63,227 nucleotides of DNA, taken from positions 1 to 63,227 of the forward strand of contig CALLKY010000038.1 of the NCBI GenBank assembly GCA_938083135.1. The letters are read 5' to 3'. How positions within the stretch are numbered: position 1 is the stretch's first letter; every line of letters begins with the position of its first letter. The notes under the pieces are model-generated. The model saw nothing but the letters and a program-made list of their open reading frames with translations, searched no databases and was not told the DNA's origin. Below, piece after piece: positions 1 through 63,227 of this stretch. Both the position numbers and the translations under genes were made by a program. The DNA comes from an uncultured Alphaproteobacteria bacterium. Its GTDB lineage: Bacteria > Pseudomonadota > Alphaproteobacteria > Bin95.

Positions 1-974
1 TCCATGACACGGATCGTATGTTCGCTATGCGCTATAGCTGTTCGACCAGTCCGTACCTTAGATGTCTCAGACCGAACGCTGATGACCAGTACGTTATTGC
101 CATCATCATTCTTCTGAACTCTGAGATCGCTCCATGTGAGCTGCTTCTGCTCGCCGACACGTAAGCCTGTTGATGCTCCGAGCAATGCAAAGGCACGCAG
201 CATCTGACGTTGTTGCTTGTGGACGCTGTTAAGCCTGCCAACCCATTTTCCACGACCAAGTGCATAGTTGTAGAGATTGCTCGTGAGAACAGTCCACTCA
301 TGATCAGTGAACGTAGCTCGATAGCCGTCACCACGAAGGTTCTTCGGCATCGCATCTTGAGCACTGATCTTGAGTGTCTTTGTTGTGTACCCTTCATCCG
401 TCGCAACACGAAGAAACTCATTGATCAGGGATGCTTCAGCTCGAAGCGTTGCAAAGGAGGGGTCTACAGCAATGTTACGGGATGCTGTGCCTTTTGCCCC
501 AATACGCTTCTCGTTCACTTCTATGCGCTTTTTGCGCTTGGGGTCTTTCCAGTAGTTCAGGCGATAATCCCAGTAGCCATCGCAGAAGGGTTTTGTGAGA
601 TTGCCGAGAACCTTGTTTCCCATGAACTCTGAGACGTAGCGTTCGTAGACACTGCGCTTCCATTCGAGGCGTTTCTCAGTGAAGTGATGCTTTTTACGAT
701 CTAGCCAGTCATGGAAGAACTTATCGACTGTGACTTCTGTCAGAGAGAAGCCACCCTTATGTTTGATCAGTAAGTCCTCGTAGGCAGCTTCAGCGTTAAT
801 CATCGCCTTTGCAGCGTTTGAGGTGCCGCTGCTGCGTCGGACGTAACCAGCTCGCCCAACGATTTTTGCTCGAAAAAAGAAAGTGTCAGCGTCGATATCA
901 TCCCGACGGTGAATAATGAGACGCTCGCCGTAGATGCTGCTGGTATGTCTTTCTCGATATGACTGTTTGCTCAT
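1..974 (-). CDS. Tyrosine-type site-specific recombinase/integrase, 3' end outside window
   Basis: Reading the minus strand from an ATG at 974-972 gives an uninterrupted frame of about 324 codons to the window edge, so the C-terminus is missing. The start reads MSKQSYRERH. About 100-190 residues in lies a helical SAM-like core-binding stretch (FFHDWLDRKK, FCDGYWDYRL). Box I of the catalytic domain follows: TGLRVGEQKQLTW, with the catalytic arginine at residue 272. The lysine in TSKVRTGR (residue 306) fits the beta-hairpin catalytic lysine. The HxxR motif and tyrosine nucleophile would lie off the edge. Such enzymes cut and join DNA at short att sites and serve prophages and genomic islands. 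The gene points away from rpsI, and its upstream DNA carries repeats. Base composition looks lower in G+C than the neighbours, which fits acquired DNA. The family is clear; whether the element is active cannot be judged. Confidence 0.85.
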   Translation of the reverse strand, partial: MSKQSYRERHTSSIYGERLIIHRRDDIDADTFFFRAKIVGRAGYVRRSSGTSNAAKAMINAEAAYEDLLIKHKGGFSLTEVTVDKFFHDWLDRKKHHFTEKRLEWKRSVYERYVSEFMGNKVLGNLTKPFCDGYWDYRLNYWKDPKRKKRIEVNEKRIGAKGTASRNIAVDPSFATLRAEASLINEFLRVATDEGYTTKTLKISAQDAMPKNLRGDGYRATFTDHEWTVLTSNLYNYALGRGKWVGRLNSVHKQQRQMLRAFALLGASTGLRVGEQKQLTWSDLRVQKNDDGNNVLVISVRSETSKVRTGRTAIAHSEHTIRVM

Positions 975-987
975 CTATAGAATGTCA

Positions 988-1116
988 CGTGACTCATGTT
1001 TCAGTTATCAGTTCTCATCAAGAAAATGATGTGAAGTGGAATCAATATGAGACTGATTCGTGACTTTGGCAAATTAGGAATCGCAGAGTTCTGCGATTCG
1101 TGACTCATTCGTGACT
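988..1116 (+). repeat. Four direct copies of CGTGACT between integrase and rpsI
   Basis: CGTGACT occurs at 988-994, 1059-1065, 1099-1105 and 1110-1116, all in the same orientation. The last three belong to a longer ATTCGTGACT unit at 1056-1065, 1096-1105 and 1107-1116. The last two copies are 11 bases apart, about one helical turn. Clustered short direct repeats next to an integrase gene are typical of arm-type integrase or excisionase binding sites, so this may be part of an att region. That role is inferred. Confidence 0.5.
1078..1099. other. Short perfect hairpin in the integrase-rpsI gap
   Basis: Ten-base arms at 1078-1087 and 1090-1099 pair perfectly around two central bases. There is no U-tract on either side. 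It lies between two of the CGTGACT repeats, so it may belong to the presumed attachment region rather than to transcription termination. Confidence 0.45.
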
Positions 1117-1120
1117 CCAA

Positions 1121-1151
1121 AGAAAAAGGGCTTCGCCGAAGCGAAGCCCTT
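1121..1151 (-). terminator. Intrinsic terminator of rplM-rpsI
   Basis: On the minus strand an 11-base stem (arms 1141-1151 and 1126-1136) with a TTCG tetraloop is followed by a T-rich run (1121-1127). It begins about 30 bases after the rpsI stop codon. This is a textbook rho-independent terminator. Confidence 0.9.
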
Positions 1152-1181
1152 GATACATAACGATATATTGTAGATCTTGTC

Positions 1182-1685
1182 CTAACGTTTCGAGAACTGG
1201 AAGCTACGACGGGCTTTGGCCCGGCCATACTTCTTACGCTCTACCATGCGGCTGTCACGGGTAACGAAGCCTGCAGCTTTCAGTGCAGGGCGAAGGCCCG
1301 GCTCAAAAGCCATCAGTGCGCGTGTCAGGCCGTGGCGAACTGCGCCAGCTTGGCCGGACAACCCACCGCCTTTAACGGTGCACATTAGGTCATACTGGTT
1401 CAGGCGGTTCGCAACATCAAACGGCGAGAGAGCGAGCATCTGCAAGTTGGCGCGGGAGAAATATTCGGTCACGGCTTTGCCGTTTACCGTCATCGTGCCG
1501 GAACCAGGCTTGATCCATACGCGTGCGACCGATTCTTTACGACGGCCTGTGCCATAGGAACGGCCATGCTCATCGATTTTCGGATCGGGCAATGCATCGC
1601 TGGAGATTTCGATGCCGCCGCCCTGGGCACCATCTTCGCCGAGCGCGTCTTTCAGATCCGCGAGAGTGCGAGTTTCATCAGCCAT
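1182..1685 (-). CDS. rpsI: 30S ribosomal protein S9
   Basis: A 167-residue S9 protein, part of the 30S head; its C-terminal tail reaches toward the P-site tRNA. The S9 core starts with [14 protein letters not shown] and ends with the conserved basic tail QFSKR. About 40 residues precede the core, longer than the roughly 130-residue E. coli protein; an acidic N-terminal extension is common in alphaproteobacterial S9. The ATG at 1685-1683 shares one base with the rplM stop codon (TAATG), and a GGAGG ribosome-binding site lies inside the end of rplM, so the two are translationally coupled. A strong terminator follows. Confidence 0.97.
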
Positions 1686-2164
1686 TAGCTGGACCTCCGG
1701 GCGCGGAACGCGTTCTTGTTATTCATAGATGCGACATCCAGGGGCTGAGGCTCCTGGGCAGCATGGGGGTGATCGGGGCCAGCATACACGTGCAGTTTTT
1801 TGATCGACGCACGGGCAAGCTTGTTCTTCGGCAGCATGCGCTCGACAGCTTTCTCGATCACGCGCTCCGAGAAGCGGCCTTCGAGAATCTCGCGTGCGGT
1901 GACGCCCTTAATGCCGCCCGGGTAACCGGTGTGGCGATAATAGGTTTTGTCTTCGCGCTTGTTATTGCCTGTCATGGCAACTTTTTCAGCGTTGACGACG
2001 ACGATATGATCGCCGCAATCGACATGCGGGGTGAACTGGGGCTTGTGCTTGCCGCGTAGGCGCATGGCGATGACGCTTGCGAGACGACCAAGAACGAGGC
2101 CTTCTGCATCAATCACGTTCCATGCACGCGCGAACTCGCCCGGTTTGGCTGAGACCGTTGACAT
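1685..2164 (-). CDS. rplM: 50S ribosomal protein L13
   Basis: A 159-residue L13, an early-assembly protein of the large subunit. Recognisable stretches are the N-terminal [16 protein letters not shown], then [25 protein letters not shown] and the C-terminal [12 protein letters not shown] chose the ATG at 2164-2162; an upstream in-frame extension of 14 codons has no family support and would run into the leader hairpin. It is first in the rplM-rpsI operon, with a sigma-70-like promoter 65-94 bases upstream. Confidence 0.97.
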
Positions 2165-2196
2165 TAGGATACTACTCCAGTGGAAAATTTGTTGAG

Positions 2197-2218
2197 CCGG
2201 GCGCAACGCGCAGCCCGG
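2197..2218 (-). promoter_or_regulatory. Hairpin in the rplM 5' leader
   Basis: Six-base GC arms (2197-2202 and 2213-2218) fold around a 10-base loop just downstream of the predicted start of transcription and about 33 bases before the rplM ATG. Ribosomal-protein leaders are often binding sites for autogenous repression, but nothing here matches a specific known L13 leader by eye. The role is unproven. Confidence 0.35.
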
Positions 2219-2228
2219 TGTTGGGCAG

Positions 2229-2258
2229 GGTATACCGGCGCAGTGTGTGCGCTGTCAA
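2229..2258 (-). promoter_or_regulatory. Sigma-70-type promoter for rplM-rpsI
   Basis: On the minus strand a perfect -35 TTGACA (2258-2253) is separated by 18 bases from a -10 of TATACC (2234-2229). It lies in the gap between the thioesterase gene and rplM and implies a leader of roughly 55-60 bases. Confidence 0.65.
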
Positions 2259-2310
2259 CGCAAAAAAGCCCGCGTTTTCCGTTATTTATCTATGAGGTAT
2301 TTAGGTACCG

Positions 2311-2757
2311 CTAGACAGGGAGCGCATAAGAACCCGTTACATGTGCAACAATCACATCCGGCGCTGACTCATTGAAGACCGCGACCGTATAAACAACGAG
2401 CCGCCGCCCAAACCTAAGCGGCGTCGCTTCAGCCACAAGTCCTTCAAGTTTGGGCGGTTTTAGGAACGTGGTGTTCTGGTTGGAGGTCATCGCCATTGGC
2501 GTCCAGCCGAGTTTGCCGTTGATCCCAGCGAACATTGCAACGTCCGCCATTGCCATTAGCGCGGGGCCGGAGATTGAACCGCCAGGGCGGGCGAAGCTTG
2601 GCGTAAAGGGCAGAATGACGCGGGCAGAGCCGTCGGTGCCCATCTCTGTCGCAATCACGCCGATCTCACTAGACAGCGGTACAAGGTGGTGCATGCGCCG
2701 CGTAAACTCTGCGGCGCTAATCGTCTCGCCGATGGGCAAATCCGCCAAATCGGTCAT
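2311..2757 (-). CDS. PaaI-like hotdog-fold acyl-CoA thioesterase
   Basis: A 148-residue single hotdog-domain protein of the PaaI/4HBT group, which hydrolyses acyl-CoA or aryl-CoA thioesters in the cytoplasm. The central helix region PGGSISGPALMAMADVAMF corresponds to the conserved HGG..a.lADta helix, with an aspartate in the usual catalytic position. The start at 2757 (MTDLADLPIG) is preferred because the upstream extension is low-complexity and overlaps the region before the divergent crotonase gene. The divergent neighbours, a crotonase homologue and a luciferase-like oxidoreductase, suggest acyl-CoA metabolism. The substrate cannot be predicted. Confidence 0.8.
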   Translation of the reverse strand: MTDLADLPIGETISAAEFTRRMHHLVPLSSEIGVIATEMGTDGSARVILPFTPSFARPGGSISGPALMAMADVAMFAGINGKLGWTPMAMTSNQNTTFLKPPKLEGLVAEATPLRFGRRLVVYTVAVFNESAPDVIVAHVTGSYALPV

Positions 2758-2837
2758 GCTGCATCTCCATTGGCTGATTGGGCGCTGAACGGCTATCGTT
2801 GGCCCGACAATACAATTCAGCTCGCGGAATTCATACC

Positions 2838-3632
2838 ATGCCAGACTCAGGTCCTGCCGCCGATATCCTCCTGCGTGAAGATCAGGGGGCCGTCGCAATT
2901 CTAACGTTGAACCGTCCTGCGGCCCGTAATCCGTTATCTGAAGAAATGCTGGCCGCGCTAGCATCGACCCTGGACGCGATTGCAGCCGATAGCGCGATCC
3001 GTGCCGTGGTGTTGCAGGCGGAAGGGAAGGCGTTCTCTGCCGGGCATGATCTCAAGGAAGTGCAGGCGAACCGGAACCGTGAATACTACGACTGGCTGTT
3101 GAAGGAATGCGCGGGCGTTATGAAACGCATCGTGCGTTTGCCGCAGCCTGTCATTGCTGCCGTTGAAGGCATTGCCACAGCAGCGGGATGCCAACTCGTT
3201 GCCAGTTGTGATATCGCATTTGCCGCAACGGATGCGCGGTTCGCGACGCCGGGGGTCAACATCGGGCTGTTCTGCTCGACGCCAATGGTGGCGCTGTCTC
3301 GCAATGTGGCACCAAAGCATGCCATGGAGATGCTGCTGTCTGGGGAGCTGATGGACGCTGACCACGCCATGCGTATCGGCCTGATCAATCGCGTGACCTC
3401 TGTTGGTGAAACGCGGGCAGCGGCGCTAGCGTTCGCCGAAAGTGTGGCCAGCCGTTCCGGTTATACGGTGAAGATCGGCAAGCAGGCTTTCTACAAGCAA
3501 CAGGAACTCAGCCTCGACGAGGCCTATGACTATGCGTCAGATGTGATGGCGGAAAATATGATGGCGCGGGATGCCGAAGAAGGCATTGGTGCATTTATCG
3601 AAAAACGTGAACCCAAGTGGGAAGGTCAATAG
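2838..3632 (+). CDS. Crotonase-fold protein, ECHDC3-like, lacking the classical hydratase glutamates
   Basis: A 264-residue crotonase superfamily protein. The oxyanion-hole segment is AFSAGHDLKE (residues 65-74), and the helix pair around GIATAAGCQLVASCDIAFA is clear. Aligned by eye to mammalian enoyl-CoA hydratase, the two catalytic glutamates are replaced: GGGCEL is AAGCQL (Gln119) and QPE is TPG (Gly139). This resembles the ECHDC3 branch, usually annotated enoyl-CoA hydratase although classical hydration is doubtful. Start ATG 2838 (MPDSGPAADI). Only four bases separate it from the next gene, so they are probably co-transcribed. Confidence 0.85.
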   Translation: MPDSGPAADILLREDQGAVAILTLNRPAARNPLSEEMLAALASTLDAIAADSAIRAVVLQAEGKAFSAGHDLKEVQANRNREYYDWLLKECAGVMKRIVRLPQPVIAAVEGIATAAGCQLVASCDIAFAATDARFATPGVNIGLFCSTPMVALSRNVAPKHAMEMLLSGELMDADHAMRIGLINRVTSVGETRAAALAFAESVASRSGYTVKIGKQAFYKQQELSLDEAYDYASDVMAENMMARDAEEGIGAFIEKREPKWEGQ

Positions 3633-3636
3633 ATCC

Positions 3637-4596
3637 ATGAGCGGCATGAACTTCGGCGTACAAGTCCCCCATCGCGGCCCAATGACAGACCCGGACTGCG
3701 TTCGCGCAATCGTGACAGAGACGGAGAATCTCGGCTACGGCACGCTTATTGTCTCAGACCATATCGTGGTCCCAAAGGATATCTCATCCAGATATCCCTA
3801 TTCCGAAGAAGGCAGCTTTCCCGGCCAAGCTGGCGGCGAATGCATGGAGCAGTTGACGCTGCTGGCCTATGTTGCAGCACTCACCAGCAAGGTGAAATTG
3901 CTAACATCGGTCATGGTTGTCCCGCATCGGGAGCCGCTATTGGCTGCCAAGTCTTTGGCGACAACGGACCAGCTTTCCGGCGGGCGGGTGATAGTCGGCT
4001 GTGGCACAGGTTGGATGCGGGAAGAGTTTGAGGCGATTGGCGCGCCCGATTTCGATAAGCGCGGTGAAGTGACAGACGATTACATCCGCATCTTCAAGAA
4101 AGTATGGACGGATGATGATGCCGCCCATGACAGCCCATATTCCAAATTCTCCAACATCACGTTTCAGCCGAAACCTGTTCAGAAGCCGCACCCGCCGATC
4201 TGGATTGGTGGTGAGTCTGGGCGCGCTCAGCGTCGCGTAGCAGAGCTTGGTGACGGTTGGTATCCGCTGGGTGCCAATCCACGTTCACCTTTGGATTCAG
4301 CAGAGCGTTACGCTGATGGTCGTGACCGGCTCCATGAGAAAGTCGAGGCCGCGGGCCGTGATCCTGCAGATATAGCGCTTGGCTACAACGCGCCATTTCA
4401 TAGCCAAACGGAAACGAAGAACCGTGAAGGCGGGCGTTTGATCCTAACTGGCAGTGCGGCAGATCGTGCAGCCGATGTCGCCAGCCTGAAAGAAGTTGGT
4501 GTCGGCACAATTATTCTAAACGTCCACGGCCAAACCTTGCCCGAAACGCTGGATCGCATGCGCGAGTTCCAGGAAGAAGTCGTTCCGTTATTGTAA
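3637..4596 (+). CDS. Luciferase-like (LLM class) flavin/F420-dependent oxidoreductase
   Basis: A 319-residue protein with the bacterial-luciferase TIM-barrel pattern: N-terminal MNFGVQVPHRG, then TLLAYVAALTSKVKLLTSVMVVPHREPLLAAKSLATTDQLSGGR, GCGTGWMREEFEA and PPIWIGGES. The family oxidises small organic substrates with FMN or F420; members annotated as F420-dependent in proteobacteria often use flavin instead. Start ATG 3637, four bases after the crotonase stop, so it is likely the second gene of a two-gene operon. The substrate is unknown; the pairing suggests a step in breakdown of a carboxylic or cyclic compound through CoA esters. Confidence 0.85.
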   Translation: MSGMNFGVQVPHRGPMTDPDCVRAIVTETENLGYGTLIVSDHIVVPKDISSRYPYSEEGSFPGQAGGECMEQLTLLAYVAALTSKVKLLTSVMVVPHREPLLAAKSLATTDQLSGGRVIVGCGTGWMREEFEAIGAPDFDKRGEVTDDYIRIFKKVWTDDDAAHDSPYSKFSNITFQPKPVQKPHPPIWIGGESGRAQRRVAELGDGWYPLGANPRSPLDSAERYADGRDRLHEKVEAAGRDPADIALGYNAPFHSQTETKNREGGRLILTGSAADRAADVASLKEVGVGTIILNVHGQTLPETLDRMREFQEEVVPLL

Positions 4597-4601
4597 GTCG
4601 C

Positions 4602-5825
4602 TTAGCGCCGCCAGCGCCCAGCGGCGCGGAGTTCTGGTACCGTCCAGAATATGACAACGGGGATGGAGATTGCCCCCAATGCCAGGGCGATGACGGCGGC
4701 GTAGCCCTCCGTCACGTCATGGATCAGGCCGCCCAACGTCGCGCCGACGGCGGCGCCAGAACCCATGCCCATGAAAATTGCGCCCATGATCAAGCCAAGG
4801 TCTGGGCCGCGGCCAAAAATGCGGGCGGTGAGGGCGGAGATAACGGGACCACGACTACCAAAGCTGGCTCCATAGAGAATGACAAACGCCCAAAGCAGGA
4901 ATGTGCTTGGCGCGATGGCCAGCGCCGTCAGCAGGACGTAGCCGAAGATTGTCAGGCTGTAGGACAGCGTTACGGAAATGAGCGCGCCGTATCTGTCTGC
5001 GATCACACCAAACACCAGCAAGCCCACTGTGGCGGAGATGCCCGAAACGCCGAAGGCGCTGGCGGCAGTGATCGGATTGACACCATTTTCCACCAAGAAC
5101 GCCACGATCTGTGGCTGGACAGAAAACATGGAAATAGCCGTGATGAAATGCACTGCCGTCAATGCCCAATAGGGGCGGGACCGGACGGCGCGCTTGAAAG
5201 TCCACGCCTCAAGCGGGGCAGAGGATGCGTTCTTCTGCCTGTCCATTAAGTCTGGATGGCCGCGCGCGATCCGTCGCCATGGTGCGAATAGAGTGATCAC
5301 GCCGAGTGATGCCACAATGATGGCGATGCCGATGTAAGCGTTGCGCCAGCCCAGATCATCGATCAGATATTGCGTCACCGGTGAGAACGTCATCACACCG
5401 ATACCGGCGGCACCCGAAACGATGGCGATAGCTGTCGTCAACGAACGCCCGAACCAGCGCGCGAGCAACGTTGATTGCACGGCGATGCCGAGTGCGGCAG
5501 CACCAAAACCCACGATCAGGCTAAGGCCTAGATAAAATTGCCAGAGCGATGTGAGCTGTGACGCTAGAAATGGCCCAAGCGCCAGGCACGCCATTCCAAG
5601 CGGAAACAATACCGCTGGCCCGAACTTATCAAACAGGCGCCCAGCGACTGGTGAGAATACGCCAAGCCCCAGCATGCCAAGCGCGTAGATGCTGTTCGCT
5701 TCCGCCCGGGACCAGCCAAGGTCGGCGCTGACGGGCAGCAGGAATACAGCAAACGTCTCGCTGACGCCGCGCGCACTTGCACTCATGATTACAAAGAGTG
5801 CAAGTGCGACGACGCCAAGCGTCAT
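4602..5825 (-). CDS. MFS transporter, monocarboxylate/oxalate-formate antiporter type
   Basis: About 407 residues with roughly 12 hydrophobic segments and a polar central loop after segment 6 (RGHPDLMDRQKNASSAP). The first helix region (SETFAVFLLPVSADLGWSR) and the loop GRLFDKFGP resemble the MCT/OFA-like branch of the major facilitator superfamily, whose members carry small carboxylates. It is the third gene of a minus-strand set after the two decarboxylase subunits, 41 bases downstream of the beta subunit, so uptake of that enzyme's 2-oxo acid substrate is a reasonable inference. The ATG at 5825 is the only clear start; the open frame continues upstream without another ATG. Confidence 0.85.
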   Translation of the reverse strand: MTLGVVALALFVIMSASARGVSETFAVFLLPVSADLGWSRAEANSIYALGMLGLGVFSPVAGRLFDKFGPAVLFPLGMACLALGPFLASQLTSLWQFYLGLSLIVGFGAAALGIAVQSTLLARWFGRSLTTAIAIVSGAAGIGVMTFSPVTQYLIDDLGWRNAYIGIAIIVASLGVITLFAPWRRIARGHPDLMDRQKNASSAPLEAWTFKRAVRSRPYWALTAVHFITAISMFSVQPQIVAFLVENGVNPITAASAFGVSGISATVGLLVFGVIADRYGALISVTLSYSLTIFGYVLLTALAIAPSTFLLWAFVILYGASFGSRGPVISALTARIFGRGPDLGLIMGAIFMGMGSGAAVGATLGGLIHDVTEGYAAVIALALGAISIPVVIFWTVPELRAAGRWRR

Positions 5826-5866
5826 GCCCCTTCGGGCAATGGAAGGTCCGGCGGCTGGTGTACTGG

Positions 5867-6475
5867 TCAGCGGGGCTGGACGCCGAGTAAGCGCTCCCGG
5901 AAGCGGTGCTTCAGGTAGACGCCATCTTGCGGCGGTAACGCCATGCCGGCAGCTTCTGCACTGATTTTTACAACAGCGCAGGCGGGGCCTTGCACCGTTT
6001 TGATCCAGTCGTGCAGCTCTGCAGCCTCATCCGGTGTTTTGATATCGCGAACGGCCCGGTAGCCAAGGCCAATCGCCGTCTGCGCAAGATTGACGCCACG
6101 CGCAGTATGCGTTGTCTGCTGGCCCGTTTCGCCATAGCGCTCATTATCGAGGACCACGACAATCAGGTTCTCAAGGCCTTCAGCGCCTGCTGCTGCAAGG
6201 CCCGTTAGACCCATCAGCACTTCGCCGTCGCCAGTCAGCGCCATAACGCGCTTTTCTGGCTGTGCAGCGGCAAGGCCCATAGCCATAGGCACAGCGCCGC
6301 CCATGGCACCATAAAGGTAGAAGTTTAGTGGATGGTCGCCCGCTGCTTTTAGGTCGTAACAAGGCGAGCCAAGCCCTGCGACAATGCAAAGGTCATCGCC
6401 GCGATTGGCTACAAGATGGTCGACAAAGGTGCGGCGGTCGATAAGGCCGTCTGGCTTGGTTTCGATCGTGCTCAT
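5867..6475 (-). CDS. Thiamine-diphosphate decarboxylase, beta (cofactor-binding) subunit, ComE-like
   Basis: A 202-residue stand-alone C-terminal half of a ThDP decarboxylase. It has the diphosphate/Mg motif beginning GDGEVLMG and ending around LDNERYGETGQQ, preceded by FYLYGAMGGAVPMAMGLA. This layout matches sulfopyruvate decarboxylase beta (ComE) and the C-terminal half of phosphonopyruvate decarboxylase. The start ATG overlaps the alpha-subunit stop by four bases (ATGA), so the two subunits are coupled and probably form a heteromer. The chemistry is expected to be decarboxylation of a 3-carbon 2-oxo acid with an anionic group. Which acid cannot be read from sequence: no phosphonate or sulfonate genes lie nearby. 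Confidence 0.85.
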   Translation of the reverse strand: MSTIETKPDGLIDRRTFVDHLVANRGDDLCIVAGLGSPCYDLKAAGDHPLNFYLYGAMGGAVPMAMGLAAAQPEKRVMALTGDGEVLMGLTGLAAAGAEGLENLIVVVLDNERYGETGQQTTHTARGVNLAQTAIGLGYRAVRDIKTPDEAAELHDWIKTVQGPACAVVKISAEAAGMALPPQDGVYLKHRFRERLLGVQPR

Positions 6476-7026
6476 TTCTTGTTGTCTCCAAGGCCGCCGT
6501 CAGAGAATTTCTTAGTGCCGACAAGCTTCTGCGCAAGCAGAACAGCCGTCTGGCAATTGCCGTTATAGGCCTGATCAATTGCAACGCGGACGGTTTCTGC
6601 CACGTCTTCTGGCGTCTCGCAGCGATAGCATTTGACACCAGAGAGCTCTAAATGCGCTTGGGTGGTTTCGCCCATTTGCATCTGCCAGGAATTAAACTCG
6701 CCCCATTCGCCGCGCATGGTGATGAACATTGGCAGTGGGAATTGGCATGTCTTTGCCAAGCTCAACATATTGATGGTGTTGCCTACACCACTGGACTGCA
6801 TCAGCAGCGCGCCCTTTTGCCCGCCAAGCCACGCGCCAGCTAGACAAGCCACGGCATCTTCTTCTGTTGCAACAGACATGGCGCGCATGCCGTTGGCAGC
6901 GTGGGTGCGTTCGATCAGGCGTTTATGGCCAGCATCTGGCACATAGGCGACTTGGGCGATGCCGGCGTCTTGGAATGCGTCAAAGATCGCATCCCGCCAG
7001 GCGTCAGCTTGGGCTTGGTCAGTCAA
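6472..7026 (-). CDS. Thiamine-diphosphate decarboxylase, alpha (PYR) subunit, ComD-like
   Basis: A 184-residue stand-alone N-terminal (PYR) half, partner of the downstream beta subunit. The activating glutamate that contacts the thiazolium aminopyrimidine lies in ATEEDAVACLAGAWLGG; LLMQSSGVGNTINML and FITMRGEWGEFNSWQ are typical of ComD and phosphonopyruvate decarboxylases. The start is a TTG at 7026-7024, with AAGGA about 10 bases upstream; no in-frame ATG exists until residue 47, which would remove conserved sequence. First gene of a minus-strand operon alpha-beta-MFS, divergent from a second transporter gene. Confidence 0.85.
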   Translation of the reverse strand: MTDQAQADAWRDAIFDAFQDAGIAQVAYVPDAGHKRLIERTHAANGMRAMSVATEEDAVACLAGAWLGGQKGALLMQSSGVGNTINMLSLAKTCQFPLPMFITMRGEWGEFNSWQMQMGETTQAHLELSGVKCYRCETPEDVAETVRVAIDQAYNGNCQTAVLLAQKLVGTKKFSDGGLGDNKK

Positions 7027-7110
7027 CGGGGTGATTTCCTTCGGATAGGCAGGCGTGGTACGCCCATGGGTGATTCTAAGCTCCGCAGTCTAAGGCATAT
7101 TCCCGCCACA

Positions 7111-8325
7111 ATGGCAGCCCCTTCAAACATGGCAGAACTGCCCGAGGCGCTGGTCTCGGCGGCGAAGGCGGTAAAGTATCCGTCCGCCCGCATTATTTTC
7201 TATTACGTAGCGATGTTTGGGACTGTCGCGATCATCGGTCCGTTCCTGCCGCTTTGGATGGAGGGTAGAGGGCTTTCGCCGGTGGAAATCGGCTACATCC
7301 TGGCCGCGATGTCCTGGGTGCGGGTGACGGTGAACCCACTGGCTGCCCATGTTGCTGACGTGACAGGCCGCCGCAAACGCCTAGCGATGCTCTGCGCGGG
7401 CGGTGCCTGCATTGCCATGGCGGTGCTTACGCAGACCTACGGTTTCTGGGGTATTCTGGCCGTTCTAGCGATTGGGAATGCGCTGCAGGGCCCTGTGCTA
7501 CCAGTTGGAGAAAACCTGTGCTTGCTGACGATCCGCGCGAGAGGGCTGGAATATGGCTTCCTGCGATCCTGGGGGTCAGTCTCATTCATCGTGGTGGTGA
7601 CGGCGGCAGGGTTCTGGCTGGAAAGCGGGTCCTCAAACCATGTTGCCTATATGCTTCTCGGTGGGATGGGGCTGATATTCATCGCCGTATGCTTCCTGCC
7701 AGACTTAAGGTCACCGCCACGAGAGAATGCCGGTCGCAAATTTGCGTCAGCACCTGCATGGGCGCTGCTTCGGGACAGGCGCTTCCAGCTGCTCCTGCTT
7801 GCCGCCGCCGCTAACATGAGCGCCCATGCTGCGCTCAACGGCTACTCCACAATCTATTGGAAGGCGGCGGGCATCTCCGAAAGCCAGATCAGCATGCTCT
7901 GGTCTGTTGGTGTGGTGGCGGAAATTCTGTTGTTTTGGGGCAGCGTCCATGTTGTGCGCAGGTTCGGGCCTGGCGGTCTAATGGCGCTCGGTGCGGCGGG
8001 TGGTGTGATACGTTGGGTCGGCCTTGGTATGACAACGGATTTTTATGCGCTTCTGGCATTTCAATCCTTGCATGGCCTGACATTCGGTGCGGCCCATCTT
8101 GGCGCGATGACCTACTTGCAGCGCCATGTGCCGACGGAATCTTCCGCCACGGGGCAAGCGCTCTACTCAGCCCTTGGGATGGGCCTCGCCATTTCAATCA
8201 TGCAGCCCATCACCGGCACATTGTTTGAGAACTTCGGCGGATCGACTGCATTCTTCACAATGGCTGGGCTGGCATCGCTCGGCCTGATATTCGCGTTTGG
8301 TCTAATGAGAAAGCTGCGCGAATAA
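7111..8325 (+). CDS. MFS transporter of the HcaT / MFS_1-like type
   Basis: A 404-residue membrane protein with about 12 segments. The N-terminal YYVAMFGTVAIIGPFLPLWM and MSWVRVTVNPLAAHVAD resemble the family of the phenylpropionate permease HcaT and nucleoside-proton symporters. The start ATG at 7111 gives the normal length; upstream frame sequence overlaps the divergent decarboxylase gene and is not credible. Only 84 bases separate it from the divergent decarboxylase operon, so shared regulation is possible. The substrate is unknown. Confidence 0.85.
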   Translation: MAAPSNMAELPEALVSAAKAVKYPSARIIFYYVAMFGTVAIIGPFLPLWMEGRGLSPVEIGYILAAMSWVRVTVNPLAAHVADVTGRRKRLAMLCAGGACIAMAVLTQTYGFWGILAVLAIGNALQGPVLPVGENLCLLTIRARGLEYGFLRSWGSVSFIVVVTAAGFWLESGSSNHVAYMLLGGMGLIFIAVCFLPDLRSPPRENAGRKFASAPAWALLRDRRFQLLLLAAAANMSAHAALNGYSTIYWKAAGISESQISMLWSVGVVAEILLFWGSVHVVRRFGPGGLMALGAAGGVIRWVGLGMTTDFYALLAFQSLHGLTFGAAHLGAMTYLQRHVPTESSATGQALYSALGMGLAISIMQPITGTLFENFGGSTAFFTMAGLASLGLIFAFGLMRKLRE

Positions 8326-8408
8326 GTTGTGGGTATTGCGGGGTTTATTGAACCCTATGCGGCTTGGGTGATAGGTGACCTGAAACGAAATTGGCTTGAG
8401 TTGGACAA

Positions 8409-10460
8409 ATGATGATCCGATATGCGTTCTGGCGGCTAAGCGGGCGTACTGTGAAGGCGGCATGCATCGTTCTTTCAGCCTGCATCTCGGCGCCAAGCGT
8501 CGCGCAGCAAGCGATTGTCGGCGGTGAGACATTAGTAGAAGCCCGCTCCCTAGTTACCGAGGGTGAGAGCGCGGCAGCGCGGGACCTGCTCATGCCTTGG
8601 GCGCAAGCTGGGTCAGCCAATGCGCAGTTTGAGCTTGGGCGTCTTTATGCACGTGATGCGCAGCTGAAGGATGACCTGCTTGCTCGCAAATGGTTACGCC
8701 GGGCTGGGCTGCAAGACCACATTGAAGCGCTGATGCTACTTGCTGAGAGCTATTACGATGAGGACCATGACTATACCTTAAGGCAGGCGTTCCGCGCCTA
8801 TAAGCATGCTGCTGAACTTGGCCACCCGCCAGCAATGTACCAAGCCGGGTCTTTGATGCGGCTTGGTGACGGTACCACCAAAGATATTGAAGGCGGGCTA
8901 GAGCTACTCCGCGCTGGATCTGAGGCGGGTGATGTGGATGCGATGTTTGATTTAGCAGTGTTTGCTAGCAATGGTGATTACGGGCCAGCAGATCAGCAAA
9001 AGGCCGTTGATCTATATCGGAAAGCGGCAGACGCTGGACTTCCAAAGGCAATCAATAGTTTGGCGCAAATGTATTGGCGCGGCGCCGGTGTCGAGCAAAG
9101 TTATTCCGAAGCCTATCGATTGTTGCTGCTGGCTACGGAGAAAGGCAGCGTTACGGCCAAGTACAATCTGGCACAGATGTATCGGAGGGGCCGCGGCCGC
9201 CCTGTTGATATCGCCGAGGCACGGAAGTGGATGCGCCGTGCTGCTGATGCGGGCGATGTCGATGCACAAGGCATTGTGGGTGATCTGGCAAGGAATGGCG
9301 AAGGTGGGCCAGTCGACCAACACCTTGCTTTCAGAATGTATGAGGCCGCCGCCAAGCAAAAGAACCCCGACGCACTAGTTAGGGCTGCGCGCCTACTTTT
9401 GCTTGGCGTCGGTGCTGAAAAAGCAAACGACAAAGCATTTGCCTACGCGCTTGAAGGATACTTTAGGCGGGGCAGCGGCGCAGACGCCGCTTTAGCAGCA
9501 GCGAGCCTGCGGATGACCGCCGCGGATTTCGACAGCGCGCGCAAGATGATCGCGCACCGGTTTGCGACTAGTCTATTGCTTGACGTCGGCCAGATGTTTT
9601 TGGACGGGAAGATTGTCGAGGAGAACGCGGCGGAGGCGATGAAATGGATTGCGCTTGGGGCCGAACAAGGCCATCCGCCTGCTCAATTGGCGCTTGCGAA
9701 GGCCTATACTGCAGGTGAGGGCGTTCCCTTAGATATCGAAATCGCGGCGACGTGGTGGGAAGCCGCTATGAAGGCCGGAAACCGTGCCGCTGCGCTTTGG
9801 CTGGCTGCTTACCATGACAATTTTGGTATTGGTCCGAATGACCTTTCTAAAGCAGCTAAAGCCTACTTTTACGCAATGGCCCTTGGTGATGATAAGGCGA
9901 TTAACCGCCTGACTGAGATTGCCGAACTTGGCGTTGCTGAAGCTGAGTACTGGCTAGGTCGTGCGTTCCTAAGAAAGGATCGTACGATAGAGAATGCCCA
10001 AACGGCACTAACTTGGCTGGAGCGGGCGGCGGAACAAGAACACGCAGAGGCGCTCACAGAGGTAGCGATCATCTTCCGCGCTGGGTTGAGCGGCGAAGTT
10101 AATGATAAGAAGGCTGCCAGATATTTTGCGCGGGCGGTTAAAGCTGGCTCGGACATCGCTAAGCTGTTTCTGGGCCGTTTATACGAAGATGGCCTAGGCG
10201 TTCCTCGGGACGGTGCCCAAGCAATGGTGCTGTATCAGGATGCCGCTGAGAAAGGCATTGCATCGGCTCAATATCGCCTCGGGCTTGGCTATAATGTTGG
10301 ACTTGGCGGTCAGCGTGATGACGCAAAGGCGCATTTCTGGTTATCGCAGGCAATGAGGGCCGATAGTGAGATCGATGCTCTTGTTTTGCTGACGCAGCTG
10401 GAGGCAGGAATGTTGCTGGCTGATTGGGACCGAGCCGAAGCGCTGCATGCGGGTAAGTAA
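8409..10460 (+). CDS. Secreted Sel1-like repeat protein
   Basis: 683 residues. A signal peptide is visible (VKAACIVLSACISAPSVAQQ, cleavage near residue 33), so the product is probably periplasmic. The rest is an almost unbroken solenoid of Sel1-like repeats of about 36 residues, each with a pattern like A...LA.MY..G.G...D...A..W...AA..G (for example around residues 255-290 and 580-615), interrupted near residues 330-390. Sel1 solenoids are protein-interaction scaffolds in signalling, secretion or envelope stress; no enzymatic domain is present. It stands alone between an MFS gene and argC. No specific function can be given. Confidence 0.85.
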   Translation: MMIRYAFWRLSGRTVKAACIVLSACISAPSVAQQAIVGGETLVEARSLVTEGESAAARDLLMPWAQAGSANAQFELGRLYARDAQLKDDLLARKWLRRAGLQDHIEALMLLAESYYDEDHDYTLRQAFRAYKHAAELGHPPAMYQAGSLMRLGDGTTKDIEGGLELLRAGSEAGDVDAMFDLAVFASNGDYGPADQQKAVDLYRKAADAGLPKAINSLAQMYWRGAGVEQSYSEAYRLLLLATEKGSVTAKYNLAQMYRRGRGRPVDIAEARKWMRRAADAGDVDAQGIVGDLARNGEGGPVDQHLAFRMYEAAAKQKNPDALVRAARLLLLGVGAEKANDKAFAYALEGYFRRGSGADAALAAASLRMTAADFDSARKMIAHRFATSLLLDVGQMFLDGKIVEENAAEAMKWIALGAEQGHPPAQLALAKAYTAGEGVPLDIEIAATWWEAAMKAGNRAAALWLAAYHDNFGIGPNDLSKAAKAYFYAMALGDDKAINRLTEIAELGVAEAEYWLGRAFLRKDRTIENAQTALTWLERAAEQEHAEALTEVAIIFRAGLSGEVNDKKAARYFARAVKAGSDIAKLFLGRLYEDGLGVPRDGAQAMVLYQDAAEKGIASAQYRLGLGYNVGLGGQRDDAKAHFWLSQAMRADSEIDALVLLTQLEAGMLLADWDRAEALHAGK

Positions 10461-10532
10461 TCGACCGTTCCTTGCATCTTAACCCGGATAGGGCTACCCC
10501 GTGCGTTCTCTCATTTTACAAGGAAGAGGACG

Positions 10533-11474
10533 ATGAGCGCGACCGTATTTATCGACGGCGAGGCTGGGACGACCGGCCTGCAGATTTTTGAGCGGCTAAA
10601 CGGACGGACGGATATCAACATGATCCGCCTGAACGATAGCGAGCGCAAAGATGCTGGCCGCCGACGGGATGCGCTCAACGCCGCAGATGTGGCGATCCTT
10701 TGCCTGCCCGATGTCGCTGCACGGGAAGCCGTCAGCCTGATCGACAATCCACGCACACGGGTGATTGATGCGTCCACAGCGCATCGGACCGCGGAAGATT
10801 GGACCTATGGCTTTCAGGAGTATTCTTCTGACCAGCGGCAACGGATAAGCGGTGCCACGCGGATCAGTAATCCTGGGTGCTATTCACTCACGTCTATCGC
10901 GATGCTGCACCCGCTGGTGGAAGCAGGACTGGTCGCCAAAGACTGGCCGATCACGATCAATGCGGTATCCGGGTATTCTGGCGGTGGCAAGTCGCTGATT
11001 GCAGAGTTTGAAGGTCCGGAAGATCAGCGTTGTGACAGCACGGTCTTCAGCTATGCGCTTGGTCTGAAGCACAAGCATCTGCCGGAGATCAAACGCTGGG
11101 CCAATCTGGATCATGCGCCGATCTTTGAGCCGCATGTGGGCAGCTACCGCCAAGGCATGCTGGTTCAAATTCCGCTGCCGCTTTGGGCGATGGCGGGCAA
11201 ACCAACACCAGAACGTCTCCACGAAGTGCTGGTTGGGCATTATGAGGATGAGCAGTTCGTTGAAGTGGCACCCTTTGGTGCACCTGAGGGCGACCGGCTT
11301 GATCCTGAATGCTTGAATGGCACCAACAAGCTGCGCCTACATGTGTTGACGAATCCTGACAGGGATGCGGCAGTTGTTGCAGGCCTGCTCGATAATCTTG
11401 GCAAAGGTGCTTCTGGACAGGCCGTGCAGACGCTCAACATGCTGATTGGCATTGACGAGGCAACGGGACTTTAA
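10533..11474 (+). CDS. argC: N-acetyl-gamma-glutamyl-phosphate reductase (type 2)
   Basis: 313 residues, the short (type 2) ArgC. It reduces N-acetylglutamyl phosphate to the semialdehyde with NADPH in arginine synthesis. Visible are the dinucleotide-binding start FIDGEAGTTGLQIFERL, the catalytic cysteine in SNPGCYSLTS (Cys116), and KHKHLPEI. A strong AGGAAGAGGA site precedes the ATG. The gamma carbonic anhydrase gene starts three bases after its stop, so the two are likely co-transcribed. Confidence 0.95.
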   Translation: MSATVFIDGEAGTTGLQIFERLNGRTDINMIRLNDSERKDAGRRRDALNAADVAILCLPDVAAREAVSLIDNPRTRVIDASTAHRTAEDWTYGFQEYSSDQRQRISGATRISNPGCYSLTSIAMLHPLVEAGLVAKDWPITINAVSGYSGGGKSLIAEFEGPEDQRCDSTVFSYALGLKHKHLPEIKRWANLDHAPIFEPHVGSYRQGMLVQIPLPLWAMAGKPTPERLHEVLVGHYEDEQFVEVAPFGAPEGDRLDPECLNGTNKLRLHVLTNPDRDAAVVAGLLDNLGKGASGQAVQTLNMLIGIDEATGL

Positions 11475-11477
11475 GCG

Positions 11478-12035
11478 ATGATGGAAGGCAGTAGCCTGCC
11501 GGCCCCAAAGGGCCTGATCCTGCCGCATGAGGGCATTCTGCCCCGTGTGGCGGATGATGTGTTTTTGGCGCCGGGCGTTATCGTCGTTGGCGACGTTGAG
11601 ATCGGGGCCCGATCTAGCCTCTGGTACAACGTCGTTGTCCGCGCTGATGTGGGGCTGGTCCGCATTGGCGCTGGCACGAACATTCAGGATGGCAGCGTCG
11701 TGCATGTGACGGGCGGACAGTTCGATACATTTGTCGGCGATGATGTGCTGATCGGCCATTTGGCGATGATCCACGGCTGCCAAATTCATGATCGTGCGTT
11801 CATTGGTATGAAAGCAGCGATCCTTGATGGGGCCGTTGTTGAGTCTGACGCGATGGTCGCGGCAGGGGCCGTGGTTACACCAAACAAGGTCGTTAAATCT
11901 GGCGAGCTTTGGGCTGGTGCGCCTGCAAAGAAGATGCGGGATATGGATGCGGATGAGATTGCGCGCCGCGCTAAATCTGCGCCCAATTATGCGCTCAATG
12001 CCGCACAACATCGCCGTGCACTCGGCCACGACTGA
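11478..12035 (+). CDS. Gamma-class carbonic anhydrase family protein
   Basis: 185 residues of left-handed beta-helix hexapeptide repeats (IVVGDVEIGARSSLWYNVVVRADVG). Three metal-ligand histidines are in place: His76 (VVHVTGG) and the GHLAMIHG pair His94 and His99. Many such bacterial proteins (PaaY/YrdA group) have weak or no carbonic anhydrase activity, or hydrolyse CoA thioesters, so the activity is uncertain. Two adjacent ATG codons exist (11478 and 11481). It follows argC by three bases and precedes a fumarylacetoacetase-family gene by 27. Confidence 0.88.
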   Translation: MMEGSSLPAPKGLILPHEGILPRVADDVFLAPGVIVVGDVEIGARSSLWYNVVVRADVGLVRIGAGTNIQDGSVVHVTGGQFDTFVGDDVLIGHLAMIHGCQIHDRAFIGMKAAILDGAVVESDAMVAAGAVVTPNKVVKSGELWAGAPAKKMRDMDADEIARRAKSAPNYALNAAQHRRALGHD

Positions 12036-12062
12036 CATCATTGAATTCAGGAGACACGCCCC

Positions 12063-13238
12063 ATGGCCTTAGATCACGCTCTGACGCCTGAAGGCGCGCT
12101 TCCAGTAGATGGCACGGCAGGCACGCTCATCGCGCGCATCTGGCTGGCCGGGAAGGGGCCTGCTGTCGTGCGGGTTGATGCTGATGGGGTCTATGATCTT
12201 ACGCGGCGCTTTCCGACAATTGCAGATATTCTGTCTGAGACGCACCCGGCGGCAGCGGTGAATGCTGCGACGCCGAGTGGGCGGATCGGCGCGTTAGCAG
12301 ATATTCTGGCGGCAAGCGCACCAGATCGGCGAAGAGCGGACGAAGCGCACTTTCTGGCCCCACAAGATATCCAACCGGTCAAAGCCGCAGGCGTTACCTT
12401 CGCTGCCTCCATGCTGGAACGTGTGATTGAGGAGCAGGCCAAGGGCGATCCCGCGCGCGCTGAAGCTGTCCGCGAAGCTGTGCGTGAGAAAGTTGGCGAT
12501 GATCTTTCGAAAGTAGAGCCTGGGTCCGAAGCAGCGGAAGAGCTGAAGCTCCGGCTGATCGAGCTTGGCGTCTGGTCGCAATATTTGGAAGTCGGTATCG
12601 GCCCCTATGCCGAAATCTTCACCAAATGCCCACCAATGGCGGCTGTCGGCACAGGTGCCATGATAGGCCTTCGTCCAGATTCGGACTGGAATAATCCGGA
12701 ACCTGAAGTCGTGCTGGTGATTGCACCAACTGGTCAAATCGTTGGTGCCACGCTCGGCAATGACGTGAACCTGCGGGACATTGAAGGCCGTTCTGCGCTG
12801 TTGCTGGGCCGCGCTAAGGACAACAATGCTTCCTGTGCGCTTGGGCCGTTCATCCGCCTATTTGATCAATCTTTCGGCATTGATGATGTCCGCCAGGCAG
12901 TGGTGACGCTGCTGCTTACCGGCACGGATAATTTCCGCATGGAAGGTGCCTCCTCCATGGGGGAGATCAGTCGTGACCCGGAGGCACTGGCCGAAGCCAC
13001 GCTTTCCTCGGCGCACCAATACCCGGACGGCGCGTTCCTCATGTGCGGCACCATGTTTGCGCCCACCGACTTGCGTGATGGTGAGGGCTTTACCCACAAA
13101 TTGGATGACGTGGTTGAGATCGCAACGCCGACGCTCGGCCGCCTCGCCAATAAGGTCACGACGACCGATCAAGCGCCGCCATGGACGTTCGGTGTGCGGG
13201 AATTGATGAGAAGCTTGGCGGCGCGCGGGCTGGGCTGA
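12063..13238 (+). CDS. Fumarylacetoacetate hydrolase family protein
   Basis: 391 residues. The C-terminal half has the FAH fold signature: PEPEVVLVIAPTGQIVGATLGNDVNLRDIEG, with the acidic metal ligands, and LGRAKDNNASCALGPFI. The N-terminal half contains GVTFAASMLERVIEEQA and is longer than in the roughly 280-residue FAH hydrolases. The family cleaves C-C bonds of acylpyruvates or dehydrates sugar acids. AGGAGA lies nine bases before the ATG. It is probably the last gene of the argC run. The substrate is not predictable. Confidence 0.85.
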   Translation: MALDHALTPEGALPVDGTAGTLIARIWLAGKGPAVVRVDADGVYDLTRRFPTIADILSETHPAAAVNAATPSGRIGALADILAASAPDRRRADEAHFLAPQDIQPVKAAGVTFAASMLERVIEEQAKGDPARAEAVREAVREKVGDDLSKVEPGSEAAEELKLRLIELGVWSQYLEVGIGPYAEIFTKCPPMAAVGTGAMIGLRPDSDWNNPEPEVVLVIAPTGQIVGATLGNDVNLRDIEGRSALLLGRAKDNNASCALGPFIRLFDQSFGIDDVRQAVVTLLLTGTDNFRMEGASSMGEISRDPEALAEATLSSAHQYPDGAFLMCGTMFAPTDLRDGEGFTHKLDDVVEIATPTLGRLANKVTTTDQAPPWTFGVRELMRSLAARGLG

Positions 13239-13310
13239 AGTCCCAGCACTAACGGACTGCTCGCCAAGATGTGATTCGGCGGAAGCGTCCTGCATCCGTA
13301 CTTTAGTGTG

Positions 13311-14033
13311 ATGAAACAGACATCCATCGCCCTCGCGGCGGCGCTTGCCGCGACCATCTCCCTGTCAGCCAAGGCTGATTCTGATCGTCCCGTTGCTGTG
13401 GAGCTTTTCACGTCACAGGGCTGTTATTCCTGCCCACCGGCGGAGGCGTATCTTGGCAAGCTGGCGAAGCGCCCGGATGTTGTGGCGCTCGAATGGCATG
13501 TCGATTATTGGGATGATTTGGTCTACGGCGGCGCTGGTAAATGGAAGGACCCGTTTTCAAGTGCTGAAGCAACGACCCGGCAACGGGACTATAACCAGTC
13601 CATTCGTGGCCAGCGCCGGGTCTACACACCGCAGATGATTGTGGCTGGTGTGAGCGAAGCTGTCGGCTCCAATAGAGCGGATGTTGAGCGTGCGATTCGT
13701 CAGATGCGCAAAGCCGCACCAAAAGAGACGGTGGACGTTCGCCGAGACGGCAATGATCTCGTCATCAGCGCGCCGGGCGTGAAAGCCCCGTTATGGCGGG
13801 TCGATTTCATTAAAGAACATGTCACTGTTGTGCGAAGCGGCGAGAACAAGGGAAAATCCTTGGCAAGTCACAACATCGTCCGCTCAAAAACGCGCTTGGG
13901 TGATGCCGGAACTGGGGCATTGCGCACAGCCGCTCCTGCAGATGGCATGGGATGCGCTATCATCGCGCAGAAGAGCCCTGACGCGCCTATTCTGGCTGCG
14001 AAATATTGCCCCGGAAGTGCAGCCTCCAGCTAG
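13311..14033 (+). CDS. DUF1223 periplasmic thioredoxin-like protein
   Basis: 240 residues from the ATG at 13311; a GTG one codon upstream is also possible. A signal peptide ends near residue 22 (SLSAKAD). The mature start VAVELFTSQGCYSCPPAEAYL carries a CxxC pair (Cys38, Cys41), and EWHVDYWDDLV and YTPQMIVAG are hallmarks of DUF1223. The family has a thioredoxin-like fold, but no defined reaction is known to me. It is convergent with the acyl-CoA ligase gene, 12 bases away. Confidence 0.88.
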   Translation: MKQTSIALAAALAATISLSAKADSDRPVAVELFTSQGCYSCPPAEAYLGKLAKRPDVVALEWHVDYWDDLVYGGAGKWKDPFSSAEATTRQRDYNQSIRGQRRVYTPQMIVAGVSEAVGSNRADVERAIRQMRKAAPKETVDVRRDGNDLVISAPGVKAPLWRVDFIKEHVTVVRSGENKGKSLASHNIVRSKTRLGDAGTGALRTAAPADGMGCAIIAQKSPDAPILAAKYCPGSAASS

Positions 14034-14045
14034 AGCATATTCGGC

Positions 14046-15683
14046 TCAAGCTGTTGGTAGCTTGTAGTCCTTGAACCGCTGGCGGAGCTGCAGCTTGGAC
14101 AGTTTGCCTGTCGCCGTATGCGGTAGGTCTTCAGCGAAGGCGACGTCATCTGGCATCCACCATTTGGCGATCTTGCCCTCCAAATAGCCAAGTACGTCCT
14201 CTTTCGTGAGGTTCTGGCCGTTTGCCGTCGGTACGACAACAAGCAGCGGGCGCTCATCCCATTTTGGATGATGGACCCCGATGGCGGCAGCTTCCGCGAT
14301 GTGTGGATGCCCGACAGCGACATTCTCCAGATCAATAGAGCTGATCCATTCGCCGCCTGATTTAATGACATCTTTCAGCCGGTCCGTGATCCAGATGTAG
14401 CCATCTTGGTCGATAGCGCACACGTCACCGGTGCTGAACCAGCCATCTTCGGCATGGGCTGGTGCCTTCTCTGACAAATTAAAGTAGTCCGCGATAATCC
14501 ATGGGCCTCGGACTTTTAGCTCGCCCGTGGTCTCACCGTCATTGGGCAGCGTATTGCCGTCTTCATCGACGATCTTCATATCCACGCCATACAGCACACG
14601 TCCTGCGCTTTGCTGCAGGTCAACTTTTTCAGTCTTGGAAAGTGCCTCATGCTTGGCTTTTGGCGTGTTTACCGTGCCAAGTGGCGACATCTCGGTCATG
14701 CCCCAAGCATGCAGCACTTGAACGTCATATTCGTCCTGGAATGTTTCCATCATGGCCCGGGGGCAGGCAGAGCCGCCAATCACAACGCGTTCTAGATCAT
14801 CCAGCTTGCCGTTTGCCTCTTTCATGTGCGCGAGCAGCATCATCCAGATCGTTGGCACAGCCGCCGTGAATGACACTTTTTCCTGGGTCAGAAGCTCGTA
14901 AATGCTTTTGCCATCCAGGTCCCGGCCGGGCAGCACCAATTTACAGCCAACGGCGGCGGTGGCGTAGGGCAGGCCCCAGGCGTTCACATGAAACATGGGA
15001 ACGACGGGCAGAACGGTATCGCGGGCGGCAAGGCCCATGCAGTCGGGCGCGATCTCAGTCAGCGTGTGCAATACTGTTGAGCGGTGGCTGTAGAGCGCGC
15101 CTTTCGGGTTGCCGGTCGTGCCGCTCGTGTAGCACAGCGCTGCGGCTGAATTTTCATCGAATGTGGGCCATTCATAGTCGCCGTTCTCTCGCTCGATCAG
15201 CTCCTCGTAGCAGAGCGCGCCGGGGAGTTTATCTTCGCTCGGCATGTTCGCTTTGTCCGCGAACACGATGATGCCGCGGATGTTTGGAAACTTATCCCGC
15301 ATCCCAGCGACCAGATCGACAAAGCTGGTGTCGATCACCAGATATTGGTCGTCTGCGTGATTGATGATGTATTCAAGCTGCTCTGGGAATAGGCGCGGGT
15401 TGATGGTGTGCGTGACCGCGCCCATGCCTGCGACGCCATAATAGGCCTCAACATGGCGGTAGGTGTTCCAGGCAATTGTGCCGATCCGCTCGCCATGCTT
15501 CACCCCAAGCCGACCAAGCGCCTGCGCGAATTTCTTGGCGCGAACTTCTGCTGCACGCCAATCATAGCGATGGATCGGGCCTTCCAGCGTGCGCGTGACG
15601 ATCTCTGTATCGCCGTGCCATTTGGCAGCGTGGCCGATCAAGGATGAAATCAGCAGCGGTTGGTCCATCATCTGGGCGAGCAT
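14046..15683 (-). CDS. Acyl-CoA ligase of the AlkK/DmdB type
   Basis: 545 residues of an ANL-superfamily adenylate-forming ligase. The P-loop-like motif [39 protein letters not shown] and the C-terminal catalytic lysine region [12 protein letters not shown] are intact. The start [16 protein letters not shown] resembles medium-chain fatty-acid and 3-methylmercaptopropionate CoA ligases (DmdB). It converts a carboxylic acid, CoA and ATP to acyl-CoA. No other DMSP-catabolism gene is seen, so a general fatty acid ligase is at least as likely. It is divergent from an MFS gene. Confidence 0.85.
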
Positions 15684-15774
15684 TGCGGTCTATTCCCTGG
15701 TGCGTCTTTTGTGCATTGTTAGGCATATTCATGCCGGGCGCACAGCGGCTCGGCAAGGGGTTTGAATACCAAAA

Positions 15775-16977
15775 ATGCAACAGGCCGCACCTTTGGGTGA
15801 AATCCGCCAGCACTGGCGTGCTATCGCTGTTGGTTTTGCAATGGCATTCTTCGCCTGGGGCTCAATCTTCTATGCCCATGGCGTCTTCAAGGCGGCGCTG
15901 GAAGCAAAGCACGGCTGGTCCGGGCTGATGTTGTCATCGGCCCAGGCTTGGTTTTGGGCCGTGGGGGCATTGACGGCATTTGGAGTCGGCGCTGCCTTAG
16001 ACCGTTTCGGCCCACGCGCTGTCGCTTGTTATGGGGCTTATGCGACTGCGATTGGCGTTGCGGCGGTTGGGCTGGTCATGACGCCTTGGCAGCTTTTCTT
16101 AGCCTATGCTGTTTTGGCGACAGCTTATCCAACCATCGGCAATCTGGGTATCAGTGCGGCACTGGCACCGCTTTTTGAGGAGCGCTATGCAGCCGCGCTT
16201 GGCTATGCGCTGACGGGGGCCAGTTGTGGCGGGGCGATTGTTACGCCTGTGTATATTTGGCTAACGGCCACGCTTGGCTTTGACTGGGCGTCTGCTGTAA
16301 TCGCCGCTGCAACTCTGCTGTGTTTAACGCCCTTGCTCCGGTGGGCACCGGCCCGGCGCGCTAGAGGCTCAGCAGCAGATGATGCGCGTGGCCTTGCGCG
16401 GTTCCAGTCGGCGCTGCGTTCACCAGTGTTTTGGGCGATATGGGTGACGGGCTTTTTATCATTCACTGGCCAGGTGGGTTTTCTATTTCACGAAATTTCG
16501 ATCTTCACGCCGCGTATGGGGCTGGTCATGGCTGGATATGCTGTCAGCGTCACGGTGATATCAGCAGCGATTGGCCGTTTCGTTGTCGGTTGGGCAGCGA
16601 ACCATGTGCCGTTAGGGCTGTTGGCGGCGGTGATGTATTTGGTTCAGGTTGCTGGGTTTGTCATAGCAAACACAGGTGACAGCATCATTTTTAGCTTTGC
16701 GGCCGCTGCTATTGTTGGATTTGTCGTTGGCCCACTGGTGATGCTTCCAGCGATGCTGACACGGGCAGCATTTGGCGCAGACGGGTTCGGCAAAACATTC
16801 GGCGTCATCAATATCGGCATGTTTGCGGGCATGACAGTAGGGCCAGGACTCGCTGGAGTCGTGGCCTATCAAGCCGGATATGCGATGGCGATATGGATGT
16901 TCGCGGGATGCCTTGCTGCCGCAGCGCTCGTTATTGCGCTCGGGTTCAGGCCTTCACGGATTTCGGGTGGGCTTTGA
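15775..16977 (+). CDS. MFS transporter, monocarboxylate-type
   Basis: 400 residues with about 12 hydrophobic segments. IFYAHGVFKAALEAKHGWS followed by AALDRFGPRA is the pattern of the MCT-like branch of the major facilitator superfamily. It starts 91 bases from the divergent acyl-CoA ligase, so a carboxylic acid substrate used by that ligase is a plausible but unproved idea. Its 3' end overlaps the 3' end of the convergent phaZ by 32 bases, so the two transcripts are antisense at their ends. Confidence 0.83.
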   Translation: MQQAAPLGEIRQHWRAIAVGFAMAFFAWGSIFYAHGVFKAALEAKHGWSGLMLSSAQAWFWAVGALTAFGVGAALDRFGPRAVACYGAYATAIGVAAVGLVMTPWQLFLAYAVLATAYPTIGNLGISAALAPLFEERYAAALGYALTGASCGGAIVTPVYIWLTATLGFDWASAVIAAATLLCLTPLLRWAPARRARGSAADDARGLARFQSALRSPVFWAIWVTGFLSFTGQVGFLFHEISIFTPRMGLVMAGYAVSVTVISAAIGRFVVGWAANHVPLGLLAAVMYLVQVAGFVIANTGDSIIFSFAAAAIVGFVVGPLVMLPAMLTRAAFGADGFGKTFGVINIGMFAGMTVGPGLAGVVAYQAGYAMAIWMFAGCLAAAALVIALGFRPSRISGGL

Positions 16978-18202
16978 CGAAATCTGAAACGCGCGGCTGA
17001 ATCTCTTCGCGCCAACGGCGACCATTGAATACGCCGTAATGGCCCACACCTGGCTGCACCCAATCCGTTTTCATATCGTCTGGCACGCCAGAGCAAATGT
17101 CATGTGCAGCCTGGGTTTGGCCAATGCCAGAAATATCGTCGTTTTCGCCCTCGACTGTCATCAACGCCGTATCCTTGATGAGCTCAGGCTTCACCAGCTG
17201 GCCGCGCCAGTGGTATTTGCCGTCTGCCAAATCATGGTCTTGGAAAATGCGTTGGATCGTGTCGAGGTAGAATTCAGCCGTCATATCCATCACTGACAGA
17301 TATTCATCATAGAAGCGCTTGTGCTGATCAACGCTGTCGCCGTCGCCGGTGACGAGGTTGTCATAGAGCTTCACATGGGCATCGATGTGCCGGTCCATGT
17401 TCATTGTCATGAAGCCGGTCAACTGCAGGAAACCTGGATACACACGGCGCATCGCGCCTGGGTAAATCAGAGGCACATTGTAGACGACATTTTCTTCGAA
17501 CCAGCTGAGTTCGCGGGAAGTGGCGAGGTCATTGGGAACGGTCGGGCTTTTCCGTGCGTCAACCGGACTACCCATCAATGTGAGTGTTGCGGGCTGTGCG
17601 GGATCATTCGCTTCAGCCAGTAGGGCAGTCGCGACTATGGCGGCAGGGCCAGGCTGGCAAACCGCCATGACGTGCAGGTCCGGACCTAGGGCGCGCATAA
17701 ACGTCATCAAATATTCAACGTAGTCATCAAGATCGAAGCGGCCAGCTGTCAACGGGACCTCGCGGGCGTCTGTCCAGTCGGTGATGTAGACATCATGATT
17801 ACTGAGCATTGCACGCACTGTGCCGCGCAGCAGCGATGCATAGTGACCGGACATTGGTGCAACGATCAGCACCTTCGGAGCTTTCTTTTGCCCTTTCGGC
17901 AATGCCTTCTGGTCCCGGACAAAGTGAAGGAGGTTGCCAAACGGCATCTCTAATGCATTCACTTCAGTGACGGGAACGGGGGCTGAGCTGCCTTCAACGG
18001 TCACTTCATCGATGCCAAACTCAGGCTTGCCATAATGCTTCGTGACGCTTTCGAAAACTTCGCATGCAGCGGCCATGGCGCGATTAGCTGGCATCATGGC
18101 GAATGGATTGGTCGTCGCTTGCAGCATCTGACGTGTCGCGCTCGCAGCGCCCCGGTAGGGGCGGAGGGCGGCGCGGGTCATCTCATAAGCCTGATACAAC
18201 AA
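16946..18202 (-). CDS. phaZ: Intracellular polyhydroxybutyrate depolymerase
   Basis: 418 residues matching the cytoplasmic PhaZ family that mobilises native PHB granules. The N-terminus LYQAYEMTRAALRPYRG, VLIVAPMSGHYASLL and YITDWTDAR are typical. The nucleophile motif is MAVCQPG with Cys182, as in the Cupriavidus-type intracellular enzyme, and GHYGVFNGRRW near the C-terminus carries the catalytic histidine. Translation must start at TTG 18202 (or the adjacent TTG): a stop codon lies two codons upstream, and GGAG sits eight bases before the TTG. No phaC, phaB or phaR gene is in the window, but dyads resembling PhaR-type sites lie upstream. Confidence 0.93.
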   Translation of the reverse strand: MLYQAYEMTRAALRPYRGAASATRQMLQATTNPFAMMPANRAMAAACEVFESVTKHYGKPEFGIDEVTVEGSSAPVPVTEVNALEMPFGNLLHFVRDQKALPKGQKKAPKVLIVAPMSGHYASLLRGTVRAMLSNHDVYITDWTDAREVPLTAGRFDLDDYVEYLMTFMRALGPDLHVMAVCQPGPAAIVATALLAEANDPAQPATLTLMGSPVDARKSPTVPNDLATSRELSWFEENVVYNVPLIYPGAMRRVYPGFLQLTGFMTMNMDRHIDAHVKLYDNLVTGDGDSVDQHKRFYDEYLSVMDMTAEFYLDTIQRIFQDHDLADGKYHWRGQLVKPELIKDTALMTVEGENDDISGIGQTQAAHDICSGVPDDMKTDWVQPGVGHYGVFNGRRWREEIQPRVSDFVKAHPKSVKA

Positions 18203-18249
18203 CGATTAAACTCCAATCCGGGATATAGCGTGGACAGCATAGAATGAGT

Positions 18250-18284
18250 TTGTGCGACGCACAAGATCATGCTGCATTTGCGCA
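18250..18284. promoter_or_regulatory. TGC/GCA dyads upstream of phaZ, possible PhaR-type operator
   Basis: A perfect 15-base inverted repeat TTGTGCGACGCACAA sits at 18250-18264, 48 bases before the phaZ start. CTGC/GCAG arms follow at 18272-18275 and 18281-18284, overlapping an ATGCTGCAT dyad (18270-18278). PhaR-type regulators of PHB metabolism are reported to bind TGC-rich dyads, so this is a plausible operator. The assignment is inference. Confidence 0.45.
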
Positions 18285-18363
18285 GTCGGGTCGGCGGGTA
18301 ACGTGGTCTCGCAAGGCATCTTAGCGCACAAACTATAAACGCGAGCCTTCTGCGGTTTCTAAA

Positions 18364-19887
18364 TTAGGCAAGGAAGAACGCGCCCCAGCCCAAGGCTGCT
18401 ACGATCAGCCATAATTGCCATTGCTTGAAAAAAGGCCGGTTCTGGTTTGGGCTATGGGGCGGGTCATCTGTCCGTTCTTCCAGCATCGCCTCCATACGCA
18501 CCAGAACGCGGGGCAGGCGAAGTGCGGCGTCGCCCACATCTGCCAGCACGCCTGCGACCCGGGCTTCGGGGCCACGATGGTCACGCATCCACTCTTCAAT
18601 AAGTGGTTGGGAGAGCGTCCACATATTCACAGTTGGATCAAGGCGACGGCCCATGCCCTCTGCCATTAGCAGTGTTTTTTGAAGCAGGAGCAGTTGCGGC
18701 TGCGTCTCCATTTCAAAGGCTTCGGTGATCTGAAAAAGCTGCTGCAGCAACCGCCCCAGCGAAATTTCATGCAAAGGCCTGCCTAGGATCGGTTCCGCGA
18801 TAGACCGGACGGCTTGGGCGAATGCAGCACGGGATTGATGGGCGGGTACATATCCGGCCCGGAAATGCACGTCCGCCACAAGTTCATAGTCTCGCGTCAG
18901 CATGCCGAGCAGCATGTCCGCCAGATATTCCCGCGTGTTCCGATCCAGCCGGCCCATGATGCCGAAATCAATCACCATCAGCCCGCCATCGTCCCGGACA
19001 AATACATTGCCGGGATGCATGTCGGCATGAAAAAAGCCGTGCTCAAAGACTTGTCGGAAGAAGGCCCCAGCAGCGATGCGCATGATGGCGTGACGATCAT
19101 GGCCCTTAGCGTCGAGCGCATCCGTATCATCGACACGGGCACCTGCAACGCGCTCAAGCGTCAGAACCCGGCGGCCTGTGCGTACCCAATCAATTTCCGG
19201 CGTGTCGAAATCATCTGCATCGTGGAAGTTATCGCCGAGCTCACTGGCGGCAGCTGCTTCCAAGCGTAAATCCATTTCGGCGCGGACGGTCTCGGCAAAT
19301 GCCTCGACGACTTCAATCGGCTTGAGGCGTCGGCCTTTGCGGGAGAGCCGCCAGGCCCAGTGCGCCAACCAGCGCAGCATGGCGATATCGCGCTCGAATT
19401 CGTGCTCGACGCCAGGCCGCAGCACTTTGACAGCGACAGCGCGCCCATCTGTTGTTTCCGCCAGGTGCACCTGGGCAATAGAAGCCGCTGCGACGGCTAC
19501 GGGATCAATTTCTGCAAACAGCTCAGCGACGGGCTTACCAAGCTCAGCCTCAATCGTCTCAAAAGCGATATGGCCAGGGAAGGGCGGCAGGCGATCTTGC
19601 AAGAGCGCCAGGTCGTCTGCCACTTGGGCACCAAAAAGGTCTGACCGGGTTGAGAGTGTTTGGCCAAGCTTGATAAAACTTGGGCCGAGCACCGTGAGGG
19701 CCATTGCGAGCCGTTCGCCCGGTCTGCCGTCTGCCTGCCTTCGGCGCAGCAGCCATGCCGCAGCGCGCGCTGCACCGCGCACGAATCCGGGTGCCGGCGG
19801 GTCATACAATGGGAATAGCGCGTCATGCCGTGCCAGCACGAAGCCGATACGCATTAAGCGCGTCGTATGGCGGATCGCAGATATCAT
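18364..19887 (-). CDS. ubiB: UbiB, atypical kinase/ATPase of ubiquinone synthesis
   Basis: 507 residues of the ABC1/ADCK/UbiB family, needed for ubiquinone synthesis as an accessory ATPase rather than a hydroxylase. The family motif around LGPSFIKLGQTLSTRSDL, the alanine-rich loop VAAASIAQVHLAETTDGRAVAVKVLRPG, FFHADMHPGNVFVRDDGG and VIDFGIMGRLD are all present. The C-terminus ends in a hydrophobic segment (WQLWLIVAALGWGAFFLA), as expected for a membrane-anchored member. ATG 19887 is preferred; a TTG directly precedes it. In many alphaproteobacteria ubiB sits with ubiE; here it stands alone. Confidence 0.93.
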   Translation of the reverse strand: MISAIRHTTRLMRIGFVLARHDALFPLYDPPAPGFVRGAARAAAWLLRRRQADGRPGERLAMALTVLGPSFIKLGQTLSTRSDLFGAQVADDLALLQDRLPPFPGHIAFETIEAELGKPVAELFAEIDPVAVAAASIAQVHLAETTDGRAVAVKVLRPGVEHEFERDIAMLRWLAHWAWRLSRKGRRLKPIEVVEAFAETVRAEMDLRLEAAAASELGDNFHDADDFDTPEIDWVRTGRRVLTLERVAGARVDDTDALDAKGHDRHAIMRIAAGAFFRQVFEHGFFHADMHPGNVFVRDDGGLMVIDFGIMGRLDRNTREYLADMLLGMLTRDYELVADVHFRAGYVPAHQSRAAFAQAVRSIAEPILGRPLHEISLGRLLQQLFQITEAFEMETQPQLLLLQKTLLMAEGMGRRLDPTVNMWTLSQPLIEEWMRDHRGPEARVAGVLADVGDAALRLPRVLVRMEAMLEERTDDPPHSPNQNRPFFKQWQLWLIVAALGWGAFFLA

Positions 19888-20019
19888 CAATCACGACAAT
19901 CTGATGGAACGGGACAGCATGGACTTCTAGCCTCTCTTGAATGGTCGTGCTACGCCGCTAAATCAAGACTACAAAGCAACACACCGCCTTGGACTGGGCC
20001 TTAAGATGGGATTTTCCGC

Positions 20020-21390
20020 ATGAGCGAGTATGACTATGACCTTTTTGTAATCGGCGCTGGCTCTGGCGGTGTCCGGGCTGCGCGCATGGCATCGGCTGAA
20101 GGTATTCGGGTTGGAATCGGCGAAGGGCGGCGGATTGGCGGCACCTGTGTCCTGCGCGGATGTGTACCAAAGAAGCTGCTCGTTTACGCAAGCCACTACC
20201 ATCACGATTTCGAAGATGCAGCGGGCTATGGCTGGCGCTCCCGCGTGCCCTCACACGATTGGGCGACGCTGATCGCTAAAAAGAATGAGGAAACGGATCG
20301 GCTGAACGGCGTTTATATCAGCCTGCTTAAGAACGCGAATGTCTCCATGCATGAAGGCTATTGCTCGTTCATTGATGCCAACACCCTGAAGGTTGGCGAA
20401 AAGACGATCACGGCTGAGCGCATTCTGATTGCATCAGGTGCTGCACCCTTTGTGCCGGATATTCCTGGCGCAGAGCATGGCATCACGTCTGATGAAGCGC
20501 TTGACCTGATGAGCATGCCAGAACGCATCGTTATTGTTGGCGGCGGCTATATCGCCGTTGAGTTCGCGGGCATTTTCGCCGGCCTCGGTGCAGATGTGAC
20601 CTTGATGGTGCGCTCCAGCGTGCTGCGGGAGTTCGAAAGCGAAGTTGCAGACGAGCTTACTGAGGCTATGAAGGCTGAGGGCATCAATGTCGTTATTGGC
20701 GAAAGCCCAACAGCGGTGAACCCGGTTGATGGCGGTTACGTGCTGACAACGAACGCAGGCAATGAAATCCCGACAGACCTCGTCATGTTTGCGACGGGCC
20801 GTGACCCTAACTCCAAAGGCATGGGCCTTGAGGAAGTTGGTATCGAGCTTGGCAAAAAGGGCATGGTCGTTGTCGACGAGTACTCCAAGACGACCGTTGA
20901 TAATGTGTACGCGATTGGCGATGTCACAGACCGTATGGCGCTGACACCGGTCGCGATCCATGAAGCGATGTGCCTAGTGGACACGCTTTACAAAGGTAAG
21001 CCGCGCTCACCAGATTATGAGTTCGTGCCGACCGCAATCTTCAGCCAACCGCCAATTGGCACCGTTGGCCTGGATGAGGCTGCGGCGCGGGAACGGTATG
21101 GCGATATTGATGTCTATGCCTCTCGCTTCCGCCCTATGAAGCACACGCTGACCGGGCGTCAGACTTTCAGTTTCATTAAGCTGCTGGTAGACCCGAAGAC
21201 AGACAAAGTCCTCGGTTGCCACATGCTCGGCGATGACGCGCCGGAAATCGCGCAAGGTCTTGGGATTGCACTTAAATGCGGTGCCACCAAAGCTGATTTT
21301 GATGCGACCATTGGCATTCACCCGACAGCGGCAGAAGAATTCGTCACCATGCGCCAGAAGCGTGAGCCGGTGAAGCAGGCGGCGGAGTAA
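20020..21390 (+). CDS. gor: Glutathione-disulfide reductase
   Basis: 456 residues of a class I flavoprotein disulfide reductase. FAD motif FVIGAGSGGVRAARMAS, redox-active pair in GGTCVLRGCVPKK (Cys43, Cys48), NADP-binding GGGYIAVEFAGIFAGLG, and the C-terminal catalytic His-Glu in IGIHPTAAEE. The arginine-rich VLRGCVPKK and the NADP loop with VMVRSSVLREF point to glutathione reductase rather than lipoamide dehydrogenase (compare the lpd gene at 53108). It maintains reduced glutathione using NADPH. Confidence 0.93.
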   Translation: MSEYDYDLFVIGAGSGGVRAARMASAEGIRVGIGEGRRIGGTCVLRGCVPKKLLVYASHYHHDFEDAAGYGWRSRVPSHDWATLIAKKNEETDRLNGVYISLLKNANVSMHEGYCSFIDANTLKVGEKTITAERILIASGAAPFVPDIPGAEHGITSDEALDLMSMPERIVIVGGGYIAVEFAGIFAGLGADVTLMVRSSVLREFESEVADELTEAMKAEGINVVIGESPTAVNPVDGGYVLTTNAGNEIPTDLVMFATGRDPNSKGMGLEEVGIELGKKGMVVVDEYSKTTVDNVYAIGDVTDRMALTPVAIHEAMCLVDTLYKGKPRSPDYEFVPTAIFSQPPIGTVGLDEAAARERYGDIDVYASRFRPMKHTLTGRQTFSFIKLLVDPKTDKVLGCHMLGDDAPEIAQGLGIALKCGATKADFDATIGIHPTAAEEFVTMRQKREPVKQAAE

Positions 21391-21419
21391 CTTTTGCGGC
21401 TTTAAGGCCAGGGCAAAAG
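21391..21419 (+). terminator. Hairpin directly after gor, possible terminator
   Basis: Arms CTTTTGC (21391-21397) and GCAAAAG (21413-21419), with an inner GGC/GCC pair, fold right after the gor stop codon. There is no T-run downstream, so it may be an mRNA 3'-end stabiliser or a rho-linked end rather than a strong terminator. Confidence 0.4.
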
Positions 21420-21492
21420 GGCGTATACCGTGTTTCTTTCTGCTTGTGGATAACCTGCCGCGTGTACGCGCTTGGTGGGCAATGAGGATATT

Positions 21493-22866
21493 ATGGGTGA
21501 TACCTGGACGCCGCAAAGCTGGCGCGCAAAGCCGATCCGCCAAGTCCCGCACTATGCGGACGAAGGTGCGCTGAATTCTGCTCTTGGCACAATCAAAGGC
21601 TATCCGCCCTTGGTTTTTGCAGGGGAGGCCCGGCGGCTGAAGGAACGGCTCGCCCAGGTCGCGCAAGGTAAGGCGTTCCTCCTCCAAGGCGGTGACTGCG
21701 CAGAAAGCTTCGCGGAATTCCATGCCGACAACATCCGCGACACGTTCCGTGTGCTGCTTCAAATGGCAGTGGTGCTGACTTATGGCGGCGGATTGCCTGT
21801 CGTGAAGGTCGGGCGGATTGCGGGACAGTTCGCCAAGCCACGGTCTTCGGATATGGAAACGGTTGGCGATGTGGCTCTGCCATCCTATCGCGGCGACATC
21901 ATTAATGGCGCTGACTTCACCGCCGATGATCGGAATCCTGATCCAGCACGGATGGTCACGGCCTATACCCAGGCCTCAGCGACGCTCAACTTGCTTCGGG
22001 CGTTCGCCCAGGGCGGTTATGCTGATCTGCATCAGGTGCATCGTTGGAACTTAGATTTCGTCAACGAAAGTCCCCAGGGCGACAAGTACAAAGCGCTTGC
22101 GGACAGCTTATCTGAAACGCTGAAGTTCATGGCGGCTTGCGGGCTAACCTCAGAGACGACCCCGCAGATCCGTGAGACAGAATTCTTCACGTCTCATGAA
22201 GCGCTGCTGCTGCCGTTCGAAGAAGCCATGACCCGTGTCGATAGCACGTCTGGCGATTGGTATGATGTGTCTGCCCATCTGCTCTGGATCGGTGATCGTA
22301 CGCGAGATCTGGATGAGGCCCATGTTGAGTTCCTGCGCGGTGTCGAAAACCCGCTTGGCCTCAAATGTGGCCCAAGCACTGATCCCGATACGCTGCTCAA
22401 GCTGATTGACATGCTGAACCCGGAAAATGATCCGGGCCGACTCACTTTGATTTGTCGGATGGGCGCGGAGCATGCCGCACAGCACTTGCCGCCGATTGTT
22501 CGGGCGGTTGAGGCCGCAGGCAAGTCTGTCGTTTGGTCTTGTGACCCTATGCATGGCAACACAGTCAAGGCGGCGTCCGGATACAAGACTCGTCCGTTCG
22601 ATTTGATCCGCCGCGAAGTGCAAACCTTCTTTGAAGTCGCACGGGCGGAAGGTGCCCATCCGGGCGGCATCCACCTGGAGATGACGGGCAAGGATGTCAC
22701 CGAATGCACGGGCGGTGCCCAAGCGATTTCGGACGATAATCTAGGCGACCGATATCACACACATTGCGACCCGCGGCTGAACGCTTCCCAAGCGCTTGAA
22801 TTGGCGTTTATGGTGGCGGAAGAACTGAAGGCGGAACGCGACTCACAAAGTAGCGCCGCTGCGTAG
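21493..22866 (+). CDS. aroG: Class II 3-deoxy-7-phosphoheptulonate synthase
   Basis: 457 residues of the plant-type (class II) DAHP synthase, first enzyme of the shikimate pathway, joining erythrose-4-phosphate and phosphoenolpyruvate. Motifs: [56 protein letters not shown] and [15 protein letters not shown] 21493 is chosen because GAGGA lies six bases upstream; the frame is open to a TTG seven codons earlier. It feeds chorismate to the trpE-G genes at 39-41 kb. An old label aroH/aroF is equally possible. Confidence 0.93.
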
Positions 22867-22906
22867 GTCTGCTTGCGCCCTGCGGGGCCATTTGCCTGGA
22901 TTTCTG

Positions 22907-24067
22907 ATGTCGAACCACCCTATGCAGCCTAACGTGGAAGAAATTTCACGTTTCACAGACGCTTACTTTCGCAAGACCAAGGAGGCCGTGGGGCGCTTCG
23001 GCGACGTCACGGCGACCTATGCCGTCTTCATGCGCCGCCCTGTGCTGTTCACTGGCCAGATGACGATTGATTGGCTGCACAGCGTTGCGAAGTCGCGCGG
23101 TGTGGAGTTTGAGATCGAAGCCCCTCATGCTGAGGGTGAGTTCGTCGGTGCTGGTGAACCCATGCTCTACCTCACCGGGTCGCTATACCATTTGGCTGAT
23201 ACAGAGACGCTGTACTTGCAGAAGCTGGGTGCTGCCAGCGTCGCCGCATACAACGCTTATATGATGGCAATGGCGCTGCCAAAGACGGCTTTCCTGGCGA
23301 TGGATGCGCGTCACTGCGCCGGTGCGGATATGGCGGAATTAATGGCCTATGCCGCCAGCGTTGGCTCCAAGGCGGCGCAAGCGAAGGGAGCTGTTGGCTT
23401 TATCGGCAACGCGACGGATGCGACTGCGCATTTCTTCGGCCAGGAGCATGGTCTTGGTACGATGCCGCACGCGTTGATTGGCTATGCTGGATCAACATTG
23501 CGCGCGTCTGAAATGCTCCATGAGACCTTCCCAGATGAGAATCTGACCGTGCTGGTGGATTACTATGGGTCTGAGGTCGCAGACTCGCTCGCTGTCGCTA
23601 ATCGCTTCCCTGATCTGGCAGCCGCTGGGCGTTTGGCTTTCCGCCTTGATACCCATGGCGGTCGCTATCTTGAAGGCATGGATTTGCAGGCCTCATACGC
23701 AATCCTCGACAAATATGCGCCCAACGCGATCCGCAATTACCGGACTGAGAATGAGCTGCGGCATCTGGTCGGAACGGGTGTATCTGCCGCCGCGATTTGG
23801 CGGTTACGGGAGGCGCTGGATGGGGCAGGGTTCGATAAAGTGAAGGTCGTCGCCAGCTCCGGTTTTAACGTTGAGAAGTGCAAGACCATGGCGATTGCAG
23901 ATGCGCCGGTCGATCTTGTTGGCACAGGCTCATATCTGCCAGACCGATGGAGCGAGACCTACGCGACCGCAGATATCATTGAATATGACGGCAAACCGAG
24001 CGTGAAGGTCGGCCGTGAATTCCTGCTCTCCAAGCGCCGCGCCATGCTCAAGGGCGTCGGCTCCTGA
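22907..24067 (+). CDS. pncB: Nicotinate phosphoribosyltransferase family protein
   Basis: 386 residues. The N-terminal segment FTDAYFRKTKEAV, the central AGADMAELMAYAASVGSKAAQ and FRLDTHGGRYLEGMDLQ, and the C-terminal ASSGFNVEKCKTM and VGTGSYLP fit the nicotinate/quinolinate phosphoribosyltransferase barrel. The expected reaction is nicotinate plus PRPP to nicotinate mononucleotide in NAD salvage. nadE follows 20 bases later, which supports the role. ATG 22907 is chosen; the frame is open to a TTG five codons upstream, and another ATG lies at 22922. Confidence 0.87.
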   Translation: MSNHPMQPNVEEISRFTDAYFRKTKEAVGRFGDVTATYAVFMRRPVLFTGQMTIDWLHSVAKSRGVEFEIEAPHAEGEFVGAGEPMLYLTGSLYHLADTETLYLQKLGAASVAAYNAYMMAMALPKTAFLAMDARHCAGADMAELMAYAASVGSKAAQAKGAVGFIGNATDATAHFFGQEHGLGTMPHALIGYAGSTLRASEMLHETFPDENLTVLVDYYGSEVADSLAVANRFPDLAAAGRLAFRLDTHGGRYLEGMDLQASYAILDKYAPNAIRNYRTENELRHLVGTGVSAAAIWRLREALDGAGFDKVKVVASSGFNVEKCKTMAIADAPVDLVGTGSYLPDRWSETYATADIIEYDGKPSVKVGREFLLSKRRAMLKGVGS

Positions 24068-24087
24068 ATGAAAGGACGGCCAGTCTC

Positions 24088-25743
24088 ATGACGGACCGTT
24101 TGCGCATCGGTATCGCCCAGCTAAATCCAGTTGTTGGCGATATCGCAGGCAATATTGTGAAGCTGAAAGCGGCCCGGGAAGAACTCACGGGCGCTGATCT
24201 GATTGTCTATCCAGAGCTATTTCTCTCAGGATATCCGCCGGAAGACCTGGTGATGAAGCCAGTATTCGTCGCGGAATGCCGTCGCGCCATTGAAGCCTTG
24301 GCTGCAGAGACTGCTGACGGTTCGGCATTGCTTGTTGGAACACCGTGGGCCGAAGATGGAAAGCTTTACAACGCTGTAGCATTGCTAGCCGATGGTGCCG
24401 TTAGCGCCATTCGCTACAAGGCTGACCTGCCGAATTATGACGTGTTCGATGAAAAACGCGTGTTTGATGCTGGCCCCATGCCAGGTCCTGTGAATTTCAA
24501 AGACGTGCGCATCGGCGTGCCGATCTGTGAAGATATCTGGTCACCGGATGTGGTTGAGTGCCTGGAAGAAAGCGGCGCTGAATTGCTACTGGTGCCAAAC
24601 GGATCGCCTTTCCAGATTGGGAAGCCTGAAGTGCGTCTCAATCTTGTTGTCGAGCGTGTCGTGGAGAGCGGGTTGCCGCTAGTCTACGTGAACCAGGTGG
24701 GCGGCCAGGATGAATTGGCGTTTGACGGCGCTTCCTTCGTAATTGATGGCGACCGTCGCTTGCGCGCCCAACTTCCAGGCTGGCGCGAAGCCTGCGCCAT
24801 GACGGACTGGACGCGGGGCGCAGATGGTCGCTGGAGCTGCGCTGAAGGCCCAATTGAGGATGTGCCGGAAGGCCTTCCGGCGATGTATCACGCGGCAATG
24901 CTGTGCCTGCGCGATTACGTCAACAAGAACGGGTTCACAGGCGTTGTGCTTGGCCTTTCCGGCGGGATTGATTCCGCGATCTCTGCCGCTATTGCCGTAG
25001 ATGCGCTTGGCGCAGACCGGGTGCGCTGCGTTATGATGCCGTCGCCCTATACCTCCCAGGAAAGCTTAGAGGATGCCGAAGGTGTCGCTGAGATGCTGGG
25101 AGTCTCCTACGAGAGCATCAATATTGGTCCAGCAATGGAAGCATTCTCCGCAATGCTTGGTCCGGCATTTGAAGGCACGGAGACGGGCATCACGGAAGAA
25201 AACCTGCAGTCTCGGTCACGCGGGCTGACGCTGATGGCGCTTTCCAACAAATTCGGTCACATGGTGCTTTCAACCGGCAATAAGTCAGAAATGGCCGTGG
25301 GCTACGCCACGATCTATGGCGATATGTGTGGTGGCTATAACGCCATCAAGGACATGTACAAGACCGTCGTTTTTGACCTATGCCGCTGGCGAAATGACCA
25401 CGCGCCCACAGGTGTACTCGGCCCTGCCGGCCCAGTAATGCCAGAACGCGTGATTGCCAAGCCGCCATCTGCCGAACTTCGGCCAGATCAAAAAGACGAA
25501 GATTCGCTCCCGCCCTATGAGGTTTTGGACGGCATACTGAATCGGCTGATTGAACAGGAGCAATCCGTCGAAGAGATTGTTGGCGCCGGTTATGAAGAAG
25601 AGACAGTGAAGCGCATTTGGCGCCTGCTTGATATTTCTGAATATAAACGCCGGCAAGCGCCGCCGGGCGCCAAGATTACAGCCAAGAATTTCGGCCGTGA
25701 TCGCCGTTATCCAATTACCAATGGTTTTAGGCGAATGATCTAA
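24088..25743 (+). CDS. nadE: Glutamine-dependent NAD+ synthetase
   Basis: 551 residues with two domains. The N-terminal nitrilase-type glutaminase has the Glu in YPELFLSGYPPED, the Lys in RYKADLPNYDVF and the Cys in GVPICEDIW. The C-terminal NAD synthetase domain has the PP-loop LGLSGGIDSAISAA and the ATP/NaAD segment LSTGNKSEMAVGYATIYGD. It converts nicotinate adenine dinucleotide to NAD with glutamine-derived ammonia. It lies directly after the pncB-type gene, forming an NAD salvage pair. Confidence 0.95.
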   Translation: MTDRLRIGIAQLNPVVGDIAGNIVKLKAAREELTGADLIVYPELFLSGYPPEDLVMKPVFVAECRRAIEALAAETADGSALLVGTPWAEDGKLYNAVALLADGAVSAIRYKADLPNYDVFDEKRVFDAGPMPGPVNFKDVRIGVPICEDIWSPDVVECLEESGAELLLVPNGSPFQIGKPEVRLNLVVERVVESGLPLVYVNQVGGQDELAFDGASFVIDGDRRLRAQLPGWREACAMTDWTRGADGRWSCAEGPIEDVPEGLPAMYHAAMLCLRDYVNKNGFTGVVLGLSGGIDSAISAAIAVDALGADRVRCVMMPSPYTSQESLEDAEGVAEMLGVSYESINIGPAMEAFSAMLGPAFEGTETGITEENLQSRSRGLTLMALSNKFGHMVLSTGNKSEMAVGYATIYGDMCGGYNAIKDMYKTVVFDLCRWRNDHAPTGVLGPAGPVMPERVIAKPPSAELRPDQKDEDSLPPYEVLDGILNRLIEQEQSVEEIVGAGYEEETVKRIWRLLDISEYKRRQAPPGAKITAKNFGRDRRYPITNGFRRMI

Positions 25744-25773
25744 CGACCTGAAATTAGCTGAGAGGGGCTAGCT

Positions 25774-26130
25774 ATGAACGAATTGCAGATGAACCAGAAT
25801 GATGGCCATGGTGATGGTCAGCCGCCAAACAAAGTTTTTTGCAGCGAATGCGGTCATGGCATGTCCCCGAAAGCGCCAAATTGTCCGTCCTGCGGCGCGC
25901 CGAATAGTGCCGCTATGGAGCCGGTTTCTCAGAAAAGCATGGTTCCGGCAGCTCTCCTGTGCTTTTTCCTCGGCACGTTTGGCATTCACCGGTTTTATGT
26001 CGGCAAGATTATTACCGGCATTTTGATGATCCTTACGCTTGGCGGCCTTGGCATTTGGGTGCTGATCAATTTTGTAATGATCATCGTTGGCAGCTTCCGC
26101 GACAAAGACGGTCTGCCTTTGCGCCGATAG
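25774..26130 (+). CDS. Zinc-ribbon plus TM2-domain membrane protein
   Basis: 118 residues. The N-terminal part carries two CxxC pairs (CSECGHGMSPKAPNCPSCG) forming a small zinc ribbon. The rest is a TM2 domain: two hydrophobic helices joined by the signature FGIHRFYVGKIITG and GGLGIWVLINFVMIIVG. TM2 proteins are small inner-membrane proteins with no settled function in bacteria. A second gene of the same architecture begins 18 bases downstream. Confidence 0.85.
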   Translation: MNELQMNQNDGHGDGQPPNKVFCSECGHGMSPKAPNCPSCGAPNSAAMEPVSQKSMVPAALLCFFLGTFGIHRFYVGKIITGILMILTLGGLGIWVLINFVMIIVGSFRDKDGLPLRR

Positions 26131-26148
26131 CGCTGAAGAGTAAGCCCA

Positions 26149-26544
26149 ATGCCATTCTGTGTGAAATGTGGAACCGCGATGGCCGATACGGTCACAGGCT
26201 GCGGTCGCTGCGGCTTTCCTGCCCCCATCAACTCTGTTCGCCCTCAGGCTGAGTTCAGCGACAAGAGCTTCGGTGCGGCGGTGGCGCTCTGTGGCATCTT
26301 TGGAACGGTCGGACTGCATCACTTTTATCTGGGCAACATTGTGCACGGGGTCTTTGATCTTGGGCTTTTTGTTGGCTCGATCGTCTGCTTTTTCAGCGGT
26401 GATCCATCGCTTCAGATGCTTGGTCTCATCCTGATCTTGATGGATGCGTTGCATACCCTCTTCGTTTTCTACAAGCTGATTGTTGCACAACAATTGGATG
26501 GAGCAGGTCGACTGGTCACGTATCCAGGACAATTCCGGTCGTGA
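26149..26544 (+). CDS. Second zinc-ribbon plus TM2-domain membrane protein
   Basis: 131 residues with the same architecture as its upstream neighbour but strongly diverged. The zinc ribbon is CVKCGTAMADTVTGCGRCG, at the very N-terminus, and the TM2 part reads GTVGLHHFYLGNIVHGVFDLGLF, followed by a third hydrophobic stretch (LGLILILMDALHTLFVF). Probably a tandem duplicate; the two may act together. Function unknown. Confidence 0.82.
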   Translation: MPFCVKCGTAMADTVTGCGRCGFPAPINSVRPQAEFSDKSFGAAVALCGIFGTVGLHHFYLGNIVHGVFDLGLFVGSIVCFFSGDPSLQMLGLILILMDALHTLFVFYKLIVAQQLDGAGRLVTYPGQFRS

Positions 26545-26568
26545 AGCAGCTTCGGCTTGAACGAAGGT

Positions 26569-27417
26569 ATGGGCGATAAGTCAGAAGGGCGCGTCGCGCT
26601 GATCACAGGCTGCGGCAAGCAGAACGGCATTGGCGCAGCGACAGCGCGCCGATTAGCGGCTGATGGCGTGATCGTCGCTGTATCAGATGTCGCCTCAGGT
26701 GGCGTCGCGAATGACCAAACGCTTGCGGGCGCGCAACCTGCAGCATGGCAAGGTCTCGACACTCTGACAGCTGAGATTGAGGCGGCCGGTGGCCAGGCCG
26801 CAAGCTTTGTCGGCGACGTTTCTGATGAGGCAGACGCTGCACGGTTGGTTGCCCAAACGATTGAGCGTTTCGGGCGCTTGGATATCTTGGTGAACAACGC
26901 TGGTGCCCCACACGGGAAAGACCGCGGCCAGATCGAGGATATTCCGGTTGATGCCTGGCAAAAGACCATGAGCATCAATGCGCTCGGCCCATTCTTGATG
27001 ATCCGTGCCGCCGTTCCGCACATGAAAGCGGCAGGATATGGCCGTATCGTATCGTTATCATCCGTGGCGGGGCTTTATGCTTTGCCCGAGCGTGGGGTTT
27101 ATTCGGCATCTAAGGCGGCTGTGCTCGGCCTCACAAGGTCGATTGCCCATGATTTGGCACCCCACGGCGTTACCGTAAACGCAGTCTGCCCAGGCTCCAT
27201 CAAGACGGACCGGGCGATTTCCAGCACTTTGCGTGCCGGGTGGAGCGATGTTGAAGCAGGCTTGAAAGAACGCGCTCAGGCGATTCCCATGCAGCGCCAC
27301 GGCCTCCCAAAAGAAGTCGCCGCTACAATCGCCCATCTGGCGTCAGAGGATGCGGGATTCATTACGGGACAGGCATTTGTCGTCGACGGCGGTGGCTTGC
27401 CGCCAAGCGCGTTCTAG
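26569..27417 (+). CDS. Short-chain dehydrogenase/reductase
   Basis: 282 residues of the classical SDR family. It has the nucleotide-binding start ALITGCGKQNGIGAATARRLA, NNAG at about residue 110, the catalytic serine in VSLSSVAGLY, the YSASK tyrosine/lysine pair, and the C-terminal FITGQAFVVDGG. It reduces or oxidises an alcohol/ketone with NAD(P)H; the substrate is unknown. The ATG at 26569 is preferred, though a TTG four codons upstream has better ribosome-binding spacing. It is convergent with trmJ across a palindrome. Confidence 0.88.
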   Translation: MGDKSEGRVALITGCGKQNGIGAATARRLAADGVIVAVSDVASGGVANDQTLAGAQPAAWQGLDTLTAEIEAAGGQAASFVGDVSDEADAARLVAQTIERFGRLDILVNNAGAPHGKDRGQIEDIPVDAWQKTMSINALGPFLMIRAAVPHMKAAGYGRIVSLSSVAGLYALPERGVYSASKAAVLGLTRSIAHDLAPHGVTVNAVCPGSIKTDRAISSTLRAGWSDVEAGLKERAQAIPMQRHGLPKEVAATIAHLASEDAGFITGQAFVVDGGGLPPSAF

Positions 27418-27450
27418 AGCATGACCCGATCTGATCCGGATTTGCTCTAG
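27414..27450. terminator. Imperfect palindrome between convergent SDR and trmJ genes
   Basis: Outer arms CTAGAGCA/TGCTCTAG-type (27414-27420 against 27444-27450) and an inner GATC-rich centre form an imperfect dyad filling the whole 33-base gap. The left end contains the SDR stop codon. Its position between two 3' ends suggests a bidirectional transcription end. No T-tracts are seen. Confidence 0.55.
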
Positions 27451-28224
27451 CTAACGGGACACGCGCCGCCGCAATGCCGCCATACGCGCAACAACGCCGC
27501 GGAGGGTGCGGACTTCTTGTTCAGTGATGCGCGAACGGGCGAAGATATTGCGGAGGTTCTGCTGCATTGCAGGCTTTTGGTTCGGGGAACGGTAGAACTT
27601 CGCCAATTCAAGCTCTACGTCCAGATGATCCATGAAGGCGTTGACAGAGGCCTGGGTGGCGAAATTACTTTCGCCGAGCGGCAGCTCCTCGGCAGGCGTC
27701 TCGTCCCCGGCCTTCAGCCATTCCCACGCGACCAGGAGCACAGACTGACCAAGGTTCAGCGAGCTGTACGCCGGATTCAGCGGTGCAGTGATAATGGCCT
27801 GTGCGCGCATAACATCATGGTTCGCCAGGCCAGAGCGCTCGCGGCCAAAAAGGATGCCAGCATTATTCCCGCTGGCAATTTCCGCCCGCATAACCTCCGC
27901 CGCACGTGTCGGCGTGAAGATTGGCTTCACCATGTCCCGTCGGCGCGCGGTGGTTGCCAGCACAACCTGCAAATCGGCGATGGCGTCTGCGGTTGTCGGG
28001 TAAACGCGGGCGGCATCAATAACAATGTCAGCCCCCGCAGATGAGGACGCGGCTTTCTGGTTAGGCCAACCATCGCGTGGGCGGACCAAGCGAAGGTCTG
28101 TTAGCCCGCAATTCAACATCGCGCGCGCGGCCGCCCCGATATTCTCGCCCATTTGCGGTTCAACCAGGATGATTGCAGGGCCTGGATGCAACTCAGCCGT
28201 TTTTGACGAATTGGTGCCGGCCAT
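27451..28224 (-). CDS. trmJ: TrmJ-type tRNA 2'-O-methyltransferase (SpoU/TrmH family)
   Basis: 257 residues of a SPOUT methyltransferase. Motif 1 is LVEPQMGENIGAAARAMLNCGL, motif 2 is GILFGRERSGLANHDV, and motif 3 is NPAYSSLNLGQSVLLVAWE. These fit the TrmJ group that methylates position 32 of tRNAs, and the C-terminal extension is also TrmJ-like. The start codon shares one base with the cimA stop (TGATG), so the genes are translationally coupled. Confidence 0.88.
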   Translation of the reverse strand: MAGTNSSKTAELHPGPAIILVEPQMGENIGAAARAMLNCGLTDLRLVRPRDGWPNQKAASSSAGADIVIDAARVYPTTADAIADLQVVLATTARRRDMVKPIFTPTRAAEVMRAEIASGNNAGILFGRERSGLANHDVMRAQAIITAPLNPAYSSLNLGQSVLLVAWEWLKAGDETPAEELPLGESNFATQASVNAFMDHLDVELELAKFYRSPNQKPAMQQNLRNIFARSRITEQEVRTLRGVVARMAALRRRVSR

Positions 28225-29843
28225 CAGCTTGGCGCGGCAACGCCGTCCGCCATCAGCTTGTAGATCAGCCCGTCGGTCAGCGCTTCGTAGGATGCAGAAA
28301 TGATGTCGCCGGAAAGACCGACAGTTGTCCAGCGTCGACCTTCGCTATCGGCGCTTTCTAGCATGACGCGCGTAACAGCGGCGGTGCCGTCACCTGAATT
28401 CAAGATACGTACGCGGTAATCTGTCAGGCGAACGTCGGCCAAGCCCGGATAGAACGGCGCTAAAGCCTTACGGAGCGCATGGTCGAGCGCGTTGACCGGG
28501 CCATTACCCTCCGCCACTTCAAGCACTCGGGTCTCACCGACAGTGACCTTCACAGTGGCTTCCGACAATGCTGGCTGTTGTGAGCCAGCTTCCATTCGGT
28601 GTTCATCCAGAACGCGGAACGTATCCATGCTGAAATAGTCTGGCACGCCGGATGTTAGTTTTCTGGCCAAAAGCTCAAAGCTGGCCTCAGCGCCGTCATA
28701 GGAATAGCCCTCATATTCGCGCTGCTTCACTTCCTCGACGATCTTAAGAACGCGTGGGTCTTTTCCGTCAATCTCGATGCCAAGATCGCGGAACCGGGAA
28801 AGGATATTGGCACGGCCGGCTTGGTCCGAAACAAGGATCAGGCGGCTATTACCGACAATTTCCGGCCTGATGTGCTCGTAAAGGTCCGGGTCTTTCTCGA
28901 CCGCAGAGACATGCAGGCCAGCTTTATGTGCAAAAGCTGACGCGCCGACATATGCTGCATGGCGGTTTGGCGCTCGGTTAAGGCGCTCATCAAGCATTCG
29001 GCTAACTTGAGGCAGGCGCAGCAGCGCTTCATCTGTGATGCCAACGTCAAAGCCCATCTTTAGCTTCAGCGTCGGGATTAATGAGACGAGGTTGGCGTTG
29101 CCGCACCGCTCGCCAAGGCCGTTCAAAGTGCCCTGGACCTGCCGTGCACCAGCACGAACGGCTGCGATTGAGTTAGCGACTGCATTTTCAGTGTCATTGT
29201 GTGTGTGAATGCCAATCCGTTCGCCGCCAAATTTGGCGACAACCACGCCGACAATTTCTTCGACTTCATGGGGTAGGGCACCGCCATTTGTGTCGCATAG
29301 AACAACCCAGCGCGCGTCAGAATCGAGTGCCGCGCCAACAGCCTTCAGCGCGTATTCGGGGTTTGCTTTATAGCCATCAAAGAAATGTTCAGCATCGAAT
29401 AAGGTCTCGCGGCCCCGGCTGACGCATTCAGCGACGCTATCGCTAATCATGCGGATATTCTCGTCGAGATCGACGCCGAGCGCTGTTGTCGCATGAATAT
29501 CATGGGTCTTGCCGACGAGGCAGACGGCAGGGGTATTTGCGCCAAGGACAGCTGTCAGGCTCGGGTCGTTGGCAGCACTGCGGCCGGACCGGCGGGTCAT
29601 GCCGAATGCTGTGAACGTGGCTGATTTCAAGCCCTCTGATTGCGCAAAGAACTCATCATCCCGTGGATTTGCGCCGGGCCATCCACCTTCAACATAGTCA
29701 ATCCCAAGACCATCCAAAGCGTCCGCAATTGCGGCCTTGTCGGCTGCGCTGAAATCAACGCCATGGGTCTGTGCGCCATCGCGTAGGGTGGTGTCGTAAA
29801 GGTAGATGCGGGTGGGTTCGGTCACGGTCAAATGAGCTTTCAT
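28224..29843 (-). CDS. cimA: (R)-citramalate synthase
   Basis: 539 residues of the DRE-TIM metallolyase family. The signature YDTTLRDGAQTHGVDFS, GGWPGANPRD, VLCDTNGGALPHEV and IGIHTHNDTENAVANS are present, and the C-terminal LeuA-dimer-type regulatory domain is complete. The motifs and length fit the CimA group rather than isopropylmalate synthase: it condenses pyruvate and acetyl-CoA into citramalate, giving isoleucine without threonine. Feedback by isoleucine is known in the family. It lies downstream of citrate synthase on the same strand, separated by a hairpin. Confidence 0.9.
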   Translation of the reverse strand: MKAHLTVTEPTRIYLYDTTLRDGAQTHGVDFSAADKAAIADALDGLGIDYVEGGWPGANPRDDEFFAQSEGLKSATFTAFGMTRRSGRSAANDPSLTAVLGANTPAVCLVGKTHDIHATTALGVDLDENIRMISDSVAECVSRGRETLFDAEHFFDGYKANPEYALKAVGAALDSDARWVVLCDTNGGALPHEVEEIVGVVVAKFGGERIGIHTHNDTENAVANSIAAVRAGARQVQGTLNGLGERCGNANLVSLIPTLKLKMGFDVGITDEALLRLPQVSRMLDERLNRAPNRHAAYVGASAFAHKAGLHVSAVEKDPDLYEHIRPEIVGNSRLILVSDQAGRANILSRFRDLGIEIDGKDPRVLKIVEEVKQREYEGYSYDGAEASFELLARKLTSGVPDYFSMDTFRVLDEHRMEAGSQQPALSEATVKVTVGETRVLEVAEGNGPVNALDHALRKALAPFYPGLADVRLTDYRVRILNSGDGTAAVTRVMLESADSEGRRWTTVGLSGDIISASYEALTDGLIYKLMADGVAAPS

Positions 29844-29857
29844 TGATGTAGAACGGC

Positions 29858-29887
29858 AAACGGGGGCAGCTTGAGCCGCCCCCGTTT
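29858..29887 (-). terminator. Strong hairpin between gltA and cimA
   Basis: A perfect 10-base stem (29858-29867 with 29878-29887), six of the pairs G-C, encloses a 10-base loop about 40 bases after the gltA stop. The T-run is short (TTT on the minus strand). It probably ends the gltA transcript, at least partly, and lies just upstream of cimA. Confidence 0.6.
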
Positions 29888-29926
29888 AGCACGACGCCCT
29901 AAGGCGTGTAGCGCTTTTTTGTTGCT

Positions 29927-31231
29927 TTAGCGTTTATCGACCGGCACGTAATCCCGGGATGGCTCACCGATATAGAGCTGGCGAGGACGGTTGATTTTCT
30001 GCTCAGGGTCCTCAATCAGCTCATTCCACTGTGCGATCCAACCGACGGTGCGGCCAATTGCGAACAGTGCAGTGAACATGGAGACCGGGAAGCCCATCGC
30101 CTTCAGGATGAAGCCGGAATAGAAATCCACGTTCGGATAGAGGCGACGCTGGATGAAGTATTCATCCTCAAGCGCAATTCGTTCTAGCTCGACCGCGACT
30201 TCTAGCAGTGGATCGTGAACGCCGAGAATATCAAGCACTTCATGGGCAGCTTTGCCTATTACAGTCGCGCGCGGATCAAAGTTCTTGTAGACGCGGTGGC
30301 CAAAGCCGAACAGGCGGAAGCTATCATTCGGATCTTTAGCGCGGGCGATCATTGCTGGTACTTTATCGACCGTGCCAATCTCCTCAAGCATGTTGAGCAC
30401 TTGCTCATTGGCACCGCCGTGAGACGGGCCCCAAAGTGCAGCAATGCCAGCAGCAATGCAGGCATAAGGATTGGCACCCGTGGAGCCAGCCAACCGTACC
30501 GTTGAAGCAGATGCGTTCTGCTCATGGTCCGCATGGAGGGTGAAGATCAGGTCCAGCGTCTTAGCGACAACGGGATCAACCTTGTATTCCTCAGCCGGTG
30601 TTGAGAAGCACATGTGGAGGAAGTTTTCCGCATAACCCATTTCGTTGCGCGGATACACGAACGGCTGGCCAATGGTGTATTTATAAGCCCATGCAGCGAT
30701 TGTCGGCATCTTTGCGATCAGGCGATATGAGGCGACCTTGCGATGCCATGGATCTTCGATGTCCAGGCTATCGTGATAGAAGGCGGAGAGTGCGCCGACA
30801 ACGCCACACATTACGGCCATCGGGTGCGCATCCCTGCGGAAACCCCGGAAGAAGTTGGTGATCTGGTCGTGCACCATAGTGTGGTGTGAGATGTCGTAAG
30901 AGAATTTGGCTTTTTGTTCTGCAGTCGGCAGTTCGCCATACAGCAGCAAATAGCAGGTTTCCATATAGTCGCTCTGCTCAGACAGCTGCTCAATCGGATA
31001 ACCGCGATACAGCAGAATGCCTTTATCGCCATCAATGAACGTGATCTTCGACTGGCAACTACCGGTCGCTGTATAGCCTGGGTCATAGGTGAACAGGCCG
31101 AATTCCTTATTGAAGCTCCGAATATCGACCACCGGAACACCGGCTGATCCATGCATCACGGGAAATTCAGCTGATTTTCCGGACGCGTTGTCCTTCATGG
31201 TAACTGTATGATTTTTGCCAGATGTGCTCAT
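29927..31231 (-). CDS. gltA: Citrate synthase
   Basis: 434 residues of the type II (Gram-negative, hexameric, NADH-sensitive) citrate synthase. The N-terminal [35 protein letters not shown], the active-site histidines in [16 protein letters not shown] and [12 protein letters not shown], and [18 protein letters not shown] are conserved. It condenses oxaloacetate and acetyl-CoA at the entry of the citric acid cycle. It has 103 bases of its own upstream region after gltX, enough for a promoter. Confidence 0.97.
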
Positions 31232-31334
31232 GCGGAATATCCCCCAGCGGCGGTGTTTTGACTGCCGTTCTTGTAACGGTTTAAGCCATGACGATAGCGC
31301 CTAGAGGCGATTTTTGCAATCGAAAGCGCTCTGC

Positions 31335-32741
31335 TCATCCATGCATGTTCGCCCGGCGCAATGTCTCGTCTCGGCCAAGAACTGCAGCGACCTCGAATAG
31401 ACTAGGCGATGCGTCTGACCCCGTAAGTGCCGCCCTAAGCGGCTGCGCAAGCTTGCCAAGCTTTAGATCAGCGGCCTCCGCACCTGCGCGCAAAGCGGCC
31501 TCGATACCTTCCTCATTCCAAGCGTCATCAGGGATTGCGGAAAGAGCGGTTAGGGCGGCGGCTAAGCCCGCAGTGGCGTCTGCGCCAGCGAGGACTTTGG
31601 CGGCTTTCGGTGATTGGCTGAATGGAGCGCCATCCATGTAGATTTCGGCGGACACGGCCAGATCCAGCAATGTCTTTGCACGCTGTTGTAGGCTCGCCAT
31701 GCCAATGTTGAGGCGGGCAGTTTCCGTTACCGATAGGCTGCGGTCAATTTTAGCTTCAATTAGTGGTGAAATAGCTTCGATCAGGGATTTTGGATCGGAT
31801 TCGCGCATGTAATGTGCGTTGGTATTCTCCAGCTTGGCCATATCGAATCTGGAGGCGGACCGACCAACGCCTTCGAGATCAAACAGTTTGATCGCATCCG
31901 CAGTCGAGACGATCTCAAGGTCGCCGTGGCTCCAGCCTAGCCGAAGCAGATAGTTCCGTATCGCAGCTGGCAAAAGCCCCATATCCCGATACGCATCGAC
32001 GCCAAGGGCACCGTGGCGCTTCGAAAGTTTTGCTCCGTCAGCCCCATGGATAAGCGGAATATGGGCAAAGGCGGGTAAGGCCCAGCCCATAGCGTTGAAC
32101 ACCTGAATTTGGCGGAATGTGTTGTTGAGGTGATCATCGCCGCGGATTACATGGGTGACGCCCATGTCATAGTCATCAACGACGACAGCAAGCATATATG
32201 TCGGCGTGCCGTCAGCGCGGAGCAGGACCATGTCGTCCAACTCGGCATTGGCCACCCGGACCTCACCCTGGACGAGGTCCGTAATGACGGTCTCACCGTC
32301 TTTTGGGGCTTTCAGGCGGATTGCGGGTTTGACGCCCTCAGGTGCCTCGCTCGGGTCGCGGTCGCGCCAGCGACCATCATAGAGGAAGCGCTTGTTTTCA
32401 GCCTGCGCGGCGGCGCGGAGCTCTGCCAGCTCTTCGTTCGTGGCATAGCATTTGTAGGCGTGGCCGCTTGCCAACATCGCCTGTGCAACCTCAACGTGGC
32501 GATCAACGCGGGCGAACTGGAATACGGGCTCGTCGTCCCAATCCAATCCCAGCCAGCGCAGACCATCCAGAATCGCTTCAATTGCGGGTTCGGTAGAGCG
32601 TTTGCGGTCCGTGTCCTCGACCCGAAGCATGAACTTACCGCCGTGGCGTTTGGCGTAGAGGTAATTAAACAGCGCCGTCCGAGCGCCGCCAATATGGAGA
32701 AAGCCGGTAGGCGATGGGGCAAAACGGGTGACGACGGTCAT
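31335..32741 (-). CDS. gltX: Glutamate--tRNA ligase
   Basis: 468 residues of a class I aminoacyl-tRNA synthetase. HIGH motif in [26 protein letters not shown]-equivalent in [23 protein letters not shown], and an anticodon-binding C-terminal domain of normal size. It charges tRNA-Glu, and possibly tRNA-Gln when GatCAB is present. It is divergent from comEC with 85 bases between. Confidence 0.96.
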
Positions 32742-32826
32742 ACTGGGCGCTCCTGAAACCGGGCAGGGCGCCCGGTGCTGCTTTTCCGCTGTATAAGGTC
32801 TTTCGGGCAGGGAAGGTCAAGGCGGC

Positions 32827-34902
32827 ATGTTGCCAAATTTGCGGGAAAGGCTATCGGGCGCGCCAGCAATGGGCCGTCGCCAGCCCATTCTCTTGGCGCC
32901 ATTTTTCGCCGGTGGTGCTGCAATCTACATGACATTGCCTTCTGAACCGGGCCTTTGGCCGGTGATAGCCGCCGTTCTGGCATTGCTCGTTCTCGCGATC
33001 GTCGGATGGCGTTTGGAGCGCCTGCGCTGGCCCTTGCTCTGGCTCCTTGCTGCGGGTCTTGGGTTTCTCTGGTGTCTGCTCCGGACGGATTGGGTTGAAG
33101 CCCCCCGGCTTGAGCGTGAGCAGGCGGGCGAGATTTCTGGCATTGCTGCATGGATCGAAGCGGCAGATTCGCGCCCTCGGTTGGAGCTTAGGAGCGTTCG
33201 ATTCATGGTGCGCGGCAAGGTTACAAACCTCACGCGCGCTCGTGTCCGATTGGCGAAGGGCGCTCGGCCCAAGATAGGCGATAGAGTACGGGTCCGCGCG
33301 ATCATGCGACCGCCGCCAAGGCCGGTGGCACCCGGCGGATATGATTTCCAGCGGGGGTCCTATTTCAAGCAGATTGGCGCTGTTGGCTTTGCCATCGGTG
33401 TCGCAGATGTAACACCCGCCCGGGATCGTGGCGGCCTCAGGCGTTGGGTCAGCCAAGCGCGGGCAGGGTTCCGGGACCAAGTCTATGTCGCCTTAGCCGA
33501 TAAGCCGAACATTGCAGGGATTATTGCAGCGCTCACTGTCGGCGACCGCGCGGGTGTCGTGGATGATGACCGGGACGCACTCCGCGCATCTGGCCTAGCG
33601 CATTTACTGGCAATCTCTGGGCTGCATCTGGGGCTAGCGGCGGGCGTAATATTCTTTGTTCTGCGGCTTCTACTGGCGTTGCCGCATGGGGCGGCGCTTC
33701 GGATGCCGATTCATAAGATTGCGGCGTTGGTCGCGATTCTGGCCGCGGCTGGGTATCTGGCAATGTCTGGCACTGCGCCGCCTGCGCAAAGGGCATTTGT
33801 CATGGTGACGGCGGGCATGTTGGCCGTCATGGTGGATAGATTACGATCTGGCCTTTGGTTTATCGCCTGGGCAGCAGCGATTGTTGTCGCAGCATCGCCG
33901 GATGTGGTGGTGGGGCCCAGCTTTCAGCTCTCATTTGCGGCGGCGACCGGGATTGTGGCGGCCTATGAGGCCCAAGCGGCGCGCCGACAGCTGGAGACAG
34001 AACCAAGGCTTCCTGGCGGCGGGCTTATTCGCTCTATTTGGCGATATGGTAGCGGGATCGCAGGCGCTTCCCTCATCGCGACAGCAGCGACAGCACCGTT
34101 AGCGCTTGCGCATTTTCAGCAAGCGCCGGCCTATGGGGTTGTCGCGAATTTGGTGGCGATGCCCTTGATGGTGTTCTGGATCATGCCGACAGCCATCCTT
34201 GCGGCAGGCTTATCGCTGATTGGCCAAGGCGATTTTATGTTTCAGGCGATGGGATATGGCGTTGAGCTGGTCTTGGCTGCGGCCTATATGGTGCAAAATT
34301 GGGACGGCGGCGTGATCCATGCCGCAGCATCGCCTGGCTGGGTCGTTGGCGCTTTCATGGCGGGCGGTGTTCTCATCTGCGCGCTCAGAGGATGGCCGCG
34401 CTGGCTTGGGCTGATCGGAGTCGCTGCCGCTATACACGGATTATCGGTTGCGGCGCCGCCGGATATTTTGGTGGATGAGCAAGGCCGTATCGCAGCCGTT
34501 CGGGATGGAAGCACGCTCTATTTCACGTCAACAAGGCGGGGTGCCTTCGAGCAAAAGGCCTGGGCGCGCTATGTTGGCGATGCGGAAGTCAGGGCGCTTG
34601 CAGATGCGCCTGCAAGCCTGGCCCGGTGTGATACTGCTGGATGCGTGATAGCAGCAGATGCTGCCACGATCGCGATCTCGCTTTCGCCGCAAGGCCTAGG
34701 GGATGATTGCCGCCGGGCTGACTATGTGATTGCCCTCTATCGCGCTGTCGCTGCCAAAGCGATGGGATGCCCTGGCGGCACACCTACGCTTGATCTGTTT
34801 GACCTGCAGCGGGATGGCGCGCACGCGCTTTGGATCAAAGACGGGGCAGTTACGACAAGAAGCGTAGCCGCAGCGCGAGGCGCGCGCCCCTGGTCGCAAT
34901 AA
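32827..34902 (+). CDS. comEC: ComEC/Rec2-family membrane DNA channel protein
   Basis: 691 residues. An N-terminal pair of hydrophobic segments and the DUF4131 region (PGGYDFQRGSYFKQIGAVGFA) is followed by the Competence domain with the motif ALRASGLAHLLAISGLHLGLAAG and about seven membrane segments. The C-terminal region (ILVDEQGRIAAVRDGSTLYF) is a reduced periplasmic part without the metal ligands of a metallo-beta-lactamase domain, as in other alphaproteobacteria. ComEC forms the inner-membrane pore for DNA uptake. The gene alone does not prove competence. Confidence 0.9.
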   Translation: MLPNLRERLSGAPAMGRRQPILLAPFFAGGAAIYMTLPSEPGLWPVIAAVLALLVLAIVGWRLERLRWPLLWLLAAGLGFLWCLLRTDWVEAPRLEREQAGEISGIAAWIEAADSRPRLELRSVRFMVRGKVTNLTRARVRLAKGARPKIGDRVRVRAIMRPPPRPVAPGGYDFQRGSYFKQIGAVGFAIGVADVTPARDRGGLRRWVSQARAGFRDQVYVALADKPNIAGIIAALTVGDRAGVVDDDRDALRASGLAHLLAISGLHLGLAAGVIFFVLRLLLALPHGAALRMPIHKIAALVAILAAAGYLAMSGTAPPAQRAFVMVTAGMLAVMVDRLRSGLWFIAWAAAIVVAASPDVVVGPSFQLSFAAATGIVAAYEAQAARRQLETEPRLPGGGLIRSIWRYGSGIAGASLIATAATAPLALAHFQQAPAYGVVANLVAMPLMVFWIMPTAILAAGLSLIGQGDFMFQAMGYGVELVLAAAYMVQNWDGGVIHAAASPGWVVGAFMAGGVLICALRGWPRWLGLIGVAAAIHGLSVAAPPDILVDEQGRIAAVRDGSTLYFTSTRRGAFEQKAWARYVGDAEVRALADAPASLARCDTAGCVIAADAATIAISLSPQGLGDDCRRADYVIALYRAVAAKAMGCPGGTPTLDLFDLQRDGAHALWIKDGAVTTRSVAAARGARPWSQ

Positions 34903-34926
34903 TCAACCTGCATTCAATTGCGCCGG

Positions 34927-35616
34927 TTAGTGATAGCGGCGGATCAGGCTGATCAGGCGGCCCTGCACTTCAACTTCATCAGGCGCATATTCCTGCGGTG
35001 GAAAATCCGGATTGGCCGCCCGTAAGATGACACGCCCCGGCTCCCGGTCGATATGCTTCAGAGTCGCTTCTTCCTGGCGGACAAGGGCAACGACAATGGC
35101 ACCATTATCCGCGACCGCACCTTCTTCGATAATGACGATGTCGCCATCCATAATGCCATCATCGATCATGGACCGGCCTGAAACCTCCAGCGCATAGTGA
35201 TTGCCGCGGCCCAGCATCTCGCGCGGAACATCAACAAAGGCGTTGGGATCATTCAGCGCTTCAATCGGCGTACCAGCGGCGATCAGGCCGTGCAGAGGCA
35301 GGGAGACCGAGCCCGTATTTTCATTGGCGGCGATGGCGTGCAGCGGTTTGTCTCTGCGCGCAGGCTCCCGGCGTGGTGCGCGGCTTGCGGATAGAGCGGC
35401 ATCTTCCGGTAGGCGCGTTACTTCCAGCGCGCGGGCTTTATGGGCGAGACGGCGGATGAAGCCGCGCTCTTCCAAGCCCGTCACCAAACGGTGAACGCCG
35501 GACTTAGAACGAAGGTCCAACGCATCTTTCATCTCATCGAAAGATGGGGAGACACCAGTTTCACTGATGTGATTGTTGATAAACGTCAGCAACTCGTGCT
35601 GTTTGCGTGTAAGCAT
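34927..35616 (-). CDS. lexA: LexA repressor of the SOS response
   Basis: 229 residues. The N-terminal winged helix is complete (MLTRKQHELLTFINNHI, SPSFDEMKDALDLRSKSGVHRLV). A linker of about 35 residues leads to the self-cleavage site Ala114-Gly115 (LIAAGTPIEA) and to the S24-type protease dyad Ser149 (VSGRSMIDDG) and Lys187 (EATLKHI). RecA-stimulated self-cleavage is therefore expected. The upstream region carries an SOS box on its own promoter, showing autoregulation. Convergent with comEC, 24 bases apart. Confidence 0.97.
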   Translation of the reverse strand: MLTRKQHELLTFINNHISETGVSPSFDEMKDALDLRSKSGVHRLVTGLEERGFIRRLAHKARALEVTRLPEDAALSASRAPRREPARRDKPLHAIAANENTGSVSLPLHGLIAAGTPIEALNDPNAFVDVPREMLGRGNHYALEVSGRSMIDDGIMDGDIVIIEEGAVADNGAIVVALVRQEEATLKHIDREPGRVILRAANPDFPPQEYAPDEVEVQGRLISLIRRYH

Positions 35617-35622
35617 GGCTTA

Positions 35623-35639
35623 GGTTCCTTTGTTGAACC
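35623..35639 (-). promoter_or_regulatory. Dyad over the lexA ribosome-binding site
   Basis: GGTTC and GAACC arms (35623-35627, 35635-35639) flank seven bases. On the minus strand the downstream arm overlaps AAGGA, the likely ribosome-binding site about ten bases before the lexA ATG. It could fold in mRNA, or it could be a degenerate inverted LexA contact; both are guesses. Confidence 0.35.
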
Positions 35640-35679
35640 CAGGGCGCACGGATATGCAGGCCCTATCTGTCAGTTAAAC

Positions 35680-35708
35680 GTTCTAGTTTGGTTCATAGGA
35701 ACAGTCAA
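35680..35708 (-). promoter_or_regulatory. lexA promoter with overlapping SOS box
   Basis: On the minus strand: -35 TTGACT (35708-35703), a 17-base spacer, -10 TAGAAC (35685-35680). The alphaproteobacterial LexA operator GTTC-N7-GTTC occupies 35680-35694, covering the -10 element, so LexA binding would block RNA polymerase. It lies 64 bases before the lexA ATG. Confidence 0.85.
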
Positions 35709-35810
35709 GTATGTTCTGAATATTGACAGATACTTAACGTTGATGGGCTGCATTCGTTCTATCTGATGGTGCTCTATGCATCACGAGGCTATACCATACA
35801 ACATATTGAT

Positions 35811-37013
35811 TTATATGAAGTCTAACGGAAGAACCTGCACGAGATCCCCGATTTTCGCCGCCTCTGTATGGGGTGCTCGCACGATTAACGCATTCGCTGC
35901 CGCATAGACTGACATCATAGAACTGTCCTGGACACGGAACGGTTCAACCGCGAATCCATGTTCCTGTTCCGCCGTCATTCGCGCGCGAACATAATCCTGG
36001 CGGCGGTCATTGGCTGCCATAGGTGTTTTGAGGCGGGCATAGGTGGCGGGCGGGGCTGTATCCTCACGGCCCAGCATGTGTCGGATTGCAGGGCCGAGAA
36101 ATAAATGGGCGCAAACCATCGTCGAAACTGGGTTTCCGGGTAGGCCAAGCACCATTTGCCCGCCGAGCGCACCAAACATGAGCGGCTTGCCGGGCCGCAT
36201 AGCGATCCGCCAGAAATCGACGTCGAGGCCTTCTTTGGCGAGGGCACTCTGCACGAGGTCATGATCACCGACAGAAGCCCCACCTAGGGTCACCAGAATA
36301 TCGCAGCCTGCCGCTTGCCGGGCCGCAGATATCAGTGCGCCTTCATCATCCTTGGCGACATCGAGCATCAAAGGCTCACCGCCACAGTCTCGCACATATG
36401 CGGCGATACCAAGGCCACTGGAGCCTATGATTTGTCCTGGCGCAAGGGCATCCCCAGGCAGCTTGATTTCATCGCCGGTCGCCAGAATTGCGACCCGGGG
36501 GCGGCGTGCGGCGCGCACCCATACGATATTCATGCCCGCAGCAAGGCTGAGCTGGCCAGGCGTCATTACCGTGCCTGCAGGGATGGTTGTCTCACCGCTT
36601 CTGAAGTCCAGCCCGGCGCGACGGATATGGCGGCCAAGCTCTGCCGCTTCACTGAGGCGCACAGTATCGCCGTCACGATCAACATCTTCCTGCAGCACGA
36701 TAGAATCAGCACCCGCCGGAACTTCGCCGCCAGTGAAGATTCGAACGGCCTGGCCTTTACCAACTGTGTCAGTAAAAGGCCGGCCTGCCGGTGATTCGCC
36801 TATGACCTTAAGGCTAGCCGGTGCGGCTGCAGTATCGGCCGCGCGCAGGGCATAGCCATCCATCGCGGACATATCCGCAGGAGGCTGTGTGCGGCGGGCG
36901 ATAATCGGTTCTGCAAGGGTTCGGCCATGGGCATCGGCAAGCATCATGAGTTCGATGCCGGTTGGCTTCGCGGCCTCGAGTACCCGTGCCTGCGCTTCCT
37001 CGACAGGGATCAT
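35811..37013 (-). CDS. moeA: Molybdopterin molybdenumtransferase
   Basis: 400 residues of MoeA, which inserts molybdate into adenylylated molybdopterin. Present are [63 protein letters not shown] and the C-terminal [12 protein letters not shown]. Its ATG overlaps the moaC stop by four bases (ATGA), so it belongs to the trp-moa run. Implies that molybdoenzymes are made in this organism. Confidence 0.95.
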
Positions 37014-37492
37014 TTGCTGGCCTCATAAACACCAGATTTACCGCCGGATTTATGCAGCAGCCGGGTGCTTTCAATCGTCATGCCCCGATCCATTGCCTTG
37101 ACCATATCGTAGACGGTGAGTGCGGCCACAGAGGCTGCTGTCAGCGCTTCCATCTCTACACCTGTCTTCCCGGTTGTCTTGCATTCGGCTTCAACATGAA
37201 CCGATTGCAGGTCTTCGCTAAGCTGAAGGTCCAGGTTCACAGCAGTCAAAGGCAAGGGATGGCAAAGCGGAATGAGATCGGACGTTTTCTTGGCCGCCAT
37301 GATCCCCGCGAGCCTGGCGACTGCCAACACATCGCCTTTGCCGACCTTACCTTCTGCAATACGCTGGCCCGTTTCACGCTGCATTGTGATGCGGGAGACG
37401 GCGACGGCGCGGCGGTCTGTTTCGGGCTTTGCGCCAACATCGACCATTTGCGCCCGTCCAGACGCATCGAAATGAGTGAGTTTATCGGCCAT
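37010..37492 (-). CDS. moaC: Cyclic pyranopterin monophosphate synthase
   Basis: 160 residues from ATG 37492. MoaC works with MoaA to make cyclic pyranopterin monophosphate from GTP. Conserved stretches: [65 protein letters not shown] and KSGGKSG. Only one base separates it from the trpC stop. moaA is not in the window. The longer upstream frame overlaps trpC and is not real. Confidence 0.95.
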
Positions 37493-37493
37493 A

Positions 37494-38294
37494 TTATGTG
37501 CGACCTTCGCCAATGAGTTTGGACGCCGCTTGTTGCACATCGTCTTCACGCATGAGCCGTTCACCAACAAGGAATCCGCGGGCACCTTCGGCCCAGAGTC
37601 GCGCCAGGTCCGTTCTGTCGCCGATCCCGCTTTCAGAGATGATGCGCCGCCCCGCATGGGGCTTTGCAGCCAGCCTGCCTGTCGTGGCGAGATCAGTTTT
37701 CATGATTTTGAGATCACGGTTATTGATGCCGATCAGCGGCGATTGCAGCTTCATGGCGCGCTCGAATTCGGCCTCATCATGGGTCTCCACCAACACATCC
37801 ATGCCATAACTCATGGCTGTGGATTCCATTTCTGCAGCCAGGATGTCATCCACGGCGGATAGGATGATCAGAATACAATCGGCACCCAGGGCGCGGGATT
37901 CCACGATTTGATACGGCGAGACCATAAAGTCCTTACGGAGGGCAGGGATGCTGCATGCCCCGCGTGCTTGGCCGAGATAAGCATCCTCGCCTTGAAAATA
38001 GGGCGCATCCGTCAACACGGATAAGCAGGCAGCACCTGCGGCTTCATAAGCGACGGCGAGCGCTGCGGGATTGAAATCTTCCCGGATCAGTCCAGCGCTT
38101 GGTGAAGCGCGTTTGATCTCCGTGATCATCGGATATTGGCCGGCGGCATCCTTTGCCGCAAGGGCCGCGCCGAAGCCGCGCACAGGGTCAGCCGCTTTGG
38201 CGGCTGGCTCGAGCATGCGCAAGGGCTTCTCGCGTTCACATGCAGCGACATGCTCACGCTTTCGGTCAACGATCTCCTGGAGAATATCCACCAT
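37494..38294 (-). CDS. trpC: Indole-3-glycerol-phosphate synthase
   Basis: 266 residues, a monofunctional TrpC barrel without a fused TrpF. Motifs: [28 protein letters not shown] with the catalytic lysine, [48 protein letters not shown] and [12 protein letters not shown]. It closes the indole ring in tryptophan synthesis. Its ATG shares one base with the trpD stop. trpF, trpB and trpA are not in the window. Confidence 0.96.
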
Positions 38295-39325
38295 TATAGG
38301 CGCTCCGGCGGGGGCGCTTCGTTGGTGATTGCGATAAGCTTCGCTAATGCCGTATTCGCCATGCCGCCATCAATGCTGGCTTCCGCCATGGTGACACCCG
38401 CTTTCAGGTCCGTGACTTTATCGGAAACCATGAATGCTGCCGCTGCGTTATAAAGGACAATATCCCGGTACGAGTTTTTGGCACCATCAAGCAGTGCCCG
38501 CAGTGCTTTCGCGTTCTCATCCGGCGTACCGCCCTGCAAATCATTCGTGGATGCGGTTGGAATGCCAGCATCGGCAGGGGAGAGCTCGAATAAGGTGACT
38601 TGGCCATTGTTCAGCTCGGCTACGGTGGATGTGCCAGTCGTCGTTAGCTCATCCATGCCATCTGAACCATGGACGACCCAAGCGCGCTCTGATCCAAGCG
38701 CACCGAGCACTTTGGCCTGCCGCTCCACATATTCCGCTGCAAAGATGCCCATAAGCTGGCGCGGTGCTTCTGCTGGGTTAGAGAGAGGGCCTAGCAGGTT
38801 GAAGATCGTGCGGGTCGCGAGTTCTGTCCGGACACCTGCGACATGGCGTGTGGCACCGTGATGCCTTGGTGCCATCATGAAGGCGATATTGGCTTCCCAA
38901 AGCGCACGCTCAACAAGCGACATATCCGCATCAATATTGACGCCCAGCGCGCCGAGCACATCAGACGAGCCTGATTTGGACGAGGCGGCGCGGTTCCCGT
39001 GCTTCGCCACGGGAACGCCAGCACCCGCAACAACAAGCGCTACGGCTGTCGAGATATTCAGCGTGCCTTTGGGACCACCGCCAGTACCGCAGGTGTCGAT
39101 AGCGCCGGGCGGTGGTTTGATTTTGACCGCTTTGGCGCGCATGGCGCGGGCGGCACCCGTTAGCTCAGCTTCTGTTTCACCGCGCACACGCATGCCCATG
39201 AGTAGGGCGCCCATTTGTGCCGGTGTCGCATCGCCGGACATCATAACGTTAAAGGCGTCTTCAGCCTGCTGCTGATCCAGCGAGCGGCCAAGGGAAATTT
39301 GGGTCAGGAAAGGCCGAAGGTCCAT
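38294..39325 (-). CDS. trpD: Anthranilate phosphoribosyltransferase
   Basis: 343 residues from ATG 39325, which lies just four bases after the trpG stop. The phosphate-binding signature DTCGTGGGPKGTLNISTA, VAKHGNRAASSKSGSSDVL and FNLLGPLSNPAEAPRQLMG are conserved. It transfers phosphoribose from PRPP to anthranilate. An upstream in-frame ATG (39349) would overlap trpG and is less likely. Confidence 0.96.
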   Translation of the reverse strand: MDLRPFLTQISLGRSLDQQQAEDAFNVMMSGDATPAQMGALLMGMRVRGETEAELTGAARAMRAKAVKIKPPPGAIDTCGTGGGPKGTLNISTAVALVVAGAGVPVAKHGNRAASSKSGSSDVLGALGVNIDADMSLVERALWEANIAFMMAPRHHGATRHVAGVRTELATRTIFNLLGPLSNPAEAPRQLMGIFAAEYVERQAKVLGALGSERAWVVHGSDGMDELTTTGTSTVAELNNGQVTLFELSPADAGIPTASTNDLQGGTPDENAKALRALLDGAKNSYRDIVLYNAAAAFMVSDKVTDLKAGVTMAEASIDGGMANTALAKLIAITNEAPPPERL

Positions 39326-39329
39326 GATG

Positions 39330-39968
39330 TCAGACTCCGTCCATCGCATACTTCCGGCGCGCCGGGAGCGGTTTGGGATCTTTGTTGGGCAATCGCCCAT
39401 TGGTCGCCATTTTCAGAAAATTCCCAAGCAGCTTATGGCCGTATTCGGACGCAATGCTTTCTGGATGGAACTGCACAGCGTGGATCGGGCGATCCGCATG
39501 CATAATACCCATGATGCAGCCATCCTGCGTGCGCGCATTGACGATCAGGCTGTTCGGCAAGGATTGCGGCTGGATGACCAGCGAGTGATAGCGCGTTGCC
39601 TCAAACTGTTCCGGCAGGTCTGCGAACACACCCGTTTGGTCTGTTGAAACCACACTGAGTTTGCCATGCAGTGGTTCCGGCGCGCGTTCGATAACGCTGC
39701 CAAAGGCTTGCCCAATGGCCTGATGCCCCAGGCAAACCCCGAAGATCGGCAAATCATCCGGCGCTTGGCGCACGACTTCGAGGCAGATACCTGCTTCATC
39801 GGGTGTGCAGGGGCCGGGGGACAGGATAATGCCCTCATAGTCGCCGTTGATCACTTCATCGACGGTGATCTCATCATTGCGTTTTACAGCCACGTCAGCG
39901 CCAAGTTCGCTAATGAAGTGTCGCAGATTGTAGACAAAGCTGTCGTAGTTATCGATCAGCAAAAACAT
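39330..39968 (-). CDS. trpG: Anthranilate synthase component II (glutamine amidotransferase)
   Basis: 212 residues of a class I glutamine amidotransferase. LIDNYDSFVYNLRHF at the start, oxyanion segment LSPGPCTPDEAG, nucleophile in FGVCLGHQAIGQAFG, and HAVQFHPESIASE with the catalytic His-Glu. It provides ammonia to TrpE, and may also serve PabB. It follows trpE with a 67-base gap. Confidence 0.96.
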   Translation of the reverse strand: MFLLIDNYDSFVYNLRHFISELGADVAVKRNDEITVDEVINGDYEGIILSPGPCTPDEAGICLEVVRQAPDDLPIFGVCLGHQAIGQAFGSVIERAPEPLHGKLSVVSTDQTGVFADLPEQFEATRYHSLVIQPQSLPNSLIVNARTQDGCIMGIMHADRPIHAVQFHPESIASEYGHKLLGNFLKMATNGRLPNKDPKPLPARRKYAMDGV

Positions 39969-40035
39969 ATGCGCATCCTCGCGTTCCGCTGCATTCGCCT
40001 AGAGTTGCGGCAGCGTATACTAGGTTCAAGGGCCG

Positions 40036-41541
40036 TTAAAGCGACCGGGCGGCCGCTGCAGCGCGCACCAACGCGCGGGCTTTGTCATGGCATTCCTGGT
40101 ATTCGGCTTCCGGATCACTATCCGCCACGACGCCGACACCAGCCTGCACATACAGTTTGCCGTCTTTCACGACGCCAGTGCGCAGGGCAATGCAGGTATC
40201 CATGGAGCCGTTGGAGGCAAAGTAGCCGATGCATCCGGCATAGACACCACGCTTGGTCGGCTCCAACTCATCGATGATTTCCATCGCCCGAACTTTTGGT
40301 GCGCCGGATACGGTACCAGCAGGGAAGCCTGCGATCAGCGCGCCGATTTCGTCATACTCAGGTGTGATCTGACCAATGACGGTCGAGCTCATATGCATGA
40401 CGTGGCTGTAGCGCTCGATATCAAACTGCGCCGTCACCTCGACACTGCCGATCTCAGAAACCCGCCCGACATCATTCCTTGCCAAGTCCAGCAGCATCAG
40501 ATGTTCAGCGAGTTCTTTCGGATCATTCTTCAGGCTTTCAGCCAGCACGGCATCCTCAGCGGCATTCGCACCACGGCGACGGGTGCCTGCGAGCGGGCGA
40601 ATCGTAACAATATCATCGCGCGCGCGCACCAGAATTTCCGGGCTGGAACCAACAATCGAGAAATCGCCATAATCCAGGAAGAACAGAAACGGTGAGGGGT
40701 TCAAGCGTCGAAGGGCCCGGTAGAGATCAAACGGCTCTTGCTCAAATGGCACGACGAACCGTTGGCTCGGCACGATCTGGAACGCATCGCCAGCACGGAT
40801 ATATTCTTTGGCTGCCTCGACAGCCGCCAAAAAATCTGACTTTGAGAAATTGGACTCGATGTCTTCTGGTGCCAGTGGTTGGGCTGCTGCTCCAGATTGG
40901 GGGGCGCGGGCAGGCATGGGGCCGTTTAGGCGCTCAACGGCGGCGGCAAGCCGACCCGTAGCCTCAGCATAGGCCGTATCTGCATCCATGCCTGATGTAG
41001 GGCGGACGGGTGTTACGATGGTGATGATATCGCCAACCGTATCAAACACAGCCATGATCGTTGGCCGGACGAAAATTCCGTCCGGAATTCCAAGTGTGTC
41101 TTCGGGCTCGTTTGGTAGCCGCTCCATCAGGCGGACCATGTCATAGCCCATATAGCCAACAAGGCTGGATGCCATTGGGGGCAGGCCAACGGGCAGGCTT
41201 TCGATCTGTGACTCGGCAATCAGTGCACGGAGCGAATCGAGTGAACCCTGCGTTTCAGCCTGATATGAGGCTTCCGCATGGGGCGCTATGCGGCTGACTT
41301 CCGCTTGATTGCCCCGGCACCGCCAGATCAGATCCGGCTCAATGCCGATAAAGGAGTAGCGTCCACGGGTTTCCCCGCCCTCGACGCTCTCCAGAATAAA
41401 ACTGTTCGGGCCACCACCGGATAGCTTAAGCATGGCGGACACGGTGGTTTCCAGATCGGCGGAAACCTGTGTCCACGCGACTTGCGGTGCCCCGGCGTTA
41501 TATGTCTCAGCGAAGGTCGAGCGTTCGGGGTCTATGCGCAT
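40036..41541 (-). CDS. trpE: Anthranilate synthase component I
   Basis: 501 residues. The N-terminal regulatory part includes FILESVEGGETRGRYSFIG, where tryptophan feedback binds in this family. The chorismate-binding C-terminal part has AGDAFQIVPSQRF, IVGSSPEILVRARDDIVTIRPLAGTR, MLLDLARNDVGRVSEIGSV and AGFPAGTVSGAPKVRAMEII. It is separate from TrpG, unlike the TrpE-G fusion of Rhizobiales. It starts five bases after the ppiD stop, suggesting read-through from ppiD; no separate trp leader peptide is seen. Confidence 0.96.
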   Translation of the reverse strand: MRIDPERSTFAETYNAGAPQVAWTQVSADLETTVSAMLKLSGGGPNSFILESVEGGETRGRYSFIGIEPDLIWRCRGNQAEVSRIAPHAEASYQAETQGSLDSLRALIAESQIESLPVGLPPMASSLVGYMGYDMVRLMERLPNEPEDTLGIPDGIFVRPTIMAVFDTVGDIITIVTPVRPTSGMDADTAYAEATGRLAAAVERLNGPMPARAPQSGAAAQPLAPEDIESNFSKSDFLAAVEAAKEYIRAGDAFQIVPSQRFVVPFEQEPFDLYRALRRLNPSPFLFFLDYGDFSIVGSSPEILVRARDDIVTIRPLAGTRRRGANAAEDAVLAESLKNDPKELAEHLMLLDLARNDVGRVSEIGSVEVTAQFDIERYSHVMHMSSTVIGQITPEYDEIGALIAGFPAGTVSGAPKVRAMEIIDELEPTKRGVYAGCIGYFASNGSMDTCIALRTGVVKDGKLYVQAGVGVVADSDPEAEYQECHDKARALVRAAAAARSL

Positions 41542-41546
41542 TGGGT

Positions 41547-43433
41547 CTACTGCAGGTATGGGCCGGCGGGCGGCGCTTCGGGAACATTGTTGATCGTTGC
41601 CGGGTTTGCTGTGCGCGCGACGGCACCCAGAACTTCAACACGATCATTCGCGTAAACATTAGCAAGCTGTGCCAGGTATGCGGCTTCCGCTTCGCCCTTC
41701 GGATCAAACGTGGGCTTCGCAATCGACTGGACGTAGACAATAGCTACGGCGTCGCCATTGATTGCTTGAACGGATGTTTTCTCCGCAGCTGCAAACGCGC
41801 TTTCGATCAGGTTTGCTGGAAGCTTGGTTTCCTGTTGCAGAACCTGCCGGGTCTTTGGCGCAAATTCTGTGACGGATAGGCCAATGGCTGTTGCAGCCGC
41901 TTTGAACGCCGTCACGTCAGTTGCTTCGCCAATGGCTTTTGCCTGGGCTAGGGCAGCTTCAGATTGCTTCTCGGATTGCCAGGCCTTGGCGGCGTCCGCT
42001 TGGACATCCTCATAAGGCTTCGGCGCAGACGGTGTGACCTTGTCGACAATCAGGGACACAAACGACCCGTCCTTCAATTCAATCAAGCCGCTCTGGTCGC
42101 CAACATTGCGGTCAAAGACAGTGTTGATAAAGGTTTGGTCGCTTGGCAGGCCATGCAGGCGCTGGCCAGACGCATCCGCCCCACTCCGGCTGTAGCCAGC
42201 CACGGTGATCGGCGCGAGGCCAGCAGACTTGCTTGCGGCTTCTAGATCACCACCGGCTGCAAGCGCATCCTCGGCGGCATTGGCCACGTCGATCAGGCTG
42301 TTATTGGCGCGTTCCTGGCGAAGCTGCTCCGTGATCGCAGGTTTGATGTCCGCGAGCGGCGTTGTTTTCTCCGGCTCAATCTTGGAGACCAAAACAACGT
42401 GCCAGCCGAGCCTGGATTCATGCGCTTCGGTCAGGCCTTCCGTTGAGAGGCTGTAGACGGTCTCACCAACAGATGCCGGGAAGATGGCAGAGCGTTGCAG
42501 TGGGCCAAGGTCCGTCACCAGCGCACCTGCGAACTCAGCGGCGGTCACGAAGGCTTCTGGGTCCTTAGGGGCTACCTGCTTGAAGGTTTTGGCTGCCGTT
42601 GCGTCGCTGAATAGTGCTTGGGTCAGCGTGCGCACTTCAGGCTGCACGAAGCTTGCCTTGTTGGTCTCGTAATACGCAGCGACCTCTGCATCCGTGATTT
42701 CAGTGGCTGCAGCGACGCGGGGGACGGAGATATAAAGTACGCGAATGTCCCGGCGCTCTGGCTCAGCGAAGCGCGCGGCATTGGCGGCGATGTATTCTTT
42801 GGTCTGTGCTTCTGTTGGTACGATTGGCGTAACAGCGCTTAGTGGCAAGCTCGCTGTTGCAATCGTCCGCGTCTGGGTTTCCAGCGCATACATCATCTCG
42901 GCCAGTGGCTGGGGTGGGGGCAGCTTAATCGCTACGGCCTCTCCCAATTGCTGGCGGACCAGTTCCTTTTGTAAGCTATTCACATAGCTATCTTCACTGA
43001 TGCCAGCATTGAAGAGCGCTTGACGGAAGCGGTTCGCGTCAAAGTTTCCAGCCTGTGTTTGGAAGGCAGGATTGGCCATGATTGCGTTGCGGACAGCATC
43101 CTCGCCCGCGGTGACGCCAAGATGCCGTGCCTCCATATCAAGTGCAGCCTGACCGATCAGTTGATCCAGCGCTGCCGCGCGGATAGCGCCCTCGGGCAGA
43201 GAGGATACGTCAAACCGTGCGCCGAGTAGCTGTCGCATCTGCTCCAGCTGGCGACGTTCGGCGACATCTACATTATCGCGACGGACCTCAATCTCACCGA
43301 CTTCAGCCAGCACAGGATTGGCTTCAGGCGTTAGATAATCGCCGATACCCCAGGCTGCGAAGCTCAAAATGAGGAGCCCGAACAGAATTTTAGCCACCCA
43401 ACCGGCGGCTTGCTTGCGCATTGCGATGAGCAT
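41547..43433 (-). CDS. ppiD: PpiD-like peptidyl-prolyl isomerase, inner-membrane anchored
   Basis: 628 residues. One membrane helix near the N-terminus (AKILFGLLILSFAAWGIGDYL, residues 14-34) is followed by a SurA-N-like chaperone region (ALDQLIGQAALDMEARHLGV) and a weakly conserved parvulin domain in the middle (LTEAHESRLGWHVVLVSKIEP). PpiD works near the Sec translocon on proteins leaving into the periplasm. Either Met1 or Met5 could be the start. It heads the minus-strand run into trpE, as seen in other alphaproteobacteria, and is divergent from tpiA. Confidence 0.92.
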   Translation of the reverse strand: MLIAMRKQAAGWVAKILFGLLILSFAAWGIGDYLTPEANPVLAEVGEIEVRRDNVDVAERRQLEQMRQLLGARFDVSSLPEGAIRAAALDQLIGQAALDMEARHLGVTAGEDAVRNAIMANPAFQTQAGNFDANRFRQALFNAGISEDSYVNSLQKELVRQQLGEAVAIKLPPPQPLAEMMYALETQTRTIATASLPLSAVTPIVPTEAQTKEYIAANAARFAEPERRDIRVLYISVPRVAAATEITDAEVAAYYETNKASFVQPEVRTLTQALFSDATAAKTFKQVAPKDPEAFVTAAEFAGALVTDLGPLQRSAIFPASVGETVYSLSTEGLTEAHESRLGWHVVLVSKIEPEKTTPLADIKPAITEQLRQERANNSLIDVANAAEDALAAGGDLEAASKSAGLAPITVAGYSRSGADASGQRLHGLPSDQTFINTVFDRNVGDQSGLIELKDGSFVSLIVDKVTPSAPKPYEDVQADAAKAWQSEKQSEAALAQAKAIGEATDVTAFKAAATAIGLSVTEFAPKTRQVLQQETKLPANLIESAFAAAEKTSVQAINGDAVAIVYVQSIAKPTFDPKGEAEAAYLAQLANVYANDRVEVLGAVARTANPATINNVPEAPPAGPYLQ

Positions 43434-43625
43434 GAACGGACCCTGTGTCTTGATAAAAGGATAGGCCGGATAAGGCCGCGGATCATAGGGATGTCATGAC
43501 CGTCCGGCAATCCGGCAACAGACTGGAATTGGACATTTCCCCCTTTATGATCGCTTTATATGGCGTCACATACGCTTGATTCGAGTGTGAACGCCCGAAT
43601 TGTCGCATCAAATAAGGATTTTGCC

Positions 43626-44384
43626 TTGAGCCAACCTGAATATCTGATCGCCGGAAATTGGAAAATGAATGGCCTCGGCGCGGATGCTGATGCGCTAGCA
43701 AAGGGCGTCGCAGCTGGCGCTTCATCTGCGCCAGCAGTCACAGAACTGCTCGTCTGCCCGCCTTATCTACATATTGATCGTGTTAGTGCCGCATTGGCTG
43801 GGTCGGGCGCGCAGGTTGGCGGGCAAGATTGTCACAATGAAATTTCGGGCGCTTTCACGGGCGATGTGTCTGCCGAAATGCTGGCGGATATGGGCTGTTC
43901 GTATGTGATCGTCGGGCATTCAGAGCGCCGTGATGGCCATCGGGAAGGCGATCCTGCTATCTGGGCAAAGGCCTCTGCGGCACTGCGGGCTGGTCTCAAG
44001 CCAATCATCTGTGTTGGCGAGACCGAGCAGGAGCGGTTGGCTGGCAAAGCTGAGGAAACTGTGGCTCGCCAAGTGCGCGCCTGCACACCGGATGGTGTCG
44101 ATGGCAGTAAAATCGCACTCGCGTATGAGCCCGTTTGGGCGATCGGCAGCGGGCGGACGCCAACGCGGGATGAAATCGCGGCTGTGCATAAAGCTATGCG
44201 GGACGCACTTGAAGATATGTTGGGTGCGGATGCTGGCGGTGGGATTCGGCTGCTTTACGGCGGCTCGGTGAAGCCATCTAACGCCAAGGAAATAATGACG
44301 CTGGACAACGTCAATGGCGCCTTGATCGGCGGTGCTAGCCTGAAAGCGGAAGATTTCTTGGGCATAGCGGCAACCTGCGCCTAG
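43626..44384 (+). CDS. tpiA: Triosephosphate isomerase
   Basis: 252 residues from TTG 43626. Substrate-binding LIAGNWKMNG at the start, the catalytic histidine in YVIVGHSERR, the catalytic glutamate in ALAYEPVWAIGSGRTP (start of the mobile loop) and the phosphate-binding LLYGGSVKPSNA are intact. The TTG is chosen because AAGGA lies seven bases before it and it gives the normal family length; an in-frame ATG at 43560 would add 22 unconserved residues and has no ribosome-binding site. First gene of a long plus-strand set. Confidence 0.93.
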   Translation: MSQPEYLIAGNWKMNGLGADADALAKGVAAGASSAPAVTELLVCPPYLHIDRVSAALAGSGAQVGGQDCHNEISGAFTGDVSAEMLADMGCSYVIVGHSERRDGHREGDPAIWAKASAALRAGLKPIICVGETEQERLAGKAEETVARQVRACTPDGVDGSKIALAYEPVWAIGSGRTPTRDEIAAVHKAMRDALEDMLGADAGGGIRLLYGGSVKPSNAKEIMTLDNVNGALIGGASLKAEDFLGIAATCA

Positions 44385-44459
44385 AAACTCGCGGCTTCTG
44401 ACTGTACATAGAGGGTCAAATCGAACGGTCGCGCTGCGCGAACCTATGCGCGCGCCCAT

Positions 44460-44792
44460 ATGAAAGCTTTGGAAACCATGGTCCCAGTCATCCTGACGAT
44501 CCATATTCTAATTGCGGCAGCACTTGTCGTTGTTGTTCTGATGCAGCGCTCTGAGGGGGGCGGGCTCGGTATTGGCGGTGGCGGCAGCGGTGGCGGCGGT
44601 GCTGGCCTGATGACAGGGCGGAGTGCGGCTAACTTGCTAACGCGGTCAACCGGCGCACTTGCCGTTGGGTTCTTTGCGACGAGCTTGATCTTGGCGATTC
44701 TTGCCAGTGGTTCAAACACACAACGCTCGATCATCGAAACACCTGCGGCGACATCACAGCCGCTCGTGCCGAGTGCGCCGACTGCACAATAG
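44460..44792 (+). CDS. secG: Protein-export membrane protein SecG
   Basis: 110 residues. Two membrane helices (VPVILTIHILIAAALVVVVLM; ALAVGFFATSLILAILA) flank the signature VLMQRSEGGGLGIGGGG...LMTGRSAANLLTRSTG. SecG is the small subunit of the SecYEG translocon. The C-terminal tail is Pro/Ala-rich. An internal ATG at 44478 with better spacing from a GGA could be the true start and would fit the usual N-terminus. Confidence 0.92.
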   Translation: MKALETMVPVILTIHILIAAALVVVVLMQRSEGGGLGIGGGGSGGGGAGLMTGRSAANLLTRSTGALAVGFFATSLILAILASGSNTQRSIIETPAATSQPLVPSAPTAQ

Positions 44793-44853
44793 GGCGACGG
44801 CGAAAGCTGGCGTTCAAGAGTTGATTCAAGCGCGGGGGGCTTAACGGCGCGCG

Positions 44854-46482
44854 ATGTCGAAATTTATTTTTATAACAGGCGGCGTCGCATCCTCCCTTGG
44901 CAAGGGCGTTGCATCGGCAGCTTTGGGGGCCTTGTTGCAGGCGCGCGGATACCGTGTGCGCTTGCGCAAGTTCGATCCGTACTTGAACATTGATCCCGGA
45001 ACGATGAGTCCGTACCAGCACGGCGAAGTGTTCGTGACCGATGATGGCGCTGAAACTGACCTCGATCTTGGTCACTATGAGCGATACCTGAACCAGTCCG
45101 GTAGCAAGAGCGATAGCGTCACCACCGGCCGTATCTACGAAACGGTGCTGCAGCGGGAACGCAAGGGCCTGTATTTGGGCGCTACGGTGCAGGTTATTCC
45201 GCACGTCACCGACATGATCAAGGAATTCATCCAGGCTGACCTGGACGACGAAGATTTCGTGCTGTGTGAAATTGGCGGCACTGTCGGCGATATTGAAAGC
45301 CTGCCGTTCATCGAGGCGATCCGTCAGCTTCGCCATGAACTCGGCTATGAGCAAACGATGTTCGTGCATCTAACATTGGTGCCTTACATCTCGGCTGCCG
45401 GTGAACTGAAAACCAAGCCGACACAGCACTCTGTCAAGGATCTGCTGAGCTCCGGGATTCAGCCGGACATGCTGCTTTGCCGGTCAGATCGTCCGATCCC
45501 AGCAGATGCCCAGCGCAAGATCGCGCTATTCTGCAACATCCGCGAAGAACGCGTCATTCAGGCGATTGACGTTGATACGACATACGCAACACCGCTGACC
45601 TACAATGCGGAAGGCTTCGATACAGAAGTGCTGAAGCATTTCGGCCTTGCTGACGAAACACCCCCTGATCTGAGCGTTTGGCGCGAGATCGTGGAGCGGG
45701 TACGGCAGCCAGAAGGCGTTGTGCGCATTGGTGTTGTCGGCAAGTATACGGTTCTGAAGGACGCATACAAATCTCTCATCGAAGCCCTTAATCACGGCGG
45801 CATCGCCAATAATGTGAAGGTTGAATGCGTTTGGATTGAGGCCGAAGCCTTTGAGAAATCGGGTGATAATTCCCAGCTGGAAGATGTGCACGGCATTCTA
45901 GTACCTGGTGGATTCGGCGAGCGTGGGGCAGAGGGCAAAATTCTCGCAGCGAAGTTCGCACGCGAAGAGAGGTTGCCATATTTCGGCATCTGCTTCGGTA
46001 TGCAGATGGCTGTCATTGAGATGGCGCGATCTGTTGTTGGTTGGGAAGACGCTGGCTCGACTGAGTTTGGCCCGACGATGCGTCCCGTTGTTGGCCTTAT
46101 GACCGAGTGGAAGCGCGGCGGTGAGGTCGAGCTTCGGGATAATGATAGCGATCTAGGTGGCACCATGCGGCTTGGTGCATATCCGGCGTCTCTCAAAGAA
46201 GGCTCTCGCGTTGCGGAAGCTTATGGTGAGACGCTGGTGCATGAGCGCCACCGTCACCGCTATGAAATAAACATCGCTTATCGTGACCAAATCGAAGCGG
46301 CGGGAATGATTTTCTCAGGCCTTTCACCGGATGGGCGCTTGCCCGAGATTGTGGAGCTGCCGGATCATCCTTGGTTTATCGGCGTGCAGTTCCATCCTGA
46401 ACTTAAATCCCGGCCGATGGAGCCGCATCCGCTGTTCCGCTCATTTATTGCTGCAGCGCTGGATCAAGCGCGGCTCGTTTAG
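44854..46482 (+). CDS. pyrG: CTP synthase
   Basis: 542 residues, a full-length two-domain enzyme. The N-terminal synthetase starts [26 protein letters not shown] and contains [18 protein letters not shown] and [10 protein letters not shown]. The glutamine amidotransferase domain has [10 protein letters not shown], the nucleophile in [17 protein letters not shown], and [11 protein letters not shown]. It makes CTP from UTP and glutamine. kdsA follows 21 bases later; CTP is also needed to activate KDO. Confidence 0.97.
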
Positions 46483-46503
46483 TTTTTCCGACGGAGAGTC
46501 TGC

Positions 46504-47340
46504 ATGACGAAATCTGTCGACGTAGGCGGCGCAGTTTTTGACAGCGCCAAGCGGTTTTCGCTCATCGCCGGCCCATGCGCGATCGAGAGCCGGGCGCATG
46601 CTTTGGAAACGGCAGAAGCGATCAAAGCGATAGCGGACCGTGTTGGCGTATCGCTGGTCTATAAGTCCTCATTCGACAAAGCCAATCGCACGAGCCTTTC
46701 TAGCGCCCGCGGCGTCGGCATGGCTGAAGGTCTCGATATTTTGAGCGATGTGAGGCAGACGCTCGGCCTTCCAGTAACGACGGATGTCCACACCGAAGCG
46801 CAGTGTGCGGCGGCGGCTGAAGCCGTGTCGCTCTTGCAGATACCAGCCTTCCTCTGCCGCCAGACTGATTTATTGGTAGCGGCTGCTGAAACGGGCTGCG
46901 CGGTGAATGTGAAGAAGGGGCAATTCTTAGCCCCCTGGGACATGCAACATGTGGCCGCCAAGCTTGAAGCAGCAGGGGCCAGCGGCGTTATTCTGACTGA
47001 GCGTGGCACGAGCTTCGGCTACAACACACTCGTTTCCGACATGCGATCCCTGCCGATTATGGCAAAGGGCGGCGCGCCAGTCGTATTCGATGCGACCCAT
47101 TCCGTGCAGCAACCAGGCGGGCAGGGCGGGACATCTGGCGGGCAGCGTGAATTTGTGCCGGTGCTTGCCAGGGCGGCTATCTCAATTGGCGTCGCGGGAC
47201 TATTCGTTGAAACGCACCGTGATCCTGACAGCGCGCCTAGCGATGGCCCGAATATGGTGCCGCTAGACCAACTTGAAGCCATGCTTGCTTTGCTTGTCCA
47301 ACTGGATGGCATCGCTAAAGCGAATCCCGTTTCTATCTAA
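46504..47340 (+). CDS. kdsA: 3-deoxy-8-phosphooctulonate synthase
   Basis: 278 residues of the KDO8P synthase barrel. [69 protein letters not shown] and [12 protein letters not shown] are all recognisable. It joins arabinose-5-phosphate and PEP to make KDO-8-phosphate for the lipopolysaccharide core, so the organism has a KDO-type LPS. The segment VFDATHSVQ is the N-less version associated with metal-dependent KdsA, but I have not verified the metal ligands. Confidence 0.95.
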
Positions 47341-47355
47341 GCATTCCCTCTCTGA

Positions 47356-48645
<1,290 letters not shown>

Positions 48646-48722
48646 CGTGTGCGTCCAAGTTTTTGGGCGGTTTTCTGCAGAATTATGTTGACGTAGGATT
48701 CGCGACATGATTCATCTGCAGG

Positions 48723-49034
48723 ATGGACACAGCGCTTGACATCAAAAAACGCCTGAAGGGCCTGATCTGGCCTCTGGTTTTTGCATGTCTCGCTGTTTAT
48801 TTCGGCGTTCATTTGGTTCGGAATGACCACGGCGTCCTCGCGATGCAGGCGTTTGATCTGCGGATTGCAGATGCTGAAAATGAGTTGGCAGGCTTAACGG
48901 CAACCCGTGTCGGCCTCGAGCGGGATACTGCCCTGTTGCGGCCAGAGACGATGCATCCCGATTCGCTGGGTGAACACGCGCGCCGCCGCCTGAATATGGG
49001 CGCGGAGCGTGAAGTCGTTGTTTTTCAGAAGTAG
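48723..49034 (+). CDS. ftsB: Septum formation initiator FtsB/DivIC family
   Basis: 103 residues. A short cytoplasmic start, one membrane helix (GLIWPLVFACLAVYFGVHLV), then a heptad-like coiled-coil segment (RIADAENELAGLTATRVGLERDTALL) and the family's final LGEHARRRLNMG. FtsB forms the FtsQLB complex that activates septal wall synthesis. The location between eno and pdhA is the usual alphaproteobacterial one. Confidence 0.92.
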   Translation: MDTALDIKKRLKGLIWPLVFACLAVYFGVHLVRNDHGVLAMQAFDLRIADAENELAGLTATRVGLERDTALLRPETMHPDSLGEHARRRLNMGAEREVVVFQK

Positions 49035-49171
49035 AGCCTGATTGGCTATATGTGTTTCCCGCTTGGTGAAACTGCTGATCACGGCTTGTTCATTGCCATG
49101 GTGATATGAGCGGTCTATGGTTTTGCCATAGGCGCTTACGGGCGTTTCAGAAATACAAATCGGAGGGGGCG

Positions 49172-50233
49172 ATGGCGCGAGCGGCTTCTAAGAGCGGAAC
49201 AGCCAGTAAGGCTGCAGCGAAACCGGCGGCTAAACGAACGTCGAGTAGGTCAAGAGCCAAGGCCAAGCCATCTTTCGATAACGATACACTAATGCAGTTT
49301 TATAAGGACATGCTGCTGATCCGCCGTTTTGAAGAGCGCGCAGGACAGCTTTACGGCATGGGCCTGATCGGCGGTTTCTGCCATCTATACATTGGCCAGG
49401 AAGCGGTCGTTATCGGCATGCAGCATGCGCTTGATGAGTGTGATTCTGTCATCACTGGTTATCGCGATCATGGGCATATGCTGGCTTGCGGCATGGAAGC
49501 CCGTGGCGTTATGGCGGAGCTCACCGGTCGCAAGGATGGTTATTCCCGTGGCAAAGGCGGGTCCATGCACATGTTCAGCCGGGAGAAACGTTTCTTTGGT
49601 GGGCATGGTATCGTGGGTGCGCAGGTGCCGCTTGGTGGCGGGCTCGCGTTCGCGGCGAAATATCGGGAAACCGGCGGTGTGTCCGTCGCGTATTTCGGTG
49701 ATGGCGCATCCAACCAAGGCCAGATCGCTGAAACCATGAATATGGCATCGCTCTGGAAGCTGCCTTTGATCATGGTGATTGAGAACAATAAGTACGGCAT
49801 GGGCACATCAGTGAACCGCTCCTCTGCCGGCCCAGCGCTGCATCTGCGCGGTGACGCCTATGGCATTAAGAACAAGAAAATTGACGGTATGAACGTCATG
49901 ACAATGGCGGAAGAGTGCAAAGAGGCGGTCGAATATGCCCGGACTAGCGGCCCTGTGCTGCTGGAAGCGGAAACCTACCGTTATCGCGGCCATTCCATGT
50001 CTGATCCGGCCAAATATCGCTCCCGTGATGAAGTTAATAAAATGCGGGAAGAGCGGGATCCGATTGAAACACTCCGTGAGCATCTCATCAAAAGCAAAAT
50101 CGTGGACGCGGACGCGCTTAAAAAGATCGATGCTGACGTGCGGGCCGTCGTGGCGGATTCGGCAGAGTTCGCGCAGTCGAGCCCAGAGCCCAACCCATCT
50201 GAGCTTTACACCGATATTCTGATCGAAGCGTAA
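49172..50233 (+). CDS. pdhA: Pyruvate dehydrogenase E1 component, alpha subunit
   Basis: 353 residues from ATG 49172, preceded by GGAGGGGG. An Ala/Lys-rich N-terminal tail of about 35 residues precedes the catalytic part: [35 protein letters not shown], the ThDP motif [19 protein letters not shown]...[11 protein letters not shown], and the phosphorylation-loop-like [15 protein letters not shown]. With PdhB it decarboxylates pyruvate and acetylates the lipoyl arm of E2. Confidence 0.96.
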
Positions 50234-50255
50234 GCGCGCGAACAGGGGGAATACC

Positions 50256-51632
50256 ATGGCTATCGATATCCTTATGCCGGCCCTGTCGCCGACAATGACT
50301 GAAGGCAAGCTTGCGCGCTGGCTCGTCAAGGTAGGCGATGATGTGAGCGCCGGGGACCTGATCGCTGAGATCGAGACCGACAAAGCGACGATGGAAGTCG
50401 AAGCGGTCGACGAAGGCAAAGTCGGCAAGCTGCTGGTTGAAGAAGGGGCGGAAGGCGTTGAAGTAAACGCAATCATCGCCGTGCTCGTTGGTGAGGGCGA
50501 AGAAGCGCCTGCTGATGCAGGTAAATCTGCACCTCCCGCTGCAAGCCCGGCTCCCGCCGCAGCCGCTGCTCCAGCGCCAGTTGCGCCGCAGCCCCTCGCA
50601 GCAGCACCTACAGCCGCTATGGATGCAGCAGAAGCCAAAGCTTACGAAAGCACCAAGGAACAAACCGTTCGTGACGCGCTGCGTGACGCCATGGCGGAAG
50701 AAATGCGCCGGGATGGTGATGTGTTTCTGATGGGTGAAGAGGTCGCTGAATATCAGGGCGCGTATAAAGTCAGCCAGGGCTTGCTGGATGAATTTGGTGC
50801 CAAACGTGTGATCGATACGCCGATTACTGAGCATGGTTTTGCGGGGATCGGCGTCGGCGCTGCCTTCGATGGCCTGAAGCCGATTGTTGAATTCATGACA
50901 TTCAACTTCTCTATGCAGGCGATGGATCACATCATCAATTCTGCTGCCAAGACGCTTTATATGTCTGGCGGTCAAATGGGCTGTCCGATTGTGTTCCGTG
51001 GGCCGAATGGTGCCGCTGCGCGCGTGGCGGCCCAGCACTCCCAGTGTTACGCAAGTTGGTTCGCCCATGTACCGGGCCTGATTGTGATTTCTCCCTATTC
51101 AGCGGGTGACGCGAAAGGCCTGTTGAAGGCCGCGATCCGGAATCCCAATCCAGTGATCTTCCTGGAGAACGAGCTTCTCTACGGCCAAACGTTCGACGTG
51201 CCGACAGACGAAGATTTCGTAACGCCAATTGGCCGCGCCAAAGTATTGCGTGAGGGCAAGGATGTTACGATCACAGCGTTCTCACTTATGTGCCAAAAAG
51301 CGCTTGAGGCTGCCGATATCTTGGCAGGTGAGGGGATTGAGGCAGAGGTAATTGATCTGCGCACCATTCGCCCGCTCGATACAGACACGATCGTCCGCTC
51401 CGTGCAGAAGACCAATCGCTTGGTTTCTGTAGAGGAAGGCTGGCCCTATGCCGGCATTGGTGCTGAACTCGCTGCGACCATGATGGAAAAGGCTTTTGAT
51501 TGGCTGGATGCGCCGGTTGTCCGCGTGGCGGGTGAAGATGTCCCCATGCCATATGCCGCGAATTTGGAACAGCTAGCGCTGGCGAACGCGGACGATATTG
51601 TCGCCGCCGCTAAAGCAGCATGCTACCGCTAG
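50256..51632 (+). CDS. pdhB: Pyruvate dehydrogenase E1 component, beta subunit with N-terminal lipoyl domain
   Basis: 458 residues. Residues 1-80 are a lipoyl domain with the modified lysine at position 43 ([13 protein letters not shown]). An Ala/Pro linker of about 50 residues follows, and then the E1 beta transketolase-like domain ([74 protein letters not shown]). The lipoyl domain on E1 beta is known in alphaproteobacteria. Its DNA is closely similar to the lipoyl domain of pdhC. Confidence 0.96.
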
Positions 51633-51672
51633 CCCGCTCGGCTTCATCTGACTGACCGCCAGGAGACTGACC

Positions 51673-53061
51673 ATGGCGACGAACATCCTTATGCCTGCCC
51701 TGTCGCCGACAATGACCGACGGCAAGCTTGCTCGCTGGCTGGTGAAAGTCGGCGATAGTGTGCGATCAGGCGATGTGATCGCTGAGATCGAGACCGATAA
51801 GGCGACCATGGAAGTCGAAGCGGTCGATGAGGGCCAAGTTGCTCAGTTGCTTGTTGATGAAGGTGCTGAAGGCGTTGCGGTCAACGCTGTGATTGCTGTT
51901 CTGGCTAGCGATGGCGAAGACGTTGGCGATGTTGAGGCAACAACAACTGCTGCTCCAGCCCCGACCCCAGCCGAAGACGCCGCTCCTGCGCCTGCTGCAA
52001 AACAAGACCATGGTGACGTGAAAGCGACACCACTCGCCAAGCGGATTGCCGATCAATCTGGCGTATCGTTGAGCGGCGTTTCAGGATCTGGCCCCGGCGG
52101 CAAGATCATGAAAGCTGATGTGTTGGGTGCTTCTGGTGGCATTGCACCGCCTGCTGTAGCCGTTGATAAGGGTGACCGCGTATTCGCCAGCCCACTTGCG
52201 CGCCGGATGGCGGCAGAAAATGATCTACCGATTGAAAAAGTGCCCGGCACTGGCCCCAATGGCCGGATCATCAAAGCTGATATTGAGCGCGTTCTGAAAG
52301 AAGGCCTGCCAGCGGAAGCCAGAGAGGCAACGAAGGCTGATGCGCCGAAAGCGGCAGCGTCTACCGGCTCTACAGATGATTACGAACTCATCCCGCACAC
52401 GTCCATGCGGAAGACAATTGCGCGCCGCCTGACTGAGTCTAAGCAACAGGTGCCGCACTTCTACCTGACGGTAGATTGTGAAATCGATGAACTGTTGCGC
52501 GTCCGTAAGGAAATCAACGCGCGTGCGCCAGAAGGCATCAAAGTATCAGTCAATGATTTCGTCATTAAAGCCATCGCCGCCGCCCTTCGCCGGGTGCCGG
52601 ACGCCAATTCTAGCTGGACGGAAGAAGGCATACGCCGCTTCAACATGGTTGATGTGTCTGCAGCTGTCGCGATCCCAGGCGGTCTGATTACGCCGGTTGT
52701 CCGCGACGCAGACAAAAAAGGCCTCGCTGCGATTTCAGCGGATATGCAGGACCTGGCCAAACGGGCGCGGGACGGCAAGCTGAAACCGGATGAATATTCC
52801 GGTGGCACGATCAGCGTTTCCAACCTGGGCATGTTCGGCATCAAGCAGTTTGATGCTGTCATCAACCCACCCCAGGGCGCGATCCTTGCGGTGGGTGCGG
52901 GTGAGCAACGACCTGTTGTCAAAGATGGCCAGTTGGCGATTGCTACTGTTATGTCCTGCACAATCTCCTGCGACCATCGGGTTGTGGACGGTGCCCTTGG
53001 CGCTGAACTGCTGCAGGCCTTCAAGAATGTTATTGAGTTCCCAGCGGCGATGCTGCTGTAG
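51673..53061 (+). CDS. pdhC: Dihydrolipoamide acetyltransferase (E2 of PDH), apparently with two subunit-binding domains
   Basis: 462 residues. Residues 1-80 form a lipoyl domain (Lys43). After an Ala/Pro linker come two segments that each fit the peripheral-subunit-binding fold: residues about 116-151 (ATPLAKRIADQSGVSL...GSGPGGKIMKADV) and 169-208 (ASPLARRMAAENDLPI...GTGPNGRIIKADI). The usual E2 has one. The catalytic acetyltransferase domain starts near 237 (YELIPHTSMRKTIARRLTESK) and ends with the active-site DHRVVDGALGAEL (His435, Asp439). It moves acetyl groups from lipoate to CoA and forms the complex core. AGGAGA precedes the ATG. Confidence 0.95.
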   Translation: MATNILMPALSPTMTDGKLARWLVKVGDSVRSGDVIAEIETDKATMEVEAVDEGQVAQLLVDEGAEGVAVNAVIAVLASDGEDVGDVEATTTAAPAPTPAEDAAPAPAAKQDHGDVKATPLAKRIADQSGVSLSGVSGSGPGGKIMKADVLGASGGIAPPAVAVDKGDRVFASPLARRMAAENDLPIEKVPGTGPNGRIIKADIERVLKEGLPAEAREATKADAPKAAASTGSTDDYELIPHTSMRKTIARRLTESKQQVPHFYLTVDCEIDELLRVRKEINARAPEGIKVSVNDFVIKAIAAALRRVPDANSSWTEEGIRRFNMVDVSAAVAIPGGLITPVVRDADKKGLAAISADMQDLAKRARDGKLKPDEYSGGTISVSNLGMFGIKQFDAVINPPQGAILAVGAGEQRPVVKDGQLAIATVMSCTISCDHRVVDGALGAELLQAFKNVIEFPAAMLL

Positions 53062-53107
53062 ACGCTGATTTCTGCCCTTATCAGCCACGATTGGAAGGAA
53101 TAGAGCC

Positions 53108-54496
53108 ATGGCGGATGCCGAATTTGATCTGATTGTGATCGGCGGCGGCCCTGGCGGCTATGTCGCCGCAATCCGTGCTGCCCAGTTGGGTATGAAAACG
53201 GCGCTGGTTGAGCGTGAGCATCTGGGCGGCATTTGCTTGAACTGGGGCTGTATTCCAACGAAAGCGTTGCTGCGCTCATCAGAAGTTTGGCACCTGATGC
53301 AGAACTTGGGTGATTTCGGCATGTCCGCAGACAATATCAAGTTTGATATTGGTGCTGTGGTCAGCCGCTCCCGTGGTGTGGCCAAGCAGCTCTCCGGTGG
53401 TATCGGGCATCTGTTGAAGAAGAACAAAGTCACGGTTGTTAATGGCGCTGGTAAGTTAGATGGCGCAGGCAAAGTCGTCGTTGATGGCGACAAGACCATG
53501 ACAGCAAAGAATGTCATTGTCGCCACTGGCGCCCGCGCCCGCTTACTGCCCGGATTGGAAGCTGACGGCGACCGGGTCTGGACCTATCGTGAAGCGATGG
53601 TGCCAAAGGTGATGCCTAAATCACTGCTGGTCGTTGGCTCGGGTGCTATTGGAGTTGAGTTCGCCAGTTTCTACAACGACCTGGGCGCTGACGTTACGGT
53701 TGTTGAAATCATGGACCGTGTGCTGCCGGTTGAAGATGCTGAGATTTCTGCGATGGCCCGTAAATCCTTCGAGAAGCAGGGCATGCGCATTCTAACCGAA
53801 GCAAAGGTTGCAGAATTGGAGCGCGGCAAATCTGGCGTCAAAGCAACCGTTGAGACCAAAGACGGCGTTGAGACGATTGAAGCTGAATATGTGATCATGG
53901 CGGTCGGCATTATTGGCAATACAGAAGATGTTGGCCTTGATACGACCAAGGTTGAGGTGGATCGCGGCCATATCAAGACCAACGAATGGAACGAAACCGC
54001 AGAGCCCGGCGTCTATGCCATTGGCGATGTGACAGGCCCGCCCTGGCTCGCCCATAAAGCCAGCCATGAGGGCGTGATCTGCGTTGAGAAGATCGCTGGG
54101 CTCGATGGCCTGCATCCTATGGACAAATCAAAGATCCCTGGCTGCACCTATGCCCGCCCACAGGTTGCCAGTGTCGGCATGACTGAAGCTGCGGCCAAAG
54201 ATGCCGGCTATGAGATCAAAGTCGGCAAGTTCCCGTTTATGGGCAACGGCAAGGCCATAGCACTGGGTGACCCGGAAGGCATGGTCAAGACGGTGTTCGA
54301 CGCCAAAACCGGCGAATTGCTTGGCGCGCACATGATTGGCGCAGAGGTGACAGAGCTGATCCAAGGCTATGTCGTCGCCCAAACGCTGGAGACGACGGAG
54401 GCGGAGTTGATTCATACAATCTTCCCGCACCCAACATTATCGGAAATGATGCACGAGTCTGTGCTTGACGCCTACGGTCGCGCGATCCACTTCTAG
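53108..54496 (+). CDS. lpdA: Dihydrolipoyl dehydrogenase (E3)
   Basis: 462 residues of a class I disulfide reductase. FAD motif [21 protein letters not shown], redox pair in [16 protein letters not shown] (Cys43, Cys48), NAD motif [19 protein letters not shown] with the acidic VVEIMDR end, and the C-terminal [16 protein letters not shown]. It reoxidises dihydrolipoyl arms with NAD. As last gene of the pdh set it is probably dedicated to pyruvate dehydrogenase; no 2-oxoglutarate dehydrogenase genes are in the window. Confidence 0.96.
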
Positions 54497-54500
54497 GGTC

Positions 54501-55472
54501 ATGACCATAGAATCATCACAAGCCAGAGCGCCATCAGCCGCCGCCCTTCGCCATCCGGAGAAGCGTAACCGGCCTGAAACCGCGCCTAAGCGGAAACCGG
54601 ACTGGATCCGGGTGAAAGCGCCTGTATCCAAGGAATATCAGAAGACACGGGATATCGTGCGCGAGAACAATCTCGTCACGGTCTGCGAAGAAGCATCTTG
54701 CCCTAATATCGGTGAATGCTGGGCGCAGCGTCACGCGACTATGATGATTATGGGGGCTATTTGCACCCGTGCCTGCGCTTTCTGCAATGTCGCGACTGGC
54801 CGCCCCGGTGCGCTGGACGTGATGGAACCAGCCAATGTCGCCAATGCAGTGGCGCAGCTTGGTCTCAAACATGTGGTCATCACATCCGTCGATAGGGATG
54901 ATTTGCCAGATGGCGGCGCGCAGCATTTTGCTCGAACCATCAATCACATCCGCGATAAATCGCCGGAGACGACGATTGAAATTCTGACGCCGGATTTCTT
55001 AAAGAAAGATCGTGCGCTTGAAGTCGTCGTGCGCGCTCGGCCCGATGTGTTCAATCATAATCTGGAAACGGTTCCGCGCTTGTATCCCAGTGTCAGGCCA
55101 GGGGCTCGCTACTATCACAGCCTGCGCTTGTTAGACCAAGTAAAGCAGCTTGATCCATCGATTTTCACGAAGTCTGGCCTGATGGTTGGCCTTGGGGAAG
55201 AGCGGGATGAAGTGTTGCAGGTGATGGATGATATGCGCGCTGCAGAGGTGGATTTCCTGACCATTGGCCAATATCTCCAACCAACGCCAAAACATCACCC
55301 GTTAGATCGGTTTGTAACGCCGGATGAATTCAAGGCGTTTGCCCAAAGTGCTGAAGGCAAAGGATTTCTGCTGGCCTCATCGACGCCTTTGACCCGGTCA
55401 TCCTACCATGCGGATGCTGATTTTGCGGCGCTTAGGGATGCCCGTGAAGCGAAGTTGGCGGCGCGTAAGTAA
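54501..55472 (+). CDS. lipA: Lipoyl synthase
   Basis: 323 residues from ATG 54501, five bases after lpdA. It has both iron-sulfur clusters of LipA: the auxiliary [12 protein letters not shown] and the radical-SAM CTRACAFC, plus the C-terminal RSSYHAD with the serine ligand. It inserts two sulfur atoms into octanoyl groups, making the lipoyl arms of PdhB and PdhC encoded just upstream, a sensible operon pairing. Confidence 0.97.
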
Positions 55473-55909
55473 TGCCTTCTCATGCCGAACGAAAATTCCT
55501 GCCTTACCGCAGGGACGATATGTTTGCGCTTGTCGCAGACGTCGCGAAGTATCCGGAGTTTCTGCCCTGGTGCATAGCTGCACGTGTACGCCCATTGGCC
55601 GAGCAGTCGTTCGAGGCTGACCTTGTCATTGGCTTTAAGATGGTACGGGAAACGTTTACATCCAGAGTGGATTTGAACCCGCCTGATCTGGTCGATGTAA
55701 CCTATACCAAAGGCCCTATGCGCCACCTGAATAACCGCTGGCTTATTGAGGAGGCAGAGGGCGGGTGCATGGTCGATTTTAAACTGGATTTCGAATTCAA
55801 ATCCGTGCTGCTTCGCAAGCTGATTGGCCCTTTGTTCGGCGAAGCTGTACGCAGAATGGTCGCTGCTTTTGAAGCACGCGCGTCAGAAACCTGTGAGCGC
55901 GCGAGCTAG
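55472..55909 (+). CDS. COQ10/RatA-like START-domain protein
   Basis: 145 residues of the polyketide cyclase/START superfamily: RKFLPYRRDDMFALVADVAKYPEFLPWCIAARV, FTSRVDLNPPDLVDVTYTKGPMRHLNNRWLI and FKSVLLRKLIGPLFGEAVRRMVAAFEARA. It matches mitochondrial COQ10, a ubiquinone-binding protein, and E. coli RatA, which was described as a ribosome-association toxin. In alphaproteobacteria a role in ubiquinone function is more likely. The start overlaps the lipA stop by one base (TAATG). Confidence 0.88.
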   Translation: MPSHAERKFLPYRRDDMFALVADVAKYPEFLPWCIAARVRPLAEQSFEADLVIGFKMVRETFTSRVDLNPPDLVDVTYTKGPMRHLNNRWLIEEAEGGCMVDFKLDFEFKSVLLRKLIGPLFGEAVRRMVAAFEARASETCERAS

Positions 55910-55956
55910 GGCAATTCCCGACCAATCTGAATCAGATTAGTCGGGATAAATTGCCC
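55909..55956. terminator. Long palindrome after the COQ10-like gene
   Basis: Two arms of about 22-25 bases, GGGCAATT...AATCTGA against TCAGATT...AATTGCCC, match almost perfectly apart from a short bulge and one mismatch. It begins at the last base of the stop codon. It could end transcription in both directions between convergent genes. It also looks like the start of a composite repeat with the next palindrome. Confidence 0.65.
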
Positions 55957-55969
55957 GCAATCAATGTGA

Positions 55970-56010
55970 TAGAGCGCCGGGCTGCGTAGCAAGCGACGCA
56001 CGGCGCTCTA
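55970..56010. terminator. Second palindrome, overlapping the cinA stop codon
   Basis: Perfect 10-base arms TAGAGCGCCG/CGGCGCTCTA (55970-55979, 56001-56010), with inner TGCGT/ACGCA arms. The right arm contains the cinA stop codon. It starts 13 bases after the first palindrome, so the entire gap between convergent genes is two stacked dyads. Confidence 0.65.
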
Positions 56011-56514
56011 GCGTTCCGCAGTTTCCATAATCAGTTCAAGCGCACGGATGACTGTTTTTTGGCGGACAGCGCGCCGATCGCCCGGAAACAGCTGGCGCTC
56101 TGTATAAGCAGGGCTTCCACGACGTTCCACGGCGATCCAAACCGTGCCGACAGGCTTTTCCTTAGACCCGCCGCCCGGCCCTGCAACACCGCTAACAGCG
56201 ACCGCAATATCTGCATCGTCACCGGCAGCGCTCAGTGCACCAGATGTCATTTGCCGAACCGTTGCTTGGCTAACAGCACCGTCGCACTCGAGCGTTGCAG
56301 TTGAAACGCCAAGCATCGTCATTTTGGCATCATTGGAATATGTGATGAACCCGCGGCCAACCACGTCGGACGAGCCGCCAATTTCTGTCAGCGCACCAAT
56401 AATAAGGCCGCCTGTGCAAGATTCGGCCGTTGTGACCCTTAGTTTGGCGCTGCGGCAGGCTTCGAGCGTTTTGGTCGCCAATATATCTAAGTCCGGCCAA
56501 CGTTTATCTGGCAT
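56008..56514 (-). CDS. CinA-family nicotinamide-nucleotide amidohydrolase, short form
   Basis: 168 residues, only the C-terminal CinA domain (PncC type): RVTTAESCTGGLIIGALTEIGGSSDVVGRGFITYSNDAKMTMLGV, SGVAGPGGGSKEKPVGTVWIAV. The enzyme deamidates nicotinamide mononucleotide to nicotinate mononucleotide, recycling pyridine nucleotides into NAD; this connects it with nadE upstream in the window. It abuts the pgpA stop codon with no gap. Confidence 0.9.
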   Translation of the reverse strand: MPDKRWPDLDILATKTLEACRSAKLRVTTAESCTGGLIIGALTEIGGSSDVVGRGFITYSNDAKMTMLGVSTATLECDGAVSQATVRQMTSGALSAAGDDADIAVAVSGVAGPGGGSKEKPVGTVWIAVERRGSPAYTERQLFPGDRRAVRQKTVIRALELIMETAER

Positions 56515-57000
56515 CTACCACGCTCCCACATAATCCAAGGCCAATACGCCCACAATCGCATACAAGCCAGCAACGATATCATCCGCCATCACGCCGAACG
56601 CACTTGTCGACGTTCGATCAATGAGGCTGCAAGGCCATGGTTTTAGGATATCGGCTGCGCGGAATAGGATAAAGGCTGCCAGATATGGCAAGAATCCAAT
56701 CGGCACGAAAGCGAGTGGCAAAAGCTGGCCCGCAACTTCGTCAATGACGACTTCGCCGGGGTCATGGCTTCCGCCATCACTGATGTATCGGCCCGTTTCA
56801 CGGATGCCGATTAGGAATATGACGGCAGCTAGCGCCAGTACAGCATAGGGGCCGCCCCAATAGGCTGCCGCTAGTCCAAAAGGTAAGGCTGCAAGGGATC
56901 CAAACGTGCCTGGTGCTTTCGGCGCTAGGCCCGCGCCAAACCAAAGCGCTAGGATGCCGCCGGGTCGCCATAACCGGTGCCTTACGGGTATCTCATTCAT
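56515..57000 (-). CDS. pgpA: Phosphatidylglycerophosphatase A
   Basis: 161 residues with four hydrophobic segments. GLAPKAPGTFGSLAALPFGL and the acidic motif DPGEVVIDEVAGQLLPL, plus RAADILKPWPC, are characteristic of PgpA. It dephosphorylates phosphatidylglycerophosphate in the inner membrane. Its ATG overlaps the ispDF stop by four bases. Confidence 0.93.
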   Translation of the reverse strand: MNEIPVRHRLWRPGGILALWFGAGLAPKAPGTFGSLAALPFGLAAAYWGGPYAVLALAAVIFLIGIRETGRYISDGGSHDPGEVVIDEVAGQLLPLAFVPIGFLPYLAAFILFRAADILKPWPCSLIDRTSTSAFGVMADDIVAGLYAIVGVLALDYVGAW

Positions 57001-58148
57001 AACAGCACCGTGGCCGTCGCCAATGCAGCAATGCCTTCCCTACGGCCGGTGAAGCCCAATCGCTCACTCGTGGTGGCTTTAACGCTGACCCTGTCGGCAG
57101 CGAGGCTGAGTATGTCTGCCATACACGCCTGCATTGCAGCCCGGTGCGGGCCGATTTTTGGCTCCTCGCATACGATCGTGACGTCTATATGCGCCAATTG
57201 ACCGCCACGGGCTTCGACAAGCCGGAGTGCCTCTGCCAAGAATATCTCTGAGGCGGCGCCCTTCCATTGCGGGTCGCTTGGTGGAAAATGCGTACCGATA
57301 TCGCCAGCAGCGATGGCACCCAGAATTGCGTCGGTCACGGCGTGCATAGCCACATCAGCATCTGAATGCCCTGCAAGGCCTTGGCCGTGGGTGATATCAA
57401 CGCCACATAGGGTGACGTGGTCGCCCGGCCCAAAGGCATGGACGTCATAGCCGTTACCGACACGAGGGGCGGCAGATAGCAGGCGCTCTAGCATTGCTTT
57501 GTCAGCCTCCGTCGTGAGTTTGTGCAGTAAGGGAGAGCCTTCCACGATCTTGGCTGTGCCGCCAGCCAGGCGGATCATCGAAATATCATCTGTGGCACCG
57601 GCGTCCGTGTGGGCACGGTGGGCTGCCAGGATTTCATTGAAGCGGAAGCCTTGGGGCGTTTGTACCTGGACCAATCCGTCCCTGGGAATTGGCGCACGCA
57701 CTAGGCCATCCGATGTATGAGCCAGGGTGTCTGCAACGGATATGGCCGGTGTCGCTGCTTCAGATATCTCAAGCGCATCAAGTACGCGGTCAATCACCAT
57801 GGCTGGGATGACCGGGCGGGCGGCGTCATGGATCAAAATCAAGTCTGGCTGCGCTGTGCCCGCAAGTGCTTCCAGGCCAGCCCGAACGCTTTCCTGCCGG
57901 GTGGCACCGCCAGGGACGGGCGGTTTCAATTGCAGGCCTTTCGTTGCTTCCAGATAGAGATCATGGGCCTCAGGGCTAACGACGGCTTGTACCTGATGAA
58001 TCCGTGGGTGCGCAGTAAGGGCTTGGATCGCGCGCCGCAGGGCGTTGGGACCGCCTGCCAACGGGAGGTATTGCTTTGGTGTGCGGCTACCAAGCCGCTC
58101 ACCAGCCCCAGCGGCCATAACCAATGCGGCCGCCTTTGACCTCGACAT
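56997..58148 (-). CDS. ispDF: Bifunctional IspD/IspF enzyme of the MEP isoprenoid pathway
   Basis: 383 residues. IspD half (1-225): ALVMAAGAGERLGSRTPKQYLPLAG, LILIHDAARPVIP, APIPRDGLVQVQTPQGFRF. IspF half (230-383): RVGNGYDVHAFGPGDHVTLCGVDI, GHSDADVAMHAVTDAILGAIAAGDIGTHFP and VKATTSERLGFTGRREGIAA. It makes CDP-methylerythritol, then the cyclic diphosphate. The fusion is common in alphaproteobacteria. It heads the minus-strand operon ispDF-pgpA-cinA and is divergent from ntrB. Confidence 0.96.
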   Translation of the reverse strand: MSRSKAAALVMAAGAGERLGSRTPKQYLPLAGGPNALRRAIQALTAHPRIHQVQAVVSPEAHDLYLEATKGLQLKPPVPGGATRQESVRAGLEALAGTAQPDLILIHDAARPVIPAMVIDRVLDALEISEAATPAISVADTLAHTSDGLVRAPIPRDGLVQVQTPQGFRFNEILAAHRAHTDAGATDDISMIRLAGGTAKIVEGSPLLHKLTTEADKAMLERLLSAAPRVGNGYDVHAFGPGDHVTLCGVDITHGQGLAGHSDADVAMHAVTDAILGAIAAGDIGTHFPPSDPQWKGAASEIFLAEALRLVEARGGQLAHIDVTIVCEEPKIGPHRAAMQACMADILSLAADRVSVKATTSERLGFTGRREGIAALATATVLL

Positions 58149-58220
58149 GAGCGCGTCCTTTTATCTCGGAGGATTAGAGGTTTGATAGTGGATTTCGCTG
58201 GGGAGGGGTAGCCAGAATGA

Positions 58221-58274
58221 CAAAATGCCTATAAAATCACCGAATAATAATTTGCCTACGTATTGGGCATTTTG
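58221..58274. promoter_or_regulatory. Widely spaced inverted repeat upstream of ntrB
   Basis: CAAAATGCC (58221-58229) and its exact reverse complement (58266-58274) are separated by 36 AT-rich bases in the gap between divergent ispDF and ntrB. The spacing suggests two half-sites for a regulator bracketing a promoter. The sequence does not match the NtrC consensus, and the binding factor is unknown. Confidence 0.45.
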
Positions 58275-58291
58275 CAGAAGGCACACAACAT

Positions 58292-59389
58292 ATGGCTCCA
58301 GCCAATGCGAGTGATGTGATTAATGCGCTTCCAGCAGCGGTGCTGGTTGTGGAAGCTGGCGGGGTTATTCGGTTGGTCAATGCAGCCGCCGAATCGCTCC
58401 TGCAACAAAGTGCTACGCATCTCCAAGGCCAAGGCCTGGATATGGTCTTTGGCCGTGATAGTGCCATCGCGTCACTGGTGCGCCAGACTGTTGAAGAACT
58501 GGCACCGATGGCGGAGTTCGATGTCCAATTGACCACGGCCCGGACGCGTACAGACCGGGTGGCCATATCAACCGCACCGCTATTGTCCGATGATCCGAGC
58601 AGTCCGCCAGAAATCATCGTCCAGTTCGCGGCCACTTCGATCGCGCAACGAATAGATCAGCAAATGCGCCGACAAGGTGCCGCGCGGTCGGCATCTGGCA
58701 TGGTGGCGGTATTAGCGCATGAAGTCCGGAACCCATTGGCCGGTATTAAGGGCGCGGCACAAATCTTAGAGCCTTCGCTGGCTGGCGAGGACAGGGAATT
58801 GACGCAGCTGATTGCGGATGAGGTCGATCGCATCACGAACCTGATTGAGCGCATGGATGTGTTTGCTGATGTTGGCCCGGTCGCCCATCAGCCCGTGAAT
58901 ATCCATGAGCCGCTGGACCGCGCACGCCGTGTTCTTACGACCGGCGGGGCCTTCGAAGGCCTAAGGATTGTTGAGCATTTCGATCCATCACTGCCGCCAG
59001 TGCGCGGCGATTTTGAAGGCTTGGTGCAGGTGTTCATGAACCTGATCAAAAATGCCATTGACGCTGCACGTGAAGGCGGCGGTGAGGTTGTGCTGCGCAC
59101 AAGCTATCGCCATGGGCTTCGCCTATCTGGCGACAATAGGCGTGAGTCTGGTGCGCTCCCGATTGAGGTCGCCATCCAGGATAACGGTCCCGGCATTCCA
59201 GACGATCTGCAGCGCAGCGTTTTCGATCCCTTTGTTACAACGAAAGATGCTGGCCAAGGCCTTGGCCTTGCCATGGTGGCGAAGATCATCGGCGACCATG
59301 GTGGTGCCGTTGAGTTCGAAAGCGAACCGCGCCAGACGATCTTCACCGTTCACCTACCGCTATTCATTGAGACGGAGACCAAGCCATGA
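58292..59389 (+). CDS. ntrB: Nitrogen regulation sensor histidine kinase NtrB
   Basis: 365 residues, cytoplasmic. A PAS domain (residues 10-120; [23 protein letters not shown]) precedes HisKA, with the phosphorylated histidine at 143 ([20 protein letters not shown]), and an HATPase domain ([46 protein letters not shown]). It phosphorylates NtrC under nitrogen limitation, under PII control. Its stop overlaps the ntrC start (ATGA). The usual partner dusB is not upstream here. Confidence 0.94.
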
Positions 59390-60858
59390 GCAAGGGCGTC
59401 ATTTTGCTTGCGGATGATGATCGGTCGATCCGCACTGTTCTGACCCATGCGTTCATGCGGGCGGGTTACGAGGTCAAATCCACAGGCGTTGCGGCCATGC
59501 TGTGGAAGTGGGTGGCGGACGGGCTGGGTGATCTGGTGGTGACAGACGTCAAGATGCCGGATGAAAATGGCTTGGATCTGTTAGTCAAGATTCAAAAAGC
59601 CCGACCTAATTTGCGGGTCATCGTCGTTAGCGGCCAGAATACTCTGTTGACCGCGATTCAGGCGACGGAACGGGGTGCGTTTGAATACTTCACCAAGCCA
59701 TTTGATATGCGGGAACTGCTTGGTGCTGTTGATCGTGCATTCTCAGAGCCCACGGTTTCTGCCGCAGCGCCGGCTCCTGCGTCTGACGAAGAAGAACGGT
59801 TGCCGCTGAAGGGCCGGTCCCCAGCAATGCAAGACGTTTATCGCGTTCTGGCACGGCTGATGGGTGCCGATCTGTCAGTGCTTATTACAGGTGAGTCGGG
59901 GACAGGTAAGGAGCTTGCCGCCCGCGCTCTCCATGAGTTTGGCCCGCGTAAGCACGCGCCATTTGTTGCCATCAATATGGCTGCAATCCCGAAGGACCTG
60001 ATCGAAAGCGAACTTTTCGGCCATGAGCGTGGTGCGTTCACAGGCGCTGCAACTAGGGCGTCTGGAAAGTTCGAGCAGGCTGAAGGCGGCACGTTGTTTT
60101 TGGATGAAATCGGCGACATGCCGCACGAAGCGCAAACCAGATTGCTCCGTGTTTTACAGCAAGGTGAGTACGTGCCGATTGGTGCCGCCACGCCTATACG
60201 AACCAATGTGCGTATCGTTTCCGCAACCCATCGCGACCTTCGCCAACTGGTTAAGCAGGGTACGTTCCGGGAGGATTTGTTCTATCGCTTGAACGTTGTA
60301 CCAGTGCGATTACCACCACTCCGCGAACGTAAGGAAGACATCCCAGAACTTGTTACGCACTTCATTGCGGGTTGCGCGCGCCTTGGCCTTCCAGGCCGAA
60401 CACTTTCTGAAGGCGCGATGGCAGCGCTGAAAGAGCATTCTTGGCCCGGCAATGTCCGTGAGTTGGAGAATCTGATCCGTCGTGTCGTCGTTATGGCACC
60501 TGAGGAGACGGTGCCTGTTGAAACCGTGCGGGAAATTTTGCTGGAACAAACCTCATCAATGTCTGGCGGCACTGGCATTTCAGGCGAATTGACAGGTGGG
60601 GAAACACTTGAGGAATTGGCAGACGCATTCCTCACGCGCTATTTCGCGGACCTTGGTGGTGACTTGCCTGAGCCGGGCCTGCACAGCCGCATTTTGGATC
60701 AAGTCGAGGCACCGTTGATCGCCCATGCGCTTTCCGCTGTCGGCGGGAATCAGATACGGGCAGCGGACTTGCTCGGGATAAATCGCAATACGCTTAGAAA
60801 AAAGATACGTATGCTTGGCGTTCCTGTGCTTAAGAAGGGCGTCAGGGTCCGTATCTAG
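59386..60858 (+). CDS. ntrC: Nitrogen regulation response regulator NtrC (sigma-54 activator)
   Basis: 490 residues. The receiver domain has Asp54 ([12 protein letters not shown]) and a switch lysine in YFTKPFD. The AAA+ domain has Walker A GESGTGKE, the sigma-54 contact loop GAFTGA at 216-221, and Walker [13 protein letters not shown] Fis-type helix-turn-helix ends the protein ([20 protein letters not shown]). It activates nitrogen-assimilation promoters with sigma-54. It is coupled to ntrB and followed 27 bases later by ntrY. Confidence 0.97.
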
Positions 60859-60885
60859 TCTCTTATTGCGCTTGAGACGGGCCGT

Positions 60886-63072
60886 ATGCGCAGCGAGGCT
60901 ACGATGCTGAAGCGGCTTTTTTCGGGGTGGCGGCTATTCTTTTTAGTCGGCGGTATGACCTTCATCGCGTTTGCGATGGTGGCGTTTACGTTCGCCCTTT
61001 TGCTGGATGTGGCACCATTCGTAAGCTCATCACCTGAAAATGTGGTGATGTCGCTGAACGCCAATTTGGTGATTCTGCTGATCTTGGCGCTACTCGTCGG
61101 CTATAGAATTTTTGCTGTTTTCAGGGGCCGGGTTAAGGGTGGTGGTGGCGGCAAGCTGCATGCCCGAGTCGCATTGCTATTTGGCTTGGTTGCGACAGCG
61201 CCGAGCATCATGCTCGTTATCTTCTCCGTAGCGTTTCTTCACGTGGGTCTGGACCAATGGTTTGGCCAAAAAGTGGACGCTGCGGTCAACCGTTCCCTGT
61301 TTATTGGACGCGCATACCTGCGAGAGCATCGCCTTGGGCTCGTACGCGATACCTACGCTATGGGCGATTCGCTTGCTCGGCAGAATGTGATCGATACAGG
61401 TGCCAAGGATGACTGGGATGAAGCACTAAAAGGCCTCACCACCCGCCTCGGCTTGGCTGAGGTCGTGCTCTTTGATGAGTCCGGATCTGTCCGCGGGAAA
61501 GCGGGCGATGTGGATGAATTGAAGGGAGCAACAGTACCTGACTGGGCAGTGCGTTCGGCGCGGTTGGGGGATGCTGTTGTTGTCATCGGCGGCAGTGCTG
61601 AGCGTGTGCGGTCATTGCTTTGGCTTGGCGAGCGGAAGCTATTTCTGTTGGTCGGGCGAGCAATTGACCCTGGCATTGTCCGCCATGTTGAAGGTGTGAA
61701 CCTTGCCGTGGGAGATTTCCAGAAGGCCGTTGTTAAGCGAACAAGTATCGAGGCCAGGCTGTCTATTTTCTACGTCCTGTTCGGGCTTGTGTTCGTTCTG
61801 GCGTCGATGTGGGCGGGGCTGATGTTTGCAGGCGCGCTGGCGGAACCGATATCCACTTTGATTCAAACGGCAGACCGGGTCCGGGCTGGTGATCTATCTG
61901 CCAGGGTCATCGTTCGCGGGCGGAGCGATGAGATTGGCAGCCTTCTGGCTGGCTTTAACAGGATGACGGAGCAGCTAGAAGCGCAGCGGGATCGGCTTGT
62001 AGATGCGAATGAGGAAATGGACGAGCGTCGACAATTCATCGGTGCCGTGCTGAGTGGCGTGACGTCCGGCGTCGTCGGGGTTGATCCAACGGGGGTGATC
62101 CGCGCTGCAAATACCTATGCCGAGGCAACTTTGGCGGCGGGTGAAAATATTGTCGGCGAAGAGTTGCATGCCGTAGCGCCAGAACTGGAAGCGGCTTTGA
62201 GTGAGGTTGGCGGCGTTAGTGGCGTTGTAGAGACCGAAGTGCGCATCATTCGAGAAGGTCGCCAGCGTGTACTGTTAGCGCGCGCATCTGATGAATCCGA
62301 TGCTGAACTTGATGGGCAGGTAATTACTTTTACGGATATCACCGACCTAGTGGCGGCGAAGCGTCAGGCGGCATGGTCAGGCGTTGCGCGCCGTGTCGCG
62401 CATGAAATCAAGAACCCGTTGACGCCAATCCAACTTGCTGCCGAGCGTCTTAAGCGGAAATACGGCAAGACAATTGAATTAGATCCGGAAATCTTTGCGC
62501 TTTGCTGTGACACCATCGTCCGACAAGTGGCTGCGCTTCGGGGCATGGTGGATGAATTTTCAGAGTTTGCGCGCCTGCCGACTCCCAAGATGCAATTGGC
62601 GAGCTTGGGCGACCTGAGCGGTGAGGTGATCTTCCTGCTCGAGATGGAGCATAAGGACGTCTCATTCAAACTTTCTGTAGAGAGCAATCCGAGCGAGATC
62701 GACTGTGATCCTGGGCAGATCACGCGCGCGCTGAACAACATTCTGATCAACGCCGTTCACGCTGTTCAGGAAAAGCAGGCAGAGGGTGCAAGCGAAAAAG
62801 GCGAGGTCGCATTGACAGTGCTGACGGAGGAGCATCAGGTCGTGCTCCGGGTCGAAGACACGGGCAACGGCTTCCCGGATGACTTGATCCACAGCGTCGC
62901 AGAGCCATATGTAACCACCAAGCCAAATGGGTCCGGCCTTGGCCTCGCAATCGTTCAGCGAATCGTTGAAGAGCACGGCGGAGAGTTGAGGCTTTCCAAT
63001 AAGCCGAGCGGCGGTGCCTTGGTTGAGATACGCCTGTTGAGCCATGGTGATATTCTGGCTGCTGGCGCATAA
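60886..63072 (+). CDS. ntrY: NtrY-type membrane sensor histidine kinase
   Basis: 728 residues. Three membrane segments near the N-terminus (up to about residue 125), a periplasmic/extracytoplasmic sensor region, a fourth segment (LSIFYVLFGLVFVLASMWAGLMF), HAMP, PAS, HisKA with His506 in ARRVAHEIKNPLTPIQLAAERLKRKYG (the NtrY-specific form) and HATPase (VEDTGNGFPDDLI; GSGLGLAIVQRIVEEHGG). It senses nitrogen or redox state with NtrX. An alternative ATG at 60904 has a better AGG spacing. No ntrX start follows in the window. Confidence 0.94.
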   Translation: MRSEATMLKRLFSGWRLFFLVGGMTFIAFAMVAFTFALLLDVAPFVSSSPENVVMSLNANLVILLILALLVGYRIFAVFRGRVKGGGGGKLHARVALLFGLVATAPSIMLVIFSVAFLHVGLDQWFGQKVDAAVNRSLFIGRAYLREHRLGLVRDTYAMGDSLARQNVIDTGAKDDWDEALKGLTTRLGLAEVVLFDESGSVRGKAGDVDELKGATVPDWAVRSARLGDAVVVIGGSAERVRSLLWLGERKLFLLVGRAIDPGIVRHVEGVNLAVGDFQKAVVKRTSIEARLSIFYVLFGLVFVLASMWAGLMFAGALAEPISTLIQTADRVRAGDLSARVIVRGRSDEIGSLLAGFNRMTEQLEAQRDRLVDANEEMDERRQFIGAVLSGVTSGVVGVDPTGVIRAANTYAEATLAAGENIVGEELHAVAPELEAALSEVGGVSGVVETEVRIIREGRQRVLLARASDESDAELDGQVITFTDITDLVAAKRQAAWSGVARRVAHEIKNPLTPIQLAAERLKRKYGKTIELDPEIFALCCDTIVRQVAALRGMVDEFSEFARLPTPKMQLASLGDLSGEVIFLLEMEHKDVSFKLSVESNPSEIDCDPGQITRALNNILINAVHAVQEKQAEGASEKGEVALTVLTEEHQVVLRVEDTGNGFPDDLIHSVAEPYVTTKPNGSGLGLAIVQRIVEEHGGELRLSNKPSGGALVEIRLLSHGDILAAGA

Positions 63073-63098
63073 TCATATCTGCTAAACGAACGCTGGTG

Positions 63099-63217
63099 CG
63101 GCGTGCTGCGCGCCTTAGGGTCAGGCCCCATAAAATTGGTCCGTTTCGCGCGTCTCCGCTGCACGCCGGATAGGAGCAAAGGCGCAGGAAGGGTGGGGCC
63201 CTTTTAAGGCTTTGCGA
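63099..63217 (+). other. Structured region after ntrY, hairpins, no gene recognised
   Basis: Eight-base arms CGGCGTGC (63099-63106) and GCACGCCG (63161-63168) bracket further GC-rich pairing. A second fold has nested arms GCAAAG/CTTTGC (63176-63181, 63210-63215) and AAGGG/CCCTT (63189-63193, 63199-63203) with TT after it, like a weak terminator. No start codon with a ribosome-binding site and an NtrX-like frame is seen. The tract beginning TAGGGTCAGGCCCCAT could be the end of an inserted element, but that is a guess. Confidence 0.4.
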
Positions 63218-63227
63218 CGCGGCCGGC

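Follow-up and report, generated by a model that had tools for sequence, protein, structure and literature searches.

Two overlapping genes in the window (the whole 63,227-nucleotide stretch of DNA analyzed here, from a bacterium that its relatives place among uncultured Alphaproteobacteria) encode the halves of a ThDP enzyme, and an HcaT-like carrier is encoded beside that enzyme in every close relative that we examined, suggesting that enzyme and carrier work together. We lean toward the view that the conserved unit consists of a heteromeric ThDP decarboxylase and a divergently transcribed HcaT-like carrier and that it decarboxylates an imported carboxylate, or a 2-oxo acid derived from it, to an aldehyde and CO2. 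According to this proposal, the alpha and beta subunits would form a complex with ThDP at their interface, as in RhiEF, the carrier would most likely work in the direction of carboxylate import, and the aldehyde would be handled by enzymes encoded elsewhere. In the genus to which the window belongs, a second carrier, MCT/OFA-like and of the monocarboxylate type, has joined the operon.

The alpha gene (6472 to 7026, minus strand; 184 aa) encodes the PYR (pyrimidine-binding) half and matches Pfam TPP_enzyme_N (E 8e-7). Its start codon is TTG in the window; three relatives from the genus have CAT (ATG) at the same place. It overlaps by 4 bp the beta gene (5867 to 6475, minus strand; 202 aa), which encodes the PP (diphosphate-binding) half, matches TPP_enzyme_C (E 4e-20), and has an intact GDG...DN cofactor motif. 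An earlier note on this DNA had read the two genes as a split ComDE-like ThDP enzyme, and the two domain halves in overlapping genes bear this out. Sequence comparison showed that alpha keeps its Glu, which has a catalytic role, and that beta keeps GDG and DN, so that the pair has the marks of the broad kind of two-subunit ThDP decarboxylases: separate PYR and PP subunits, GDG..DN, and the alpha Glu. AlphaFold models of alpha (pLDDT 89) and beta (pLDDT 93) resemble the halves of RhiEF and AzcBC, two-subunit decarboxylases with solved structures. From these sequences and models we infer that the two subunits form a complex and use ThDP, most likely to decarboxylate a 2-oxo (or imino) acid.

The HcaT-like gene (7129 to 8325, plus strand; 398 aa) is divergent from alpha. 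A mechanically called open reading frame on the plus strand starts at 6901 and crosses alpha; the start is best placed at about 7129, from which genus orthologues align from residue 1, and the divergent spacer (7027 to 7128) is consequently about 100 bp. This spacer is poorly conserved within the genus, and a search of it for an inverted repeat found none. E. coli HcaT carries 3-phenylpropionate by symport. The carrier in the window resembles the HcaT family (PRK11128, TIGR00902) in matching Pfam MFS_1_like over its whole length (E 4e-60) and in scoring 198.7 bits against the broad MFS subfamily NF037955, above its cut-off of 100. It differs in scoring below the cut-off of its closest NCBIfam model, the 3-phenylpropionate transporter PRK11128 (219.7 bits; cut-off, 259), and of TIGR00902 (170.5 bits; cut-off, 698.9), and phenylpropionate genes were not identified beside it.

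In all 16 loci of the enzyme subclade that includes the window, from 15 genomes, the HcaT-like gene is divergent and lies 34 to 140 bp from alpha (measured between tblastn ends). No such gene lies within 3 kb in any of 78 other loci (77 of the family plus one ComDE), all with at least 1.5 kb of upstream sequence. In the transporter tree, the linked HcaT-like proteins cluster together (SH-aLRT 97), apart from 11 unlinked ones, and by this tree the linkage has a single origin. The subclade was listed after the HcaT neighbors had been seen; the enzyme tree recovers it without using neighbors, with uneven support (SH-aLRT 99 in the first tree; 64, 99, and 92, and 82/49, in later trees). Short loci duplicating longer ones (L001 to L014 and L016 to L018) were left out of the subclade listing and the first tree, single-subunit loci (four without beta and nine without alpha) were left out of the trees, and L041 was counted for linkage and is absent from the enzyme trees. 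Of 14 genomes of the order, 13 carry the alpha gene, as do all 11 of good quality.

It could be argued that the transporter linkage is inherited synteny without functional meaning: inside each genus the neighborhood is ordinary vertical synteny, and a single origin leaves few independent events. We consider this unlikely, because the enzyme/HcaT pair stays together in five different gene neighborhoods, whose flanks differ while the divergent pair keeps within 140 bp; L022 and L034, for example, have only an MBL-fold gene in common. HcaT-like carriers also occur without the enzyme pair, in 11 of 60 genomes searched, which shows that this carrier family is not tied to the enzyme; at four unlinked loci inspected by eye, no common partner was seen.

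The earlier note had grouped the enzyme with two flanking transporters and proposed to check whether that linkage is conserved. Across the subclade, the linkage holds for the HcaT-like gene alone. The MCT/OFA-like gene (4602 to 5825, minus strand; 407 aa), which starts 41 bp downstream of beta on the same strand, accompanies the pair in all four loci of the window genus, whereas the remaining 12 loci of the subclade lack it there. It is thus a genus-specific addition, and a single unit with both transporters is not supported. The protein matches Pfam MFS_1 (E 1e-44); in NCBIfam it comes closest to the model of the SfMCT L-lactate transporter, with 138 bits (cut-off, 320), followed by bile salt and oxalate/formate types. 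Eight other family loci, among them L101 from the same genome as the window, have distant MFS genes within 3 kb, 24 to 26% identical to the MCT-like protein; at this identity they are too distant to be regarded as the same linkage. MCT homologues elsewhere were also considered as a clue to the substrate and set aside, the contexts of three such loci not being alike.

As to the substrate, the nearest solved alpha fold is that of Streptomyces AzcBC, which raises as a bold alternative a cyclic or acyclic alpha-imino acid or an N-heteroaromatic 2-carboxylate, as for AzcBC and LumKL; we regard it as a doubtful one. AzcB/AzcC (PDB 9u8q, 9u8r, and 9u8s) is a TPP-dependent "alpha-imino acid decarboxylase"; AzcB (9u8r) is the best PDB fold match of the alpha model, followed by RhiE (9iz4) (E 4e-13 versus 1.4e-8), and by sequence, too, the window alpha taken singly is closer to AzcB (1.9e-9) than to RhiE (5.7e-6). 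AzcB has VPD and RGxxGExNxW in common with the window family, and on two plasmids relatives accompany PxpA and FAD oxidoreductases. Against this, identity to AzcB is only 25 to 26%, a profile of 27 alphas places RhiE slightly ahead (7.8e-17 versus 7.3e-16), and VPD also occurs in L147, which groups with RhiEF. The beta model is nearer RhiF (9iz4), its best fold match, with AzcC trailing many single-chain ThDP enzymes, and the AzcC motifs are unlike those of the window family. In the tree, neither a position of AzcBC beside the family nor one beside ComDE is rejected (p-AU 0.43 for each). A literature search on AzcBC found no paper.

A 2025 paper (PMC12746152) describes two-subunit ThDP decarboxylases as rare, with three characterized, including its own LumK/LumL, a thiamin-dependent quinoxaline carboxylate decarboxylase. 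By that description LumKL resembles the window pair in being a 1:1 two-subunit ThDP decarboxylase (~20 and 23 kDa) and differs in belonging to a 25-gene lumichrome operon of Nocardioides simplex. At its broadest, the imino acid alternative would make the whole VPDAGH family a further two-subunit ThDP class that decarboxylates alpha-imino or N-heterocyclic 2-carboxylates, with the HcaT-linked subclade importing such a compound, perhaps (we guess) made by a host, as a core trait of this alphaproteobacterial order; we count this a long shot.

No catabolic gene accompanies the pair throughout the subclade, and the earlier note's suggestion of an undescribed pathway goes beyond what the locus shows. 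Likewise, no aldehyde-using enzyme is linked across the whole subclade; candidates occur in parts of it only. An SDR lies near the pair in 7 of 16 subclade loci, all from one genus, and in L022 a zinc-type dehydrogenase follows beta at a distance of about 1 kb. LLM and enoyl-CoA hydratase neighbors were rejected as pathway members, as they travel with rpsI-rplM synteny and do so in the genus only.

Plasmid relatives raise the alternative that the substrate is a branched C5/C6 2-oxo dicarboxylate and that it feeds into a CoA pathway. Eleven annotated plasmid regions in which family members occur, chosen from 50 records, encode ALDH (10 regions, one gene truncated), CaiB/BaiF or another CoA-transferase (7), MmgE/PrpD (6), acyl-CoA dehydrogenase (5), MaoC (5), and CoA ester lyase (4). 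These members belong to other subclades, however, and a count covering 14 labels found none of these pathway genes within 3.5 kb at the loci of the window subclade. At 67 other loci of named genomes, the count found ALDH at 7, CoA-transferase at 2, acyl-CoA dehydrogenase at 2, and MaoC, CoA ester lyase, and MmgE/PrpD at none. The HcaT- and MCT-type carriers, moreover, suggest monocarboxylates. We therefore judge such a dicarboxylate substrate improbable, and because the count found no pathway genes close to the subclade and few at other loci, we did not extend the C5-dicarboxylate pathway to the window, including the idea of 4-methyleneglutamate, which is abundant in peanut. A literature search on this idea returned nothing relevant among the matches listed, judged partly by title.

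Finally, by profile, tree, and motif, the window pair is neither ComDE nor RhiEF. ComDE likewise has two small PYR/PP subunits, often with overlapping genes, and identical cofactor motifs, and RhiEF (PDB 9iz3/9iz4) shares the heteromeric fold. Nevertheless, alpha scores 117 bits against TIGR03845 (cut-off, 147.95), beta scores 128 bits against TIGR03846 (cut-off, 221.5), and the two halves score 104.6 and 66.7 bits against TIGR03297 (cut-off, 312.5); for comparison, annotated Sulfitobacter ComE scores 241.5 bits and ComD 146.9, just below its cut-off. Identity to nine bacterial ComDE pairs is 24 to 33%. The earlier note had asked for a phylogeny against ComDE and phosphonopyruvate enzymes: the family and ComDE form separate groups, each with 100/100 support, and the family falls outside RhiEF, again separate at 100/100. 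Neither a place in a characterized ComDE or phosphonopyruvate clade nor a loss of the linkage in relatives, the outcomes named there as refutations, was seen. VPD occurs in 100 of 102 family alphas and in none of nine ComD proteins; ComD and RhiE carry VPC instead. The family has VPDAGH, QSSGVGN, and DNERYGETG where ComDE has VPCKQ, QNTAIG, and DNGSYGSTG.

Genome content agrees. A profile search of the same genome found no match above the TIGR03845 or TIGR03846 cut-off, and across the genome the best Xsc (sulfoacetaldehyde acetyltransferase) and PEP mutase matches were 258.9 bits (cut-off, 676.4) and 135 bits (cut-off, 319.6). Genes for the usual substrates had been reported missing nearby, and we likewise saw no sulfonate or phosphonate gene in the annotated part of the window, from 2.3 to 21.4 kb. 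Thus, although ComDE and RhiEF are the nearest characterized families by profile, and RhiEF heads both the beta fold matches and, narrowly, the alpha profile matches, it is very unlikely that the enzyme is a divergent decarboxylase of sulfopyruvate, like ComDE, or of phosphonopyruvate, like RhiEF, and we set aside sulfonate and phosphonate roles on scores, tree, motifs, and genome content.

Members of the family occur widely in Proteobacteria and sporadically in other phyla. One genome scan found 262 stretches encoding some relative, and in its best 80 loci the betas are 47 to 80% identical to that of the window. None of the members scored (window, L049, L101, L102, L127, and L131) passes a curated two-subunit model. 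The conserved carrier offers a way to narrow down the substrate and could help to name the reaction of the whole family, making the pair a good, if unproven, target for finding a new reaction. The genome of the window itself encodes two further family sets, a pair on contig C147 and a split set on C66 (beta) and C24 (alpha). Some public records label family members "phosphonopyruvate decarboxylase" or "aldehyde dehydrogenase."

ORFs and Pfam/NCBIfam profiles bear out the arrangement proposed in the earlier note, a split ComDE-like decarboxylase with a transporter gene on either side. The alpha subunit (6472-7026, minus strand), which matches TPP_enzyme_N, overlaps by 4 bp the beta subunit (5867-6475, minus strand), which matches TPP_enzyme_C, and an MCT/OFA-like MFS gene (4602-5825, minus strand; ORF and profile matches) lies 41 bp past beta. 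On the plus strand, a HcaT-like MFS gene ending at 8325 most likely starts at 7129 rather than at the ORF start, 6901, leaving a spacer of ~100 bp between the divergent alpha and HcaT-like genes. Directly past it is a 683-aa Sel1-repeat protein (8409-10460), for which a homology search of three genus relatives gave no match. The source genome (4.15 Mb, 99.99% complete), of which the window is contig C38, also carries a further set of the same enzyme family (beta, C66:25711-26271; alpha, C24:75827-76348). The two genes of this set are adjacent in a neighbouring genus and on separate contigs in four genomes of the window's genus (G000, the source genome, G001, G002, and G004), a split that rests on draft assemblies and is partly uncertain.

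For both window subunits, the nearest profile was sulfopyruvate decarboxylase (ComDE), with scores well below the cut-offs (alpha, 117 versus 147.95 bits; beta, 128 versus 221.5 bits). Our yardstick, one annotated Sulfitobacter ComDE pair, gave 146.9 and 241.5 bits with the same profiles, so that even an annotated ComDE alpha sits just below threshold. We assembled nine bacterial ComDE pairs: six matches above the beta cut-off and one just below it from 289 genomes of the class, a Sulfitobacter plasmid pair, and one pair in locus L030. Two weaker matches from the 289-genome search were left out, L147 because the tree groups it with the phosphonopyruvate decarboxylase RhiEF and L148 because it is 51 to 53% identical to the window pair; identity between the window pair and the nine ComDE pairs is 24 to 33%. 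The phylogeny called for in the earlier note placed the window family (VPDAGH-type two-subunit ThDP relatives) outside ComDE: in a concatenated-subunit tree of 37 family and 9 ComDE rows, plus RhiEF and AzcBC fragments, the two formed separate groups with support of 100/100 each, and larger, quicker trees gave the same separation. A profile search of the source genome found neither Xsc nor PEP mutase above cut-off.

Sequence motifs also differ between the family and ComDE. Of 102 family alphas, 100 have VPD; none of nine ComD proteins does, all of them having VPC, as does RhiE; QSSGVGN occurs in 89/102 versus 0/9. In beta, DN..YGETG is found in 91 of 108 family loci and 0/9 ComE proteins, with DNGSYGSTG at the corresponding site in all nine ComE. 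The ThDP machinery is intact: across alignments of 27 alphas and 27 betas, no variation occurs at E55 of alpha or at G82, D83, and N111 of beta, though the wider locus set has exceptions (GDGE in 89/108 betas).

AzcB, from the Streptomyces alpha-imino acid decarboxylase AzcBC, also carries VPD. The motif is no specific mark of imino substrates, because L147, which groups with RhiEF and is itself without assigned function, has it too. AlphaFold models were confident (pLDDT, 89 for alpha and 93 for beta). The alpha model best matched AzcB ("TPP-dependent alpha-imino acid decarboxylase"; E, 4e-13), ahead of RhiE (1.4e-8), and a sequence search with the single window alpha also preferred AzcB; a 27-alpha profile put RhiE (7.8e-17) slightly before AzcB (7.3e-16). 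The beta model best matched RhiF (3e-12), with AzcC at rank 28 (8e-9), after many single-chain ThDP enzymes. In the concatenated tree, with AzcBC as fragments, constraining it with the family or with ComDE gave the same p-AU, 0.43. Since the tree leaves these placements equal, the likeness to AzcBC is a lead and not membership.

ThDP enzymes decarboxylate through attack of the cofactor on the substrate. Going by fold and this chemistry, ThDP bound at the alpha-beta interface would attack a 2-oxo (or imino) acid at its C2, after which CO2 would depart and an aldehyde (or imine) would be set free. HcaT works by symport, and its substrate in NCBIfam model names is 3-phenylpropionate; the divergent HcaT-like carrier most plausibly brings in the substrate or its precursor. 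PMC12746152, which describes LumK/LumL, a quinoxaline carboxylate decarboxylase, states that the only other two-subunit TPP decarboxylases known were those of the rhizocticin and coenzyme M pathways; RhiEF is described in PMC12141560. Full-text literature open without subscription yielded no paper on the window family or on AzcBC, judged by title and abstract start, among the matches listed.

Conservation of the transporter linkage, which the earlier note had proposed as a check, held for the HcaT-like gene. By direct mapping, it is divergent and 34 to 140 bp from alpha in all 16 loci (15 genomes) of the window subclade, the HcaT-linked branch of the family, and it lies within 3 kb of none of 78 other loci (77 family, one ComDE) with at least 1.5 kb of upstream sequence. 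The subclade alpha is present in 13 of 14 genomes of the window's order (11/11 of good quality), with the HcaT-like gene adjoining in 13/13. The same adjacency is seen in G024, a genome of another family. G014 and G057 carry the two genes at separate places, and 11 of the 60 genomes searched have a HcaT-like match without an alpha match. The 16 linked proteins form one group (SH-aLRT, 97) versus 11 unlinked ones. Subclade neighbourhoods, with gene names partly given by eye, differ among the window genus (rpsI-rplM...argC), a second genus (lptA-lptB-rpoN-hpf-ptsN), a third (amidase-glcE-glcD), L022 (TauE...MBL-ADH), and L034 (DUF4864...MBL-pgk). Support for the enzyme subclade is uneven: SH-aLRT was 99 in a first quick tree; a second analysis gave 64 for the two subunits together, 99 for alpha, and 92 for beta; and support was 82/49 in the concatenated tree with RhiEF/AzcBC.

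Of the two flanking transporters, the MCT/OFA-like one (73 to 78% identity in relatives) is a neighbour of the pair at four loci, all from the window's genus, and its linkage does not extend further. Distant MFS genes, 24 to 26% identical to it, lie near eight other family loci. A homologue of the MCT/OFA-like carrier at L161:6065-7282 (G014) sits inside a same-strand run encoding HyuA/HyuB-like, quinone-oxidoreductase-like, acyl-CoA dehydrogenase-like, and FAH-like proteins (named by eye from N-termini).

The split ThDP pair and its carrier linkage are real and better supported than sequence alone could show: with its conserved carrier, the window pair belongs to a known kind of enzyme, in a branch so far uncharacterised. 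The suggested undescribed pathway fared less well, and the locus demonstrates none: a search within 3.5 kb of the subclade pairs found no aldehyde dehydrogenase (ALDH), CoA-transferase, acyl-CoA dehydrogenase, or CoA ester lyase. An SDR is found within that distance at 7/16 loci, all in one genus, and a zinc-type dehydrogenase near the pair in L022. Plasmid relatives do bring pathway genes: 11 annotated regions, counted without L121 (a 12th family region, unannotated) and L130 (ComDE), include ALDH in 10, CoA-transferase in 7, MmgE/PrpD in 6, acyl-CoA dehydrogenase in 5, MaoC in 5, and CoA ester lyase in 4. Such genes were not found within 3.5 kb in the subclade and are rare around 67 further loci from named genomes, where the clearest enrichments are mild (ALDH, 7 near/1 far; a 6-phosphogluconate/3-hydroxyisobutyrate-dehydrogenase-like protein, 7 near/0 far); we therefore rejected transfer of the plasmid pathway to the window.

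Four plasmid loci, of Sinorhizobium, Deinococcus, Mesorhizobium, and Bosea (L125, L127, L128, and L129), share the family pair, ALDH, acyl-CoA dehydrogenase, CaiB/BaiF, and MaoC, with CoA ester lyase in three and PxpA in two, and may encode a plasmid-borne dicarboxylate-type pathway. On a plasmid of Bradyrhizobium guangxiense from peanut (L131; six records are similar), the pair accompanies a Glu/Leu/Phe/Val dehydrogenase, ALDH, CoA-transferase, MaoC, and MmgE/PrpD. 4-Methyleneglutamate is abundant in peanut, and its catabolism is a candidate role that we offer as an idea. Public records label the alpha of L119 and L131 "phosphonopyruvate decarboxylase" and the beta of L119 (8001-8606) and L120 (7983-8573) "aldehyde dehydrogenase," though it is a ThDP-binding subunit.
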